Below are positions 1 to 64,000 of a stretch of 64,000 nucleotides of DNA, one piece after another. A program made the translations under genes and the position numbers. Origin of the DNA: Xanthomonas hyacinthi. Its GTDB lineage: Bacteria > Pseudomonadota > Gammaproteobacteria > Xanthomonadales > Xanthomonadaceae. The stretch spans positions 3,541,001 through 3,605,000 of the forward strand of contig NZ_CP043476.1 in the NCBI RefSeq assembly GCF_009769165.1, in the 5' to 3' direction. The notes below the pieces were generated by a model. It did not search any database, had not been told where the DNA came from, and saw only the letters and a list, made by a program, of their open reading frames with translations. Numbering within the stretch: the stretch's first letter is position 1; each line of letters starts with the position of its first letter.

Positions 1-1
1 C

Positions 2-277
2 GACGACCATTCGGTGCTGGACCTGCCGGCGGACATGCCGCGCGAGCTGCTGACCCACCTGAAGAAGGTCTGGGTCTCCGGCCAGCAACTGCAGATGCGC
101 AGGCTCGACGGCGACGATGCCGGCGCCGGCACGCCGTTCAAGCCGAAGTTCGCGCGTGCCGCCGGCAAGCCCGGCGGCCGACCGAACGCGGCCGGTCCGC
201 GCCCGGCCGGCGCCGCCACGCGCATCGCCGACCGCGCCGGCGAGCGCCCGCCGCGCAAGGGTCCGCCGAAGCGCTGA
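2..277 (+). CDS. deaD: ATP-dependent DEAD-box RNA helicase (CsdA/DeaD type), C-terminal fragment
   Basis: The window opens inside this gene; about 91 residues and the stop remain. The first 35 residues (core DLPADMPRELLTHLKKVW, then GQQLQMRRL) resemble the end of the DbpA/CsdA-type RNA-binding domain that follows the helicase core in cold-shock DEAD-box helicases, which unwind structured RNA in ribosome assembly and mRNA decay. The rest is a low-complexity tail rich in Arg, Gly, Ala and Pro, as is usual for RNA-binding helicase tails. The helicase motifs lie outside the window, so the family call rests on the terminal domain alone. A GGGAAT palindrome begins almost directly after the stop codon. 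Confidence 0.7.
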   Translation, partial: DDHSVLDLPADMPRELLTHLKKVWVSGQQLQMRRLDGDDAGAGTPFKPKFARAAGKPGGRPNAAGPRPAGAATRIADRAGERPPRKGPPKR

Positions 278-278
278 A

Positions 279-419
279 GAGCCGGGAATAGGGAGTAGGG
301 AATCGGGAAATGGGGGCGTTCCCGCTGCCGCACCCCGCCTTCCTTCCCGGAGCTAGCCATTGCCTCAGATGGCAGCAGCCCGCTCTTGCCACTCCCGATT
401 CCCCATTCCCCATTCCCAG
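279..419. repeat. GGGAAT-type long imperfect palindrome, copy 1
   Basis: Left arm 279-316 is built of GGGAAT/GGGAGT units and starts with AGAGCCGGGAAT right after the helicase stop codon. Right arm 391-419 carries the complementary ATTCCC units and ends five bases before the rluF start. The arms could pair across a loop of about 75 nt. Related copies lie at 27831, 29025, 32793, 33484, 34758 and 44806. Confidence 0.85.
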
Positions 420-423
420 CTCA

Positions 424-1143
424 ATGTCCACCCGCCTCAACAAGCACATCGCCGAAACCGGCTACTGTTCGCGCCGCGAGGCCGACCGCCTGATCGCCGC
501 GCGCCGCGTCACCGTCAACGGCCGGCCCGGCGGGGTCGGCGCGGTGGTGGGCGAGGGCGACGAGGTGCAGGTCGATGGACAGCCGCTGCGCGCGCGCGCC
601 AAGCTCAAATCCGGCCGCCGCCACGTCTATATCGCGCTGAACAAGCCGGTCGGGGTGACTTGCACCACCGAGCGCGAGGTCAAGGGCAACATCGTCGATT
701 TCGTCGGCCACGAGCAGCGCATCTTCCCGGTCGGGCGCCTGGACAAGGAGTCCGAGGGGCTGATCCTGATGACCAGCAACGGCGACATCGTCAACGAGAT
801 CCTGCGCGCGGAGAACCGCCACCAGAAGGAATACCTGGTGGCGGTGAACAAGCCGGTCACGGACGAATTCCTGCGCGGCATGGCGCGCGGGGTGCGCGTG
901 CACAACGAGACCACGCTGCCGTGCCGCACCGCGCGCATCGCCAAGTTCGGCTTCCGCATCGTGCTCGAGCAGGGCCTGAACCGGCAGATCCGGCTGATGG
1001 CCGCCGCGTTCGACTACCGCGTCACCCAACTGCGCCGGGTGCGCATCGACAACATCAAGCTCGGCGCGCTGAAGCCGGGCCAGTGGCGCAACCTCGCCGA
1101 GCAGGAGCTGCGCGGCCTGCTGCCGCAACGCGATGCGTTCTGA
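424..1143 (+). CDS. rluF: 23S rRNA pseudouridine(2604) synthase
   Basis: This enzyme isomerises a uridine of 23S rRNA helix 74 to pseudouridine. Residues 3-60 form an S4 RNA-binding domain. The catalytic domain follows with the RluB/E/F signature GRLDKESEGL, whose Asp at residue 107 is the catalytic aspartate and matches the position in E. coli RluF. NRQIRLM near residue 220 is the conserved C-terminal motif. The length of 239 residues is slightly below that of the E. coli protein. I chose ATG 424 because the S4 domain begins there. An in-frame ATG at 310 would add 38 residues encoded entirely by the upstream palindrome and is unlikely to be used. Confidence 0.93.
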   Translation: MSTRLNKHIAETGYCSRREADRLIAARRVTVNGRPGGVGAVVGEGDEVQVDGQPLRARAKLKSGRRHVYIALNKPVGVTCTTEREVKGNIVDFVGHEQRIFPVGRLDKESEGLILMTSNGDIVNEILRAENRHQKEYLVAVNKPVTDEFLRGMARGVRVHNETTLPCRTARIAKFGFRIVLEQGLNRQIRLMAAAFDYRVTQLRRVRIDNIKLGALKPGQWRNLAEQELRGLLPQRDAF

Positions 1144-1170
1144 GCGCGGCGGCCGCGCCGTGCGGCGGGT

Positions 1171-2118
1171 TCACTCCAGCGCGTTCTTGGCGTCGCAGGT
1201 CGCCAGCAGTTCCGGGTGCTGCACCGACTTGCTGCGGGTCAGCAGCGGATGCAGGAACACCGCGCCCAGGATCACCGCCACGCCGAGGTAGAACCGCGCG
1301 GTGAGTTGTTTTTGTTCGTCCAGCAGCACGATCGCGAACACGATCGCGTAGACCGGCTCCAGGTTGGTCACCAGCTGCACCGCGTAGGCGCTGAGGCGGC
1401 GCAGTGCGACCAGCGCCAGCGCGAACGGCAGCAGCGTGCACAGCAGCGCCAGGGCCAGCAGCAGCAGGGTGTCGTGCAGGCTCGGCAGCACCAGCAGCGG
1501 GCCGCTCAGCGCCGGCAGCACGAACGGCAGCAGCGGCGCCAGCGCGGTCAGGGTCAGGGTGCCGGCGCCCAGTTCCACGGCGGTCACGGTCAGCGGGTCG
1601 GCATGGTCGACCAGGCGCTTGTTGAGCGAGCCGAACGCGGCCACGAACAGCGCCGACACCGCACCGACCGCGACGCCGGCGCGCATCCCGTCGGGCACGC
1701 CGCCGACCACCAGGGCCACGCCCGGCAGCACCGCCAGGCCGAACGCCAGTTCGCTGGGACGGAACGGGCGCTTGGCCACCCACGGCTCGATCACCGCGGT
1801 GAACACCGGCGCCAGGGCGATGCAGGTCGCCGCCACCGAGGCGTTGGCCAGCTTGATCGCGCCGTAGAAGGTCAGCCAGTGCAGGCCGACCAGCGCGCCG
1901 ACCACGGCGTAGCCGAGCGCCAGCTTCGGCGTCAACGCGGCCAGCCCGCGCCACACCCGCGGCAGCAGCGCCAGCGCCGCCACCACCATCAGCATCCGCC
2001 ACCACACCAGCGGCAGCGCCGGCAGGGTGATCAGCTTGCCGAGGATCGCGGTGATGCCCCACAGCAGCACGCAGAAATGGATTTGCAGCTGGGCTTTGCT
2101 GGTGGGGTGCAGGGGCAT
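1171..2118 (-). CDS. EamA-family (DMT superfamily) transporter
   Basis: The 315-residue protein is almost entirely hydrophobic with about ten predicted membrane helices arranged as two EamA repeats (about 10-140 and 150-295), the standard layout of drug/metabolite exporters in the inner membrane. It ends with a short polar tail. The substrate cannot be read from the sequence; relatives export amino acids, purines or drugs. It converges on rluF with a 27-bp gap and lies downstream of the kdgT-like gene on the same strand, separated by 83 bp, so cotranscription is possible. ATG 2118 places the first helix directly after the short N-terminus. Confidence 0.85.
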   Translation of the reverse strand: MPLHPTSKAQLQIHFCVLLWGITAILGKLITLPALPLVWWRMLMVVAALALLPRVWRGLAALTPKLALGYAVVGALVGLHWLTFYGAIKLANASVAATCIALAPVFTAVIEPWVAKRPFRPSELAFGLAVLPGVALVVGGVPDGMRAGVAVGAVSALFVAAFGSLNKRLVDHADPLTVTAVELGAGTLTLTALAPLLPFVLPALSGPLLVLPSLHDTLLLLALALLCTLLPFALALVALRRLSAYAVQLVTNLEPVYAIVFAIVLLDEQKQLTARFYLGVAVILGAVFLHPLLTRSKSVQHPELLATCDAKNALE

Positions 2119-2201
2119 GGCGTCTATTGTCGCGTAAACCGGCGGCGCGGCGGACGGCGTGTTCGCCGGGGATGCTGCAATCGCGTCGCCAGGGCCGCGC
2201 G

Positions 2202-3167
2202 TCAGCTGCCGGGCGGCGCGCGCCTGGCGTGCGCCCGTGCGTGCAGCGCGGTCAGCACCGGCACCAGCAGCGAGGTCACGATCACCGAGGTCGCCACCAG
2301 CGCGGTGGCGGCGGGGACCGCGGCACGGAATTGCGGCGCCATCGCCGCGATCAGCGCCGGCGTCGCCACCGCCGCGCCGGCGGTGCTGGAGGCGGCGATG
2401 CCGGCGCTGCCGCTGCCGCCGCCGAGCAGCCGATCGGCGAACAGCAACGGGATCCCGGTGACGACGACGACCAGCACGCCGAGCAGCACGCCGGGCACGC
2501 CGGCGCTGGCGATCACGTGCAGATCCAGCGTATTGCCCAGCGCGAAGGCGAAGAACGGGATCAGTGCGGGGACCGCCGCGGCGAACAGCGCACGCAGTTG
2601 CGGATCCAGGTTGCCGAGCGCGAAGCCCACCAGCAGCGGCAGCACCGCGCCGAGGAACAGGCGCGGCTCGAACACGGCGACGCCAGCGCTGCCGAGGATG
2701 AGCATGGTCATCAACGGCCCCGATTCCAGCGACATCAGCACCACCGCCCCGGCTTCGCCGGGCTTGCCGTACTGCTGCATGAGCGAGGCGAACAGCCCGC
2801 CGTTGGTCATGTCCATCGCCGCGACCAGGGCCAGCACCGAGACGCCCCTGCAGCAGCCCTGCGCGATCCCCGCCGGCGGCAGCACCTGCGCCGCGAGCAC
2901 CGCCACCAGCCAGGCCACGCCGAGCTTGGTCAGCAGCAGCACGCCCGACTGGCGCAGGATCCGGCCGCTGGCGCGCAGCTGGATCGAGGCACCCATGCAC
3001 AGGAACCACACCGCCAGGATCGGCACCACGCCGCCGATCAGGCCCTGGCTGAACGAGCCGAGGAAGGCGCCGGCCTGCGGCCACGCGCGATGGCAGGCGG
3101 CGCCGAGTAACAGCGGCACCAGCATCATGCCGCCGGGGACGCGTTCGAGGGTGTGCTTGATCTGCAT
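2202..3167 (-). CDS. kdgT: 2-keto-3-deoxygluconate permease
   Basis: This inner-membrane symporter of the KDGT family takes up 2-keto-3-deoxygluconate, an intermediate of pectin breakdown. The N-terminus ([20 protein letters not shown]) matches the family start [19 protein letters not shown] almost residue by residue, which fixes the start at 3167 rather than at the in-frame ATG 16 codons upstream. At 321 residues it has the usual length, with about ten hydrophobic segments and the conserved MDMTNGGL stretch near residue 185. No kdgK, kdgA or pectinase gene is next to it here, so it is an orphan transporter in this window. Confidence 0.88.
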
Positions 3168-3372
3168 CGGGGTTGTGATGTCCGCTCGGGAGAAGGTCGC
3201 ATCCGGCGCCGGCACGCGCCGGTGTCGCTCTGCGCTTCCGCTTGTACTGCAACTGCATGGCGCGAAGGCTGTCGCGGCGCAGCGCCGTCTGCGCTGCGTT
3301 CAGTCGCGCGTCGCAGCGCCACTGTGCCGGCGGTCGCTTTTACCGGCGCTCGCTCGCGCCGCTGCCGTTTGC

Positions 3373-4203
3373 TCAGCGCGTGCGGAGTTCGGCCAGCAGC
3401 GCCATCGCCGCGGCCGGATTGCGCTGCTTGGCCGCGCTGATGAAATAGACGAAGACCTCGCGCGGCCTGGCCGCGGCCGCCGCCGCGCCGGCATGCGGCA
3501 GCGCGTCCGCATCCTCGCCGCGGCGCCAGGCCTGTGCCTGCGCTGCCCAGGCGCGCAATTCCTTCGGCGCATAGCCGTGGACGAGATCGGCGCGGCTGCG
3601 CATCAGCCGCGCGTAGACGAAGTCGGCGCTGAGATCGGCGAAGGACGGATAGTCGGGCGAATCGGTGAACACCGTGGCCACGCCATGGCCGCGCACCAGC
3701 TGCAGCAGGCGCGGGCCGACGCAGGCCGGGTCGCGCACTTCCAGCACATGCCGCAGGCGGCGACCGCCGGCCTGATGCGGCAGCAGGTCCAGGAACGCGG
3801 CCAGATCATCGAGCTCGAGCGTGCGGCCGTGCTCGAACTGCCAGAGCAGCGGGCCGAGCTTGTCGCCGAGCGTGGCGATGCCGCCGACGAAATCCTCGAT
3901 CTGCGCGCCGGCCGCGGCCAGCTTGCGCATGCCGGTGATGCGCTTGGGCGCCTTGGCCGAGAACAGGAAATCCGCCGGCGCCTGGTCGCGCCAGCGCGCA
4001 TAGGTGTCCGGCTGCTGCGTGCCGTAGGAGGTGCCGTTGATCTCGATGCTGCTGACGTGGCGGCTGGCGTATTCCAGCTCGCGGCGCTGCACCAGTCCCT
4101 GCGGGTAGAACATGCCGCCGCGCCATGGCGCATAGGTCCAGCCGCCGATGCCGACGCGGATGCCGTCCGGCGCGGCCGCGGCGGAGTCGAAGAGATCGTT
4201 CAT
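3373..4203 (-). CDS. DUF72 family (YecE-like) TIM-barrel protein
   Basis: The 276-residue protein belongs to the DUF72/YecE family. Seen are the N-terminal family signature [18 protein letters not shown] (about residues 18-35), the [16 protein letters not shown] motif and, near the end, [11 protein letters not shown] with the conserved late strand. The family has a TIM-barrel fold and no established biochemical role. The start at 4203 gives MNDLFDSAA ahead of the barrel; a GTG three codons upstream is an alternative. It is divergent from the damaged rraA gene. Confidence 0.88.
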
Positions 4204-4282
4204 GGCATGCACGCCGGCGCGGACAGAACGCGAATTGTGCCGCAGCCCGGGCCACTGTCGTGTGCATGGCCGCACGATTGCG

Positions 4283-4314
4283 GCGGCATGGCGGCATGGC
4301 GGCATGGCGGCCTG
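4283..4314. repeat. 8-bp tandem repeat upstream of rraA
   Basis: GCGGCATG is repeated three times head to tail (4283, 4291, 4299), followed by a fourth degenerate copy (GCGGCCTG). It lies about 70 bp upstream of the rraA start in the divergent region between DUF72 and rraA. Short perfect tandem repeats of this kind can change copy number by slipped-strand mispairing; no such effect is shown here. Confidence 0.8.
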
Positions 4315-4383
4315 CAACGGCCGCTGTGCCGCCGCTGCAGGCGTCGCGCTACCATCCAGGCAACGCCCGCTGCCCGACCGACC

Positions 4384-4864
4384 ATGCCCTGGACCACGCC
4401 CGTGCTGTGCGACGCCCATCCCCAGGCGCAGGTCGCCAACCCTCGTGGTCCGCGGCGACGGCGGCCACGCCGCGTTTTGCGGCGCGATCGTCGCCGTGCG
4501 CTGCTTCGAGGACACCGCGCGGGTGCGCGAGCTGGCGGCCGCGCCCGGCGTCGGTCGCGGCATCGTCGTCGATGGACAGGGTTCGCTGCGTTGCGCGCTG
4601 CTCGGCGACCGGATCGCCGAGCACGCGGTGCGGGGCTGGGCCGGGCTGCTGATCCACGGCGGCGTGCGCGACGTGGAGGCGTTGGCGGCGCTGCCGCTGG
4701 GCGTGCCGGCGCGGGCCGCGTGCCCGTGCAAGACCGACAGGCGCGGCCTCGGCGAGGGCGAGGCGCCGCTGCAGTTTGCCGGCGTGGCGTGCGTGCCCGG
4801 GCACTGGCTGTACGCCGAACGCAACGGGGTGCTGGTCGCCGCGCAGGCGCTGCTCCCGGCGTGA
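4384..4864 (+). pseudogene. rraA: rraA-like (RNase E inhibitor / HMG aldolase fold), frameshifted
   Basis: The start reads [19 protein letters not shown], matching RraA-type N-termini, and is then followed by an Arg-rich nonsense frame. The RraA sequence resumes in the +2 frame at 4442 ([64 protein letters not shown]) and runs to the stop at 4862-4864. The break is a net one-base shift at about 4440-4443. RraA binds RNase E and damps its activity; relatives are HMG/CHA aldolases. Several usually conserved residues also differ from the family, which favours a decaying gene, but a sequencing error is possible. Confidence 0.75.
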
Positions 4865-4905
4865 GCGCGCCGGCGCCTTTTCCTTTCCTTGCTGGAGATA
4901 CCGAT

Positions 4906-6510
4906 TTGAAGACTCTGTCGATGGGCTGCCTGCTGCTGGCGATGGCGGCCACCGCGCAGGCGCAAGCGCCGGCCGCGGCCAACGCCGCGTTGCCGCCTGC
5001 GCTGCAGGACCTGGATGCGCGGGTCGAGCGCGTGCGCAAGCAGTTCGACGTGCCTGGCATCGCCATCGCCATCGTCAAGGACGGGCAGCTGGTGCTGGAG
5101 CGCGGCTACGGCGTACGCGAACTCGGCAAGCCCGAGCCGGTGGACGCGCAGACCCTGTTCGCGATCGCCTCCAACACCAAGGCGTTCACCGCCGCGGCGC
5201 TGTCGATCCTGGCCGACGAGGGCAAGCTGAAACTCGACGACCGGGTGATCGAGCACCTGCCGTGGTTCCAGATGGCCGATCCCTACGTGACCCGCGAGAT
5301 GCGCGTGCGCGACCTGCTCAGCCACCGCAGCGGGCTGAGCCTGGGCGCCGGCGACCTGCTGTTCTGGCCGGCGACCAGCTACAGCAACGAGGAGGTGGTG
5401 CGGCGCCTGGCGCAGGTGCCGCTGAAGGGCGGCTTCCGCGACCGCTATGCCTACGACAACATCCTCTACGCGGTGGCGCAGAAGCTGATCGAGCAGGTCT
5501 CCGGGCAGTCCTATGCCGAGTTCGTGCGCCAGCGCATCTTCGTGCCGGTGGGGATGAGCGGTGCGCGCATCAACAGCGATTACCTGCAGCCCGGCGACCG
5601 CGCCGCGGTCGGCCATGCCAAGTTCGACTTCCGCGACCTGCGCCCGGTGCCGCCGCTGACCTGGTCGAACAATTCCGGCGCCGGCGGCATCTACGCCAGC
5701 GTGCACGACATGGCCAAATGGATGCAGGTGCAGCTCGACGGCGGTCGCCTGCCGTCGGCCGATGGCCAGGAGCGGCGTTTGTTCAGCGCGCAGCGGCAGC
5801 AGGAGATGTGGCAGCTGATCACCCCGATCGCCATCGCCGAGCCGAGCGTGCCGCAGCTGCTGCCGGCCAAGCCGAACTTCGCCGGCTACGGCGAGGGCTG
5901 GAGCCTGAGCGACTACCGCGGGCACAAGCTGGTCTGGCACACCGGCGGCTGGCCGGGCATGGTGTCGCGGCTGACCCTGCTGCCGGAACAGAAACTGGGC
6001 GTGATCGTGCTGACCAACCAGGAAGTGGGCGCGGCGTTCAACGCGCTGACCCTGCAGGTGCTCGACGCCTACCTGGGCGCGTCGGCGACCGACTGGACCG
6101 GCGCCTACGCCGCCGCGGTGGCCAAGGCCGATGCGAAGGCCGACGAGGACTGGAGCAAGCACCAGGCCGCGCGCGATGCCACCTCCAGGCCGTCGCTGCC
6201 GCTGGCCGGCTACGCCGGCAGCTATCGCGATCCGTGGTACGGCGAGGTGGCGATCGTGCAGCGCGGCAGGCAGCTGGAACTGCGCTTCAGCAAGACCGCG
6301 CAGCTGGTCGGCACGCTGCAGCACTGGCAGCACGACACCTTCATCGTGCGCTGGCGCGACCGCTCGCTCAATGCCGATGCCTTCGTCAACTTCGCGCTGA
6401 CGCCGGACGGCAAGGTACGCGAGGTGCGCATGGAGGCGATCTCGCCGCTGACCGATTTCAGCTTCGATTTCCAGGATCTGCTGCTGACCCCGGTGGCCGC
6501 CGCATCGTGA
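4906..6510 (+). CDS. Secreted serine hydrolase, class C beta-lactamase-like with DUF3471 tail
   Basis: The 534-residue protein carries the penicillin-binding/beta-lactamase fold: Ser-Asn-Thr-Lys at residues 89-92 (SxxK nucleophile motif), Tyr-Asp-Asn at 183-185 (YxN) and WHTGGWPG near residue 345, replacing the KTG triad. A C-terminal domain of about 100 residues resembles DUF3471. The N-terminus is a Sec signal peptide ending AQAQA. I chose TTG 4906 because GGAG lies eight bases upstream and it gives a full signal peptide; ATG 4921 is the alternative and would shorten it. Members include esterases, D-aminopeptidases and beta-lactamases; the substrate is unknown. It overlaps the next gene through GTGA. 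Confidence 0.85.
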   Translation: MKTLSMGCLLLAMAATAQAQAPAAANAALPPALQDLDARVERVRKQFDVPGIAIAIVKDGQLVLERGYGVRELGKPEPVDAQTLFAIASNTKAFTAAALSILADEGKLKLDDRVIEHLPWFQMADPYVTREMRVRDLLSHRSGLSLGAGDLLFWPATSYSNEEVVRRLAQVPLKGGFRDRYAYDNILYAVAQKLIEQVSGQSYAEFVRQRIFVPVGMSGARINSDYLQPGDRAAVGHAKFDFRDLRPVPPLTWSNNSGAGGIYASVHDMAKWMQVQLDGGRLPSADGQERRLFSAQRQQEMWQLITPIAIAEPSVPQLLPAKPNFAGYGEGWSLSDYRGHKLVWHTGGWPGMVSRLTLLPEQKLGVIVLTNQEVGAAFNALTLQVLDAYLGASATDWTGAYAAAVAKADAKADEDWSKHQAARDATSRPSLPLAGYAGSYRDPWYGEVAIVQRGRQLELRFSKTAQLVGTLQHWQHDTFIVRWRDRSLNADAFVNFALTPDGKVREVRMEAISPLTDFSFDFQDLLLTPVAAAS

Positions 6511-6518
6511 GCCAGGCG

Positions 6519-6917
6519 ATGCCGATGCTCTCGCATGTGCACCTCGGGGTGAACGACTTTCCGGCCGCGTTCGCGTTCTACGCGCCGCTGCTGCAGGTGC
6601 TGGGATTGCAGCTGAAGTTTCGCGACGACGCGCGCGGCTGGGCCGGCTGGACGACGCCGGATGCGCCGCGGCCGCTGCTGCTGATCGGCCGTGCCTTCGA
6701 CGGCCGGCCGGCGACGCCCGGCAACGGGCAGATGCTCGCGCTGCAGGCGGCGAGCCGAGCGCAGGTGGAGCGCTGCCATGCGCTGGCGCTGGCCCAGGGC
6801 GCGCGCTGCGAAGGCGCGCCGGGGCTGCGCGCGCACTACCACCCGGACTATTACGGCGCGTACTTCCGCGACCTGGACGGGAACAAGCTGTGCGTGTGCT
6901 GCCACCGCGCGGAGTGA
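6519..6917 (+). CDS. VOC (glyoxalase/bleomycin-resistance fold) family protein
   Basis: About 132 residues form a single VOC domain: MLSHVHLGVNDFPAAFAFY is the typical first beta-alpha-beta unit, and YYGAYFRDLDGNKLCVCCH the last metal-site strand, with His near residue 6 and His/Asp late in the chain available as ligands. The family includes glyoxalase I, dioxygenases and antibiotic-binding proteins, and nothing here distinguishes the reaction. A GTG at 6507 overlaps the stop of the serine hydrolase (GTGA) and would add four residues, so coupling to the upstream gene is likely with either start. Confidence 0.8.
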   Translation: MPMLSHVHLGVNDFPAAFAFYAPLLQVLGLQLKFRDDARGWAGWTTPDAPRPLLLIGRAFDGRPATPGNGQMLALQAASRAQVERCHALALAQGARCEGAPGLRAHYHPDYYGAYFRDLDGNKLCVCCHRAE

Positions 6918-7000
6918 CGGCCAGGCGGCTGCACTGCGGTTGGCCGCTGTCCCGGTTCGCGGTGCACCGCGTCGGCAACAGGCGCCGATCGCCAGGCCGG

Positions 7001-7337
7001 TTGTAGGCGCGGCTTCAGCCGCGACCCCGAAGCCGGAAAGCATCCATCTTCGGCAGCAGTCGGGACTGAAGTCCCTCCTACAGAAGCCGGGTCGGCCATG
7101 CAGATGGCCTTCGACGCGCGCAGTTCGTTGTGGGAGCGGCTTCAGCCGCGACCCCGAAGCCGGAAGGCCTCCGGCTTCGGTGGCAGTCGGGACTGAAGTC
7201 CCTCCTACAAGGAGCAGGGTCGGCTGCACGGATGGCCTTCGACGCGCACCGCTCGTTGTAGGAGCGGCTTCAGCCGCGACCTCGAAGCCAGAAGTGCTCC
7301 GGCTTCGGTGGCAGTCGGGACTGAAGTCCCTCCTACA
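7001..7337. repeat. Three tandem copies of a palindromic REP unit (period 127-128 bp)
   Basis: Units begin at 7001, 7128 and 7256. Each starts with TTGTAGGAGCGGCTTCAGCCGC (variant letters in copies 1 and 2), passes a GAAGCCGG/CCGGCTTC hairpin and ends with GGGACTGAAGTCCCTCCTACA, so the ends of each unit are mutually inverted (GTAGGAG/CTCCTAC). The spacer containing GATGGCCTTCGACGCGC is also repeated, showing duplication of the whole 127-bp block. This unit type is common between genes in Xanthomonas and Stenotrophomonas. No RAYT transposase gene lies nearby. Confidence 0.92.
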
Positions 7338-7598
7338 AGAAGCCGGATCGGCTGCACGCAAGAAGCCATATCGCGGCGGCACCGGTCCCACGGATACGCG
7401 CGCAGCGGCAAGCAGTTGCGATCGATCATCCGGCGTCGGCACCGGTATCGCCGCGCACCAGCGCGAAGCCCTCGTCCAGCCAACCGGTGATGCCGCCTAT
7501 CGTGCCAGCCTATTCGACCGGCCATCTGCGGTATTGCCTGCAGGATCGCCGGGACAGCATGCAGCTGGCCACGCGTTGCGCGCGCGCCGCATCGTTGC
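7338..7598. other. Non-coding stretch between the REP array and the LacI gene
   Basis: No convincing gene is present. On the minus strand a short open stretch around 7500-7435 reads IGGITGWLDEGFALVRGDTG and ends in a stop. This recalls the C-terminal segment of rhodanese domains and could be a gene remnant, but it is too short to call. Confidence 0.4.
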
Positions 7599-8627
7599 TC
7601 AGCGCTGTGCCGCGGGCGATCCCAGTGAATCGCGCAGCAGCAAGCGGTGCGGCAGGGTTTCGCAGGTTGGCGGTTGCGGTGCGCGCAGCCGCGCCAGCAG
7701 CAGTTCCAGCGCGCGCCGCCCCATCTGCTGCAGCGGTTGCTGCACCGTCGCCAGGGCCGGCGAGACCTGCTGCGAAACCAGGGTGTCGTCGAAGCCGCAC
7801 ACCGACAGGTCGGCGGGCACGCGCAGGCCGCGCAGGCTGGCGCTGCGCAGCACGCCGGCGGCCATCTCGTCGTTGGCGGCGAACACCGCACTGGGACGGC
7901 GGCGCTGCCGCAACAACTGCTCGGCGGCTTCGATGCCCGAGGCGAAGTCGAAGCGCCCCGGCACCACCAGGCGTTCGTCGTAGGCGATGCCGGCGGCCGC
8001 CAGCGCGTCGCGATAGCCGGCCAGGCGCCATTGCGTGGCGCCATGGCCGGGCAGGCCGCGGATGTGGGCGATGCGGCGATGGCCGAGCCGCACCAGTTCG
8101 CCAACCAGTTCGCGTGCGGCGCGCCGTTCTTCCAGGCGCACGCCGGGCCAATGGCGCTGCCGCCGCGGCGAGATGCAGGCCAGTGCGATGCGCTCCGCAT
8201 CCAGACGCCGCCGCAGCGCGTCGTCGTCGGTCAGCGGCGGGATCAGCAGCAGTCCGTCGATATGCTGGTGCCGGGCCAGCGCGACCAACGCATCGGCATG
8301 GTCGGCGCGGGCGCGGTCCACCGGCGCCAGCATCAGCGTGTAGCGCTGCGCACGGCAGGCTTCGAGCACGCCGTTCTGGATTTCCATCTGATAGTACGAG
8401 GGGTTGTCGTAGGCCAGCGCCACCGCGTAGGAACGCTGGCCGGCCAGGCTGCGCGCGGACGGGTTGGGCTGGTAGCCCAGCCGCTGCATGGTCTGCTCGA
8501 CCTTGCGCCGGGTCTGCTCGCGCACGTTGGGCTCGCCGTTGATGACCCGCGACACGGTCTTCATCGAGACCCCGGCGCGTGCGGCCACGTCCTCGATGCG
8601 CAGGCCCTGCGTGGCCCGCTTGCTCAT
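7599..8627 (-). CDS. LacI-family transcriptional regulator of the glycosidase locus
   Basis: The 342-residue protein has an N-terminal LacI helix-turn-helix (RIEDVAARAGVSMKTVSRVI, residues 10-29, then the hinge helix region NPSARSLAGQRS) and a periplasmic-binding-protein-like sugar sensor domain (about 65-335) with the closing family motif CGFDDTLVSQQVSPALATVQ. Its ATG overlaps the GH30 stop (ATGA), so the two are translated from one message with GH30 first. It most likely represses both divergent arms of the locus by binding the TGACAGCGCTGTCA palindrome at 10212 and is released by a breakdown product; this is inferred from position. Confidence 0.92.
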   Translation of the reverse strand: MSKRATQGLRIEDVAARAGVSMKTVSRVINGEPNVREQTRRKVEQTMQRLGYQPNPSARSLAGQRSYAVALAYDNPSYYQMEIQNGVLEACRAQRYTLMLAPVDRARADHADALVALARHQHIDGLLLIPPLTDDDALRRRLDAERIALACISPRRQRHWPGVRLEERRAARELVGELVRLGHRRIAHIRGLPGHGATQWRLAGYRDALAAAGIAYDERLVVPGRFDFASGIEAAEQLLRQRRRPSAVFAANDEMAAGVLRSASLRGLRVPADLSVCGFDDTLVSQQVSPALATVQQPLQQMGRRALELLLARLRAPQPPTCETLPHRLLLRDSLGSPAAQR

Positions 8628-10168
8628 CGCGCCGGCGCCGGCCACACGAAGCTGGCCACGCTGCGCGCCGGCAGCGTGTAGCCGAAGCCGTGCTTGTCCT
8701 CGGCCACCGACAGCGTGCGCGCGGCGTGCGCGCTGTTGACCACCACCAGTACCCGCGAGCCGTCCGGATTCAGAAACGCCACGTTGTCCACGCCTTCGCC
8801 GCCTTCGCTGGAATCGATGCGCCAGGCTTGCGGGCGCACGAAGCGGCTGGCATGGGCGAGCGCATAGTACTCGTCGCTGCGCACCACGCGCTCGCCGTGC
8901 AGATCGACATCGATCACGCCGCGGCAGGTGTCGCAGCCGCCGGCATGCGGGCCGCCGTGCAGGTCCAGCGCCAGGTTCCAGAACAGCACGCCGCGCGCAC
9001 CGTGGCGCACCGACTGCACGATCAGCCGCCGCGTCTGCAGGGTCAGCCCGCCGCTGCGCAGCGGTTCCCAGTCGCCGCCGGAGCACTCGGTCATGTACGC
9101 ATCCTTGTCCGGGTAGGCCGCCTGCACCGGGCTCTGTGCGGCCGGATCGCCGGCGTAGCAGTGCCAGGCGATGCCGGCGACGTGGCGCCGCGCCTGCGCG
9201 TCGGCGAGGACCGCCAGCGGCTCCTGCGGCTGGTCCCAGTTGTGGTCCCAGTCGAAGAGCAACGGCGCGCCGCGGCGGGCCTCGAGCAGCGGCCCGAGGT
9301 GGCGGCCGATCAGCTGCGCGCGCTGCGCGGCCTCCAGGCGCATGCCGGGGTAGTCCTTGGGGGTGAAGCCCGGTTCGTTCTGCAGGGTCAGCGCAACGAT
9401 CGGCACGCCAGCCTGCGCATAGGCGTCGACGTAGCGCAGCAGATAGCGCGCGAAGGCGTCGTAGTACTCGGGCTTGAGCGTGCCGCCGATCAGGCTGCCG
9501 CTGGTCTTCATCCATGCCGGCGCGCTCCATGGCGAGGCCATGATCTTCAGTTCGGGGTTGATCGCCAGCGCCTGCCGCGCGATCGGCAGCACGTCGTCGC
9601 GATTGGGCGCGATGCTGAAATGCGCCAGCGCCGGATCGGGCGCGTTGTCCGGCGTGTCGTCGAGGCTGTAGTGATGGCGCGAGAAATCCGACGCGCCGAT
9701 GGTCAACCGCGCGAAGCTCAGCCCCAGGCCGCCGTCGGCGCGGCCGAACAGTTCGTGCATCAGCGCATCGCGGCGCGGTTGCGGCAGTCGTTGCAGTACC
9801 CAGGCCGAGGAGTCGGTGATCGAGGCGCCGAAGCCGAGCATGCGTTGGCGTCGCGCCGCGGGATCGATGCGGATGTCGGCGTGCGTCTGCGCTCCCCAGC
9901 GCGCGGCCGGCGCCGGCGCGAGCGCCTGGCGATGGTCCTGGGTGGTGATCCAGGCCTGGATGTCCGCGGCCGGCGGCGGCAGCGGGTCGGCGCTGGCGAC
10001 GCCGCTAGAAAAGCCCAGCAGCGCAGCGCAAAGCGCGGCCGCCGGCCGCTGCCGGGCAGCCGAAGACACCCTGCAATGCCGCGCAAACCCCATGTTGCGG
10101 CGCAGCGGTTGCGCGCAGCGCTGCGCCGCATTGGCGAGAAACTTCATGAGCTTGCATGGCTGCGGCAT
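8624..10168 (-). CDS. Secreted glycoside hydrolase family 30 (glucosylceramidase/beta-1,6-glucanase type)
   Basis: The 514-residue protein is a GH30 retaining glycosidase. Visible are MLGFGASITDSSAWVL (residues 110-125), the acid/base Glu in LQNEPGFT (Glu265) and the nucleophile Glu in MTECSGGDW (Glu361), with a C-terminal beta-sandwich closing on SVASFVWP. The N-terminus is long and basic, then a hydrophobic core ending GVASA (about residue 60) suggests export. GAGGAG lies seven bases before ATG 10168; ATG 10147 is an alternative start. GH30 of this type cleaves beta-glucosides, often beta-1,6-glucan or glucosylceramide. It is the first gene of an operon with LacI and divergent from the TonB receptor. 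Confidence 0.9.
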   Translation of the reverse strand: MPQPCKLMKFLANAAQRCAQPLRRNMGFARHCRVSSAARQRPAAALCAALLGFSSGVASADPLPPPAADIQAWITTQDHRQALAPAPAARWGAQTHADIRIDPAARRQRMLGFGASITDSSAWVLQRLPQPRRDALMHELFGRADGGLGLSFARLTIGASDFSRHHYSLDDTPDNAPDPALAHFSIAPNRDDVLPIARQALAINPELKIMASPWSAPAWMKTSGSLIGGTLKPEYYDAFARYLLRYVDAYAQAGVPIVALTLQNEPGFTPKDYPGMRLEAAQRAQLIGRHLGPLLEARRGAPLLFDWDHNWDQPQEPLAVLADAQARRHVAGIAWHCYAGDPAAQSPVQAAYPDKDAYMTECSGGDWEPLRSGGLTLQTRRLIVQSVRHGARGVLFWNLALDLHGGPHAGGCDTCRGVIDVDLHGERVVRSDEYYALAHASRFVRPQAWRIDSSEGGEGVDNVAFLNPDGSRVLVVVNSAHAARTLSVAEDKHGFGYTLPARSVASFVWPAPAR

Positions 10169-10211
10169 CGCTTGCTCCTCGCGGAATTGACCGCACTGGA
10201 TACGACGAGTA

Positions 10212-10225
10212 TGACAGCGCTGTCA
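10212..10225. promoter_or_regulatory. LacI-type operator, perfect 14-bp palindrome
   Basis: TGACAGCGCTGTCA is a perfect inverted repeat with the central CG typical of LacI-family operators. It lies in the 79-bp divergent region, 44 bp from the GH30 start and 23 bp from the TonB receptor start, placed to block both promoters. The local LacI protein is the obvious ligand. Confidence 0.8.
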
Positions 10226-10247
10226 AAAATGCCGGGAGGGGCATCAC

Positions 10248-13013
10248 ATGATGGGCATGCAAGAATTCTTCGTGGGCCGCGCACGTCGCGGCGCGCCGTC
10301 GCGGCGGCTGTTGGCACTGGCTTGCTGCATCGCCGCGCTGCAGCAGGCGCACGCGCAAACCGCCACGGCGGCTGCGCCGGCACCGCAGGACACGGTCGGC
10401 ACGCTGGACACGGTGAAGGTCACCGGCATCCGCCATGCGATCGAGAGCGCGGTGGAGGCCAAGAGCGAATCGTCGTTGATCATCGAGACGATCTCGGCCG
10501 AGGACATCGGCAAGCTGCCCGACGTGAGCATCGCCGATTCGCTCTCGCGGCTGCCCGGCGTCGCCACTCAGCGCGTGGATGGGCGCGCGCAGGTGATCAA
10601 CATCCGCGGCATGTCCGAGCAGTTCGTCGGCACCACGCTCAACGGCCGCGAGCAGGTCAGCACCGGCGACAGCCGCGGCGTGGAGTTCGACCAGTTCCCG
10701 GCGGAGCTGATCAACGCGGTGACCGTCTACAAGACCGCCGATGCCGCCGTGATCGGGCAGGGCCTGTCCGGCACCGTGGACCTGAAGACGATCCGCCCGC
10801 TGGACCTGGACGAACGCCGCATCGTGGTCAGCGGCAACGGCGAGAAGAATTCCTTCGGCAAGCTCAGCGCCGACGGCCACGACACCGGCTACCGCGCCGC
10901 GGCGTCCTACGTCGACCAGTTCGCCGGCGACACCATCGGCGTCGCGCTCGGCGTGGCGCGCTTGAATTCGCCGTTCCAGGAAAAGCACTACAAATCCTGG
11001 TGGTGGGGCAATCCGGACAGCTGGGGCGCCACGCAGGCGGGCAAGCCGCCGGGCGCGGTCGCGCTGCAGGGATCAGAGGCGTGGATCAAGTCGCGCGAGC
11101 TGACCCGCGACGGCGTGATCGGCACCCTGGAATACAAGCCGAACGCGCATTTCCACAGCGTGCTCGACGGCTACTGGTCCAAGTTCGACCAGAAGGAAGC
11201 CATGCACGGCGCGATGTGGTCCAACGCGCCTGACTTCAGCAATGCGCTGGGCGAGCAGGTCGCCTACCGCGACATCGCCACCACCGACCGACAGGGCGTG
11301 CCGATCATCACCCAGGGCACCCTGAGCGGCGTGCAGCCGGTGCTGCGCAACGATCGCAACGACCGCCAGGACAAGCTGCTTTCGGTGGGCTGGACCAACA
11401 CCCTGCACTGGGAGCCGTGGTCGCTGAGCCTGGACCTGAACTACTCGCGCGCCGAGCGCCGGCAATCGCAGCTGGAGACCTACGCCGGGCTGGCCGATCC
11501 GCAGGACATCGGCTTCGACCTGCCGTTGAGCAACGCGTTCGCGCGCTATTCGCTCGCCAACCTGGCCGATCCGGCGACGGTGTACCTGTGGGATCCGCAG
11601 AAGTGGGGCCACGACGGGCGCCTGGAGAATTCCTGGCAGAAAGACGAGATCAAGGCCGGCCGCCTGGAATTCAACTACGACGTCGACACTGCGTTCGTGC
11701 GCAGCTTCGACCTCGGCGTGAACGTCAATCGCCGCAGCAAGGACAAGCGCGCCGACGTGTACTTCGCCGACCTGCCGGGGCGCACGCCGACCCTGGTCGA
11801 TCCGTCGCTGCTGTATGCGCCGACCTCGCTGGGCTTCGCCGGCATCGGCGACATTCTCAGCTTCGATCCGCGCGCGCTGCTGTCGCGCTACTACGACGTC
11901 ACCCTGTCCGAGAGCAACGACGACCTGCGCAAGGACTACGTGGTCGACGAGCACGTCAACACCTATTACCTGCGCGCCAACATCGACATGGACCTGGGCG
12001 AGCGCGTGCGCGTGCGCGGCAACGCCGGCCTGCAGTACATCACCAGCGACCAGTCCTCGACCGGCTTCAACGCCAGCGGCGGTGCGGTGGTCGGCGCGCA
12101 GACGCTGGGCGCGCGCTACCACGACGCGCTGCCGAGCCTGAATCTGGTGTTCGATTTCGGCGACGGCTGGATGGCGCGCATGGGCGCGGCCAAGCAGCTG
12201 ATGCGGCCGCCGATCAACTACCTGAGCGCCGACGCCAGCGCCGCGGTGGACACCACCACCGGGCTGTGGAGCGGCAGCGGCGGCAACCCGACGCTGCAGC
12301 CGTACCGCGCCGATGCGCTCGACCTGTCGCTGGAAAAGTACTTCGGCTCGGCCAGCTACGTGAGCCTGGCGCTGTTCTACAAGGATCTGCAGACCTACAT
12401 CTACCGGCAGAACCTGACCTGGGATTTCACCGGCTACAACCCGGACGGGCAGACACCGGTCTCCAACATCGGCACCTTCAGCACCTGGGCCAACGGCAGC
12501 GGCGGCTACATGCGCGGCGTCGAATTCGCCGCCAGCGTCACCGGCGACGTGTTCAGCGAGCGCCTCGACGGCTTCGGCGTGCAGCTCAACGGCTCCTACA
12601 CCGAATCGTCGATCGATCCCGATCCCAGCGACAACTCGCCCGGTACCGACACCATCCCCGGCCTGTCCAAGATCGTCGCCAACGCCACGCTGTTCTACGA
12701 GAAGCACGGCTTCGGCGCGCGCGTCAGCCAGCGCTACCGCGATGCCTACCGTGGCGAATACGGTTCGCTGTTCGGCCAGCGTAGCTACCGCAACACGCTC
12801 AGCGAGCGCGTCACCGACCTGCAGCTGAGCTACGACTTTCCCGACAGCAGCCGGCTGAAGGGCCTGTCGTTGATGTTCCAGGTCAACAATCTGACCAACG
12901 AGGCGTTCCGCACCGAGGTCAGCGCTGCCGGCGTTTCCTCGACCGTCTTCCTGCCCGAGGAATACACCGAATACGGCCGCCAGTACCTGATCGGCTTTCG
13001 CTACCGGTTGTGA
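10248..13013 (+). CDS. TonB-dependent receptor for oligosaccharide uptake
   Basis: The 921-residue outer-membrane protein starts with a signal peptide (hydrophobic core ending QQAHA), a plug domain (LDTVKVTGIRHAIESAVEAK is typical of the Xanthomonas/Caulobacter sugar-type receptors; then LPDVSIADSLSRLPGV and VINIRGM) and a beta-barrel closing with RQYLIGFRYRL, whose aromatic/Leu end is the usual barrel terminus. GGGAGGGG lies upstream of ATG 10248; ATGs at 10251 and 10257 are alternatives. Next to GH30 and GH3 under a LacI operator, it probably imports beta-gluco-oligosaccharides across the outer membrane using ExbBD-TonB energy. Confidence 0.93.
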   Translation: MMGMQEFFVGRARRGAPSRRLLALACCIAALQQAHAQTATAAAPAPQDTVGTLDTVKVTGIRHAIESAVEAKSESSLIIETISAEDIGKLPDVSIADSLSRLPGVATQRVDGRAQVINIRGMSEQFVGTTLNGREQVSTGDSRGVEFDQFPAELINAVTVYKTADAAVIGQGLSGTVDLKTIRPLDLDERRIVVSGNGEKNSFGKLSADGHDTGYRAAASYVDQFAGDTIGVALGVARLNSPFQEKHYKSWWWGNPDSWGATQAGKPPGAVALQGSEAWIKSRELTRDGVIGTLEYKPNAHFHSVLDGYWSKFDQKEAMHGAMWSNAPDFSNALGEQVAYRDIATTDRQGVPIITQGTLSGVQPVLRNDRNDRQDKLLSVGWTNTLHWEPWSLSLDLNYSRAERRQSQLETYAGLADPQDIGFDLPLSNAFARYSLANLADPATVYLWDPQKWGHDGRLENSWQKDEIKAGRLEFNYDVDTAFVRSFDLGVNVNRRSKDKRADVYFADLPGRTPTLVDPSLLYAPTSLGFAGIGDILSFDPRALLSRYYDVTLSESNDDLRKDYVVDEHVNTYYLRANIDMDLGERVRVRGNAGLQYITSDQSSTGFNASGGAVVGAQTLGARYHDALPSLNLVFDFGDGWMARMGAAKQLMRPPINYLSADASAAVDTTTGLWSGSGGNPTLQPYRADALDLSLEKYFGSASYVSLALFYKDLQTYIYRQNLTWDFTGYNPDGQTPVSNIGTFSTWANGSGGYMRGVEFAASVTGDVFSERLDGFGVQLNGSYTESSIDPDPSDNSPGTDTIPGLSKIVANATLFYEKHGFGARVSQRYRDAYRGEYGSLFGQRSYRNTLSERVTDLQLSYDFPDSSRLKGLSLMFQVNNLTNEAFRTEVSAAGVSSTVFLPEEYTEYGRQYLIGFRYRL

Positions 13014-13072
13014 ACTGGCCGACCGCGCGCGCCACGCCCGGCGCGCTCCCGCACTTCGATGGAGGAAACCGG

Positions 13073-15595
13073 ATGTCCACACCGCACCCTTGGGCGCGCG
13101 CGCTGCTCGCCGCCGCCACTCTCGCCGCCGTGGCCGATGCCGCACCGCCGACCGCACCGGCACCGGCACCATTGCGCGATTGGCCGGCGCTGCGCAGCGC
13201 GGTGACGCCCGATCCGGCGATCGAGGCCAGGGTCGCGCAGATCCTGGACGGCATGACCCTGGCGCAGAAGGTCGGGCAGATGACCCAGGCGGAGATCAAG
13301 TCGATCACGCCCGAGCAGGTGCGCCAGTACTACATCGGCTCGGTGCTCAACGGCGGCGGCTCGTGGCCGGGCAAGGACAAGCACGCGCGCGTCGGCGATT
13401 GGCTGCAACTGGCCGACGCCTATTACCAGGCGTCGATGAGTACCGACGCGCAAGTGCCGATCCCGATCGTGTGGGGCACCGATGCCGTGCATGGGCACAG
13501 CAACGTGTACGGCGCCACGCTGTTCCCGCACAACATCGGCCTGGGCGCGGCGCGCGACCCGGCCTTGGTCGAGCAGATCGGCCGCGCCACCGCCGAGGCC
13601 AGCCGTGCCACCGGCATCGCCTGGGCATTCGCGCCTACCCTGGCGGTCGTGCAGGATCCGCGCTGGGGACGCACCTATGAGAGTTTCTCGTCCGACCCGG
13701 CGCTGGTCCGCCGCTACGGCGCCGCCTACGTGCGCGGCATGCAGGGCCGACTCGGCGACGACGCCAGCGTGCTGGCCACCGCCAAGCACTACCTCGGCGA
13801 CGGCGCCACCGAGCATGGCCACGACCAGGGCGTGGCGCGGATCGGCAAGGCGCAGATGGTCAATATCCACGGCCAGGGCTACTACGGCGCGATCGAGGCC
13901 GGCGTGCAGACGGTGATGGCCTCCTACAGCAGCTGGAACGACGTCGCCGCCGGCATCGACTACGGCAAGATGCACGGCGCTGCACCGCTGCTGACCGGGG
14001 CGCTGAAACAGAAGATGGGCTTCGACGGCTTCGTGGTCTCCGACTGGAACGGCATCGGCCAGGTGCCGGGCTGCGGCAACGCCAGTTGCGCGCAGGCGAT
14101 CAACGCCGGCATGGACATGGTCATGGTGCCCGACGACTGGAAGGCGTTCATCGACAACACCGTCGCCCAGGTGCAGGCCGGACAGATTGCGCAGGCGCGC
14201 ATCGACGATGCGGTGCGGCGCATCCTGCGGGTCAAGCTGCGCGCCGGCCTGTTCGCGCACAAGCCCTCCGCCAGCCGCTATGCCGGGCGCGAGGACGCGC
14301 TGGTGCATCGCGACTTGGCGCGGCGCGCGGTGCGCGAATCGCTGGTGCTGCTGAAGAACGAGCGCGGCGCGCTGCCGTTGCGTCGCGGCCAGCGCCTGCT
14401 GGTGGTCGGCAAGAGCGCCGACAGCCTTTCCGACCAGGCCGGCGGCTGGTCGCTGACTTGGCAGGGCACCGACAACCGCAACGCCGACTTCCCCAATGCG
14501 CAGAGCCTCCTGGCCGGCCTGCGCGAGCTGGGCGACGCCGACCGGGTGCGCTACGCCGATTCGGTCGCCGCGGCCGCACCGGGCAGCTACGACGCGATCG
14601 TCGCGGTGATCGGCGAAACGCCCTACGCCGAGGGCAGCGGCGACATCGTCGCCTCCGCCACGATGGCGCACAGCCAGCGCCATCCCGAGGACCTGAAGAC
14701 GCTGCAGGACGCGGCCGCGACCGGCAAGCCGGTGATCGCGGTGCTGCTGTCCGGGCGGCCGCTGTACGTCAACGATCTGCTCAACCTGTCGCAGGCGTTC
14801 GTCGCCGCCTGGCTGCCGGGAACCGAGGGCGGCGGCGTGGCCGACGTGCTGTTCGGCGGCGCGTACGATTTCCGCGGCCAACTGGGCTTCCCGTGGCCAG
14901 GGCAGGCCTGTCCGCCGCCGCTGGCGCCGGCCGATCCGGCGCGGCCGCCGTTGTTCGCGGTCGGCTACGGATTGCGCTACGCCCGCGGCGGCCGCGTCGG
15001 CACGCTGCCGGTGCGCTTGCCGGCCGACTGCGGCGCGGCCACCGCGCTGCCGGTGTTCAACCTGCGCGACGCCGCGCCGTTCGCGCTGAAGCTGGCCGCG
15101 CGCGGCCAGGAGCGCGCGCTCGGCGACGACCTCAACGCGGTCGTGCAGTGGCCGCAACCCGATCCGGCGCTGAGCGTGCGCACGGTGCAGGTCAACACCC
15201 AGCAGGACGCCAAGCAGGTGACCTGGCATGCGCCGGCACGGCTGTTCGCCAGCAGCGCCGGCGGCCAGAACCTGAGCGCGATGGCGCAGGCGCGCGCCGC
15301 GCTGCAGTTCGACGTGGCGGTCGCGCATGCGCCAAGCGCGCCGGTGACGCTGCGCCTGGGCTGCGTGCGCGGCTGCGGCGAGGGCGTGGACATCGGCCCG
15401 TTGCTGGCCGCGGCCGGGCCGGGCAAACGCACCGTGAGCGTACCGTTGGCCTGCTTCGGCAAACGCGGCGCCGATCTGGGGGGCATCGACATGCCGTTCG
15501 CGATCGACGCCGATGCGCCGTTCGCGGCGGCGTTCGCCCGCATCCAGATCGTGGCCGGCGCCGCCGATGCGGCCGATGCGCTGCGCTGCGATTGA
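13073..15595 (+). CDS. Secreted glycoside hydrolase family 3 beta-glucosidase (exo-1,3/1,4-glucosidase type)
   Basis: The 840-residue protein has a signal peptide (residues 1-24), the GH3 N-terminal barrel with KHYLGDGATEHGHDQG (about 239-253) and the nucleophile Asp324 in VVSDWNGIG, the GH3 C-terminal domain with NERGALPL, and an extra C-terminal beta-sandwich of about 170 residues as in ExoP-type exo-glucosidases. GGAGGAAACC immediately precedes ATG 13073. It follows the receptor by 59 bp on the same strand, so both form one operon. It would split oligomers released by the GH30 enzyme into glucose, probably in the periplasm. Confidence 0.93.
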   Translation: MSTPHPWARALLAAATLAAVADAAPPTAPAPAPLRDWPALRSAVTPDPAIEARVAQILDGMTLAQKVGQMTQAEIKSITPEQVRQYYIGSVLNGGGSWPGKDKHARVGDWLQLADAYYQASMSTDAQVPIPIVWGTDAVHGHSNVYGATLFPHNIGLGAARDPALVEQIGRATAEASRATGIAWAFAPTLAVVQDPRWGRTYESFSSDPALVRRYGAAYVRGMQGRLGDDASVLATAKHYLGDGATEHGHDQGVARIGKAQMVNIHGQGYYGAIEAGVQTVMASYSSWNDVAAGIDYGKMHGAAPLLTGALKQKMGFDGFVVSDWNGIGQVPGCGNASCAQAINAGMDMVMVPDDWKAFIDNTVAQVQAGQIAQARIDDAVRRILRVKLRAGLFAHKPSASRYAGREDALVHRDLARRAVRESLVLLKNERGALPLRRGQRLLVVGKSADSLSDQAGGWSLTWQGTDNRNADFPNAQSLLAGLRELGDADRVRYADSVAAAAPGSYDAIVAVIGETPYAEGSGDIVASATMAHSQRHPEDLKTLQDAAATGKPVIAVLLSGRPLYVNDLLNLSQAFVAAWLPGTEGGGVADVLFGGAYDFRGQLGFPWPGQACPPPLAPADPARPPLFAVGYGLRYARGGRVGTLPVRLPADCGAATALPVFNLRDAAPFALKLAARGQERALGDDLNAVVQWPQPDPALSVRTVQVNTQQDAKQVTWHAPARLFASSAGGQNLSAMAQARAALQFDVAVAHAPSAPVTLRLGCVRGCGEGVDIGPLLAAAGPGKRTVSVPLACFGKRGADLGGIDMPFAIDADAPFAAAFARIQIVAGAADAADALRCD

Positions 15596-15767
15596 GTGGC
15601 GGGGATGACCAGCCATTCGGCTGTTGGAAGCCGGGATTCGGGATCGGTAACGGCGAGGACGCTGCGAGCGTGTCGCTGCGTCGTGGCGCCGCCGCGGCGC
15701 GGCGCAGGCAAGCTGTCGTTGACGCGCGATACGCTACCCTGACGCCCCGTTCGTCGCTGGTCCGCCA

Positions 15768-17600
<1,833 letters not shown>

Positions 17601-17652
17601 GTGCGCAGAGGCGCAAGGCGCGCGCCGCGCCGTGCCGCCTGCGCCTTGGCCC

Positions 17653-18522
17653 TTAAGCCGACGCCGCGGCCGCACGCCTGTCGGCGGTGAGCGCACTGCC
17701 GGCCGAGGCGACGACGATGCAGCCGATCGCGCCCCACTGCCGGGCACCGAGGCGTTCGCCCAGCAGCAGCCACGCGGCGAGCGCGGACATGGCCGGTTCC
17801 AGGCTCAGCAGGATGCCGAAGGTCTGCGCGGGGAGGCGCCGCAGCGCGTACATCTCCAGCGAGAATGGCAGCGCACTGGACAGCAGCGCCATGCCGCCGG
17901 CATGGACCAGCAGCATGCCGTCATGCAGCAATGGGCCGATCCGCGGCGCGCCGAACGGCGCGGTCACCACCGCGGCGACCGACAATCCCAGCGCCACCGC
18001 CTGGCCGCCGCCGCCGGCCCCGGCATGGCGGCCGATCACGATGTACAGCGCCCAGCACGCCGCCGCGGCCAGGGCCAGCAGCACCCCGCCAGGATCCAGT
18101 GCGGAGCCATGGCCACCGTAGGGCAATAGCAGGGCCATGCCGACGACCGCGCATGCAATCCAGACAAAATCCAGTGCACGGCGCGACGCCAGCAGCGCCA
18201 CCGCCAACGGTCCGGTGAATTCGATCGCCACGGCGATGCCGAACGGCAGCGTGCGCAGCGACAGGTAGAACAACAGGTTCATTGCCCCCAGCACGCTGCC
18301 GTAGATGGCGATCGGCCACAGTGCGCGTACCTTCGGCAGGTTCCGCCAAGGCCGGTGCAGCGCGAACAGCAACAGCGCGGCCAGGCCGGCCCGCACGAAG
18401 GTGGTGCCTTCGGCGCCGAGCACCGGGAACAGCCGCTTGGCCAGCGAGGTGCCCAGCGACAGCGAGACGATGCTGGCCAGGAGCGCCAGGGCCGGCCAAG
18501 GCGAGCGTGCCGCGGCGTTCAC
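17653..18522 (-). CDS. rhtA: RhtA-type threonine/homoserine exporter (EamA family)
   Basis: The 289-residue protein has about ten membrane helices and matches RhtA in several blocks: GTSLAKRLFPVLGA near residue 25, FYLSLRTLPFGIAVAIEFTG (about 93-112), ACWALYIVIG and ALPFSLEMYALRRLP. RhtA exports threonine and homoserine across the inner membrane. I chose GTG 18522 because AGGAGG stands six bases upstream; no ATG fits. The assignment to RhtA rather than another EamA subfamily is good but the substrate is inferred from similarity. Confidence 0.82.
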   Translation of the reverse strand: MNAAARSPWPALALLASIVSLSLGTSLAKRLFPVLGAEGTTFVRAGLAALLLFALHRPWRNLPKVRALWPIAIYGSVLGAMNLLFYLSLRTLPFGIAVAIEFTGPLAVALLASRRALDFVWIACAVVGMALLLPYGGHGSALDPGGVLLALAAAACWALYIVIGRHAGAGGGGQAVALGLSVAAVVTAPFGAPRIGPLLHDGMLLVHAGGMALLSSALPFSLEMYALRRLPAQTFGILLSLEPAMSALAAWLLLGERLGARQWGAIGCIVVASAGSALTADRRAAAASA

Positions 18523-18751
18523 GGGCGCCTCCTGCACTTGCTTGCAGGGAGGGCGGGCTGGCGCAATATGGCGGCGCGATTCATTTCGGTATTCTTCTGC
18601 AACGTGGCGAGCTCCGCGCGCGTTTGCGCCCTCTGTTGTGCAAGTCTGCTGCGTGAGCTGCGATGCCAATCACGCCTGCATTTGAGCGGCGCTAGCGCAT
18701 TCGCGCTGTCGCCCCCACGATTTGCTGCGCAAACCGTGGGCCCCAGCTCAC

Positions 18752-18804
18752 CATCTCCCACATCCCCCGCGCCTGTCGGCGCGCGCCCCCTTGACTCAAG
18801 GGGG
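18752..18804. repeat. GC-rich repeat with CCCCCTTGACTCAAGGGGG hairpin
   Basis: The stretch CCCCGCGCCTGTCGGCGCGCGCCCCCTTG is the reverse complement of the repeat found twice after bamA (37327-37490). The hairpin CCCCCTTGACTCAAGGGGG is followed by CTTTT and could act as a plus-strand terminator, although no plus-strand gene ends here. A weaker inverted repeat with CCCACGATTTG and CAAACCGTGGG lies just upstream at about 18713-18743. Confidence 0.7.
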
Positions 18805-18850
18805 CTTTTCTCCAGTTGGATCGTGCGGGATCTTCGGTTGAAGGCTTTTA

Positions 18851-18885
18851 CCGGGTCCCGAGTCCCCGGTCCCGAGTCCCGCCGA
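18851..18885. repeat. GGGACTCGGGACC repeat arm behind the DUF885 stop codon
   Basis: Read on the minus strand, the DUF885 stop is followed within a few bases by GCGGGACTCGGGACCGGGGACTCGGGACCCGG-type units, the same variant as the arms around the rnhB end at 32793-32926. Only one arm is recognisable. Confidence 0.65.
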
Positions 18886-18886
18886 C

Positions 18887-20683
18887 TTACCGAATCGGCT
18901 CCTCCAGCATCAGCTCGCGCACGAAGCGCACCGGCGGCGCGCCGTAGGACAGCACCTGGTCGTGGTAGGCCTTCAGGTCGAACCTGTCGCCGAGCTTGGC
19001 CTGCATCGCCTTGCGCAGGTCCAGGTGCTCCTGCACGCCGACGAAGTAGGTCGGCAGCTGCGCCGAGGTCAGCTGCGCGCGCACCCACTTGCCCTCGGCT
19101 TCGCTCTGCTGCTGGAAGGTGTCGTGCATCATCAGCCGCATGGCCTGTTGCTTGCTCCAGTGATCGACGTGCACGCCCTGGTCGAGCAGCGCGTTGGCCA
19201 GGGTGCGCAGGTAGAACTTCAGCTGCACCAGGTGGAACAGCGGATCGTTGTCCAGGTAGCCCTGCTCCTGCATCATCCGCTCGGTGTACACCGCCCAGCC
19301 CTCGGCGAAGGTGCCCGAACGCAGCACGCCGCGCAGGGTCGAGGGGAACTTGGCCGAGTGCCAGCCTTCCACGTAGTGGCCGGGCACGCCTTCGTGGATG
19401 CTCAGCAGGTGGATCATGCGGCCGTTGTATTCGCGCAGGAACGATTCGGCCTGCTGCGCGCTCCAGTCGTCGGGAATCGGCGACACCGCGTAGAAGGTCT
19501 TCAGGTTCTTGTCCAGCGGACCGGGCGAGTCGCAATAGGCCACCGCCACGCCGCGCTGGAACTCGGGCATCAGGATGATGTCCACCGGCGCGTCGGGCAG
19601 GGTCAGCAGGTCCTTGGCACGGACGAATTCGGTGGAGGAGGCCAGCGCCGCCTTGGCGTCGTCGACCACCTTGTCGCGCGCCGGATGCTGCGCGTAGGCC
19701 AGCTCCAGCGCCGCCTCGATCGCGGCCTGCTGCTGCGTCTCGCTCGGTGCATCGGCCAGCGTCGGCGCGTTCGGCGCGTCCTTCAGCACGGTGCGGGCGA
19801 TGCCGTACATCTGCTCGCGCACGCGCTTGAGCTCGGCCTCGGCGCGCTGCTTGATCTCGGCGCGCGACAGCGAGGAGTTGAGGGCGAACTTCAGCTTCTG
19901 GTCGTATTTCTCCGCACCGATGCGGACATCGCCCTTGGCGTTGGGCAGCAGGGTCTTGTCCAGCCAGGTCTGCTGCTCGGCCACCGCTTTCTTCAGCCCG
20001 TCGATCGCGGCCTGCAGGCGCTGCGCGTCGGCGTCCGGCAGTTGCTTGACGTGCGGAGCGATGAAGGTGTCGACGATGCTGAGGATGCCCTGGTTCTGCT
20101 TGGCCACGGTCTGCGCATTGATCAGCGGCACCCGCGCCGGGTCCAGGTTCGCGCGCGCCTGCGCGAACAGCGCCGGGATCTTCTCCATGCGCGCGGTGGC
20201 GGACTTCAGCCGCTCCGGCAGCGGCGCGAATTCGCGCGCCATCAGCCCGTAGATCGCGCCGCCGGCCAGACCGTTGTAGACCTGCGGATCCCAGGCCCAG
20301 CTCTGCGACACCTCGCGGCTCCAGATGTCCGACTGCACCTGGTTGCGCAGGATCGCCGTATCCACCTGGTTCTCGCGCGAGAGTTTGGCCACCTGGAGCT
20401 TGTCCAGTTCCGCCAGCAGCTGCCTGCTCGCGTCCAGGCTCTTTTGCCGGCCGGCGGCGCTGAGGTCGTCCAGCGCGCTGTCGTAGCGGTGATCGCCGGT
20501 CTGGGTGGCGCCGACCGGGGACAGCTGCATCCAGGTGTCCACGGCACGCTTGGACAACGCGGCGAAGGCGGCGTCGGCGGTCGCGCCGGGCGTGGCCGCG
20601 GACGCCGCCGTCGGCGCGTCGGCGGGTTTCTGGCAGCCGGCGAGGGCGGCGAACAGGGCGGCAGCGAGCAGGTGCTTGCGCAT
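18887..20683 (-). CDS. DUF885 family lipoprotein (putative zinc peptidase)
   Basis: The 598-residue protein begins with a lipoprotein signal (MRKHLLAAALFAALAGCQ, with LAGC as lipobox) and is therefore a membrane-anchored periplasmic protein. It belongs to DUF885, whose members share the gluzincin-like motif seen here as SIHEGVPGHYVEG near residue 430, with EGWAVYTERMM downstream supplying a further ligand. The family is related to M32-type carboxypeptidases, so a peptidase role is likely but unproven. AGGAAA lies upstream of ATG 20683, which fixes the start; longer readings lack a signal peptide. It is a single gene flanked by repeats. Confidence 0.88.
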   Translation of the reverse strand: MRKHLLAAALFAALAGCQKPADAPTAASAATPGATADAAFAALSKRAVDTWMQLSPVGATQTGDHRYDSALDDLSAAGRQKSLDASRQLLAELDKLQVAKLSRENQVDTAILRNQVQSDIWSREVSQSWAWDPQVYNGLAGGAIYGLMAREFAPLPERLKSATARMEKIPALFAQARANLDPARVPLINAQTVAKQNQGILSIVDTFIAPHVKQLPDADAQRLQAAIDGLKKAVAEQQTWLDKTLLPNAKGDVRIGAEKYDQKLKFALNSSLSRAEIKQRAEAELKRVREQMYGIARTVLKDAPNAPTLADAPSETQQQAAIEAALELAYAQHPARDKVVDDAKAALASSTEFVRAKDLLTLPDAPVDIILMPEFQRGVAVAYCDSPGPLDKNLKTFYAVSPIPDDWSAQQAESFLREYNGRMIHLLSIHEGVPGHYVEGWHSAKFPSTLRGVLRSGTFAEGWAVYTERMMQEQGYLDNDPLFHLVQLKFYLRTLANALLDQGVHVDHWSKQQAMRLMMHDTFQQQSEAEGKWVRAQLTSAQLPTYFVGVQEHLDLRKAMQAKLGDRFDLKAYHDQVLSYGAPPVRFVRELMLEEPIR

Positions 20684-21004
20684 CGGGTTTCCTGGGGTGG
20701 GTCGATTCCCAAGCATAGGCGGCGGCCGCGGCGCGCGCACCTGCCGTTGGATTACGCTGCAGCGTGGCGGCGAGCATCCGCAGGCCACGCTGAGCGTGCG
20801 CATCGTGCCGGCGAAGGTGGAACCGCTGATCGCGCAGGCCGGCAGTGGCGGCGAGATCGGCAGCCACAGCACCCATGCCGAGGATCTGGCGCAGCCTGCA
20901 CGCGCAAGCGTGGCGCGATCTGCCTGGGGATTGAGGACACGCCCCAGGGGCGTTGGCGCATTTTCGACGATGTCCCTGGTCTGTGGGCGAGCGGGAGAAA
21001 GGAC
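20684..21004. other. Gap without an assignable gene
   Basis: About 320 bp lie between the DUF885 start and the small acidic gene. Two plus-strand stretches look coding-like: about 20745-20890 (ATLSVRIVPAKVEPLIAQAG in one frame) and about 20905-21007 (ICLGIEDTPQGRWRIFDDVP in another). They do not join into one frame, have no clear start and match nothing I recognise. A decayed gene is possible. Confidence 0.35.
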
Positions 21005-21298
21005 TTAGCCTTCGTCCTGCTCGAACTCCACGATCACTTCCAGGTCGAAGGCCAGCGCTTCCACGGCCTCGCGCACCTTCAGCGCGGTGGCGGCGTTGCC
21101 GGCTTCGATCTCCACTTCGTGGGTGCCCGGACCCTGGTCGTCGGGCAGCCCGGCAGAGCTGGAATCGTCGTCGTCCATATGGCGCATCAGATCGTCGATT
21201 TCCTCGACGTGCTCGATGCCTTCCAGGCTGCCGAGCAGGTTGATGATGGCGCGGGCGTCGTCTTCGCTGCCGGTGATGCGGATACGGAGCAGGGGCAT
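21005..21298 (-). CDS. Small acidic protein of unknown function
   Basis: A 97-residue protein with AGAGGAAGG just upstream of its ATG, a good ribosome binding site. It is strongly acidic: a run DDDDSSSAG in the middle and EFEQDEG at the end. The pattern of LLRIRITGSEDDARAIINLL, then an acidic linker, then VEIEAGNAATALKVREAVEA suggests alternating strands and helices, perhaps a small ferredoxin-like fold. No signal peptide or membrane segment is seen. I do not recognise the family. It stands alone between DUF885 and the LysR gene. Confidence 0.75.
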   Translation of the reverse strand: MPLLRIRITGSEDDARAIINLLGSLEGIEHVEEIDDLMRHMDDDDSSSAGLPDDQGPGTHEVEIEAGNAATALKVREAVEALAFDLEVIVEFEQDEG

Positions 21299-21459
21299 GG
21301 GCCTTCCTCTGAGCAGGGGCAGGCAAGGCTAGGCAGACGCCGGCTAAGGCGAAGTGATGACGGCTCAGCGCGATTGCGGCGCCGCGCCGCCCAATGCGGC
21401 GACGTCGAAGACCGACACCGGCAGCGCCGCGGCCGAGGCTGCAACCAGGCGAGAAAAAG

Positions 21460-22401
21460 CTAACCCGCCCTGGGCGGCAGCCCCAGCAGTTCCGCCGGCA
21501 ATGCCGGCAGCGGCGTACGTTCGTCCAGCGCCTCGCGTTTGAGCCAGTCGATGAACTGGCTGGCCGCCGGGCTGGGCAGGCGGTGGCCGGGATGCACGAT
21601 GTAGTAGGAATAACGCGCCTTCAGCGCCGGGCCGGGCAGGCGCACCAGTTCGTAGCGCTGCAGGTAGGGCTGGGCGATGTGCTTGCGCGCCAGCACCGCG
21701 CCGACGCCGTACACCGCCGCGCGCATCGCATCGGTGCTGTCGTTGAAGGTGTGCATCGGCGGCAGCTCCACGCCGCGCACCGCGGCGGCGCGGAACCAGT
21801 CGCGCCAGCCCTGCGGCGACATGTCGCCGAGCAGCGGTAGCTGCGCGATCTGCTCGGGGCGGCGCAGCGTGGCCAGCTGCGGCAGCGCCGGCGAGGCCAC
21901 CGGGAACAATGCATCGTCCATCAGGTGGTGCGAGGTCAGCCCGGGCCACGCGCCCTGGCCGTAGCGGATGCCCAGGTCCGGTCCGCCATCCTCGAAGCGC
22001 GAGAACGCCGCGTCGGTCTGGATGTCCAGGCGCACGTGCGGATGCGCCTGGCAGAAGCGCGGCAGCCGCGGCAGCAACCAGCAGTAGGACAGCGAGCGCA
22101 GCGTGGTGATGCGCAGCGGCGCGGTGTCGGCCTGCGGGTGCAGGTTGCCGGCCACCGCGGCGATATCGGCCAGCGCCGCGCTGGCCGCATCGGCCAGCTG
22201 CCGGCCCTCGGCGGTCAGCTTGACCCCGCGCGCATGGCGCTGGAACAGGGGCGCGCCGAGCAGCGCCTCCAGCTTGCGCACATGGTGGCTGACCGCGCTG
22301 GCGGTGAGGTGCAGTTCCTCCGCGGCATGGGCGAAGTTCTGGTGGCGCGCGGCGGCGGCGAACACGCCGAGCGCGGGCAACAGGGCAGGACGCAGTTGCA
22401 T
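21460..22401 (-). CDS. LysR-family transcriptional regulator (GcvA-like)
   Basis: The 313-residue protein has a LysR winged helix-turn-helix (ALGVFAAAARHQNFAHAAEE then LHLTASAVSHHVRKLEALLG, residues 11-50) and a substrate-binding domain with the GcvA-type features RYGQGAWPGL and ASPALPQLATLRRPEQIAQL. It is divergent from the EamA transporter at 22615 with a 213-bp shared intergenic region. In LysR systems this layout usually means it activates the divergent gene in response to a small ligand. The ligand is unknown, and no clear T-N11-A site could be singled out. Confidence 0.9.
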   Translation of the reverse strand: MQLRPALLPALGVFAAAARHQNFAHAAEELHLTASAVSHHVRKLEALLGAPLFQRHARGVKLTAEGRQLADAASAALADIAAVAGNLHPQADTAPLRITTLRSLSYCWLLPRLPRFCQAHPHVRLDIQTDAAFSRFEDGGPDLGIRYGQGAWPGLTSHHLMDDALFPVASPALPQLATLRRPEQIAQLPLLGDMSPQGWRDWFRAAAVRGVELPPMHTFNDSTDAMRAAVYGVGAVLARKHIAQPYLQRYELVRLPGPALKARYSYYIVHPGHRLPSPAASQFIDWLKREALDERTPLPALPAELLGLPPRAG

Positions 22402-22614
22402 CGGCAGACACGCGGCAGATTTGTGGCTTGCGACGATACTACGCGCTTGTGGGCGTTGCGGTGTGGCGCGATCATGGCAGCCATGCACAAGGCGCGCGGC
22501 CGGGGTGGCGCTCACAAGGGCGCGTTCACGGCTTGCGCCGCGGCCGCGGCAAGGCGCGACCGGGCGCCGGCACCATCGACGGCAACCGACACGATGACCC
22601 CAGGAGACAACACG

Positions 22615-23523
22615 GTGAATGCAGCCAACCCCGCGTCCGGCACTCCGGCCGACCGCCATCCGGCACCGGCGCTGCGCGACTGGCGCACGCCGCTGGAACT
22701 GCTGTTCCTGGGCATCGTCTGGGCCTGCTCGTTCCTGTTCATGCGCGTGGCCGCGCCGCAGTTCGGCGTCTACGCGCTGGTGGAGCTGCGCCTGGCGCTG
22801 GGCGCGGCGGTGCTGCTGCCGTTCCTGTGGCTGGCGCGCGCGCGTTTCCCGCTGCGGCGCTGGCCGACGCTGGCGGCGATCGGGGTGCTCAACTCCGTGC
22901 TGCCGTTCCTGCTGTTCGCCTGGGGCGCGCAGCACGCCCCGGCCGCGATCGGCGCGATCTGCAATGCGATGACGGTGTTGTTCACCGCGCTGATCGCGTT
23001 CCTGTTCTTCGGCGAGAAGATCGGCACGCGCCGCGCGCTCGCGCTGCTGGTCGGTTTCGTCGGCGTGCTGGTGCTGGCCACCGGCAAGTCCGCCGGGCTG
23101 AGCGTGGGGCCGGCCGCCTTCGCCGGCGCCACCGCTGCGCTGCTGTACGGCATCGGCTACAACCTGGTGAAGCGGCACATGGGCGACCTGCCGCCGGCGG
23201 CGTCGGCCGCGTCGACGCTGGGCTGCAGCGCGCTGCTGCTGGTGCCGCTGGCGTGGACGCATTGGCCGGCGGCACCGGTGTCGGCGGTGGCCTGGGCCTG
23301 CGCCGGCGCGCTGGGCGTGCTCTGCACCGGGCTGGCGTACCTGATGTACTACCGGCTGATCCAGCGCATCGGCCCGGCGCGCGCCTCGACGGTGACCTAC
23401 CTGATCCCGGTGTTCGGCGCGCTGCTGGCCTGGTCGATCCTCGGCGAGCCGTTGACCTGGAGCATGCTGCTGGCCGGCGTGCTGATCCTGGGCAGCGTCG
23501 CCTTCAGCCAGCGCGCGCGTTGA
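22615..23523 (+). CDS. EamA-family transporter divergent from LysR
   Basis: The 302-residue protein has a polar N-terminus of about 25 residues, then ten hydrophobic segments in two EamA repeats (about 28-155 and 170-300), ending in Arg residues. Conserved pieces include FFGEKIGTRRALALLVGFVG and TYLIPVFGALLAWSILGEPL. GTG 22615 is preferred because AGGAG ends eight bases upstream; ATG 22594 would add seven residues. It is an inner-membrane exporter of unknown substrate, probably controlled by the divergent LysR protein. A 37-codon frame follows 11 bp downstream. Confidence 0.87.
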   Translation: MNAANPASGTPADRHPAPALRDWRTPLELLFLGIVWACSFLFMRVAAPQFGVYALVELRLALGAAVLLPFLWLARARFPLRRWPTLAAIGVLNSVLPFLLFAWGAQHAPAAIGAICNAMTVLFTALIAFLFFGEKIGTRRALALLVGFVGVLVLATGKSAGLSVGPAAFAGATAALLYGIGYNLVKRHMGDLPPAASAASTLGCSALLLVPLAWTHWPAAPVSAVAWACAGALGVLCTGLAYLMYYRLIQRIGPARASTVTYLIPVFGALLAWSILGEPLTWSMLLAGVLILGSVAFSQRAR

Positions 23524-23534
23524 GGAACGTGCCG

Positions 23535-23648
23535 ATGACGTCTTCGCTGCCGGCCTCGCAATTCGCCTACAAGGCCAATGCCGAACTGCTGCAGGCGCTG
23601 GCGCAGATCGATGCGGCCGCGTATCCGCGGCAATACCAGCGCGATTGA
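23535..23648 (+). CDS. Short hypothetical protein, possibly truncated
   Basis: A 37-codon frame (MTSSLPASQFAYKANAELLQ and onward) begins 11 bp after the EamA stop and could be cotranscribed. It resembles the N-terminus of a larger soluble protein, and the following 150 bp keep a coding-like look in another frame (GAYRRGKIGMLLSECGVEQP), so the gene may have been truncated or shifted. I do not recognise the family, and whether it is expressed is uncertain. Confidence 0.35.
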   Translation: MTSSLPASQFAYKANAELLQALAQIDAAAYPRQYQRD

Positions 23649-23854
23649 CGCCTATCGCGCATGGCGCCTATCGCCGCGGCAAGATCGGCATGCTGCTCAG
23701 CGAATGCGGGGTGGAACAGCCACGCGTGCTGGTCACCCGTTTCCTGCACGCGGACGCCCCCCCGAGCGCCGCGGCGCGGCGCCAGTGGCCTGAGCGCCCG
23801 GCGGAGAGCCGACGCAGGGCAGTGCGCCAGTGCGCTGACGAGTGCGGGGGCGAA

Positions 23855-24769
23855 CTACTGCGGCGGCGTGCGCACCGGCAGCGGCACGTTGCACAGGTCG
23901 ATGTGCCCGGCCGGGCGCTTGTAGAAAGCGTCCCTGCGGTTGCGCCGCGCTTCGGCCACGTCGCGGAAGGTCTGGGTATCGGTGCGCAGCAGCTGCAATG
24001 GGGTGCGTTCGGTTTCGGGCAGGTCGCTGGCGAGGGTGATCGCGCGGATCGGCGTGCGCTGCTCGGGTTTGGCGTAGAAGCCCATCGGGTCCGGGCCGCG
24101 CGGAATCACGCTGAGCAGTTCCATGCCCTTGACCACGCGCCCGACCACGGTGATGTTGCGGTCCAGCTGCCGCGGCGATTGCCCGGTGACCACGTACAGT
24201 TCGGCGCCGATGCTGCTGTCCTCGTCGTTGTTGCGGCCGGCGCCGAGGGTGCCGTAACAGTGCGCCAGCCACGCTTTGCCGTTCCTGGGGTCGCGCGCGG
24301 CCGGGAAGCCGTCGACGAAGCCCACTTGTGGCGCCCAGCCGTCGCGATCCGGCAGCGCCTGGAAGGCCAGGCCCCTGGCGGCGCGCTGGAACTCGGCGGG
24401 CAGGTGCCGCTTGGCCGAACCCAGCGACTTGGCCTTGTCCGCCTCCTCGCCGTCGGGATCGCCGAACTGCACCACGAAGTTGTCCTGCGAGCGGTAGATG
24501 CTCAGGCCGTCCCAGAAGTGCTCGTGGGCCAGGGTACGGATATTGCCGACGTGCTGCGGCGCGAACGCCGGCGCCAGCGCGATGACGACGCGGCCACTGT
24601 CCAGGTCCAGATACAGTGTGTTGGCCGGGTCCGGCGTGCGCCAGTCGCTGGGCTTGGAGGCGTCCAGGATCTGCTGCGGACTGCGGTACGGCGCGGCAGG
24701 CGCGGCCGCCAGTGCGCAGGCGGCGGACGACAGCAACGCGAGGGCGAGCAGGGTGGGGCGCAAGCGCAT
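23855..24769 (-). CDS. Periplasmic peptidyl-prolyl cis-trans isomerase (cyclophilin type)
   Basis: The 304-residue protein has a signal peptide (residues 1-21, ending ALA) and a divergent cyclophilin domain: [20 protein letters not shown] is the first strand pair, [11 protein letters not shown] takes the place of the active-site strand, and [20 protein letters not shown] plus [17 protein letters not shown] the core of the barrel, followed by [19 protein letters not shown]. It probably assists proline isomerisation during folding of exported proteins. The insertion between strands and the C-terminal 60 residues make it longer than PpiA. It is divergent from the membrane protein gene at 24977. 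Confidence 0.85.
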
Positions 24770-24976
24770 GGCGGCAGCCTGGAGGACGGTAGCCGATTCT
24801 TACCCAGCCACCGCCGCTGCGCCAACGCCAACGCCGCCCAGCGCGCCCAGCGCGCTGCGGGGCGTCCTGCGCTTCCTGGGCCGCCGCCGCCGCGGGCAGC
24901 GCAGTCGCATGCTGCTGCTGCCGCAGCGCGCCCATCTGCGCGTTGGAGAAGCGCAGGGCCACCTCCCTGGACCACG

Positions 24977-25276
24977 ATGCTGTATTTCGTGCTGATGCTG
25001 CCGCTGGGAATCGTCTACTTCGGCGTGTTCGTCGCCCGGCTGAGCACGGCGCTGGCGCTGCCGGCGGCGCCGCCGGGCTTGCTGTTTCCGAACGAGATCC
25101 ACGTGGGGCTGAAGTTCGGCGACCTGCGCTTCGGCGATTCCGGCCTGTGGCTGCTGCCGCTGGTCGGTGCGCTGGGCAGCGTGCTGCTGTTCGCCACGCT
25201 GCACCTGGCGCGGGCGGTCGGCAAGCTGCACGGCATGCTGGCCAAGCACCTGCTGGTGCACAGCGCGGCGCAATGA
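24977..25276 (+). CDS. Small membrane protein with sensor-type domain
   Basis: The 99-residue protein has two hydrophobic segments, residues 2-30 ([20 protein letters not shown]) and about 57-78 ([20 protein letters not shown]), separated by a polar stretch. The layout and phrases such as [16 protein letters not shown] and [12 protein letters not shown] resemble the short two-helix sensor domain (PF13796-like) that precedes histidine kinases or PspC-type modules, but no kinase follows. The start at 24977 lacks a strong ribosome binding site. It converges on phaZ with a 32-bp gap. Confidence 0.6.
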
Positions 25277-25308
25277 CGGTGTCGCCGCGGCCGGCCGCGG
25301 CCGGCCGC

Positions 25309-26619
25309 TCAGCCGGCCTTGCGGCTGCCGCGGCGCTTGAGCGGGGTGACGTTGCCGCTCGGCGCCTGCCCCGTGGCCGAGGCATTGGCGGCGATGAATG
25401 CGCGCACCTGCGGATAGACGATGTCGCGCCAGCGGCGGCCGCTGAAGATGCCGTAATGGCCGGCGCCTGCCACTTCCAGGTGCTGCCGGCGCTGGGCATC
25501 GATGCCGGTGCACAGGTCCTGCGCGGCGGCGGTCTGGCCCAGGCCGGAGATGTCGTCCAGCTCGCCTTCGATGCTGAGCAGGGCGGTGTCGCGGATCGCC
25601 GCCGGATCGACGCGCTCGCCGCCGATCGCCCATTCCCCGCGCGGCAGCAGGAATTCCTGGAACACCACCCGGATCGTGTCCAGGTAGTAGCTCGCCGGCA
25701 TGTCCAGCACCGCGTTGTATTCGTCGTAGAAGCGGCGGTGCGCCGCGGCGTCCTGCAGGTCGCCCTTGACCAGGTCGGCATAGAAGTCCCAGTGCGACAT
25801 GAAATGCCGGCTGGGGTTCATCGCCATGAATCCGGTGTGCTGCAGGAAACCCGGATACACCTGCCGGCCGTGCCCTGGATAGCCCTGCGGCACGGTGTGG
25901 ATCAGATTGTGCTCGAACCAGGACAGCGGATTGCGCGTGGCCAGGTCGTTGACCTGGGTCGGGCTGCGGCGCGCATCGATCGGCCCGCCCATCATCACCA
26001 GCGAGCGCGGCGTGGCTTCGCCGCGCCCGGCCATCAGCGACACCGCGGCCAGCACCGGCACGGTCGGCTGGCACACGCTGATCACGTGCAGCTTGTCCGC
26101 GCCGATGTGGCGGATGAAGTCCTGCACGTAGTTGACGTAGTCGTCCAGGCCGAAGTCGCCGTCGCCCTGCGGCACCATGCGCGCATCGATCCAGTCGGTG
26201 ACGTAGACCTTGTGGTCGCGCAGCAGGGTGCGCACGGTGTCGCGCAGCAGCGTGGCGTGGTGGCCGGACAGCGGCGCCACCACCAGCACGGCGGGCTGCC
26301 GCTTGAGTGCGGCCACGACCTTGGCGTCGTCGCTGAAGCGCTTGAAGCGCAGCAGCCGGCAGAACGGCTTGCGCAGCACTTCCTGCTCGACGATCGGCAG
26401 CGGGTGGCCATCGACCTCGACATGGTCCAGCGCCCACGCCGGCTTCTCGTAGTCCTTGCCGAGCCGGTGCAGCAGTTCGTTGCTGGCGGCCAGACGCTCG
26501 GCTCCCGGGAGCGCGGCCCACGGGCTATTGGCGTCGGAGAAGATCTTGGCGTTGGCCGCGGCCTGGTGGACCCAGGGGGCGAGCAGGTTGCGGGTCAGTT
26601 CGTGCCACTGGTAAAGCAT
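25309..26619 (-). CDS. phaZ: Intracellular polyhydroxybutyrate depolymerase
   Basis: The 436-residue protein belongs to the PHB depolymerase family that mobilises intracellular polyhydroxyalkanoate granules. The lipase-like box reads ISVCQPTVPVL, giving a Cys at residue 183, the nucleophile position known from the Ralstonia PhaZa1 enzyme. A late Asp in EGELDDISG and His in GAGHYGIFSGRRWRD complete the triad. Other family stretches are VYVTDWIDARMVP and HTGFMAMNPSRH. The last 25 residues are basic (PLKRRGSRKAG). No signal peptide is present. It lies upstream of nothing obviously related: no phaC, phaB or phasin gene is in the window. Confidence 0.9.
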   Translation of the reverse strand: MLYQWHELTRNLLAPWVHQAAANAKIFSDANSPWAALPGAERLAASNELLHRLGKDYEKPAWALDHVEVDGHPLPIVEQEVLRKPFCRLLRFKRFSDDAKVVAALKRQPAVLVVAPLSGHHATLLRDTVRTLLRDHKVYVTDWIDARMVPQGDGDFGLDDYVNYVQDFIRHIGADKLHVISVCQPTVPVLAAVSLMAGRGEATPRSLVMMGGPIDARRSPTQVNDLATRNPLSWFEHNLIHTVPQGYPGHGRQVYPGFLQHTGFMAMNPSRHFMSHWDFYADLVKGDLQDAAAHRRFYDEYNAVLDMPASYYLDTIRVVFQEFLLPRGEWAIGGERVDPAAIRDTALLSIEGELDDISGLGQTAAAQDLCTGIDAQRRQHLEVAGAGHYGIFSGRRWRDIVYPQVRAFIAANASATGQAPSGNVTPLKRRGSRKAG

Positions 26620-26682
26620 GCCGGTGTTTCCATCCTGAGCGTATGCTGCCGTGCAGCATATCCTATCCGAGCTGGTTGCACC

Positions 26683-27288
26683 TTAATGGGGCACCAGACC
26701 AATTGCTTCCAGCGCCGCTGCATCCCCTGCCAGCGCTGGCGACAGCCAGCAATGACTGCCCACTGGGCGCAGCCCCAGCGCACCAAACTGGCGCCGGTAC
26801 CAGCGCGCCGCACGCGGCTGGAAGCCGGCGTGGTCGCCATCGAACGCGTCCTCCATCGCGAAGGTCTCCAGGAACGCGACCCCGCCGCACAGTTCGGCCA
26901 GGCCCGGCAGGCCCTGGCGCAGTTCGCGGCTGGGCACGTAGTGCAGCACGTCCGAACACACCAGCAGGTCCACCGGCGCGCACGGCCGCAGCCAGGCGAA
27001 ATCGCCGAACCGCGCCGGGCGCAGGTTGCGATGGCGGCCGTAGCGCGCGATCGCGTAGTCGCTGCTGTCGAAGCCCAGATAGCGCAGTTTCGGCCGCAGC
27101 GTCAGCAGCGGCGCGCGCCAGGCGCCTTCGCCGCAGCCGATGTCGAGCACGCTGCGCACCGGCCGTTCCAGGTAGTACTCGGCCTGGGCAACGGCGAGCG
27201 CGACCTTGCGCGCCAGGCGCGCGTTGCCGCCGATGGCGTCGCGGCGATACCAGCGCTGGAAATAGTCGGCGTCGTACTGTTTGTCCAT
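26683..27288 (-). CDS. Class I SAM-dependent methyltransferase
   Basis: The 201-residue protein contains the SAM-binding motif I VLDIGCGEGAWRAPLL near residue 45, an acidic residue ending strand 2 (RYLGFDSSDYAIAR) and motif IV-like DLLVCSDVLHYVP. The N-terminus MDKQYDADYFQRWYRR is typical of small-molecule methyltransferases. The substrate is not deducible. It is divergent from hemJ (81 bp between starts) and stands 63 bp upstream of the phaZ start on the same strand, in order to be read first, so the two could share a message. Confidence 0.87.
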   Translation of the reverse strand: MDKQYDADYFQRWYRRDAIGGNARLARKVALAVAQAEYYLERPVRSVLDIGCGEGAWRAPLLTLRPKLRYLGFDSSDYAIARYGRHRNLRPARFGDFAWLRPCAPVDLLVCSDVLHYVPSRELRQGLPGLAELCGGVAFLETFAMEDAFDGDHAGFQPRAARWYRRQFGALGLRPVGSHCWLSPALAGDAAALEAIGLVPH

Positions 27289-27369
27289 GCGGGCTGGTGG
27301 TCCGTGCGGGCGCGATGCGAATCGGCGAAAATGGCGTGACATCCTACGCCAGCGACCCGGAGCCAGCGC

Positions 27370-27825
27370 ATGCAACTCTATTTGTGGATCAAGTCCCTGC
27401 ACCTGCTGTTCGTGGTCGCATGGATGGTGGCGGTGTTCTACCTGCCGCGGATCCTGGTCAACATCGCCGAGAGCGCAGGGCAGCCGCAGGTGCAGGCGCG
27501 GCTGCTGCTGATGGGGCGGCGCCTGTACCGCTTCGGCCACATGATGTTCGGCCTGGCGCTGCTGCTGGGGCTGACGCTGTGGCTGGGCTACAAGGTGCTG
27601 CCCGACTTCCCGACCATGGTCGCGCCCGGCCACAGCGGCTGGCTGCACGCCAAGCTGGGCCTGGTGGCGCTGCTGCTCGGCTATTACCTCTTCAGCGGGC
27701 GCTGGCTCAAGGGCGTGGCGCAGGCGCGCGCACTGCCGTCCGCGCGCGCGCTGCGCCTGTTCAACGAAGTGCCGGTGCTGGCGTTGCTGGTGGTGATCTG
27801 GTTGGTGTTGGCCAAGCCGTTTTGA
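27370..27825 (+). CDS. hemJ: Protoporphyrinogen oxidase, HemJ type
   Basis: The 151-residue membrane protein has four hydrophobic segments and matches HemJ (PF03653): YLWIKSLHLLFVVAWMVAVF at the N-terminus with the conserved His10-11 region, GWLHAKLGLVALLLGYY with the conserved Lys in the third helix, and FNEVPVLALLVVIWLVLAKP at the end. HemJ oxidises protoporphyrinogen IX to protoporphyrin IX in bacteria lacking HemG/HemY. It is a single gene on the plus strand, followed within five bases of its stop by a GGGAAT palindrome and then the convergent accA. Confidence 0.9.
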   Translation: MQLYLWIKSLHLLFVVAWMVAVFYLPRILVNIAESAGQPQVQARLLLMGRRLYRFGHMMFGLALLLGLTLWLGYKVLPDFPTMVAPGHSGWLHAKLGLVALLLGYYLFSGRWLKGVAQARALPSARALRLFNEVPVLALLVVIWLVLAKPF

Positions 27826-27830
27826 GCGAA

Positions 27831-27969
27831 GCCGGGAATAGGGAATCGGGAATCGGCACAGCGGCATGCCGGTGACCTCAAACGCGCACTCACCGACCGG
27901 GACTCGCCAGCCAGTGGCGGCAAGGGCAGCGGCTTTTACGATTCCCCATTCCCGTTTCCCTATTCCCCG
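27831..27969. repeat. GGGAAT-type long imperfect palindrome, copy 2
   Basis: Left arm 27831-27857 (GCCGGGAATAGGGAATCGGG) starts five bases after the hemJ stop; right arm 27939-27967 carries the complementary ATTCCC units. It separates the convergent hemJ and accA genes and could serve as a shared transcript end. Confidence 0.85.
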
Positions 27970-27988
27970 CGGCAGCGTGCCGCCGCGA

Positions 27989-28948
27989 TCAGGCCGCTTC
28001 GTAGGCCCCGTAGCCGCGCAGGCGCTCGTAGCGCTTCTGCAGCAACTGCGCGACCGGCAGTTTTTCCAGCGCGTCCAGTTCGTTGAGCAGCACCGCCTTC
28101 AGGCGCCTGGCCATCTGCGTGGGGTTGCGGTGCGCGCCGCCGATCGGCTCGCGCACGACCTTGTCGACCAGGCCCAGCGCGGACAGGCGCTTGGCGGTCA
28201 GGCCCAGTTGCTCGGCGGCGTCCTTGGCCTTGCCGGCGTCCTTCCACAGGATCGAGGCGCAGCCTTCCGGCGAGATCACCGAATAGGTGCCGTATTCCAG
28301 CATCACGGTGCGGTCGCCGACGCCGATCGCCAGCGCGCCGCCGGAGCCGCCTTCGCCGATCACGGTGCAGATCACCGGCACTTTCAGTTCGGCCATTTCC
28401 AGCAGGTTGCGCGCGATCGCCTCGCTCTGCCCGCGCTCTTCGGCGCCGATGCCGGGATAGGCGCCGGGGGTATCGATGAAGGTCAGCAGCGGCAGCTTGA
28501 AGCGCTCGGCCAGCTTCATCAGCCGCAGCGCCTTGCGGTAGCCCTCCGGGCGCGGCATGCCGAAGTTGCGCGCGACCTTGCTCTTGGTGTCGCGGCCCTT
28601 CTGGTGGCCGATGATGACCACCGGGCGCCCGTCGATGCGGCCGAGGCCGCCGACGATGGCCTTGTCGTCGGCGAACGCGCGGTCGCCGGCCAGCTCCTGG
28701 AACTCGTCGCAGAACACCTCGATGTAGTCCAGCGTGTACGGGCGCTGCGGATGCCGCGCCAGCTGCGAGATCTGCCACGAGGACAGGTCGCGGAAGATCT
28801 GCGCGGTGCGCACCCGCAGCTTGTCCTGCAGCGCACGTACTTCGGTGTCGACGTTGACCGCCGGGCCGGTGCTGGCATTGCGCAGTTCCTGGATCTTGGC
28901 TTCCAGATCGGCGATGGGTTGCTCGAAGTCGAGGTAGTTCGGATTCAT
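27989..28948 (-). CDS. accA: Acetyl-CoA carboxylase carboxyltransferase subunit alpha
   Basis: The 319-residue protein is the alpha subunit of the carboxyltransferase that, with AccD, moves carboxyl from biotin to acetyl-CoA in fatty acid synthesis. Family stretches include [20 protein letters not shown] at the start, [20 protein letters not shown], the oxyanion/acyl-CoA site region [20 protein letters not shown], and [20 protein letters not shown]. The length equals the family norm. It is the last gene of the minus-strand envelope/replication cluster, separated from dnaE by 193 bp that hold a long palindrome. Confidence 0.97.
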
Positions 28949-29024
28949 TGGACGCCGTCGTGAACGTAAGGAGGGGAGTTTAGCCGAACCGGTGCCCGTC
29001 ACCCGTACGGGGCCGTGCGGTTGA

Positions 29025-29141
29025 GGGTGGGAATGGGGAATAGGGATTCGGGAATCGATAAAGCCGGGCAGCCCCAGTTCCTGCGGTCAACGCAGAGCCG
29101 GCTTTTCCCATTCTCGATTCTCGATTCCCCACTCCCGGCTC
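29025..29141. repeat. GGGAAT-type long imperfect palindrome, copy 3
   Basis: The arm 29103-29141 directly abuts the dnaE stop codon (reads TGAGAGCCGGGAGTGGGG on the minus strand); the other arm is 29025-29059. An inner AAAGCCGG/CCGGCTTT pair extends the hairpin. It sits between dnaE and accA inside the same transcription unit. Confidence 0.85.
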
Positions 29142-32100
29142 TCAAGCCCACGGCGGGCTGTACTTGACCTTCACCGCGCGCACGCCCGGATCGGCGCGCA
29201 AGGTGTCCAGCAGCTGCGGGTCCACGCGCACCGCGTGGCTGCCGTTGAGGTCGAGCATGCCGGCCACGGGGCCGTGTTCGGACTGCAGCAGCAGGTCCAG
29301 GCGCAGGGCGGTCTTGCCGGGGCGGTGGCGCGCCAGCAGCGCGTCGATGCGCGGCCAGGTGCTGCGCTGGCGCAGGTCCAGGCGCAGCGACAGGCGCTGC
29401 GCGTGGTGGGTGCAGATCTGTTCGTAGTCCCAGCACTGGCGGATGCGCAGCGCATAGCCGCCATTGAATTCGTCCTCGCGCACGCCGCCCTTGACGATCA
29501 GGATGCGGTCGCGGGTGAGCAGGTGGCCGAACTCGGCGATCGCATCGGTGAACGCGCTGCACTCGACCCGGCCGCGGCCGTCCTCGAGCTGCACGAACAC
29601 CTGGCTGTCGCCCTTGCGCCGCACCCCGACCACCTGGCCGGCGAGGAGCGCGCTGGTTTCCGGGCGCCAGGCGCGTTTCTCGCCGCCGCTGCCGCCGCGC
29701 CCACCGCCGGACTGCGCGCAGATCTTTTCCAGCGCGCCCAGGTCGCAGCCGACCAGCTCGCGCACTTCCTCACGGTAGGGGTCGAACGGGTGGCCGCTGA
29801 GGTAGAAGCCCAGCGTCTCGCGTTCGCCGCTCAGCAATTGGCCCAGCGGCCATTCCGTGCTTTCCGGCAGCTCCAGGCGCAGCGCCGGGGCGCTGGTGTC
29901 GGCGCCGCCGAACAGCGAGTTCTGCCCGGAGGCGCGCTCGCGCGCCATCTGCTCGGTGGCCTTCATCACCTCCGGCAGCTGCAGCATCAGCGTGGCGCGG
30001 TTGCTGCCCAGCCCGTCCATCGCGCCGGCGTTGATCAGCGCTTCCAGGCTGCGCTTGTTGAGCTTGGCCGATTCCACGCGGGTGCAGAAATCCAGCAGCG
30101 ACGTGTATTCGCCGCCGCGCTCGCGCTCGGCCACGATCGCCTCGCAGGCGCCGCGGCCCACGCCCTTGATCGCGCCCAGGCCGTACTGGATGGTGTCCGG
30201 GGTGGCCGCGGCGAACATGTAGGCCGCGGCGTTGAGCCGCGGCGGCAGCACGGTCAGGCCGAGGTTGCGCACCTCGTCGAGGAAGCCGACCACCTTGTCG
30301 GTGTTGTCCATGTCCGAGGACAGCGTCGCGGCCATGAACTCGGCCGGGTAGTGCCGCTTCAGCCACGCGGTCTGGTAGCTGACCAGCGCGTAGGCGGCGG
30401 CGTGCGACTTGTTGAAGCCGTAGCCGGCGAACTTCTCCATCAGGTCGAAGATTTCGTCGGCCTTGGCCTCGCCGACGCCGCCCTTGGCCGCGCCCTCGCG
30501 GAAGATCTCGCGGTGCTTGGCCATCTCCGCCGGCACCTTCTTGCCCATCGCGCGGCGCAGCAGGTCGGCGCCGCCCAGCGAGTAGGCGCCGACGATCTGC
30601 GCCATCTGCATCACCTGCTCCTGGTACACCATGATGCCGTAGGTGTCCTTCAGGATCGCTTCGGTGCGCGGATCGGGGTAGACGATCTCCTGCTGGCCAT
30701 GCTTGCGCGCGTTGAAGTCCGGGATCAGGTCCATCGGGCCGGGGCGGTATAGCGACACCAGCGCGATCAGGTCTTCGAAGCGGTCGGGCTTGGCGTCCTT
30801 CAGCAGCCGGCGCATGCCCGAGGATTCGAACTGGAACACCGCGCCGGTGTTGCCCGAGGCGAAGATGCCCTTGTAGGTGGGCGCGTCGTCGAGCGGGAGT
30901 GCGGTGATGTCCACCGGCGGGATGCCGGCGCGCGCATGGCGCACGTTGATCGCCTTCACCGCCCAATCGATGATGGTCAGCGTGCGCAGGCCGAGGAAGT
31001 CGAACTTGACCAGGCCGACCTGCTCGACGTCGTCCTTGTCGAACTGGGTGACCGGGTTCCTGCCCAGGTTGTCGACGTCGTGTTCGGCGAACAGCGGGCA
31101 GAAGTCGGACAGCGGCGTCGGCGCGATGACCACGCCGCCGGCGTGCTTGCCGGCGTTGCGGGTGAGGTCTTCCAGCTGCCGCGCCAGGTCCATCAGGTCG
31201 CGGACGTCGTCCTCGCTCTGGTAGCGCTGGATCAGCTCCGGCGAGGCCATTTCCGAATCCTTGCCTTCGCCCATCGCGTCCTTCAGGGTGATGCCAAGGA
31301 TGTTGGGGATCAGCTTGGCCACGCCGTCGACCAGGCCGTACGGGAAGCCGAGCACGCGGCCGCAGTCGCGCACCACCGCCTTGGCCGCCATGGTGCCGTA
31401 GGTGATGATCTGGCTGACCCGGTCGCGGCCGTACTTGCGCGCGACGTAGTCGATGACCTCGTCGCGGCGGTCCATGCAGAAGTCGATGTCGAAGTCGGGC
31501 ATCGACACGCGTTCGGGGTTGAGGAAGCGCTCGAACAGCAGGTTGTACGGCAGCGGGTCCAGGTCGGTGATCTGCAGCGCCCACGCCACCAGCGAGCCGG
31601 CGCCGGAGCCGCGGCCCGGGCCGATCGGGATGCCCTGGTTCTTGCCCCACTGGATGAAGTCGGCCACGATCAGGAAATAGCCGGGGAAGCCCATCTTGAT
31701 GATGGTGTCCAGCTCGAACTCGAGCCGGTCGACGTAGTCCTGGCGGGTCTTGCCCGGCGCCAGCGGGTTCTTCTCCAGGCGCGCGGCCAGGCCGTCGCGC
31801 GACTGGCTGCGGATCCAGCTGTCCAGGGTCTCGTTGTCGGGCACCGGATACGCGGGCAGGAAGTAGGTGCCCAGCTGCATCTCGATGTTGCAGCGCTGCG
31901 CCAGCGCCAGCGTGTTGTCCAGCGCGTCGGGAATGTCGGCGAACAGCGCGGCCATTTCCTGCGACGACTTCAGGTATTGCTGGTCGCTGTAGTCGCGCGG
32001 GCGCTTGGGGTCGTCGAGCACGCGGCCGGAGGAAATGCACACGCGCGCCTCGTGCGCGGCGAAGTCGCTGGCGTACAGGAAGCGCACGTCGTTGCTGGCC

Positions 32101-32729
32101 ACCACCGGCAAGCCGCGGGTGCCGGCGGCGTGCAGTGCGAACTGGTTGAACGCTTCCTCGCCGCCGCGGCCGGTGCGGGTCAGCTCCAGGTGCAGGCCGT
32201 CGCCGAAGATGCGTTGCCAGTCGGCCAGCTGCTGCTCGGCCAGGTCGTGGCGGCCTTCGCCGGCCAGGCGCCCGGCCAGGCTGTCGCGCCCGGCCAGCGC
32301 GAACAGGTTGTCGCTGCCGCTCTGCAGCCACTCCGGGCGGATCGCCACGCCGCCTTCGTTGCGGTGGCCTTGCAGCCAGGCGCGGGTCAGCAGCCGCGAC
32401 AGGCTCAGGTAGCCGTCGCGGTTGCGGCACAGCACGGTGAGCCGCCACGGCGTCTCGCCGGGACTGTCGGCGATCAGCAGATCGGCGCCGGCGATCGGCT
32501 TGATGCCCACGCCTTCGGCGGCCTTGTAGAACTTGACCAGCGCGAACAGGTTGTTCAGGTCGGTGACCGCGAGCGCGGGCAACTCCAGTTCGACCGCACG
32601 GCTGAGCAGGTTGGCCTGCCTGGCTTTCTTCGGGTCGGCCTGATCCGGTTTCTCGGGCACACGGATGGTCGAATCCGCCAGCGAGAACTCGGTGTGGACG
32701 TGCAGATGGGCGAAGCGGGAAGTGGACAT
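29142..32729 (-). CDS. dnaE: DNA polymerase III subunit alpha
   Basis: The 1195-residue catalytic subunit of the replicative polymerase. In order: PHP domain (FAHLHVHTEFSLADS, residues 6-20), polymerase core with the catalytic acidic motif PDFDIDFCMDRRDEVIDYVA around residue 400 and further conserved blocks GPGRGSGAGSLVAWAL and SLYRPGPMDLIPDFNARKHG, a helix-hairpin-helix (KGVGRGACEAIV), and an OB-fold near residue 1000 (ALLAGQVVGVRRKGDSQVFV). Start ATG 32729 gives MSTSRFAHLH as in relatives. It lies downstream of rnhB in the standard cluster, with 142 bp between them. Confidence 0.98.
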   Translation of the reverse strand: MSTSRFAHLHVHTEFSLADSTIRVPEKPDQADPKKARQANLLSRAVELELPALAVTDLNNLFALVKFYKAAEGVGIKPIAGADLLIADSPGETPWRLTVLCRNRDGYLSLSRLLTRAWLQGHRNEGGVAIRPEWLQSGSDNLFALAGRDSLAGRLAGEGRHDLAEQQLADWQRIFGDGLHLELTRTGRGGEEAFNQFALHAAGTRGLPVVASNDVRFLYASDFAAHEARVCISSGRVLDDPKRPRDYSDQQYLKSSQEMAALFADIPDALDNTLALAQRCNIEMQLGTYFLPAYPVPDNETLDSWIRSQSRDGLAARLEKNPLAPGKTRQDYVDRLEFELDTIIKMGFPGYFLIVADFIQWGKNQGIPIGPGRGSGAGSLVAWALQITDLDPLPYNLLFERFLNPERVSMPDFDIDFCMDRRDEVIDYVARKYGRDRVSQIITYGTMAAKAVVRDCGRVLGFPYGLVDGVAKLIPNILGITLKDAMGEGKDSEMASPELIQRYQSEDDVRDLMDLARQLEDLTRNAGKHAGGVVIAPTPLSDFCPLFAEHDVDNLGRNPVTQFDKDDVEQVGLVKFDFLGLRTLTIIDWAVKAINVRHARAGIPPVDITALPLDDAPTYKGIFASGNTGAVFQFESSGMRRLLKDAKPDRFEDLIALVSLYRPGPMDLIPDFNARKHGQQEIVYPDPRTEAILKDTYGIMVYQEQVMQMAQIVGAYSLGGADLLRRAMGKKVPAEMAKHREIFREGAAKGGVGEAKADEIFDLMEKFAGYGFNKSHAAAYALVSYQTAWLKRHYPAEFMAATLSSDMDNTDKVVGFLDEVRNLGLTVLPPRLNAAAYMFAAATPDTIQYGLGAIKGVGRGACEAIVAERERGGEYTSLLDFCTRVESAKLNKRSLEALINAGAMDGLGSNRATLMLQLPEVMKATEQMARERASGQNSLFGGADTSAPALRLELPESTEWPLGQLLSGERETLGFYLSGHPFDPYREEVRELVGCDLGALEKICAQSGGGRGGSGGEKRAWRPETSALLAGQVVGVRRKGDSQVFVQLEDGRGRVECSAFTDAIAEFGHLLTRDRILIVKGGVREDEFNGGYALRIRQCWDYEQICTHHAQRLSLRLDLRQRSTWPRIDALLARHRPGKTALRLDLLLQSEHGPVAGMLDLNGSHAVRVDPQLLDTLRADPGVRAVKVKYSPPWA

Positions 32730-32792
32730 GCGGAACCAGAACGATGCCCGGGCAGGGTAGCGGCGGGGGCGGGGCCGGGCAAGGCTTGACAA

Positions 32793-32926
32793 GCTCGGGG
32801 CTCGGGACCGGGGACTCGGGACCCGGTGGTCCGCGCGCGCGGACCCCGCGCGCGTTGTCGCGGGCCGGAAACTAGGCGATCTGCGGCTGTTCCGGGTCCC
32901 GGGTCCCGAGTCCCGAGTCCCGATTC
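32793..32926. repeat. GGGACT/GGGACC-type imperfect palindrome at the rnhB 3' end
   Basis: Arm 32793-32826 lies between rnhB and dnaE; arm 32891-32926 lies inside the rnhB coding end. The units (GGGACTCGGGACC) are a variant of the GGGAAT family. The loop contains GTCCGCGCGCGCGGACC (32829-32845), a further perfect palindrome. Confidence 0.8.
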
Positions 32927-33564
32927 TGCAGCGCGCGGCGCACCGGCGCGAAGCTGCGCCGATGCTGCGGGCAGGGGCCGTGCGCGGCCAGCACGGCCAG
33001 GTGCGCCGGGGTGGCGTAGCCCTTGTGCAGGTCGAAGCCGTAGTGTGGGTGCTGTTCGTGCAACTGGCGCATGATCCGGTCGCGGGTGACCTTGGCCACG
33101 ATCGAGGCGGCCATGATCGCGCGGTCCAGGCCGTCGCCGCCGATCAGCGCCTCGGCGGCGCAGGGCAGGCCCTTGGGCACGCGGTTGCCGTCGATGCGCG
33201 CGAACCCGGCCACATGCGCCACGCCTTCGACCGCGCGGCGCATGCCCAGCATCGTCGCCTGGTAGATGTTCAGCCGGTCGATCTCCTCGGCCTCGATCAG
33301 CACCACCTGCCAGGCCAGCGCGCGCTCGACGATGCGCGCGTACAGCGTCTCGCGGCGCGCGGCGGTCAGCTGCTTGGAGTCGTCCAGGCCGTTGATGCGG
33401 GTGCGCGCCGGATCGAACACCACCGCGGCCACCGCCACCGGCCCGGCCAGCGGTCCGCGCCCGGCTTCGTCGACGCCGGCGTAGAGCCGGGAATCGGGAG
33501 TGGGGAATGGGGAATGGGGCAAAAGCGGCTGCTGCGGCAACGGAGCCGGAACGGAGCGCTTCAT
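32872..33564 (-). CDS. rnhB: Ribonuclease HII with repeat-derived termini
   Basis: RNase HII removes ribonucleotides from DNA. The core is intact: [16 protein letters not shown] carries the first two catalytic acids (Asp32, Glu33), [11 protein letters not shown] follows, and [14 protein letters not shown] plus [16 protein letters not shown] close the domain. The 230-residue protein is longer than E. coli RNase HII at both ends. Residues 15-26 ([12 protein letters not shown]) are translated from a GGGAAT palindrome arm, and the last 17 residues ([17 protein letters not shown]) from a GGGACT arm. ATG 33564 overlaps the lpxB stop (ATGA); a TTG 14 codons further in is an alternative start. Confidence 0.93.
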
Positions 33565-33612
33565 GCCGTTGCTCCCGACGATTCCCCATTCCCCACTCCC
33601 GATTCCCGGCTC
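33484..33612. repeat. GGGAAT-type palindrome spanning the lpxB/rnhB junction, copy 5
   Basis: Arm 33577-33612 is translated as the end of LpxB ([11 protein letters not shown]); arm 33484-33520 is translated as the N-terminus of RNase HII. The ATGA stop/start overlap of the two genes lies in the loop. Unlike most copies, this one is entirely coding. Confidence 0.88.
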
Positions 33613-34874
33613 CCAAGCAACTCCAGCACCGCATCGGCGGCACGTGCCGACGCGTCCTGGCGCAGCAACTGGTGCAGGCGCGCGTACTCGGGCTGCAGCG
33701 CGGCCACCGCCTGCGGAGCGTGCAGCCAGTGCAGCAGCGCGGCGGCGAGCGCGTCCGGGGTGCAGGCGTCCTGCATCAGTTCCGGCGCCAGGTCGCGGCC
33801 GGCGAGGATGTTGGGCAGCGCGTAGCGGTCGACCTTGAGCAGGCCCAGCGCCTTGACGATGCGGTAGGTCAGCGGCGCGACCTTGTAGCCGACCACCATC
33901 GGCCGCTTCACCAGCATCGCCTCCAGCGTGGCGGTGCCGGACGCCAGCAGCACCACGTCGGCGGCGAGCAGCGCGCTGCGGGCCTGGCCGTCGAGCAGGT
34001 GCGAATACACCACCGGCAGCGCCGAACGCGACAGCTGCTCGGCCAGCAAGGCCTTGCACGCGGAGTTGGCGGCCGGCACCACCACGTGCGCGCCGGGCGT
34101 CTGCTGCAGTACCTGCCAGGCGGCGGCGAAGAAGGTGTCGCCGAGCCGGCCGATCTCGCCCAGGCGGCTGCCCGGCAGCACCGCCAGCACGGTCGCGCCG
34201 GCCGGCAGGCCGAGTTCGGCGCGCGCCGCATCGCGGTCGCCGTGCAGCGCGATCGCGTCGGCCATCGGGTGGCCGACGAAGCGCGCATCCACGCCGTGCC
34301 TGGCGTAGATCGGCGGTTCCATCGGGAACAGGCACAGCACCCGATCGGCGCTGGCGCCGATCTTGGCCGCACGCCGCTCGCGCCACGCCCACACCGACGG
34401 GCTCACGTAGTGCACGGTGCGGATGCCGCGCTGCTTGAGCCAGCGCTCCACGCCGAGATTGAAGTCGGGCGCATCGATGCCGACGAACACGTCCGGGCGC
34501 CAGTCCAGCAGGCGCTGGCGCAGCGCGCGGCGCAGTTTCAGCAGCCGCGGCAGATGCCGCAGCACTTCCATCAGCCCCATCACCGCCAGTTCGCTGGCAT
34601 CGAACCAGGTCTGGCAGCCGGCGTTGCGCATCGCATCGCCGCCGATGCCGGCGAATTCGGCCTGCGGATAGCGCGCGCGCAGCGCCTCGATCAGCCCGGC
34701 GCCAAGCTGGTCGCCGGAGGCTTCGCCAGCGACCAGGGCGATGCGCAGCTTTGCTGTGCCGGGAATCGGGAATGGGGACTGGGGAATGGGTGAAGCAAGA
34801 GCGGGGCTGCGGCCGGGCGGGCTACTACCGCTCTTCCCATTCCCCATTCCCGATTCCCCATTCCCCGCACTCAT
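33561..34874 (-). CDS. lpxB: Lipid-A-disaccharide synthase with repeat-derived N- and C-termini
   Basis: LpxB condenses UDP-diacylglucosamine and lipid X at the inner membrane in lipid A synthesis. The core begins at residue 43 ([20 protein letters not shown]) and shows [30 protein letters not shown] and the GT-B nucleotide site [15 protein letters not shown]. At 437 residues it exceeds E. coli LpxB by about 55. Residues 5-15 and 28-38 are translated from the two arms of a GGGAAT palindrome, and the end ([11 protein letters not shown]) from another. ATG 34874 overlaps the lpxA stop (ATGA), so the extension is probably translated. Confidence 0.94.
34758..34868. repeat. GGGAAT-type palindrome inside the lpxB 5' coding end, copy 6
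   Basis: Arm 34833-34868 begins four bases after the lpxA stop on the minus strand; arm 34758-34790 follows after a loop with an inner AAGAGCGG/CCGCTCTT pair. Both arms are in frame in lpxB. Confidence 0.88.
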
Positions 34875-35662
34875 CGCAACAACGGCCGCTCGCTGGCTTC
34901 GATGAATTCCAGCATCGCGCGTACGTCCTCGCTGCTGTCGGCCAGCACCGCGAGTTGCTGCTTGGCCTCGGCCAGCGGCAGGCCGGCCACGTACAGCGCG
35001 CGGTAGGCGCGCTTGATCGCGGCCAGGCGCTCGGGATCGAAGCCGCGGCGCTTGAGGCCTTCGCTGTTGATGCCGCGCGGGCGCCCCAGCGAGTTGCCGC
35101 CGACCATGGTGAACGGCGGCACGTCGCCATTGATCAATGCGCCCATGCCGAGGAAGGCGTGATCGCCGATGCGGCAGAACTGGTGCGCGCCGGCGAAGCC
35201 GCTGATGATCACGTGGTCGCCGACTTCGACATGCCCGGCCAGGGTGGTGTTGTTGGAGAACACGCAATGGTCGCCGACCACGCAGTCGTGGGCGACGTGG
35301 GTGTAGGCCAGGAACCAGTTGTCGCTGCCGACGCGGGTGATGCCGCCGCCGTTGCCGGTGCCGCGGCTGACGGTGACGAACTCGCGGATCACGTTGCGGT
35401 CGCCGATCACCAGCTCGGTGCGCTCGCCGGCGAATTTCTTGTCCTGCGGATCGCCGCCGAGCGCGACATGGCCGACCAGGCGGTTGCCGCGGCCGATCCG
35501 GGCCGGGCCGACGATGCTGCAATGCGGTCCGATCACGCTGCCGTCGCCGATCTCGACCTCGGCGCCGATCAGGGTGAAGGCGCCGACGCGCACATCCGCC
35601 GCCAGCCTCGCCGACGGATCGATCACCGCGGTGGGATGGATGAGAGGGGCGTTGTCGCTCAT
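34871..35662 (-). CDS. lpxA: UDP-N-acetylglucosamine acyltransferase
   Basis: The 263-residue cytosolic enzyme performs the first step of lipid A synthesis, transferring a hydroxyacyl chain from ACP to UDP-GlcNAc. It is a left-handed beta-helix with hexapeptide repeats ([20 protein letters not shown]) and the catalytic His125 in [12 protein letters not shown]. The C-terminal helical domain ([20 protein letters not shown]) is complete. It starts 19 bp after fabZ and its stop overlaps the lpxB start. Confidence 0.97.
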
Positions 35663-35681
35663 TGCAGGTCTCCTGCCTGGA

Positions 35682-36137
35682 TCATTCGCGGGTGCCGGCG
35701 CACAGCACTTCGGCGCAGGCGACGATCTTGCCGTCGACCTTGGCTTCGCCGTAATACACGGCCATGTTGCGGATCACCCGTTTGATTTCCACGTGCAGCT
35801 CCAGCACATCGCCGGGCACGACCTGCCTGCTGAAGCGGGCGTTATCGACCTTGACCATGTAGAACAGCTTGGACTGCGCATCGCGGCCCAGCGCGAGCTG
35901 GGTCAGCACGCCGCCGGCCTGCGCCAGCGCCTCGATGATCAGCACGCCGGGCATGATCGGCTGTCCCGGGAAGTGGCCCTGGAAGTACGGCTCGTTGATG
36001 CTGACGTTCTTGTGCGCCACGATCTTGCGGCTCTCGAAGTCGAGCGACACCACCTTGTCCACCAGCAGGAAAGGATAGCGGTGCGGGATCAAGGCCTGGA
36101 TCTGGTTGATGTCCGGCAGGGGCTGGTCGTGGCTCAT
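35682..36137 (-). CDS. fabZ: 3-hydroxyacyl-[acyl-carrier-protein] dehydratase
   Basis: The 151-residue hot-dog-fold enzyme dehydrates beta-hydroxyacyl-ACP in fatty acid elongation and competes with LpxA/LpxD for hydroxyacyl-ACP. The catalytic His55 lies in [13 protein letters not shown] and Glu69 in [25 protein letters not shown] marks the N-terminal family signature. Its ATG overlaps the lpxD stop (ATGA). The length is the family norm. Confidence 0.97.
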
Positions 36138-37156
36138 TGCTTCTCCTTGCGGACAGACAGGATGCGACGGGCCAGGGCATCGAGCTGCTTGAAGCGCGCG
36201 GCGTTCTTGCGCCACGTGCGGTTGTCGGTCAACGGGGTGCCGGACGAATACTCGCCCGGCGCATGGATGGAATTGCGCACCACCGACTTGCCGGTGATCA
36301 CCACCTTGTCGCAGATTTCCAGGTGGCCGACCACGCCGACCGCGCCGCCGAGCATGCAGTAGCGGCCGATTTTGGCGCTGCCTGCGATGCCGGTGCAGCC
36401 GGCGATGGCGCTGTGCGCGCCGATGTGCACGTTGTGCGCGACCTGCACCAGGTTGTCCAGGCGCACGTCTTCCTCGAGCGTGGTGTCTTCCAGCGCGCCG
36501 CGATCGACGCAGGCGTTGGCGCCGATCTCGCAATCATCGCCGATGGTCACGCCGCCGAGCTGCGGCACCTTGATCCAGTGGCCGGCGTCCATCGCCAGGC
36601 CGAAGCCGTCGGCGCCGAGCACCGCGCCGGGATGGATGCGCACGCGCTTGCCCAGGCGCACGCGGGTGACCAGGGTGACCCGGGCGATCAGTTCGCAGCC
36701 GTCGCCGAGCGTGCAGTCGTCGCCGATCACGCAGCCCGGACCGATCGCGCAGCCGTCGCCGATCACGCTGCGCGCGCCGATGCTGACGAAGGCGCCGACG
36801 TGCGCGCTGGCGGCGATCTGCGCGCTGGGGTCGATGCTGGCGCTGGGATGGACGCCGGGCGGACGCGCCGGCGCCACGTCGAACAGCGCGGCGATCTTGG
36901 CGAAGGCGACGTACGGATCGCGCGCGATCAGCGCGGTGCCGGGCGCCGCCTCGGCGTCGTCGGCGCGCAGCACCACCACCGCCGCGGCGCTGTCGACGAG
37001 CTGCGCGCGATAGCGCGGATTGGCCAGGAAACTGAGCTGGCCGGCGCCGGCATGCGCCAGCGTGGCCACGCCATGCACGGCGACGCCGCCGTCGCCATGC
37101 ACTTGCAGGCCGAAGCGCTCGGCGATCTCGTGTGCGGTATGGGAAGGAATATTCAC
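36134..37156 (-). CDS. lpxD: UDP-3-O-(3-hydroxyacyl)glucosamine N-acyltransferase
   Basis: The 340-residue enzyme adds the second acyl chain in lipid A synthesis. An N-terminal uridine-binding domain (about 1-100, LSFLANPRYRAQL) is followed by hexapeptide repeats forming a left-handed beta-helix (SIDPSAQIAASAHVGAFVSI) with the catalytic His in LVQVAHNVHIG near residue 240, and a short C-terminal helix. It is the first gene after bamA, with a 419-bp gap that holds repeats but no skp gene, which in E. coli and Pseudomonas lies at this place. Confidence 0.97.
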   Translation of the reverse strand: MNIPSHTAHEIAERFGLQVHGDGGVAVHGVATLAHAGAGQLSFLANPRYRAQLVDSAAAVVVLRADDAEAAPGTALIARDPYVAFAKIAALFDVAPARPPGVHPSASIDPSAQIAASAHVGAFVSIGARSVIGDGCAIGPGCVIGDDCTLGDGCELIARVTLVTRVRLGKRVRIHPGAVLGADGFGLAMDAGHWIKVPQLGGVTIGDDCEIGANACVDRGALEDTTLEEDVRLDNLVQVAHNVHIGAHSAIAGCTGIAGSAKIGRYCMLGGAVGVVGHLEICDKVVITGKSVVRNSIHAPGEYSSGTPLTDNRTWRKNAARFKQLDALARRILSVRKEKQ

Positions 37157-37326
37157 CCGGGGATTCTACCGTGTGCCATCGACACGGTCATGCTGCCCCT
37201 GCGCAGCAGGCAGCGCGGCTGGTCAGCTGCCGCCTACAGACCGGTCAGCTTGCGGCCAGCCCACCGGAGAAAAATCCGCGCCTAGCTCGTGCCGACCAAC
37301 AAAGACGGCAGCCAAATGACCGGAGC

Positions 37327-37492
37327 CAAGCCCCCTTTAGTAAAGGGGGCGCGCCGACAGGCGCGGGGATTTGGGAGAAGACGAGCCGGGGCCCGCGATT
37401 CGCACGACGAATCGTGGGGCGTCAGCGCGAACGCGTTGACGCGCTCCCCCCTTTAGTAAAGGGGGCGCGCCGAAGGCGCGGGGATTTGGAAA
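37327..37492. repeat. Two copies of a CCCCCTTTAGTAAAGGGGG repeat between bamA and lpxD
   Basis: Copy one at 37331-37376 and copy two at 37447-37490 each hold the hairpin CCCCCTTTAGTAAAGGGGG followed by GCGCGCCGA(CA/A)GGCGCGGGGATTTGG. Between them lies CGCGATTCGCACGACGAATCG, another inverted repeat. A reverse-oriented copy is at 18752-18804. The hairpins lie between bamA and lpxD on the minus strand and may attenuate or process that transcript. Confidence 0.8.
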
Positions 37493-37503
37493 GCCAAGCC
37501 TCC

Positions 37504-37587
37504 GGGGCCCATGCTCCTGCACAGCAGGAGCATGGGGCCGCCAGGGCCAAAGCCCTGGCGGCGGGTGGGCAGTTCCTAGAACTGCCC
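37504..37587 (-). terminator. Three successive hairpins at the end of bamA
   Basis: Hairpin 1 (37567-37587) has 9-bp arms GGGCAGTTC/GAACTGCCC with the bamA stop codon exactly in the loop. Hairpin 2 is CCGCCAGGGC-CAAA-GCCCTGGCGG (37538-37561). Hairpin 3 is CATGCTCCTGC-ACA-GCAGGAGCATG (37510-37534), extended by GC pairs. None is followed by a long U-run, so Rho-independent termination is uncertain; mRNA 3'-end protection is as likely. Confidence 0.55.
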
Positions 37588-39942
37588 GCCAAAGGTGAAC
37601 TGCAGGCGCTCGATCTCGTCGTTGTCTTCCTTCTTCAACGGGACCGCGTAGCTGATCGAGATCGGGCCGACCGGTGCGCGCCACAGCAGCGCTACGCCGG
37701 TGGAGGCGCGCAGTTCGTTGGTCTTGTAGCTGTCCACGCCGCTGAACACGTTGCCGACGTCGACGAACGCGGAGATGCGCGCCGACGGGCTGTCGAACAG
37801 CTTCGGGAAGTACATTTCCGCCGAACCCACGGTTTTGAACGAGCCGCCCAGCGGCTGCCCGCGGCTGTACGAGGCGGTCACCTCCGAGCGCGGGCCGAGG
37901 GTGTTGTCCTCGAAGCCGCGCACCGAGTTGGTGCCGCCGGCGTAGAAGTTCTCGTAGAACGGCAGGCCCGTGGCAGTGACCCTGCGGGTGGTGCCGTCGG
38001 CGTTGGTGATGGTGCGGCTGACGTCGCTGCCATAGCTGTCGCCGTAGCCGAACTCGGCGCGGGTGTTGAGCACCAGCGACGGAATCAGCATCCAGTACTT
38101 GGAGATCTGGTAGTTCAGCTTCCAGTACTCGACGGTGGAGCCGGGCAGGGTGGCTTCCAGGCCGACGCGCTGGTACATGCCGCGGGTCGGCATGAAGTAG
38201 TCGTTGCGGGTGTCGCGCGCCCAGCCCAGTTCGCTGCGCCAGGCATGGAAGGTGCGCTGGCCGATCGCGTCGATGTAGTCGATGATCGCCTGCGGGGTGT
38301 AGCCGGCGTAGGTGGTGATCTGGTTGCTGTCGATGCCGAACATCAGCGAGACGGTGTCGTTCTCGGTGATCGGCACGCCGAAGATCATCTGCGCTGCGCC
38401 GTTCTTGCTGTTGTACTGCGCGGTGCCGAAGTCGGAGTAGTCCAGCTTGCGGTAGGAGATGTTGTAGCCCAGCGAGACGCCGTCGTCGGTGAAGAACGGG
38501 TTGGTGTAGGAGAACGCGTAGCGCTCCTGGTAGCTGCTTCGCGAGGCGTCCACCGAGACGCGGTTGCCGCCGCCGAGGAAGTTGTTCTGCGACAGCTGGA
38601 TCGAGGTGGTCACGCCGTAGGTCTGCGAATAGCCCAGGCCGAAGGTGAAGCTGCCCGAGGTGGTCTCCTTGACGCTGTAGACCACGTCGACCTTGTCGTT
38701 GCTGCCCGGCACCGGCGGCGTTTCCACGTCCACCGATTCGAAGTAGCCCAGGCGCTGCAGGCGGATCTTGGAGCGGTCGATCGCCGCCTGCGAGTACCAG
38801 CTGTTCTCGAACTGGCGCATCTCGCGGCGCAGCACTTCGTCGGAGGTGCGGGTGTTGCCCTTGAACACGATGCGGCGGACCGACACGCGCGGGCCCGGCA
38901 CCACCTGCAGGTTGATCGCGACGGTGCGCTTCTCGCGGTCGGTGGTGGGGATCGGGTTGACCTTGGCGAAGGCGTAGCCGATGTTGCTGAGGGTGTTGGT
39001 GATCGCGTCGGAGCTGAACTCCAGCAGCGCGCGCGAGAAGGTGTCGCCCGGCTTCGGGATCACCAGCTTCTCGATCTCTTCCTGCGGCAGCACGGTGTCG
39101 CCGGTGACCTTGATGTCGGAGATCTTGTACTGCTCGCCCTCGGTGATGCCGGCGGTCAGGTACATGTCGCGCTTGTCGGGGCTGATCGCCACCTGGGTGG
39201 AATCGACGCTGAAATCGACATAGCCGCGGTCCAGGTACCAGGAGTTGAGCTTCTCCAGGTCGCCGGACAGTTTTTCCTTGGAGTACTGGTCGTCGCGGCG
39301 GTACCACGACAGCCAGTTGTGCTCGCGCGATTCCCAGCCCTCCAGGATGTCCACGGTGGCGAACTTCTCGGTGCCGACGATGTTGACGTGCTGGATCTTG
39401 GCGGCCTTGCCTTCCTTGATCGCGATCGCCACGTCGACCCGGTTGCGGTCCAGCGGACTCACCGTCGGGGTGATCTCGACGTTGTACTTGCCGCGGTTGT
39501 TGTACTGGCGGGTCAGTTCCTGGGTCACCCGGTCCAGGCTCAGCCGGTCGAAGGTGCCGCCCTCGGTCAGGCCGATGTCGGACAGGCCCTTGAGCAGCTC
39601 TTCGCTCTTGATGTCCTTGTTGCCGGTGACGGTCAGCTTGTTGATCGCCGGGCGTTCCTTGACCGTGACCACCAGGATGTTGCCCTGGCGATCGACCTGC
39701 ACGTCCTCGAAGAAGCCGGTGCGGTACAGCGCGCGGATCGCCTCGCCGACCTTGGCGTCGTCCACCGTGTCGCCGCGTTCCACCGGCAAATACGTGAAGA
39801 CGGTACCGGAGGAGATGCGTTGCAGCCCGTCGACGCGGATGTCGCTGGCGGTGAAGGGCTCCGTCGCCTGGGCCAGGACCGGCAGGCTGAGGCTGGCGGC
39901 GAGGGCGAGGGCTAGCAGGCGGCGAGTGGGAAATCGCGTCAT
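37576..39942 (-). CDS. bamA: Outer membrane protein assembly factor BamA
   Basis: The 788-residue core of the BAM complex inserts beta-barrel proteins into the outer membrane. A signal peptide (residues 1-26, LSLPVLAQA) is followed by five POTRA domains (FTASDIRVDGLQRISSGTVF opens the first) up to about residue 425, then the Omp85 barrel with the conserved NSVRGFEDNTLGPR loop-6 motif and a terminal strand ending IERLQFTFGGQF with C-terminal Phe. It follows rseP with an 85-bp gap, the standard order. The stop codon lies in the loop of a perfect hairpin. Confidence 0.97.
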   Translation of the reverse strand: MTRFPTRRLLALALAASLSLPVLAQATEPFTASDIRVDGLQRISSGTVFTYLPVERGDTVDDAKVGEAIRALYRTGFFEDVQVDRQGNILVVTVKERPAINKLTVTGNKDIKSEELLKGLSDIGLTEGGTFDRLSLDRVTQELTRQYNNRGKYNVEITPTVSPLDRNRVDVAIAIKEGKAAKIQHVNIVGTEKFATVDILEGWESREHNWLSWYRRDDQYSKEKLSGDLEKLNSWYLDRGYVDFSVDSTQVAISPDKRDMYLTAGITEGEQYKISDIKVTGDTVLPQEEIEKLVIPKPGDTFSRALLEFSSDAITNTLSNIGYAFAKVNPIPTTDREKRTVAINLQVVPGPRVSVRRIVFKGNTRTSDEVLRREMRQFENSWYSQAAIDRSKIRLQRLGYFESVDVETPPVPGSNDKVDVVYSVKETTSGSFTFGLGYSQTYGVTTSIQLSQNNFLGGGNRVSVDASRSSYQERYAFSYTNPFFTDDGVSLGYNISYRKLDYSDFGTAQYNSKNGAAQMIFGVPITENDTVSLMFGIDSNQITTYAGYTPQAIIDYIDAIGQRTFHAWRSELGWARDTRNDYFMPTRGMYQRVGLEATLPGSTVEYWKLNYQISKYWMLIPSLVLNTRAEFGYGDSYGSDVSRTITNADGTTRRVTATGLPFYENFYAGGTNSVRGFEDNTLGPRSEVTASYSRGQPLGGSFKTVGSAEMYFPKLFDSPSARISAFVDVGNVFSGVDSYKTNELRASTGVALLWRAPVGPISISYAVPLKKEDNDEIERLQFTFGGQF

Positions 39943-40027
39943 GTCACGTCCGGTAGAGGTCGATATCGTTGTTGCATGGGCGCCGGCGCAAGACGACGAC
40001 AGCGGGTCGGGTGGATCAGCATCGGGT

Positions 40028-41392
40028 TCATCGCACAACCTGGCCGAAGATGTCGTTGTAGAACGCCAACCCCATCAGCCCGGCCAGCATCGTCAGACCG
40101 ACGAACTGCCCCGCAGCCATGGCACGCTCGCTCAGCGGGCTGCCCTTGACCAACTCAATAAGGTAATACAGCAAGTGCCCGCCGTCCAAGATCGGAATCG
40201 GCAGCAGGTTCATGATCGCCAGGCTCAGCGACAGCAGCGCCAGGAAATACAGGAACCAGTCCGGGCCCTGCTTGGCCGAGACGTTGGCGACCTTGGCGAT
40301 GGTGATCGGCCCGGACACGTTCTTGATCGAGGCCTGGCCGGTCAGCATGCGCCGGATGATCCCCAGCGTATCCCCGGCCAGCCTGCCGGTCTCGCGGAAC
40401 GCGGCCGGGATCGCCGCCAGCGGGCCGTATTGCAGCTTGGCGTCGAACGCCGGCGGCGGGCGGTCCTGCTGGCCGAGGTCCACGCCCAGCGACAGGCCCT
40501 GCAGGCGCGGGTCCTTGCTGGGGGTGAGGCGCACCTCCAGCGCCAGCCGCTCGCCGTTGCGCTCGACCTCGACCAGGCCGCTGCCGCCGTTGCTGGCCAG
40601 CGCCCGGACCTGCGGGGCGACCTGGTCGACGCTGGCGACCGAGGCACCATCCACCGCCAGGATGCGGTCGCCAGGGCGCAGTACGCCGTCGGCGGCCGAG
40701 CCCGGGGTCACCTTGGCGACGATCGCCGGCTGCAGGGTGAAGCGCCAGGTGAGGCCGGCCAGGCGCGGCACCTGCTGCTCGTCGAAACCGGCAGGCAGCT
40801 GCGACAGGCGCAGCGTATGCACGCGGCTGGCGCCGTCCTGCGCGTCCTCGGTCTGCACGCGCACGTCGGCGGCGTCCATCGCCGCCACGGTCAGCTGCAT
40901 GCTGGCATCGCTCCAGCTGGACACCTCGCGCGTGCCGATGCGCACGATGCGCTCGCCCGGCTGCAGCCCGGCCTGCAGCGCCAGGCCCTCGGCGCGGCCG
41001 ACCACCGCGGCGTAATCCTGCTTGCCGATCACGAACATCGCCCACAGCAGCGCCACGCACAGCACCAGGTTGGCGATCGGGCCGGCGGCGACGATGGCGA
41101 TGCGCTGCCACACGCTCTTGTTGTTGAAGGCCTGGCTGTGCTCGGCCGGGGCCACCTCGCCCTCGCGCTCGTCGAGCATCTTGACGTAGCCGCCGAGCGG
41201 GATCGCGGCGATCGCGAACTCGGTGCCGTGGCGGTCGTAGTACGACCACAGCGGCTTGCCGAAGCCCACCGAGAAGCGCAGCACCTTGACCCCGCAGCGG
41301 CGGGCGACCCAGAAGTGGCCGAACTCGTGGAAGGTCACCAGCACGCCCAGGCTGACCAGCATCCACCAGACGGACCCGATGAAATCACCCAT
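40028..41392 (-). CDS. rseP: Site-2 intramembrane protease RseP
   Basis: The 454-residue zinc metalloprotease cleaves anti-sigma factor RseA within the membrane to release sigma-E. Seen are the HExxH site FHEFGH (His22, Glu23, His26), a membrane-reentrant stretch after GGYVKMLDEREG, two PDZ domains (about 115-200 and 205-300, the second with PGSAADGVLRPGDRILAVDG) and the C-terminal LDG motif IPILDGGHLLYY. Four hydrophobic segments fit the inner-membrane topology. It lies between dxr and bamA. Confidence 0.96.
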   Translation of the reverse strand: MGDFIGSVWWMLVSLGVLVTFHEFGHFWVARRCGVKVLRFSVGFGKPLWSYYDRHGTEFAIAAIPLGGYVKMLDEREGEVAPAEHSQAFNNKSVWQRIAIVAAGPIANLVLCVALLWAMFVIGKQDYAAVVGRAEGLALQAGLQPGERIVRIGTREVSSWSDASMQLTVAAMDAADVRVQTEDAQDGASRVHTLRLSQLPAGFDEQQVPRLAGLTWRFTLQPAIVAKVTPGSAADGVLRPGDRILAVDGASVASVDQVAPQVRALASNGGSGLVEVERNGERLALEVRLTPSKDPRLQGLSLGVDLGQQDRPPPAFDAKLQYGPLAAIPAAFRETGRLAGDTLGIIRRMLTGQASIKNVSGPITIAKVANVSAKQGPDWFLYFLALLSLSLAIMNLLPIPILDGGHLLYYLIELVKGSPLSERAMAAGQFVGLTMLAGLMGLAFYNDIFGQVVR

Positions 41393-41418
41393 GCGCGTGG
41401 CTCATAGGGGCGTGCGTG

Positions 41419-42606
41419 TCAGACATGGGCAGGCTGGCGGGCAATGGCGAGTTCGGTGATCTTGCGCGATTGCGCGTCCGCCGCCAGCAGCGCGTCCAGG
41501 GAGTCGGCCGCGCCTGCGGGCAGCACGGTCAGGGCGTTCTCGACCAGCGCAGGAATCGATAGGAAACCGATACGGCCCTGAAGAAAGGCTGAAACAGCCA
41601 CTTCGTTGGCCGCATTCAGGATCGCCGGGGCGCTGCCGCCGGCCTGCAGCGCGCGCCAGGCCAGGCCCAGACAGGGAAAGGCGTCCAGGTCCGCCGGCTC
41701 GAACTCCAGGCGGCCATGGGCCAGCAGGTCCAGCCCGGCGACCCCGGATTCGATCCGCTGCGGCCAGCCCAGGCCCACCGCCAGGGTGGTGCGCATGTCC
41801 GGCAAACCCATCTGCGCCAAGGTGGAACCGTCGATGAACTCGACCAGCGAGTGGACCAGGCTCTGCGGGTGCACCAGGACCTCGATGCGCGCAGGCGGCA
41901 GCGCGAACAGGTGGTGCGCCTCGATCACTTCCAGGCCCTTGTTCATCAAGGTCGCCGAATCGACCGAGATCTTCGCTCCCATCGACCACTTCGGATGCGC
42001 CACCGCCTGCGCCGGGGTCACCGCCTGCAGGCGGGCGCGGTCCCAGCCGCGGAACGGGCCGCCGGAGGCGGTCAGCAGCACCCGCCGCACCTCGGCGCCG
42101 GCCTGGCGTGAGCGCAGGCACTGGAAGATCGCGCTGTGTTCGCTGTCGATCGGGATGATCTCGGCGCCGGCGGCGGCGGCGGCGGCGGTGACCAGTTCGC
42201 CGGCCAGCACCAGCGATTCCTTGTTGGCCAGCAGCAGGCGCTTGCCGGCGCGGGCCGCGGCCAGGGTCGAGGCCAGGCCGGCGGCGCCGACGATGGCGGC
42301 GACCACGCTGTCGCAGGCGTCGCCGGCCACCAGTTGCTCCAGCGCGGCGGCGCCGGCATGCGCCTCGGTGCGCAGCCCGGCAGCGCGCAGGCCATCGCGC
42401 AGCGCCGGGTACAGGGCCGGATCGGCGATCACCGCGTGCGCCGGCCGGTGCGCGGCGCACAGCGCCAGCAGCGCGGCGAGGTTGCCGCCGGCGGCCAGCA
42501 CGCTGGCGCGCAGCCGCTGCGGATGGCGCGCGATCACGTCCAGCGCCGACGCGCCGATCGAACCGGTGGCGCCGAGCACGGCGATGGAGCGGACGGCATC
42601 GGACAT
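41419..42606 (-). CDS. dxr: 1-deoxy-D-xylulose 5-phosphate reductoisomerase
   Basis: The 395-residue enzyme makes 2-C-methyl-D-erythritol 4-phosphate in the non-mevalonate isoprenoid pathway, feeding UppS two genes upstream. The NADPH site [19 protein letters not shown] opens the protein; [29 protein letters not shown] and [20 protein letters not shown] carry the metal and substrate ligands. The start at 42606 lies two bases after the cdsA stop. Length and motifs are complete. Confidence 0.97.
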
Positions 42607-42608
42607 GT

Positions 42609-43433
42609 TCAGAACCCGAAGATGTCCTTGCCCAGCGCGAAGATCGGCAACGCCGCCAGCACGCCGTCGATGCGGTCCAGCACGCCGCCATGGCCGGGGA
42701 TCATGTTGCCGGAGTCCTTGGCGCCGACGTGGCGCTTGAGCAGGCTCTCGAACAGGTCGCCGACCACCGAGGCCAGCACGCTGACCGCGGCCACGAGCAG
42801 CAGGCCGGGCAGCTGCGGCAGGGCGACCCCGGCCAGCCAGCCGAAGCCGGCCGCGCAGACCAGCCCGGCCAGCAGCCCGCCGAGCAGGCCTTCCACGGTC
42901 TTGTTGGGGCTGATCCGCGGCGCCAGCTTGTGCTTGCCGAACTGGCGCCCGGCGAAATAGGCGCCGGAATCGGCGGCCCACACCGTGACCAGCGCGGTCA
43001 GCAGCCAGCGGTGCCCGTTCGGCTCGCTGGCATGGATCAGGCCCAGTGCGGCCCAGGCCGGGACGATCGCCAGGGTGCCGGCGGCCAGCTTGAACACCCG
43101 CGCGTAGGTGGCATGGTCGGAGCCGAACTGGAAGAAGCGCAGCCACAGCAGCGCCACGCACCACCAGCCGACGCCGACCAGGGTGGTCAGCTGGAACAGC
43201 ACCAGCGAGCCGGCCGAGGCCCACACCAGCAGCACCATCAGCAGCAGGTTCAGCACCAGCAGGATGGTGCGCGGCAAGGTGTCGTCGACCTCGGCCAGTT
43301 TCAGCCACTCCCACAGGCCGACCAGGAAGATCAGCGCGGCCAGGGCCGCCAGCCATTGGGTCGGCAGCAGCAGGATGGCGCAAATGGCCAGCGGGGCCAT
43401 GATCAGCGCGGCGATGACACGGGTGCGGGTCAT
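42609..43433 (-). CDS. cdsA: Phosphatidate cytidylyltransferase
   Basis: The 274-residue integral membrane enzyme makes CDP-diacylglycerol for phospholipid synthesis. It has about eight membrane helices and the family signature at the C-terminal end ([20 protein letters not shown] then [11 protein letters not shown], about 228-258), which holds the catalytic acidic residues, preceded by [16 protein letters not shown]. Its ATG overlaps the uppS stop (ATGA), showing translational coupling. Confidence 0.96.
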
Positions 43434-44188
43434 GCGGATGTGTTCTCCGTCGCCGGGGCGACTTGCGCGCTGGTCAGGCCGAAACGCCGCTCGCGGCTGG
43501 CGTAGTCGTCCAGGGCTTGTTGCAGCACCTCGGCGCCGAACTCCGGCCAGAGGGTCTCGGTGAACCACAGTTCGGTGTAGGCCAGCTGCCACAGCAGGAA
43601 ATTGCTGATGCGCGTGTCGCCGCCGGTGCGGATGAACAGGTCCGGTGGCGGCAGGTCGGCCAGCGCCATGTGCGCCGACAGCAGCGCCTCGTCGATCTGC
43701 TCGGGGCGCAGGCGCCCGGCCGCGACTTCTTCGGCCAGCGCCCGTGCGGCCTGGGCGATGTCCTGGCGGCCGCCGTAGCTGGCCGCGATCGACAGGTGCA
43801 GGGCCTGGTTGTGCTGGGTGCCGGCTTCGGCCTGGGCCATGCGCTCGCGCAGCGACGGCGCGAAGCGCGAGCGGTCGCCGATGAAGCGCACGCGCACGCC
43901 GCGCCGCTGCAGTTCCTCGACTTCGCGGTCCAGCGCGTGCAGGAACAGCTTCATCAGCGCGTCCACTTCTTCCTGCGGGCGGCCCCAGTTCTCGCTGGAG
44001 AAGGCGAACAGGGTCAGCGCGGGGATGCCGCGCTCCAGGCAGAAGTCGATGGTGCGGTTGACCGCGCGCGCACCGGCGCGGTGGCCGATCACGCGCGGCC
44101 GGCGGCGGCGCTGCGCCCAGCGGCCGTTGCCATCCATGATGATGGCGATGTGGCGGGGCAGGGACATGGAAGGGGGGTCGGACGGCAT
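43430..44188 (-). CDS. uppS: Undecaprenyl diphosphate synthase
   Basis: The 252-residue cis-prenyltransferase builds the C55 lipid carrier for peptidoglycan and O-antigen. The catalytic Asp19 is in [31 protein letters not shown] and [20 protein letters not shown] complete the active site. ATG 44188 and ATG 44167 (MSLPRH) are both possible starts, and neither has a clear Shine-Dalgarno; the longer form is chosen. It stands 17 bp downstream of frr. Confidence 0.96.
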
Positions 44189-44205
44189 GGCCGCGAGGCG
44201 CAGGC

Positions 44206-44763
44206 TCAGACCGCCATCAGTTCCTGTTCCTTGCCCTTGACCACGTCGTCGACGTCCTTGATCGCCTTGTCGGTCAGCTTCTGGATGTCGTCCTCGGCGG
44301 CGCGGGCCTCGTCCTCGGTAACCTGCTTGTCCTTCAGCAGATCCTTGATCTGCTGGTTGGCGTCGCGGCGGATGTTGCGGATGGCGACCTTGCTGTCTTC
44401 GCCTTCGCCATGCACGACCTTGGACAGCTCGCGGCGGCGCTCTTCGGTCAGTGCGGGCAGGTTGAGGCGGATGGTGGTGCCGGAGGTGTTCGGGGTCAGG
44501 CCCAGGTCCGAGGCCAGGATCGCCTTCTCCACCGCGCTGACCATCTGCTTTTCCCACGGGCTGATGGTTAGCGAGCGGGCATCGGCCACGGCGATGCTGG
44601 CGACCTGGCTCAGCGGCATTTCCGAGCCGTAGTAATTGACCTTCAGGTGCTCGACCAGGGCCGTCGAGGCGCGGCCGGTCCGCACCTTGATGAGCGTATG
44701 GCGCAGCGCATCGATGCTCTTGGCCATGCGGGTCTGTGCGTCTTGTTTGATTTCGTTGAGCAT
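44206..44763 (-). CDS. frr: Ribosome recycling factor
   Basis: The 185-residue factor splits post-termination ribosomes with EF-G. The sequence has the usual three-helix-bundle and head-domain layout: MLNEIKQDAQTRMAKSIDAL, KVRTGRASTALVEHLKVNYY (about 27-46) and the acidic C-terminal helix KAIKDVDDVVKGKEQELMAV. Length matches the E. coli protein. It follows pyrH across a 201-bp gap filled by a GGGAAT palindrome. Confidence 0.97.
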   Translation of the reverse strand: MLNEIKQDAQTRMAKSIDALRHTLIKVRTGRASTALVEHLKVNYYGSEMPLSQVASIAVADARSLTISPWEKQMVSAVEKAILASDLGLTPNTSGTTIRLNLPALTEERRRELSKVVHGEGEDSKVAIRNIRRDANQQIKDLLKDKQVTEDEARAAEDDIQKLTDKAIKDVDDVVKGKEQELMAV

Positions 44764-44805
44764 CGCCGGTGTCCGTGCTGAATCTTAATCGGACGATTAT
44801 AGCCT

Positions 44806-44964
44806 GCTGGGAATGGGGAATCGGGAATGGGGAATGGCAAAGGCAGTTCCCAGCACGATTGACTCAACCGCGCGCCGCGGGGAAGTAGCCTCGCGTCAAT
44901 GTTGCGGCGCGCAACGCTCTTGCGATTCCCTAGTCCCGATTCCCGATTCCCGATTCCCGGCTCT
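44806..44964. repeat. GGGAAT-type long imperfect palindrome, copy 7
   Basis: Arm 44922-44964 directly abuts the pyrH stop codon (minus strand reads TGAAGAGCCGGGAATCGGGA, the same junction as behind the helicase at 275). The other arm is 44806-44838. It fills the pyrH-frr gap. Confidence 0.86.
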
Positions 44965-45687
44965 TCAGCTACGCCCCTTCACCAGCGTCCCGATCTCGGC
45001 GCCATGCAGGATCTTCAGCAGTTCGCCGGGCTGGCCCATGTTGAAGATGCGCAGCGGCAGGTCGCTGTCGCGGGCCAGCGCGAAGGCCGCGGTGTCCATC
45101 ACTTCCAGGTTGCGGGCGATCACTTCGTCGTAGGTCAGGCTGTCGAAGCGCACCGCATCGGCGTGCTTCTTCGGGTCCTTGTCGTACACGCCATCGACCT
45201 TGGTCGCCTTCAGCAGCAGGTCGGCGCCGATCTCGATTGCGCGCAGCGCCGCGCCGGAGTCGGTGGTGAAGAACGGATTGCCGGTGCCGGCGGCGAAGAT
45301 CGCGATGCGGCCCTTTTCCAGGTGGCGGATCGCGCGGCGGCGGATGAAGTCCTCGCACACGTCGTTGATCTTGATCGCGCTCATCACCCGCACCTTGGCG
45401 CCGAGCTTTTCCAGCGCGTCCTGCATCGCCAGTGCGTTGATGACCGTGGCCAGCATGCCCATGTGGTCGCCGGTGACCCGGTCCATGCCGCCGGCGGCCA
45501 GGCCGGCGCCGCGGAAGATGTTGCCGCCGCCGATCACCAGCGCCACTTCCGCACCGGCCTGCTGCGCCTCGATCACTTCATGGGCGAGGCGGTTGATGAC
45601 TTTTGGGTCGATGCCGTAGTCCCCGTCCCCCATCAGCGCTTCGCCGGAAAGTTTCAACAGGATGCGGCGATAGGCGAGCTGGGACAT
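44965..45687 (-). CDS. pyrH: UMP kinase
   Basis: The 240-residue hexameric kinase phosphorylates [18 protein letters not shown] opens the amino-acid-kinase fold; [30 protein letters not shown] and the [20 protein letters not shown] stretch form the nucleotide and phosphate sites. ATG 45687 (MSQLAYRR) matches relatives; an in-frame ATG 11 codons upstream is less likely. It sits between the GGDEF gene and frr. Confidence 0.97.
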
Positions 45688-45782
45688 GGCGACCTCGTTG
45701 GGGGGGGACGGGCAAACCACCAGATTCTAGCCGAAGCGCGACGGGAATCTGCCGCGCCGCTGCCGCGGCGCACCGGCCGGGT

Positions 45783-47291
45783 TCAGGCCAGGGTGTCGCG
45801 GAACGAGCGTGCGGTGACCCGGTTGCGGCCGCCGTGCTTGGAGCTGTAGAGCATGTCGTCGGCGGCCTGCAGCAGTTCCTGCGCGGTGCCGAAGCGCTCG
45901 CGCCCGCCCTGGGTGGCGACGCCGGCGGAGAAGCTGATGTGCAGCGGTCCGCTCTTCAGTTCGACCATCGGCCGTTGCACGATGTCGGTGAGGATGCGCC
46001 GGATCACGTTCAGCGCGGCTTCCTCGCTGGTGTTGGGCAGCAGCACCAGGAATTCCTCGCCGCCGAAGCGCGCCACGGTGTCGCTGCCGCGCAGCAGCGG
46101 CTGCAAGGCCTGTGCGAATGCGCGCAGCACCTGGTCGCCGATCAGGTGGCCGTGGGCGTCGTTGATCTTCTTGAAGTCGTCCAGGTCGATGAAGGCGATC
46201 GACAGCGGCCAGTCGTGGCGGCTGGCCAGGTCGAACTGCTGGCTGAGCAGGATATCCAGCTGGTGCCGGTTGTACATGCCGGTCAGCGCGTCGCGGCTGG
46301 CCTGCTCGGCCAGGCGGCGCGTGCGGTGCTCCGATTCGTCGGCCTGGTGCCGCGCATGGGTGGCTTCCTGGATCTCGCGCAGGTTGCGCATCACCATCAG
46401 TTCGCGGGCATGGCTGATGATCGCGTCGATCCGCTCCGGCTGTGCGATGCGCACGTCGAAGATCGGGCCGATGACCGGCAGGGCTTCGGCCATGCCGGCG
46501 ATCACCTCGTCGAAGCGGCGGCTGTCCAGCTGCAGTTCGCGATACGCGCGCTCCATCACCAGGCCGCGCGCGGCATCGGCGTCGGCGCTCAGCCAGATGT
46601 CGGCGACGCTGCCGGACAGCAGCACGCATCTGCCGAACGTGTCCGGCGCCGGCTCGGCGCTGGCGCTGCGGCCGATGCTGCGCTGCAGGTAGCCGGGCAG
46701 CTTCCACTTCTGCGCCAGCCAGGCGCCGACCTCGGCGTGGTCGCAGCCCAGCCGCTCGCGCTCCAGCGCGGCCAGCGTCTGGCTGCCGCTGTTGCCGGCC
46801 TCGCGCAGCAGCGGCGCGTAGTCGTCGTGGCAGACGTGCAGCAGGGCCAGCGCGCCCATGTCCTGCAGCAGCCCGGCCAGCATCAGTTCCTCGTGCTTGC
46901 GCAGGCCCATGGCCTGGCCGAGCAGGCGGCTGGCCAGCGCCGACAGCACGCTGCGCCGCCAGATGCGTTCCTGCAGGTCGCTGGAGGCGGTGGTGCCGTT
47001 GCGCAGGCTCTGCACCATCGAAAAGCCCAGCGCCAGGCTCAGCGCGGCGTTGAGTCCGAGCATGGTCAGCGCCTGGCCGAGGTTGTCGATGCGGCGCCGG
47101 CTGGCGTACAGCGGCGAATTGGCGATGCGCAGCATGCGCGCGCTCAGCGCCATGTCCATCGCGATGGTGTCGGCGGTGGTGGCCAGATCGACGTCCGGAT
47201 CCTGGGCCAGGTCGATGATGCGCAACGCAATCCCGGGCGGCGAGGGCAGGTTGCGGGAATGAGCCAGGATGGCTTCGAGTTCAGGGCGCAT
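45783..47291 (-). CDS. HDOD-GGDEF diguanylate cyclase
   Basis: The 502-residue cytosolic protein couples an N-terminal HDOD domain (about 5-210; LPSPPGIALRIIDLAQDPDV, ANSPLYASRRRIDNLGQALT) to a C-terminal GGDEF domain (about 335-500). The active site RFGGEEFLVLLP is intact, with DDFKKINDAHGHLIGDQVL before it, and RGSD nine residues upstream of GGEEF keeps the RxxD inhibitory site. It should make cyclic-di-GMP in response to a signal sensed by HDOD. It lies between tsf and pyrH, but a terminator separates it from tsf, so it probably has its own promoter. Confidence 0.92.
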   Translation of the reverse strand: MRPELEAILAHSRNLPSPPGIALRIIDLAQDPDVDLATTADTIAMDMALSARMLRIANSPLYASRRRIDNLGQALTMLGLNAALSLALGFSMVQSLRNGTTASSDLQERIWRRSVLSALASRLLGQAMGLRKHEELMLAGLLQDMGALALLHVCHDDYAPLLREAGNSGSQTLAALERERLGCDHAEVGAWLAQKWKLPGYLQRSIGRSASAEPAPDTFGRCVLLSGSVADIWLSADADAARGLVMERAYRELQLDSRRFDEVIAGMAEALPVIGPIFDVRIAQPERIDAIISHARELMVMRNLREIQEATHARHQADESEHRTRRLAEQASRDALTGMYNRHQLDILLSQQFDLASRHDWPLSIAFIDLDDFKKINDAHGHLIGDQVLRAFAQALQPLLRGSDTVARFGGEEFLVLLPNTSEEAALNVIRRILTDIVQRPMVELKSGPLHISFSAGVATQGGRERFGTAQELLQAADDMLYSSKHGGRNRVTARSFRDTLA

Positions 47292-47355
47292 GCGGTTCCG
47301 CGTGGGATGTGATCGGGACAGCGACGCGTCCCAGCGTGCCCAGCGTACCACCGGC

Positions 47356-47389
47356 AAAAAAAAAGCCGCGACCAGGCGCGGCTTTTTTT
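47356..47389 (-). terminator. Bidirectional-looking intrinsic terminator behind tsf
   Basis: GCCGCG-ACCAGG-CGCGGC is flanked by nine A on one side and seven T on the other, so it can work on either strand. It lies 17 bp after the tsf stop and ends the rpsB-tsf message. Confidence 0.92.
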
Positions 47390-47406
47390 CTCCGGGCGGG
47401 CCGGCC

Positions 47407-48285
47407 TCAGGCCAGGCCGGCCTGCTTCATCACTTCGGCGGCGTAGTCTTCCACCACCTTCTCGATGCCTTCGCCCACGGCCAGGCGCTGGAAGCCGATC
47501 ACGTCGGCGCCGGCGGCCTTGACCGCCTGTTCCACGCTCTGGTCGGTGTTCAGCACGTAGGGCTGGCCGTACAGGGTGACCTCGTTGACGATCTTGGCGA
47601 GCTTGCCGCTGATGATCTTCTCCAGGATGTCGGCCGGCTTGGCCTTGTCCTTTTCCGACATCTTGGCCAGCTCGATTTCCTTTTCCTTGGCGACGAAGTC
47701 GGCCGGGACGTCGGCGGCCTTCACATGCGGCGGGTTCATCGCCGCGATGTGCATGGCGATGCCGCGGGCCAGCTCGATGTCGCCGCCCTTGACCTCGACC
47801 AGCACGCCGATGCGCCCGCCATGCACGTAGGCGGCGACGTTGTTGGCGCTGTCGATGCGCACCAGGCGGCGCACCTGCACGTTCTCGCCGACCTTGGCGA
47901 TGACCGCGGCGCGGGCTTCCTCGACGGTCTCGCCGCCGGGCAGCTTGGCGCTCTTCAGCGCCTCGGCGTCGGCGGCGCCGGAGTGCAGCGCGGCCTGGGC
48001 CACGGCTTCGGTGAAGGCCAGGAAGTTGTTGTCCTTGGCGACGAAGTCGGTCTCCGAGTTGATCTCGACCAGCACGGCCTTGGCGCCGTCCTGGGCCATC
48101 GCGATGCGGCCTTCGGCGGCGACGCGGTCGGCCTTCTTGTCGGCCTTGGCCAGGCCCGACTTGCGCAGCCACTCGGCGGCGTTGTCGATGTGGCCGGCGT
48201 TCTCGGTGAGCGCCTTCTTGCATTCCATCATGCCGGCGCCGGTGCGCTCGCGCAGTTCCTTGACCAGGGAAGCAGTGATTTCCAC
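47407..48285 (-). CDS. tsf: Elongation factor Ts
   Basis: The 292-residue factor exchanges GDP for GTP on EF-Tu. The N-terminal module ([20 protein letters not shown]) and the TDFVAKNxxF site ([15 protein letters not shown], about residues 79-93) are typical. GTG 48285 is chosen because the family starts [11 protein letters not shown] and GAGGT lies six bases upstream; ATG four codons earlier would add RSP. It follows rpsB by 147 bp and is closed by a strong terminator. Confidence 0.97.
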
Positions 48286-48432
48286 GGGTGACCTCACAAA
48301 AGGTGGGAAAGGGCCGGCTTGCGGCCGACCGGGAATTCTGGGAAACGGGCGTTTGCGGCGCCCGCTGACCCGGGCGCGCAGCGCGCGCCGGGCGGCGACT
48401 GCGCATGCTCGCGCAATCGCATGGCGCGCCGC

Positions 48433-49230
48433 TTACTCGGCGGCGGGGGCGGCTTCTTCGGCCTTCTTGCCGTTCCTGCGCGGGCCGCGGCCCTTGTCGT
48501 CGCCGGCTTCGCTGAACTCTTCCTCGCGCACGCTGGCGGCGTTCGGCGCGGCGGCCTTGCCTTCCAGCACGGCGTCGGCGGCGGCGCGGGCGTACAGCTG
48601 CACGGCACGGATGGCGTCGTCGTTGCCCGGGATGGCGTAGTCCACCAGTTCCGGGTTGTAGTTGGTGTCGACCACCGCGATCACCGGGATGCCGAGCTTC
48701 TTGGCTTCCTTGATGGCGATGTCTTCATGGCCGATGTCGATGACGAACAGCGCGTCGGGCAGGCGGTTCATTTCCTTGATGCCGCCCAGCGAGGCCAGCA
48801 GCTTGTCGCGCTCGCGGCGCAGGGTCAGCACTTCGTGCTTGACCAGCTTGTCGAAGGTGCCGTCGGTTTCGGCCGATTCCAGCTCCTTCAGGCGCGCCAC
48901 CGACTGCTTGACGGTGCGGAAGTTGGTCAGCGTGCCGCCCAGCCAGCGCTGGGTCATGAACGGCTGGCCGCAACGCTCGGCTTCTTCCTTCACCGAGTCG
49001 CGGGCGCTGCGCTTGGTGCCCAGGAACAGGATGGTGCCGCGCTTCTGCGCGACGCTGGAGATGAAGTTCATCGCGTCGTTGAACAGCGGAACCGTCTTCT
49101 CGAGATTGATGATGTGGATCTTGCCGCGCGCGCCGAAGATGTACGGCGCCATCTTGGGGTTCCAGTAGCGGGTCTGGTGGCCGAAGTGGACGCCGGCTTC
49201 CAGCATCTGACGCATGGTGACCTGAGGCAT
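48433..49230 (-). CDS. rpsB: 30S ribosomal protein S2
   Basis: The 265-residue S2 protein binds the 30S head. [20 protein letters not shown] starts it, followed by the two S2 signatures around [20 protein letters not shown] and [20 protein letters not shown]. The last 30 residues are charged ([18 protein letters not shown]), a lineage-typical tail. ATG 49230 fits the family start; longer readings are not supported. It leads the rpsB-tsf operon. Confidence 0.98.
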
Positions 49231-49470
49231 TGCAGTGACTCCTGATGGGGAACCGGCCATGCGCGGGCTGTTTGAGGTGAAGTCTGCGCATGGACATGCA
49301 GGCCCTTGCGCGGCGTGCACGACGATTCCGGGGTTGGGCTTCCCTGCGGCCTTACGTGACCGAACTCCTCGCGGAGCACCCCGGCACGGGCGATGGCAGC
49401 AGGTGTGGATTCGCCGGTGCGTCCGGCGTGGACGGTGCGCTGGCCCGGGCGGGCGCAGCGAAGCCGCGGA

Positions 49471-49500
49471 ACTATAACGGGCCGCGGCCTTGGGCGCAAA
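49471..49500 (-). promoter_or_regulatory. Predicted sigma-70 promoter of rpsB-tsf
   Basis: On the minus strand TTTGCG (49495-49500) and TATAGT (49471-49476) are 18 bp apart. This would give a 5' leader of about 235 nt before rpsB, long enough for the S2-binding leader known from other proteobacteria; nothing else is seen in 49231-49515. Confidence 0.45.
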
Positions 49501-49515
49501 TGCGCGCCAGCCGGG

Positions 49516-50229
49516 TCATTCGGCCAGCAATGGCTGCAGCTCGGTCTGGCTGTCGAGGCGGGCGGCGAAATGGCCGCCGCGCGCGGTCCCGACCTCGGCC
49601 GGCAGCGGCCAGCGCTTCCGTTCCCCGGCCAGCACGTAGCCGGCCAGGTTGTGGAACAGGGTCAGCAGGCGGCCGTCGGCGCCGATGAAGCTCAGGTCGC
49701 TCAGCCGCGCGTGCGCGGTGCCGCGATTGCGCACCTGCAGTTCGTGGCCATAGGCGCCGGCGACCAGGCTGACGCTGAGCGCGGCGGCCGGCGCGGCACC
49801 GGGCGGAACCAGGAACACCGGGGTGGAATAGCGCAGCAGCAGGCGCGGGTCGGCGGGGCCGGTGGCCGCGGCCGCGCGCTCTTCCAGCACCAGGCGGTAG
49901 GCGATCTCGCGGTCGGTCGCGGCCGGCCCGGTGCGCACCACCCGCAGCAGTTGCCGCCCCTGCGCGGGGATGTCGATCAGGCGCGGGCTGGGCTGGACGT
50001 CGTCGGTCGCCTGCAGCCGGTCCATGCCCTCGGCCTGATCCCAGCGATACAGCCGGGCCTGCGCCTGCCAGGGCCGGTCCTGGGTATTGCTGAGCCAGAT
50101 CTCGGTGGTCTGCGCGCCGGGCGCGATCTGCACGATGGCCGGGCTGATGCGTACGCCGGCCGCCGCGGCCATGCCCGGCAGCAGCGCCAGCAGCAGGCCG
50201 GCGATCCGTGCGCAACGGCGCCCGCCCAC
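49516..50229 (-). CDS. Pilus chaperone, second copy (PapD-like)
   Basis: About 237 residues with a signal peptide (GLLLALLPGMAAA) and a two-domain PapD-like fold: GVRISPAIVQIAPGAQTTEI and WLSNTQDRPWQAQARLYRWD in domain 1, LRYSTPVFLVPPGAAPAA as the pilin-binding strand, and LRVVRTGP. It is the last gene of the pilus operon. GTG 50229 follows the upstream stop by one base and is chosen; ATG 50259 and ATG 50277 would overlap the upstream gene. It is clearly related to the chaperone at 53952 but diverged, so each may serve different subunits. Confidence 0.85.
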   Translation of the reverse strand: MGGRRCARIAGLLLALLPGMAAAAGVRISPAIVQIAPGAQTTEIWLSNTQDRPWQAQARLYRWDQAEGMDRLQATDDVQPSPRLIDIPAQGRQLLRVVRTGPAATDREIAYRLVLEERAAAATGPADPRLLLRYSTPVFLVPPGAAPAAALSVSLVAGAYGHELQVRNRGTAHARLSDLSFIGADGRLLTLFHNLAGYVLAGERKRWPLPAEVGTARGGHFAARLDSQTELQPLLAE

Positions 50230-50230
50230 G

Positions 50231-50557
50231 TTAGAACGCGACCGTGGCGTAGCGCGCATCCTGGCGCGGCAGTCCATCCGCCAGGCTCAGGCCCAGCGCC
50301 AGCGTCCCGGACGCGCTGGGCGCGGCGGCACCGTCGATGCTGACCTGGTAGGGCAGCGGGCGGGTGCAGGCCACCTGGGTGGCGGCCGCCCCGGGCTGGT
50401 TGCGCTCGGCGGTGCTGATCTCGCAGCTGCGCAACAGGCGGATGCCGACCCGCAATGCCGCGCTTTCGTTGGCGCCGAGGTGCTGCGCCGACGCGCCTGC
50501 GCAGACCGCGCACAGGCTCGCGAGCAGCAGCGATTGCAGGAACGGCATGGCGGTCAT
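50231..50557 (-). CDS. Short SCPU-like pilin subunit
   Basis: About 108 residues with a signal peptide (LLLASLCAVCAGASA) and a reduced spore-coat-U-type domain: two cysteines (LLRSCEI and VACTRPLPYQVSIDG) and a C-terminal ARYATVAF strand. It is much shorter than the 150-residue standard SCPU domain and lacks the CxxxxxxLDFG opening of its neighbours. ATG 50557 is chosen; ATG 50548 and 50596 are alternatives. Its place behind the adhesin and directly before the second chaperone suggests a minor subunit or assembly partner. Confidence 0.65.
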   Translation of the reverse strand: MTAMPFLQSLLLASLCAVCAGASAQHLGANESAALRVGIRLLRSCEISTAERNQPGAAATQVACTRPLPYQVSIDGAAAPSASGTLALGLSLADGLPRQDARYATVAF

Positions 50558-50636
50558 CGCGGCATTCCGAGGGAGATGCGACAGATAACGGCGCACGGCA
50601 GGCGAACTTTACCGTGCGTACGCAGGCGTTCGGTTG

Positions 50637-51641
50637 TCAGTAAGTAATCGTCACCTTGACCACGTCGCTGTAGCTGCCCGGGGGCGGTATCTGCGCGGCC
50701 GGGACCTGGCCGTACAGGGTCAGCGACTGGGGACTGCCGGTGCCGGTGCCGGTCTGGGTATCGCTGTTCAGGGTGCTGCCCCAGCGCTGGCTGCGCGCCG
50801 CATCGCGGTACAGCTCGTAGCGCAGGTACTGGCCGGCGGCGTTGCGCATGCGCCGGATGCTGCCACTGGCGTACTGGCCATTGTCCAGGCTGACCTGCCA
50901 GGCGGTGCGCCGGCGGCAGTTCATGCTCAGCGCGGTGGTGTAGTTCAGCGCGGTATCGACCAGGCCGGAGTGGCTGCCGAAGTCCAGGTCGGCGATGCTG
51001 GCGATGGTGCACAGCGGGGCCGCGTTGGCCGAGCTCACGAACGGGAACTGCACCGCAGTGCCGCCGCCCTTGCCGCCGGTGGTGCAGGAGGCGGGCAGCA
51101 CCGCCGGGGTGCCGATCAGGGGTTCGTCGTAGCGGTACTGCAGGTTGGTGTACACGCCGCTGAAGCTGTTCTGGTACAGCCCGGTGGCGATGCCGCTCTG
51201 CAGCGGGACGCGCCCATAGAGGGTGTAGGTGGCGCTGCCGCTGCCGCCGATCAGCAGCGACGAATAGGTCAGGTCCACCTGCAGCGGCGTGGAGGCGTTC
51301 AGCGCGCTGCCCCAGATCAGGCTGCGCGCGCTGTCGCGGTACAGCTGGAAACCAAGGCTGTCGTTGAGCGGATTGAGCATGCGCCGCGGCGCGATGCCCA
51401 GGCCGCCGCCCTGCGCGCCCTCGCCGATGTTCAGGCACATGCGCACGTAGATCGTGCCCAGGATGCTGAGCGCGCCGGTCTGGCAGGTGACGGTGATCTG
51501 GGCGCTGCTGTCGGTGGCGGCGCTGGTGGAGACGTTGCCGAAGTCCAGCGCGGTGGTCACCGCCGTGCAGGTGGTGGTGGCGCCGGCGCGCAGCGGCGCC
51601 AGCGCCAGCAGGGTGGCGCACAGCCATGCGGTGCGGCTCAC
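50637..51641 (-). CDS. Tandem SCPU-domain pilus tip protein (CsuE-like)
   Basis: The 334-residue secreted protein has a signal peptide and two SCPU domains: the first (about 20-175) starts CTAVTTALDFGNVSTSAATD and holds LYRDSARSLIWGS and YTLYGRVPLQSG; the second (about 195-334) starts CTIASIADLDFGSHSGLVD and holds RYELYRDAARSQRWGSTLNS and LTLYGQVPAAQIPPPGSYSD. In Csu pili the two-domain subunit is the tip adhesin CsuE. GTG 51641 overlaps the usher stop (GTGA). Confidence 0.85.
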   Translation of the reverse strand: MSRTAWLCATLLALAPLRAGATTTCTAVTTALDFGNVSTSAATDSSAQITVTCQTGALSILGTIYVRMCLNIGEGAQGGGLGIAPRRMLNPLNDSLGFQLYRDSARSLIWGSALNASTPLQVDLTYSSLLIGGSGSATYTLYGRVPLQSGIATGLYQNSFSGVYTNLQYRYDEPLIGTPAVLPASCTTGGKGGGTAVQFPFVSSANAAPLCTIASIADLDFGSHSGLVDTALNYTTALSMNCRRRTAWQVSLDNGQYASGSIRRMRNAAGQYLRYELYRDAARSQRWGSTLNSDTQTGTGTGSPQSLTLYGQVPAAQIPPPGSYSDVVKVTITY

Positions 51642-53998
51642 GGCGCCCGCCCCGCGCTGCAGCGCAGCGGTCCCAGGCGGGCTGGGCGCCGCTGCGGCGT
51701 GTGCTCGATGCGCACCCTGCAGCTGCTGCCGTCCATGTCCACCTGCAGGTCGTTGCGCCCGAGCTTCAGCCCTTCCAGGTAGGCCTCGCCGTCGTAGCCG
51801 ACCACCGCGTCGATGCCCGCGCCGCGCACCCGGCTGCCGACCGGCAGCGGCGCGTCCTGCGCATCGTGCAATTGCACCAGCACGCCGTCGCTGCTGCGGA
51901 TCGGGAAGTCCACCACCACGCCGGTACGGTCGCGCGGCACCACGATCTGGTCGACCCGCTCCGGGCGCAGCTGCGGCGGCAGTTGCATCGGATCGATCGA
52001 CACCTGGTTGTGCTGCCAGCCCAGCAGCGGCGTGACCATCAGGAAACCGCGTGCGTCGGTGACCCCGATCGGGCGGTTTTCCAGCAGCACCGGCACACCG
52101 CCGACGCCGCCGGTGGAGACCAGCGCGAAGGCCTGGTCGAGATCGCGGCCGGGGAACCAGCCGCCGCCGATCCGGGCCAGGCCGCCGGAGGCTTCGGCAT
52201 AGCCATAGGTTTGCCCGCCGTCGCTGGCCAGGCCGGCGGCATAGTGCGCGGTGTCGCGTCGCCAGGTGGCCTCGGCCAGGCCGCCGGCGCTGTCCTGGCC
52301 GCTGCGCGCCTGCAGCCGCCAGCCGCTGCCGCCGTCGGCGGCGGCCGCGCGGCTGAGATCGGCCGCCACGCTCATGCGCTCGCCGACCCGCTGCAGGGCG
52401 ACGCTGGCCTGGCGCGCGCCGCTGAGCGCGATCGACCAGCCCAGGTACATGCTGCGGTCGCTGGCCTGGCCCAGATTCTGGTTGACGCTCAGATTGAGCG
52501 AGGACTGCCACGGCAGCGCCCGGGTCCAGAACAGGCTGGCATAGCGCAGGTCGCCGCTGTCCGGGTAGGACAGGCGCACATAGCTCATCGACACATTGCC
52601 CACCTGGTCCCAGCTGACCCCGGCCAGCGCGCGCTCGCTGATCCGCGGCGGCGCCGCGCCGTAGTGCGAGGCCACGTCGCGATAGCCGCGCTGCGCGCGC
52701 TGGGTATCCATCGAGACGTTGAAGCGGCCGTTGTTCCAGCGGTAGCTGAGCGCGTACTGGCGGCCGCTGCGGCCATCGCCCTGGCTGTGCGCCAGCGAGG
52801 CGCCGACCACGCCGGCGCGCGGCAGCAGCCAGATGCCGCCGGCGCCGGCGTTGCGCACCCCGGCGCCGGCCTCGGCGTGCGCCTCGGCGGTGAAGCGGGC
52901 GCTGGCGCCGCGGCGCCAGCTGGCGCTGGCGACGGTGTCCCCGGCATAGGCGAAGGCGTCGCTGCCGTAGCCCTCGCGGACCCGGCCCAGCGCCAGCGAC
53001 CAGTCGTCCAGGCCGTCGGCCAGCAGGTCCTGGGTGGCGTAGAACGGGAATTCGACCGAACGGCTGCGGCCGTAGGCGTCGGTGATGACCAGCTGCGCGT
53101 TGCCGGCGCCGTCCACGCCGGGCGCCGCCGACAGCTGGAACGGCCCGGCCGGCAACTCCGAGCCGTACTGGCGGATGCCGTTGACGTACAGGTCCACGCT
53201 CGAGGGCACCGTCACTTCGCCGAGGAATTCCGGCAGCGGCGTGGTCGCGCGGTACGGCTGCAGGCCGAAATCGCGGCCCACGCGTACCCCGCCCAGGCGC
53301 AGCGTGCGGCTCCAGCTGGTGCTGCTGCTCAGCGTGTCGCCGAGCACCACGCTGGTCATGCTCTCGGGCAGCGACCACTGCCACTGCGTGTCCAGGCGGA
53401 TCGCCTGGCTGCGCCAGTCGCGCTGCGGTGCGCGGTACAGGCGGCCGACGAAGGATTGGCGGAACATGCCGCGGCCGAGCAGGCTGCCGCCCCGGCCGAA
53501 GGCACGCAGTTCGCCGCCCGCGGTGAGATTGCTGGCGCTGCCCTGGCGGCTGGCGTACAGGTCGTAGTCCAGCAGCGCGCCGGGCGAACTGGTCGCCGGC
53601 AGCGTCGGGCCGCTGGCCTGCGCGTCGATCCGGGTCAGCGGCACGTCGAGCAGCGCCACCGGCGCATCGATCGCCAGCTGCTGCAGGCCGGCGTCGTAGC
53701 GGTAGCGCACCCCGTCCAGGCTCTCCAGCGCGATCGCGGCGGTGGCGTCGGCGTCGATGCGCAGGCCGAGCTGGCGCAGCGTGGCGGCCTCGGCCAGCAT
53801 GCGGTCGGGGTCGCGCTGGAAGCGGAACAGTCCAGGCTTGCGGGTCTCGTTGAGGGTGACTTCCAAATACAGCGTTTCCTGTTCCGTTGGCAGGCCGTTG
53901 GGCTGGGCGGCGGCAAGCTGTGCGGCGCTGGCCCACAGCGCCAGCAGCAGTTCAAGGAGCCTGTGCTTCCAGCGCAAGCGATTGAGCAATGGGTTCAC
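51638..53998 (-). CDS. Outer membrane usher of the Csu-type pilus
   Basis: The 786-residue outer-membrane usher polymerises pilin subunits handed over by the chaperone. Visible are a signal peptide (LLALWASAAQLAAAQ), the N-terminal chaperone-binding domain (LYLEVTLNETRKPGLFRFQR), the barrel with plug (FLGEVTVPSSVDLYVNGIRQ), TDAYGRSRSVEFPFYAT and C-terminal domains ending at CRVRIEHTPQRRP. GTG 53998 overlaps the upstream chaperone gene by 47 bp; a TTG at 53977 is possible. It is somewhat shorter than FimD, as usual for Csu ushers. Confidence 0.9.
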   Translation of the reverse strand: MNPLLNRLRWKHRLLELLLALWASAAQLAAAQPNGLPTEQETLYLEVTLNETRKPGLFRFQRDPDRMLAEAATLRQLGLRIDADATAAIALESLDGVRYRYDAGLQQLAIDAPVALLDVPLTRIDAQASGPTLPATSSPGALLDYDLYASRQGSASNLTAGGELRAFGRGGSLLGRGMFRQSFVGRLYRAPQRDWRSQAIRLDTQWQWSLPESMTSVVLGDTLSSSTSWSRTLRLGGVRVGRDFGLQPYRATTPLPEFLGEVTVPSSVDLYVNGIRQYGSELPAGPFQLSAAPGVDGAGNAQLVITDAYGRSRSVEFPFYATQDLLADGLDDWSLALGRVREGYGSDAFAYAGDTVASASWRRGASARFTAEAHAEAGAGVRNAGAGGIWLLPRAGVVGASLAHSQGDGRSGRQYALSYRWNNGRFNVSMDTQRAQRGYRDVASHYGAAPPRISERALAGVSWDQVGNVSMSYVRLSYPDSGDLRYASLFWTRALPWQSSLNLSVNQNLGQASDRSMYLGWSIALSGARQASVALQRVGERMSVAADLSRAAAADGGSGWRLQARSGQDSAGGLAEATWRRDTAHYAAGLASDGGQTYGYAEASGGLARIGGGWFPGRDLDQAFALVSTGGVGGVPVLLENRPIGVTDARGFLMVTPLLGWQHNQVSIDPMQLPPQLRPERVDQIVVPRDRTGVVVDFPIRSSDGVLVQLHDAQDAPLPVGSRVRGAGIDAVVGYDGEAYLEGLKLGRNDLQVDMDGSSCRVRIEHTPQRRPARLGPLRCSAGRAP

Positions 53999-54692
53999 CG
54001 TTGATCGTGGCCTTGAACGCGCCGTCGGCGCGTACCAGTGCAGCAGGCAGTGGCCAGCGCTTGCATTGGCCCGGCAGCACATAGCCGGCCAGGCCGTCGG
54101 CGATCGCGGCACGGGTGCCGTCGCGGGCGACGAAATACAGGTCCACCAGCTGCGCGTGTTCGCTGCCCTGGTTGACGACCTCCAAGGCCGGCGCGCCGGC
54201 GTCGCGGATCAGCCGTGCCTGCAGCGCGGGCGCCGCGGCGGCGGCCGGTTTGACGAAGATGGGCACCGAGTAGCGCAGCACGAACTGCAGTCCGGCCGCA
54301 GTGCCGGCAGCGGCGTCCGCCGACGGCAGTTCGTCGACCAGCACCCGATAGGTGTCCTCGGTGGTCCTGGGCGCATCGTCCAGGCGGATGATGCGCACCA
54401 GTTGCCGCGAGTGCGGCGCCAGTTGCAGCATCGGCGGGCTGATCGCGATCCTGTCGCTGGGCTCGAGCAGGTCCTCGCCGTCCTGCTGGCGCCAGCGGAA
54501 CACCCGCACCTGCGCCTGCAGCGGCGTGTCGCCGCTGTTGCTCAGCCACAGGCCCTGCGCCGTCTCCTCCGCGGTCAGCTGCACCGAGGTCGGCGCGACC
54601 TGCAGGCTGGCGGCCTGCGCCGCCAGCGTCGCCGCCAGCCACAGGGCCAGGGCGAGTGGCAAGCGCAACGCGAAGTCGGGTCGCAGGGACAT
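53952..54692 (-). CDS. Pilus chaperone, first copy (CsuC-like)
   Basis: The 246-residue periplasmic chaperone has a signal peptide (LALALWLAATLAAQAA) and the PapD fold: SLQVAPTSVQLTAEETAQGL, WLSNSGDTPLQAQVRVFRWR, the pilin-binding edge FVLRYSVPIFVKP and LVRIIRLDDAP. CGGAGCG precedes ATG 54692. It sits between the pilin and usher genes, the standard position for the chaperone that stabilises SCPU pilins before export. Confidence 0.9.
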   Translation of the reverse strand: MSLRPDFALRLPLALALWLAATLAAQAASLQVAPTSVQLTAEETAQGLWLSNSGDTPLQAQVRVFRWRQQDGEDLLEPSDRIAISPPMLQLAPHSRQLVRIIRLDDAPRTTEDTYRVLVDELPSADAAAGTAAGLQFVLRYSVPIFVKPAAAAAPALQARLIRDAGAPALEVVNQGSEHAQLVDLYFVARDGTRAAIADGLAGYVLPGQCKRWPLPAALVRADGAFKATINGEPIAQSLALEAQAP

Positions 54693-54705
54693 GGGAACGC
54701 TCCGG

Positions 54706-55209
54706 TTACCAGGTGACAGTGGCAGTGACGACGTCGCTGTACGAACCGGCAGGGTAATTGGTACTGGCGACCTGGCCGTAGACGACCAGCGGCTGCACCG
54801 CACCATTGCCGGTGCCGGCCTGGGTGTCGCTGCCGATGGTCGAGCCCCAGTTCTGGGTGCGCGCCGAGTTGCGGTACAGGGCGTACGGCACGCGTGCGGT
54901 ATTGCCCGCATCGGCGCTGCCCATGGTGCGCGAGGTCACCGTCGCGGCGGAGCCGCTGCCGGCGTTGAGCGCGATGTTGTACGGGGTGCCCGAGGTGCAG
55001 CGCACGTTCAAGGTGCCGGTGCTGTTGATCGAGCTCTGGGTGGAGTTGACGCTGCCGAAATCGACGTCGGTCGGTGCGGTCTGGATGTCGCAGACGCTGG
55101 TGATCTGGATCTTGACGTTGAAGGTGCGCGAGTCGGTCTGGGCGGACGCCACGCCGGTCCCGGCGGCCAGCAACGCGGCGACGGCGAGTGCACTGGGGAA
55201 GGCTTGCAT
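54706..55209 (-). CDS. SCPU-domain major pilin (CsuA/B-like)
   Basis: The 167-residue secreted protein has a signal peptide ending GVASA and one complete SCPU domain: CDIQTAPTDVDFGSVNSTQS opens it, then LNVRCTSGTPYNIALNAGSG, VPYALYRNSARTQNWGSTIG and LVVYGQVASTNYPAGSYSD. Two cysteines form the expected disulfide. As the first gene of the operon it is probably the major rod subunit. ATG 55209 is chosen because it begins the signal peptide. Confidence 0.9.
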   Translation of the reverse strand: MQAFPSALAVAALLAAGTGVASAQTDSRTFNVKIQITSVCDIQTAPTDVDFGSVNSTQSSINSTGTLNVRCTSGTPYNIALNAGSGSAATVTSRTMGSADAGNTARVPYALYRNSARTQNWGSTIGSDTQAGTGNGAVQPLVVYGQVASTNYPAGSYSDVVTATVTW

Positions 55210-55434
55210 GGAGTGAGGCTCTTCGGAATGACGGAGTCCGTCGGTGCCGGAAGCCAATGCAAAGCGTAGGCCATTGCACACGTTCATGGATATGTATTCA
55301 GTTCTTGATCGTGCTGGATTCACGCTTCTGCAGGTTTAATTTCGTGAAGAAGGCGGCTGGCGACCGGGTGCCAAAAACCCGGCAGTACGCATGGACGCGT
55401 TCAGGAAAGCCGCGGATGAGCGATAATGGCGGGC

Positions 55435-56211
55435 ATGACCGTCAATCTGAAAACTCCCCAGGACATCGAGAAGATGCGCATCGCCGGTCGCCTGGCCGCC
55501 GAAGTGCTCGACATCGTCGGGCCGCATGTGAAGCCCGGCGTGAGCACCGCCGCGCTGGACCGCGTCTGCCACGACCACATCGTCAACGTGCAGCAGGCGG
55601 TGCCGGCCAACGTCGGCTACCGCGGCTACCCGAAGACGGTATGCAGCTCGGTGAACAACGTGATCTGCCACGGCATCCCCAGCGAGAGCAAGGTGCTGAA
55701 GGACGGCGACATCGTCAACATCGACGTCACCGTGATCAAGGACGGCTGGCATGGCGACACCAGCCGCATGTATTACGTCGGCACCCCGTCGGTGATGGCG
55801 CGGCGGCTGGTCGAGGCGACCTACGCGGCGATGTGGCGCGGCATCCGCGCGGTGCGCCCGGGCGCCACGCTCGGCGACGTCGGCCACGCGATCCAGCAGT
55901 ACGCCGAAGCCGAGCGTTTCAGCGTGGTGCGCGAGTACTGCGGCCACGGCATCGGCAAGGTCTACCACGACGAACCGCAGGTGCTGCACTACGGCCGGCC
56001 CGGCGAAGGCCTGGTGCTGAAGCCGGGCATGACCTTCACCATCGAGCCGATGATCAATGAAGGCTCGCGCTACACCCGCGTGCTGCCGGACGGCTGGACC
56101 GTGGTGACCAAGGACCGCAAGCTGTCGGCGCAGTGGGAGCACATGATCGCGGTCACCGAGGACGGCGTGGACGTGCTGACCCTGTCGCCCGGCGGCCTCG
56201 GCGAGCCGTGA
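55435..56211 (+). CDS. map: Methionine aminopeptidase, type I
   Basis: The 258-residue enzyme removes the initiator Met. The dinuclear metal ligands are present in order: [20 protein letters not shown] (two Asp), [15 protein letters not shown] (His), [10 protein letters not shown] (Glu) and [14 protein letters not shown] (Glu). ATG 55435 ([14 protein letters not shown]) matches relatives; ATG 55426 would add three residues. Its stop overlaps the glnD start (GTGA). It is divergent from the pilus operon across 225 bp. Confidence 0.97.
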
Positions 56212-58856
56212 GCCTGCTGCCGGCTGGTGCCGATGCCGGCATGCCCGACGAGGCGGCCGTCGACGATGCGCAATGGGCTGCCGCGGCCCGGCAATTGCTG
56301 CTCCAGGCCGATGCGCGGCTGAGCAAGCGCTTCGACCAGGGCGACGACATCGACCGCCTGCTGGCGCTGCGCGCGCGCGCGCTGGACCAGCTGATCAAGC
56401 ATGCCTGGAGCCGCTGCCTGCCGCGCGACGCCGGGCTGGCGCTGTACGCGGTCGGCGGCTACGGCCGCGGCGAGCTGTTCCCGCGCTCGGACGTCGACCT
56501 GCTGGTGCTCGGCGAGGCCGAACAGCAGCGCGCCCACGAACAGGCGCTGGCGCGCTTGTTCGCGCTGCTCTGGCATGCCGGCGTGCCGGTCAGCCACGCG
56601 GTGCGCTCGGCCGCGCAATGCACTGCCGCCTGTGCCGACCAGACCGTGCTGACCGCGCTGATCGAGGCGCGCCCGTTGCTCGCCGATGCCACCGCCCGCG
56701 CGGCGCTGGCCGCGGCGATCGCGCCGCAGCTGGTGTGGCCGCCGCGCGCGTTCTTCCTGGCCAAGCGCGAGGAGCTGCAGACCCGCCACCAGCGCTTCGG
56801 CGACACCGCCGACAACCTGGAGCCGGACATCAAGGACGGGCCGGGCGGCCTGCGCGACCTGCATACGCTGGGCTGGATGGCGCTGCGCGCGTTCGGCGTG
56901 CGCGACCTGGAAGCGCTGGTCGGCCTGGGCCATGTCGGCAACGACGAGGCCGATGCGCTGGCGCGCGAACGCAGGGCGCTGGCACGGCTGCGCTTCGGTC
57001 TGCACCTGGTCGCCGGGCGCCCGGAGGAGCGGCTGCGCTTCGACTACCAGAAGGCGCTGGCGCAGCGTCTGGGTTATGTCGACGACCCGGAGAGCCTGGG
57101 CGTGGAGAAGATGATGCAGCGCTTCTATCGCAGCGCGGCGATGATCCGGCGCATCAGCGACCGCCTGCTGCAGCGCTTCGAGGAACAGTTCGACGGCGAG
57201 GCGCAGCCGCAGCCGCAGCCGCTGGGCGCCGGTTTCTCGCTGCGCCGCGGCTACCTGGCCGCCGATGCCGAGGCCTGGCCGCAGGCCGATCCGGTGCAGG
57301 TGTTCGCGCTGTTCGCGACCTGGGCTGCGCACGGCGAGGTGCGCGGCCTGCATTCGCTGACCGCGCGCGCGCTGGCCGAGGCGCTGCCGCAGCTGCCCGC
57401 CTACGACGGCGCCAGCGCGCTGGCGCGCGAGCGCTTCCTGGCCCTGTTGCGCGGCCCGCGCGCGGTGCATTCGCTGACCCGGATGGCGCGGCTGGGTGTG
57501 CTCGGGCAGTGGATCCCGGCGTTCGCGCAGGTGTCCGGGCGCATGCAGTTCGACCTGTTCCACGTGTACACCGTGGACCAGCACACGCTGATGGTGCTGA
57601 AGAACATTGCGGTATTCGCCAGCGCGCGCGCCGACGACCGTTTCTCGATCGCGCACGAGGTGTGGCCGCGGCTGCGCAAGCCGGAACTGCTGCTGCTGGC
57701 CGGACTGTTCCACGACATCGCCAAGGGCCGCGGCGGCGACCACTCCGACCTCGGCGCGGTCGACGCGCGCGCGTTCTGCGTCGGCCACGGGCTCAGCGCT
57801 GCCGATACCGATTTGGTCGCGTGGCTGGTCGAGCAGCACCTGCGCATGTCGGTGACCGCGCAGAAGCAGGACATCTCCGATGCCGACGTGATCCACCGCT
57901 TCGCCACCCTGGTCGGCGACCGCGAGCGCCTGGATTATCTGTACCTGCTGACCTGCGCCGACATCGCCGGCACCAGCCCCAAGCTGTGGAACGCGTGGAA
58001 GGACCGGCTGCTGGCCGACCTGTACTTCGCCGCGCGGCGCGCGCTGCGCGAGGGCCTGGAGCATTCGGTGCCGGTGGCCGCGCGGGTGCAGGAGGCGCGC
58101 GAGGCCACCCGCGCGCTGATGCACATCCAGGGCCACGACGATGCGGTCATCGACCGCCAGTTCGCCGGCATGCCGGACGAGAGCTTCCTGCGCTTCCGCC
58201 CCGAGCAGCTCGCCTGGCAGGCGGGTGCGCTGATGGAAGTGGAGCTGGGCGGCACCCTGGTCAAGGTGCGCCCGGTGACGCCCGACGACGACGCGCTGGA
58301 AGTGTTCGTCTACTCGCCGGACCGCGACGGCCTGTTCGCCGCGATCGTGATGACCCTGGACCGGCTCGGCTACGGCATCCACCGCGCACGCGTGCTCGAC
58401 GCGCCGCACGAGGCGATCTTCGATACCTTCGAGGTGATGCCGGCCGATGCCTTCGCCAGCGGCGACACCGCGCAGCTGGAGGCGGCATTGCGCGAGGCGC
58501 TGTCCGGCGACCTGACCCGGCTGCGCCCGGCGCGGCGCGTGGTGCCGCGCCAGCTGCGCCATTTCCGCTTCGCCCCGCGCATCGAATTCCGCCAGAGCGT
58601 GGACGGTCGCCGCACCCGCCTGAGCCTGTTCGCGCCGGACCGGCCGGGGCTGCTGTCGAACGTGGCGCAGGTGCTGCGCCGCCAGCAGCTGCGCGTGCAC
58701 GACGCGCGCATCGCCACCTTCGGCGAGCGCGCCGAGGACGTGTTCCAGATCACCGACGAGCACAACCTGCCGTTGCCCGACTCCTCCCGCCAGGCGCTGC
58801 ACGCCGCACTGCAGGCCTGTCTGGACCCCGATACCCCACCTGGAGAATCCCGCTAA
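56208..58856 (+). CDS. glnD: Bifunctional PII uridylyltransferase/uridylyl-removing enzyme
   Basis: The 882-residue sensor of glutamine modifies PII proteins. The nucleotidyltransferase site is [20 protein letters not shown] (81-100); the HD domain has [20 protein letters not shown] (about 500-520); two ACT domains close the protein ([20 protein letters not shown] and [20 protein letters not shown]), where glutamine is sensed. GTG 56208 overlaps the map stop. The stop overlaps the dapD start by one base (TAATG). Confidence 0.96.
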
Positions 58857-59854
58857 TGGCCACCAAGAAACCTGCTGCCGCCAAGCCCGTCGCCGCCAGC
58901 AAGGCCGCCGCGAAAAAGGCGGCGGCCAAGAAGACCGTCGCCACCACCGCGGCGGCCAAGCCCAGCGCCGCGCCGAAGTCGCCGGCCAGGCCGGTGCGTG
59001 CCAAGCCGGCCGCCGGCGCCAGCGCCGACGAGCTGAAGTTCACCATCGACAGCGCCTTCGAGCGCCGCGCCGCGCTGACCCTGGACGAGATCGAAGGCTC
59101 GGCCCGGCCGGTGGTCAACCGCGTCATCGATGGCCTGGAAAGCGGCGAGTTCCGCGTCGCCGAGCCCGACGGGCATGGCGGCTGGAAGGTCAACGCATGG
59201 CTGAAGAAAGCCGTGCTGCTGTACTTCCGGGTCAACGAGATGGCGGTGGTCGACGCGCAGCCGGCGCCGTTCTGGGACAAGGTCGAGGCGCGCTTCGCCG
59301 GCTACCACGAAGCCGAGTTCCGCAAGGCCGGCGTGCGCGTGGTGCCGGGCGCGATCGCGCGCCGCGGCAGCTACTTCGGCAAGGACGTGGTGCTGATGCC
59401 GAGCTTCACCAACATCGGTGCGCACGTGGGCGAGGGCAGCATGGTCGATACCTGGGCCACGGTCGGATCGTGCGCGCAGATCGGCAAGCACTGCCACCTG
59501 TCCGGCGGCGCCGGCATCGGCGGCGTGCTCGAACCGCTGCAGGCCGGCCCGACCATCATCGAGGACCATTGCTTCATCGGCGCGCGTTCGGAAGTGGTGG
59601 AGGGCGTGGTGGTCGGCCACCACAGCGTGATCGGCATGGGCGTGTTCATCGGCCAGAGCACGCGCATCTACAACCGCGCCAGCGGCGAGGTATCCTACGG
59701 CTACGTGCCGCCGTATAGCGTGGTGGTGTCCGGCCAGCTGCCGTCCAAGGACGGCTCGCATTCGCTGTACTGCGCGGTGATCGTCAAGCAGGTCGATGCC
59801 AAGACCCGCAGCAAGACCAGCGTCAACGACCTGCTGCGCGGCCTGGCCGATTGA
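58856..59854 (+). CDS. dapD: Tetrahydrodipicolinate N-succinyltransferase with Lys/Ala-rich N-terminal tail
   Basis: The enzyme succinylates tetrahydrodipicolinate in lysine/diaminopimelate synthesis. The core (from residue 61, [20 protein letters not shown]) has the N-terminal helical domain and the left-handed beta-helix ([40 protein letters not shown]). The first 57 residues form a tail of AAAK/AASK repeats with Pro ([20 protein letters not shown]), absent from the 274-residue E. coli enzyme and similar in composition to histone-H1-like proteins. The ATG overlaps the glnD stop, so the tail is part of the reading frame as read. Confidence 0.95.
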
Positions 59855-59861
59855 CGCATCT

Positions 59862-59995
59862 CCTTCTCCCACTGGGAGAAGGTGCCCCGAAGGGGCGGAT
59901 GAGGGTACGGGCGAAGCTCCGTGTAGTTGGGTCCGCGAGACGCTTTCGCGCCGTACCCTCACCCCAACCCCTCTCCCGCTGGGAGAGGGGCTTTA
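59862..59995. repeat. Long palindromic element between dapD and the arsC-like gene
   Basis: End hairpins CCTTCTCCCACTGGGAGAAGG (59862-59882) and CCCCTCTCCCGCTGGGAGAGGGG (59968-59990) frame inner inverted segments GATGAGGGTACGG (59898-59910) and CCGTACCCTCACC (59951-59963). The whole 130 bp can fold into one structure. This type is common between genes in xanthomonads. Confidence 0.85.
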
Positions 59996-60016
59996 TCGCT
60001 TGATGGGACATTTTCG

Positions 60017-60373
60017 ATGACGACGTTGTACGGACTGAAGAACTGCGATACCTGCAAGAAGGCGACGAAATGGCTGGAGCGCTTCGGCGTGGCCTATGCG
60101 TTCGTCGACTACCGCGAGCACAAGCCCGATCCGGCGACCGTGCTCGAATGGGCCGGCAAGGCCGGCGGCTTCGATGCGCTGGTCAACAAATCCTCGACCA
60201 CCTGGCGGCAGCTGCCGGACAACAGGAAAGTGCCCGGCTCCGAGGCCGAATGGAAACTGTTGCTGCGCGAATATCCGCAACTGATCCGGCGGCCGGTGGT
60301 GGTCGCCGACGATGGCCAGCTCAGCCAGGGCTTTTCCGACAACGGCTTCAAGCAGCGCTTCGGCGTGGGCTGA
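60017..60373 (+). CDS. ArsC/Spx-family protein (YffB-like)
   Basis: The 118-residue thioredoxin-fold protein has the N-terminal TLYGLKNCDTCKKATKWLER with a CxxC pair, LVNKSSTTWRQLPD and LIRRPVVVADDGQL, typical of the YffB/ArsC-like family. Despite the name it need not reduce arsenate; E. coli YffB is also encoded directly before dapE, as here, and has no established substrate. It lies between dapD and dapE on the same strand. Confidence 0.9.
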   Translation: MTTLYGLKNCDTCKKATKWLERFGVAYAFVDYREHKPDPATVLEWAGKAGGFDALVNKSSTTWRQLPDNRKVPGSEAEWKLLLREYPQLIRRPVVVADDGQLSQGFSDNGFKQRFGVG

Positions 60374-60414
60374 GCGTCAGTCGCGCACTTGCGCTCCTAC
60401 AGTGATTTCCCGCC

Positions 60415-61542
60415 ATGTCCGACGTCGTTGACCTCACCTGCGACCTGATCGCCCGCCCCTCGGTCACGCCGGACGACGCCGGCTGCCAGGACCTGATCGC
60501 GCAGCGGCTGGCGCGCGCCGGCTTCGCCATCGAGCGGTTGCGCTTCGGTCAGGTCGACAATCTGTGGGCCACGCATGGCAGCGGCGCGCCGGTGCTGGCG
60601 CTGCTCGGCCATACCGACGTGGTGCCGCCGGGGCCGCGCGAGGCCTGGGCCAGCGATCCGTTCGTGCCGCAGATCCGCGACGGTGTGCTGTACGGACGCG
60701 GTGCCGCCGACATGAAGAGCGGCGTGGCCGGGTTCGTGGTCGCCGCCGAGCAGTTCGTCGCCGCGCATCCGCAGCACCCCGGCACGCTGGCGCTGCTGCT
60801 GACCTCCGACGAGGAAGGCGATGCGCTGGACGGCGTGCGCAAGGTCGCCGAGACCTTCCGCGCGCGCGGCGAGCGCATCGACTGGTGCATCACCGGCGAA
60901 CCGTCCTCCACCGAACGACTCGGCGACCTGCTGCGGGTCGGTCGCCGCGGCAGCCTGTCCGCCACGCTGCTGGTGAAAGGCGTGCAGGGCCACGTGGCGT
61001 ATCCGCACAAGGCGCGCAATCCGATCCACCTGGCCGCGCCGGCGCTGGCCGAGCTGGTCGCGCGGCATTGGGACGACGGCTACGAGAGCTTCCCGCCGAC
61101 CAGCCTGCAGATCTCCAACCTGCATGCCGGCACCGGCGCCAACAACGTGATCCCCGGCGACCTGCAGGTGGCCTTCAACCTGCGCTACACCCCGCACTGG
61201 GACGCGCCGCGGCTGGAAGCGGAGATCGCCGCGCTGTTCGACCGCCATGGCCTGGACTACACGCTGCGCTGGCACCGCAGCGGCGAGCCGTTCTACACCC
61301 CGGAAGGGCGCCTGCGCAGCGTCGCGCGCGAGGTGCTGGGCGCCTTCGCCGGCGCGGCGCCGGAAGAGAGCACCGGCGGCGGCACCTCCGATGCGCGCTT
61401 CATCGCGCCGCTGGGCGCGCAATGCATCGAGGTCGGCCCGGTCAACGCCAGCATCCACCAGGTGGACGAGCATGTGCGCGTCGCCGACCTGGAGGCGTTG
61501 CCCGCGCTGTACCTGCGCCTGATCGAACGGTTGCTGTCGTAA
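60415..61542 (+). CDS. dapE: Succinyl-diaminopimelate desuccinylase
   Basis: The 375-residue dizinc M20 peptidase removes succinate from N-succinyl-LL-DAP, two steps after DapD. Metal ligands are in [11 protein letters not shown] (His), [13 protein letters not shown] (Asp), [13 protein letters not shown] (catalytic Glu and ligand Glu) and the late His in [10 protein letters not shown]; the lid/dimer domain ([20 protein letters not shown]) is complete. The short gap upstream contains GCGCTCCTACA, a half-site of the REP unit at 7001. Confidence 0.97.
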
Positions 61543-61580
61543 CAGTTGCGCCGTCCCGCCGGCCGGGTTACGTTCGCCGC

Positions 61581-61676
61581 ATGACCTCGCTGCCCGCCCT
61601 CCGCCCGATCCACGCCAACGGCCGCAATCATGCGCTGGCGAATAATCGTGCGCGGCCGATGCGGGTCTGCGACTAG
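61581..61676 (+). CDS. Asn-rich leader peptide of asnB
   Basis: A 31-residue frame (ATG 61581, TAG 61674-61676) with Asn codons at positions 13, 16, 21 and 22 (HANGRNHALANNRARP). The end of the frame, 61654-61666, reads GGCCGATGCGGGT, an exact copy of the 3' side of the terminator that follows. No Shine-Dalgarno is clear, and a weak promoter TTGCGC-17-TACGTT would start RNA near the ATG itself. The arrangement is that of a transcription-attenuation leader, with Asn as the sensed amino acid. Confidence 0.72.
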   Translation: MTSLPALRPIHANGRNHALANNRARPMRVCD

Positions 61677-61723
61677 GCGCTACCGAAACACCACGCCCAG
61701 TATTCAGAAAACCCGCATCGGCC
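61654..61723 (+). promoter_or_regulatory. Antiterminator pairing region of the asnB attenuator
   Basis: Segment 61654-61666 (GGCCGATGCGGGT) and segment 61711-61723 (ACCCGCATCGGCC) are perfectly complementary over 13 nt. A ribosome stalled at the AAT AAT codons (61641-61646) leaves the first segment free to pair and so blocks the terminator; a ribosome that reaches the TAG covers it and lets the terminator form. Confidence 0.7.
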
Positions 61724-61738
61724 GATGCGGGTTTTTTT
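61708..61738 (+). terminator. Attenuator terminator upstream of asnB
   Basis: AAAACCCGCATC-GGCC-GATGCGGGTTTT is a perfect hairpin followed directly by more T (seven T from 61732). It lies 99 bp before the asnB start and downstream of the leader frame. Its 5' arm can pair instead with 61654-61666, giving the antiterminator. Confidence 0.9.
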
Positions 61739-61837
61739 ATGTGTGAAATCTTTCGCCGCATCGCGGTGCCGGCCGGCACCGCTCCAGGCCATCGCCGCAA
61801 CCACCTGTTACCCCCCACACCATCCAGGAGCTTTTCC

Positions 61838-63532
61838 ATGTGTTCGATCTTCGGCATCTTCGGCCTGCAACCGGGCGACGACCTGCAGGCGCTGCGCCGG
61901 CAGGCGCTGGACTGCTCGCAGCGGCAGCGCCATCGCGGTCCGGACTGGAGCGGCGTGTATGTCGACGACGGCGCGATCCTGGTGCATGAGCGCCTGGCCA
62001 TCGTCGATCCGGCCGGCGGCTCGCAGCCGTTGCTTTCCGCAGACGGGCAACTGGCGCTGGCGGTGAACGGCGAGATCTACAACCACCGCGAACTGAAGAA
62101 GCAGCTGACCCAGCCCTACGCGTTCCAGACCGGCTCGGACTGCGAGGTGATCAACGCGCTGTACCGCGAGGAGCAGCCGGCGGCGCTGCTCAACCGGCTC
62201 AACGGCATCTTCGCCTTCGCGCTGTGGGACAAGGCCGCCGGGCGCGTGCTGATCGCGCGCGATCCGATGGGCGTGTGCCCGCTGTACTGGGGCCACGACC
62301 AGCAAGGCCGGCTGCGCGTGGCCTCGGAGATGAAGTCGCTGGCCGACAGCTGCGCCGACGTCGCCCAGTTCCCGCCGGGCCATTACTACGACAGTGCCAG
62401 CGGCGAATTGGTGCAGTACTACCGCAAGCCGTGGCGCGACTACGCCGCGGTGCAGGGCGTGCAGGTGAGCAAGCAGGAACTGCGCGAGGCCTTCGAGCGC
62501 GCCGTGCACCGCCAGCTGATGACCGACGTGCCGTATGGCGTGCTGCTGTCCGGCGGGCTGGATTCCTCGCTGGTGGCGGCGGTGGCGGCGCGTTTCGCAC
62601 GCAAGCGCATCGAGGACAACGACGAGGCCGAGGCCTGGTGGCCGCGCCTGCATTCGTTCGCGATCGGCCTGAAGGGTTCGCCCGACCTGGCCGCCGCGGC
62701 GATCGCCGCCGAGTCGCTGGGCACCGTGCACCACGGCTTCGAATACACCTTCGAGGAAGGCCTGGACGCGCTGCCGGAAGTGATCCGGCACATCGAGACC
62801 TACGACGTCACCACCATCCGCGCGTCCACGCCGATGTTCCTGCTGGCGCGGCGGATCAAGGCGATGGGGGTGAAGATGGTGCTGTCCGGCGAGGGCAGCG
62901 ACGAGATCTTCGGCGGCTATCTTTACTTCCACAAGGCGCCGAACGCGCGCGAATTCCACGAGGAGCTGATCCGCAAGCTCGACGCGCTGTACAACTACGA
63001 CTGCCTGCGTGCCAACAAGTCGATGATGGCCTGGGGCGTGGAGCCGCGCGTGCCGTTCCTGGACGTGGAGTTCCTGGACGTGGCGATGCGCATGGACGCG
63101 CAGTACAAGATGATCGACAAGACCAGCGGCGGCGCGATCCGCATGGAAAAAGGCGTGCTGCGCGCGGCCTTCGAAGGCTATCTGCCCGATTCGATTTTGT
63201 GGCGGCAGAAGGAGCAATTCAGCGACGGCGTCGGCTATGGCTGGATCGATGGGCTCAAGGCGCATGCGCAGGCGCAGGTCAGCGACCGCGAACTGGCCGC
63301 GGCCGACAAGCGCTTCCCGGTCAACCCGCCGCAGACCAAGGAAGCCTATTACTACCGCACGCTGTTCGAGCGCGCGTTCCCCACGCCGGCCGCGGCCGAG
63401 ACGGTGCCCGGCGGCAAGTCGATCGCCTGCTCCTCGCCGGCGGCGATCGCCTGGGATGCCAGCTTCGCGACGATGGCCGATCCGTCCGGCCGCGCGGTGG
63501 CCGGGGTGCACGAACAGGCGCTGGAAGCGTGA
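61838..63532 (+). CDS. asnB: Asparagine synthase B (glutamine-hydrolysing)
   Basis: The 564-residue enzyme makes Asn from Asp, glutamine and ATP. Cys2 is the glutaminase nucleophile (MCSIFGIFG); RHRGPDWSG, LVHERLAIVDPAGGSQPLL and VNGEIYNHRELK form the class II amidotransferase domain. The synthetase domain has the PP-loop GVLLSGGLDSSLVAAVAA (about 229-246) and LSGEGSDEIFGGYLYFHKAP. CCAGGAG precedes ATG 61838. It is the only gene behind the Asn-codon attenuator. Confidence 0.97.
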   Translation: MCSIFGIFGLQPGDDLQALRRQALDCSQRQRHRGPDWSGVYVDDGAILVHERLAIVDPAGGSQPLLSADGQLALAVNGEIYNHRELKKQLTQPYAFQTGSDCEVINALYREEQPAALLNRLNGIFAFALWDKAAGRVLIARDPMGVCPLYWGHDQQGRLRVASEMKSLADSCADVAQFPPGHYYDSASGELVQYYRKPWRDYAAVQGVQVSKQELREAFERAVHRQLMTDVPYGVLLSGGLDSSLVAAVAARFARKRIEDNDEAEAWWPRLHSFAIGLKGSPDLAAAAIAAESLGTVHHGFEYTFEEGLDALPEVIRHIETYDVTTIRASTPMFLLARRIKAMGVKMVLSGEGSDEIFGGYLYFHKAPNAREFHEELIRKLDALYNYDCLRANKSMMAWGVEPRVPFLDVEFLDVAMRMDAQYKMIDKTSGGAIRMEKGVLRAAFEGYLPDSILWRQKEQFSDGVGYGWIDGLKAHAQAQVSDRELAAADKRFPVNPPQTKEAYYYRTLFERAFPTPAAAETVPGGKSIACSSPAAIAWDASFATMADPSGRAVAGVHEQALEA

Positions 63533-63716
63533 TATGCGCGTGCCGCTGGCGTTTTGCCGGCGGCACGCAGAGCCTGGGCTGCGGCGCTGACGACCGCGAC
63601 CAACGCAACGATTAGCGACCACAGGGTCCACTGCGCGGATAGAGCATGCGCTAGAAGATCGGGCGATCCTATTTCGCCCGCTGCGTGCCGTCCGCCGCCG
63701 CCGCGCGGACCCAGGC

Positions 63717-64000
63717 CTACTCGAAGCGCATGCAGCGCCCGTAGCGCTCCGGCTGGATGTCCACGCCGGAGGCATCGGCCTGGTTGTTCTTGCGCCACAG
63801 GTTCTGGCGGAAGTCCGCGCCGCTGCAGTTGGCGGCGCGGTCCACGCCGATCGTGTAGGTGTAGGGATTGCCCTGGAAGCTGTTGTGCTCGAAGGTGTTG
63901 TCCTGGCTCATGCTGTTGTCCCAGCACAGGATCTCCGGAGTGCGCTGGCGGATCGAGCAGGCCAGGTAGATGCCGGCGCCCTTGTTGTCGGTGAACTGGT
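63717..64000 (-). CDS. Right-handed beta-helix protein, C-terminal fragment
   Basis: The last 94 codons are visible; the start lies beyond the window. The sequence (QFTDNKGAGIYLACSIRQRT, CWDNSMSQDNTFEHNSFQGN, NCSGADFRQNLWRKNNQADA) has the Asn ladders and short beta turns of right-handed parallel beta-helix proteins such as NosD- or pectate-lyase-like families. Cysteines suggest an exported protein. Function cannot be assigned from this piece. Confidence 0.65.
   Translation of the reverse strand, partial: QFTDNKGAGIYLACSIRQRTPEILCWDNSMSQDNTFEHNSFQGNPYTYTIGVDRAANCSGADFRQNLWRKNNQADASGVDIQPERYGRCMRFE

Follow-up and report, generated by a model that had tools for sequence, protein, structure and literature searches.

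The region between dapE and asnB of Xanthomonas hyacinthi very probably encodes a ribosome-mediated transcription attenuator that would sense Asn-tRNA and control asnB. Positions are those of the window, i.e. the whole 64,000-nt stretch analysed (GCF_009769165.1, NZ_CP043476.1, 3,541,001–3,605,000), and the features described lie on its + strand. asnB (61838–63532) encoded a glutamine-hydrolysing asparagine synthase of 564 aa (NF006949, 878.1 bits, cut-off 499) and was preceded by AGGAG at 61827–61831; its upstream neighbour was dapE (TIGR01246, 549.2 bits, cut-off 361.8), which ended at 61542. The intergenic region contained a short ORF with many codons for asparagine, the amino acid that AsnB makes, a terminator between this leader and asnB, and an antiterminator which excludes the terminator and is kept by paired changes in relatives.

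The leader ORF (MTSLPALRPIHANGRNHALANNRARPMRVCD) had no NCBIfam match. It was read directly from the ATG at 61581 to the TAG at 61674–61676, giving 31 codons with Asn at codon 13 (61617–61619), codon 16 (61626–61628) and codons 21 and 22 (AAT AAT, 61641–61646), as the initial annotation had described; the control region thus spans 61617–61646. At an assumed Asn codon frequency of 2.5%, at least four Asn in 30 codons has p = 0.006. Taken alone, the Asn codons of the window were moderately striking, and the case therefore rests on conservation.

Relatives were collected by scanning for AsnB in named records (80 loci, the best 80 of a longer list) and in 299 Lysobacterales genomes, 216 of which had AsnB at E 1e-100; 100 upstream regions of 510 nt were taken, and 21 more distant loci were added. 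Upstream regions of 181 loci were searched and yielded 142 candidate ORFs. Eight with record titles outside the order (L050, L056, L062, L065, L067, L072, L075 and L080) were left out and L047 was added by hand, giving 135 leader loci, including the window and one locus labelled only Pseudomonadota (L007). Merging identical sequences left 126 distinct leaders, 124 of them with a terminator by our rule (L028 and L029 failed), and 65 of the 124 loci were aligned. Among the named loci L001–L043, leaders were found in 40 of 43. In the other three, L014 (Holophagales label), L020 (Rhodococcus) and L041 (Deltaproteobacteria), no leader was found in the 450 nt before asnB; their AsnB proteins were 75–83% identical to that of the window (L020 75%, L014 83%). 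The out-of-order labels of L014 and L020 could reflect transfer, wrong labels or mixed assemblies.

Conservation in relatives, which the initial annotation had named as support for its proposal, was found: the leader frame was conserved with Asn codons strongly preferred, and the repeated segment and terminator were conserved with changes on both sides and a spacing that fits a ribosome. Asn accounted for 789 of 4177 codons (18.9%) over the 126 distinct leaders upstream of asnB, compared with 0.07% and 0.22% in the other forward frames of the same leaders and 0.9% in one reverse frame. Each leader had three to ten Asn codons (AAC 405, AAT 384 in all), with a run of at least two in 123 of 126. 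Because the ORFs were initially chosen by Asn density, part of this enrichment comes from the selection itself, which played no role in the results on promoter, pairing and spacing. A run of two or more Asn occurred in 121 leaders of this comparison, three of which had no recognisable core; in 94 of the 121, the last such run ended 11 or 14 nt upstream of the pairing core. These two distances are near the length by which a ribosome extends beyond its A site.

The intrinsic terminator (61706–61738) consisted of AGAAAACCCGCATC-GGCC-GATGCGGGTTTTTT at 61706–61737, with a stem of 61706–61719 and 61724–61737, a GGCC loop at 61720–61723 and a tract of seven T at 61732–61738. The antiterminator segment CGGCCGATGCGGGT (61653–61666), at the end of the leader, pairs with 61711–61724. 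Direct reading confirmed the terminator and the repeat of its 3′ side at the leader end. The repeat had been given as 13 nt: GGCCGATGCGGGT at 61654–61666 is indeed identical to 61720–61732, but with the preceding C the full identity is 14 nt (61653–61666 and 61719–61732), the longest common stretch. A common stretch of at least 13 nt between the shuffled leader and the following 75 nt occurred in 2 of 2000 dinucleotide shuffles. A generic promoter and terminator scan reported neither element at the leader region. We think that it misses the terminator because the stem runs into the T tract, leaving too few T, and the promoter because the −10 element is far from consensus.

The terminator 5′ arm had been proposed to have two mutually exclusive partners, and in the 65 aligned loci this pairing was kept by two-sided changes. 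Antiterminator pairs formed in 81.4% of cells (29–44% if slid by 1–3 columns), with a covariation of 0.152 versus 0.086 shuffled and 38 cells changed on both sides. Terminator pairs formed in 94.3% of cells (20–53% if slid), with a covariation of 0.321 versus 0.152 shuffled and 85 cells changed on both sides. For both helices, neither the number of pair positions that changed on both sides nor the number of pair types was above that of shuffles. The duplex of leader end and 5′ arm was better than the mean of its own shuffles in 122 of 124 loci (mean energy −21.9 versus −13.4 kcal/mol), the two sides pairing in register around a GCGGG core. In leader, 5′ arm and 3′ arm, the base that follows this core was C/G/C in 59 and T/A/T in 32 of 124 loci. 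At the opposite edge of the core G/C/T was found in 26 of 124 loci, Rhodanobacter L021 among them; here the leader pairs with a base unmatched by the 3′ arm, so that pairing is kept and not mere repetition. When 60 sampled leaders were paired with the arms of all 124 loci, their own arms gave −21.0 kcal/mol and all arms, own included, a mean of −17.8 kcal/mol; the own arm was at least as good as 76% of arms on average. This contrast, by which own arms pair only somewhat better than others, is weak because relatives share arms.

A −35 element, TTGCGC (61546–61551), was predicted for the leader promoter with its first T 35 nt 5′ of the leader ATG, and base counts at −13 to −7 before the ATG pointed to a probable −10 element, TTACGT (61568–61573), a weak match to consensus. 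In 133 of 135 loci a TTG[CG] box began 35–37 nt 5′ of the leader ATG, with the box itself having helped in the choice of start. Where only one in-frame ATG preceded the Asn run, so that the box played no part in the choice of start, it was present in 85 of 87 distinct leaders; where several ATGs were possible, at least one of them had it in 35 of 37 leaders. Two of the 126 distinct leaders had no such ATG and are outside these counts. Among other ATGs of the same regions, 7 of 520 on the leader strand and 31 of 698 on the opposite strand had the box. In usual promoter geometry, a −35 box at this distance puts the transcription start on the A of the AUG. The conserved box therefore suggests an RNA start at that AUG: the leader RNA probably starts at or next to 61581, AUG first, and is predicted to be leaderless. 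A C directly preceded the chosen start in 119 of 126 leaders, and a Shine-Dalgarno-like word was found before the leader start in 19 of 126 versus 112 of 126 before the asnB start. Coralloluteibacterium (L076) had no leader, and its AsnB was more distant (64%); there a similar −35 box was found 34 nt upstream of asnB's own ATG, so the asnB message may itself be leaderless.

The computed fold of RNA 61581–61745 (−67.8 kcal/mol, z −3.4) contained the antiterminator. When bases covered by a ribosome were masked, the terminator probability in the window was 0.01 without a ribosome, 0.02 with one at Asn 21 and 1.0 with one at the stop codon. Before the 3′ arm was made, the leader held the 5′ arm with a probability of 1.0 for the Asn stall versus 0.2–0.33 for the stop. 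At equilibrium of the full RNA the terminator exceeded 0.5 in 105 of 124 loci without a ribosome, 98 with a stalled ribosome and 123 with a ribosome at the stop; since it prevails even when the ribosome is stalled, the switch must be kinetic in most relatives. Over the 124 loci before the 3′ arm, the mean probability of the leader holding the 5′ arm was 0.80 without a ribosome and, for four footprints, 0.85–0.86 for the Asn stall and 0.31–0.44 for the stop. At this stage the antiterminator was still favoured in 29 to 45 of 124 loci, depending on footprint, when the ribosome was at the stop. The proposal that the TAG is placed so that a terminating ribosome covers the leader segment is thus borne out by masked folding and spacing, clearly in the window and partially in some relatives.

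Enterobacterial attenuators have a 1:2 hairpin which shields the antiterminator segment when the leader is untranslated, a feature that we do not regard as essential to this class of attenuator. No such hairpin was seen in the computed folds: a hairpin does form in the leader of the window, with the antiterminator segment staying free, and before the 3′ arm the antiterminator formed without a ribosome in 108 of 124 loci. An untranslated leader should therefore read through, and the folding model suggests that the untranslated state of the asnB switch is probably ON.

In the proposed mechanism, RNA polymerase would start at the leader AUG and a 70S ribosome would probably load on the bare 5′ end. 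With plentiful Asn-tRNA the ribosome would reach the stop codon and cover the antiterminator segment 61653–61666, whereupon the terminator 61706–61738 would form and transcription would end before asnB. With scarce Asn-tRNA it would stall at Asn 21 or 22, its front edge just before 61653 if the ribosome is taken to extend 12 nt from the first base of the A-site codon; the segment would then pair with 61711–61724, no terminator would form and asnB would be made.

A stalling ribosome might instead mainly control something other than termination, such as RNA stability, or the leader RNA or peptide might act in trans. Termination would yield an RNA of about 158 nt, and a trans role of attenuator RNA and peptide is reported in the accessible text on rnTrpL and peTrpL of Sinorhizobium meliloti (PMC7298713). 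The T tract and the mutually exclusive pairing, however, point to termination; the N-terminal part of the leader is highly variable, and its conserved C-terminal end coincides with the antiterminator. We consider a main role outside termination improbable. Sensing of asparagine or tRNA by a T-box, a riboswitch or a protein-binding antiterminator, with an incidental ORF, is extremely improbable. Asn genes in Firmicutes are controlled by T-box leaders, which bind tRNA directly and have no leader peptide. They share the signal, tRNA-Asn charging, with the attenuator proposed here, but the asnB leader had a leader-peptide ORF and no T-box match, and its conservation sits in the reading frame (AAC and AAT being exchanged) and in the switch helix. 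No T-box or riboswitch was among the 12 Rfam matches listed for 61400–62000 at E up to 5, all of which were below gathering scores. The His_leader model had no match in the genome of the window at E 0.001.

A covariance model of the leader end and terminator (R1) was built from the 65 aligned loci, the window included. At 46 bits or more it matched 138 of 299 genomes of the order, all with AsnB; 35 of the 138 matched loci were among those used for building. Among asnB genomes the matches comprised 71 of 73 in family f1, 64 of 68 in f12 and 3 of 3 in f2 (138 of 144), and 0 of 72 in other families. The six exceptions (G091, G237, G067, G230, G277 and G279) had a more distant AsnB of 63–66% identity. 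All 138 matches preceded asnB in the same orientation: the window itself, 93 in regions where the leader was read, and 44 placed by coordinates, at distances of 29 to 358 nt from the gene. The genome of the window had one strong copy (88.9 bits; next 31). The 46-bit cut was chosen after seeing the R1 list, and uninspected sites in element-bearing genomes reached 43.8 bits. In a class-wide scan with stricter filters, 240 of 369 genomes, at least 5 of the 369 being from this order, matched at E 0.01, and the 46-bit cut was used on account of such loose matches; outside the order, none of the matches listed for this sample exceeded 36.5 bits. We take those matches, which were uninspected, to be ordinary G+C-rich terminators. 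Very diverged relatives may be missed by R1.

The hairpin could also be read as the terminator of dapE and the short ORF as chance, since dapE, encoded on the same strand, ends about 160 nt upstream of the hairpin. However, dapE was seen in just 13 of 41 loci (0.3 to 2.5 kb of upstream DNA covered, less than 2.5 kb in five), so the element is independent of dapE: it stays with asnB where dapE is unseen, and Asn codons, frame, promoter spacing and antiterminator are conserved. We rejected this very improbable reading in favour of an attenuator of asnB, which the element follows.

Several sites stood apart from the main set. In two loci of one genus (L139 and L141), which the ORF search missed, R1 placed the element 358 and 278 nt before asnB; the sequence between terminator and gene looked repeat-like by eye. 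In family f7, genome G082 (L187) carried MFAIYNTINTTNNRLLRSAGSF and then a terminator, at about 144 nt upstream of asnB, a putative diverged Asn leader with a longer promoter-to-ATG distance. Its R1 score of 41.1 bits is within the range of uninspected matches (to 43.8), so this case rests on position and Asn codons. Second R1 matches away from asnB (G211:C4:167044-167141, 43.8 bits; G235:C1:3443087-3443182, 42.6 bits) could be other attenuators or plain terminators.

AsnRS was found in the genome of the window, while GatB and AsnA were not found at E 0.001. Charging of tRNA-Asn should therefore need free asparagine, which is likely its only source, and the proposed Asn-tRNA signal makes sense. 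AsnB appears to be the only dedicated asparagine synthase found in this genome. AsnB-like stretches (L082 and L083, 42% and 35% identity) lay inside a 1204-codon frame at G000:C1:2719360-2720430.

Other amino-acid genes of the same genome also had leaders. The ilvC leader (L206, MLHRHTSPKPTRLPAAPRADAAASLLVLVLITSPTSAGRTGV) had TTGACA 36 nt before the ATG and a terminator with a T run, and appears to be a leaderless attenuator for branched-chain amino acids; judged by eye, CCCGCAC of the terminator could pair with GTGCGGG of the leader. The thrA leader (L208, MPHAFALAICLAPPARRRAAAPCAGITTGITTHTIRPVRPVVFA) had Thr and Ile codons and TTGACA 37 nt before the ATG; no clear T run followed its hairpin, and control may thus be exerted on translation. 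Neither had an Rfam leader match. The promoter-to-AUG spacing shared by the two is suggestive only, as the box scan covered few short ORFs with a looser box and two ORFs with no obvious leader role were also boxed. Upstream of hisG (L205) no His-rich leader was seen, and an open frame lay directly upstream. In the accessible part of PMC9413887 a TrpR-like repressor is implicated in his control in Xanthomonas oryzae, and this frame may be a candidate for its gene. The shared spacing of the thrA and ilvC leaders makes a general design in the order possible, with asparagine as a new specificity. Amino-acid attenuators of Lysobacterales would then be leaderless and unshielded, and the asnB switch would read both tRNA-Asn charging and translation of the bare 5′ end, the untranslated state being ON; we advance this tentatively and rate it just short of even.

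Ribosome-mediated attenuation is known from trp, his, leu, thr, ilv and phe operons (PMC1183508), and the word asparagine is absent from the accessible text of that source. The asnB leader resembles enterobacterial attenuators in its short ORF whose control codons specify the amino acid made by the downstream enzyme, in the arm shared by antiterminator and terminator, and in the stop codon beside the antiterminator. It differs in using asparagine, in being probably leaderless and in having no computed shielding hairpin. A precedent for an RNA beginning with ATG is trpL of S. meliloti, where, as far as the accessible text goes, the 5′ end of the attenuator RNA (rnTrpL) is the ATG of the leader ORF (PMC7298713); that case differs in serving Trp and belonging to Alphaproteobacteria. 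Leader peptides of Actinobacteria serve cysteine, leucine and tryptophan, with some attenuator parts missing in many cases (PMC1262725), and so extend the amino acids served by leader ORFs; the accessible part of that source does not contain the word asparagine either. The initial annotation had suggested that an asparagine case may be new. Our literature search, whose scope excluded the proteobacterial survey of Vitreschak and others (2004) and most subscription papers, found no asparagine-sensing ribosome attenuator, and asparagine would therefore be a new specificity of a known mechanism, in an unusual layout that is predicted to be leaderless and probably default-ON.

With this attenuator, asparagine would join the amino acids known to be sensed through a translating ribosome, in a group of common bacteria of plants and soil, and a way of controlling AsnB, the one dedicated asparagine synthase found in this genome, would be explained. 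Should the leaderless start hold, it becomes directly testable whether coupling of transcription and translation works with bare-5′-end loading, and what the switch does without ribosome loading.
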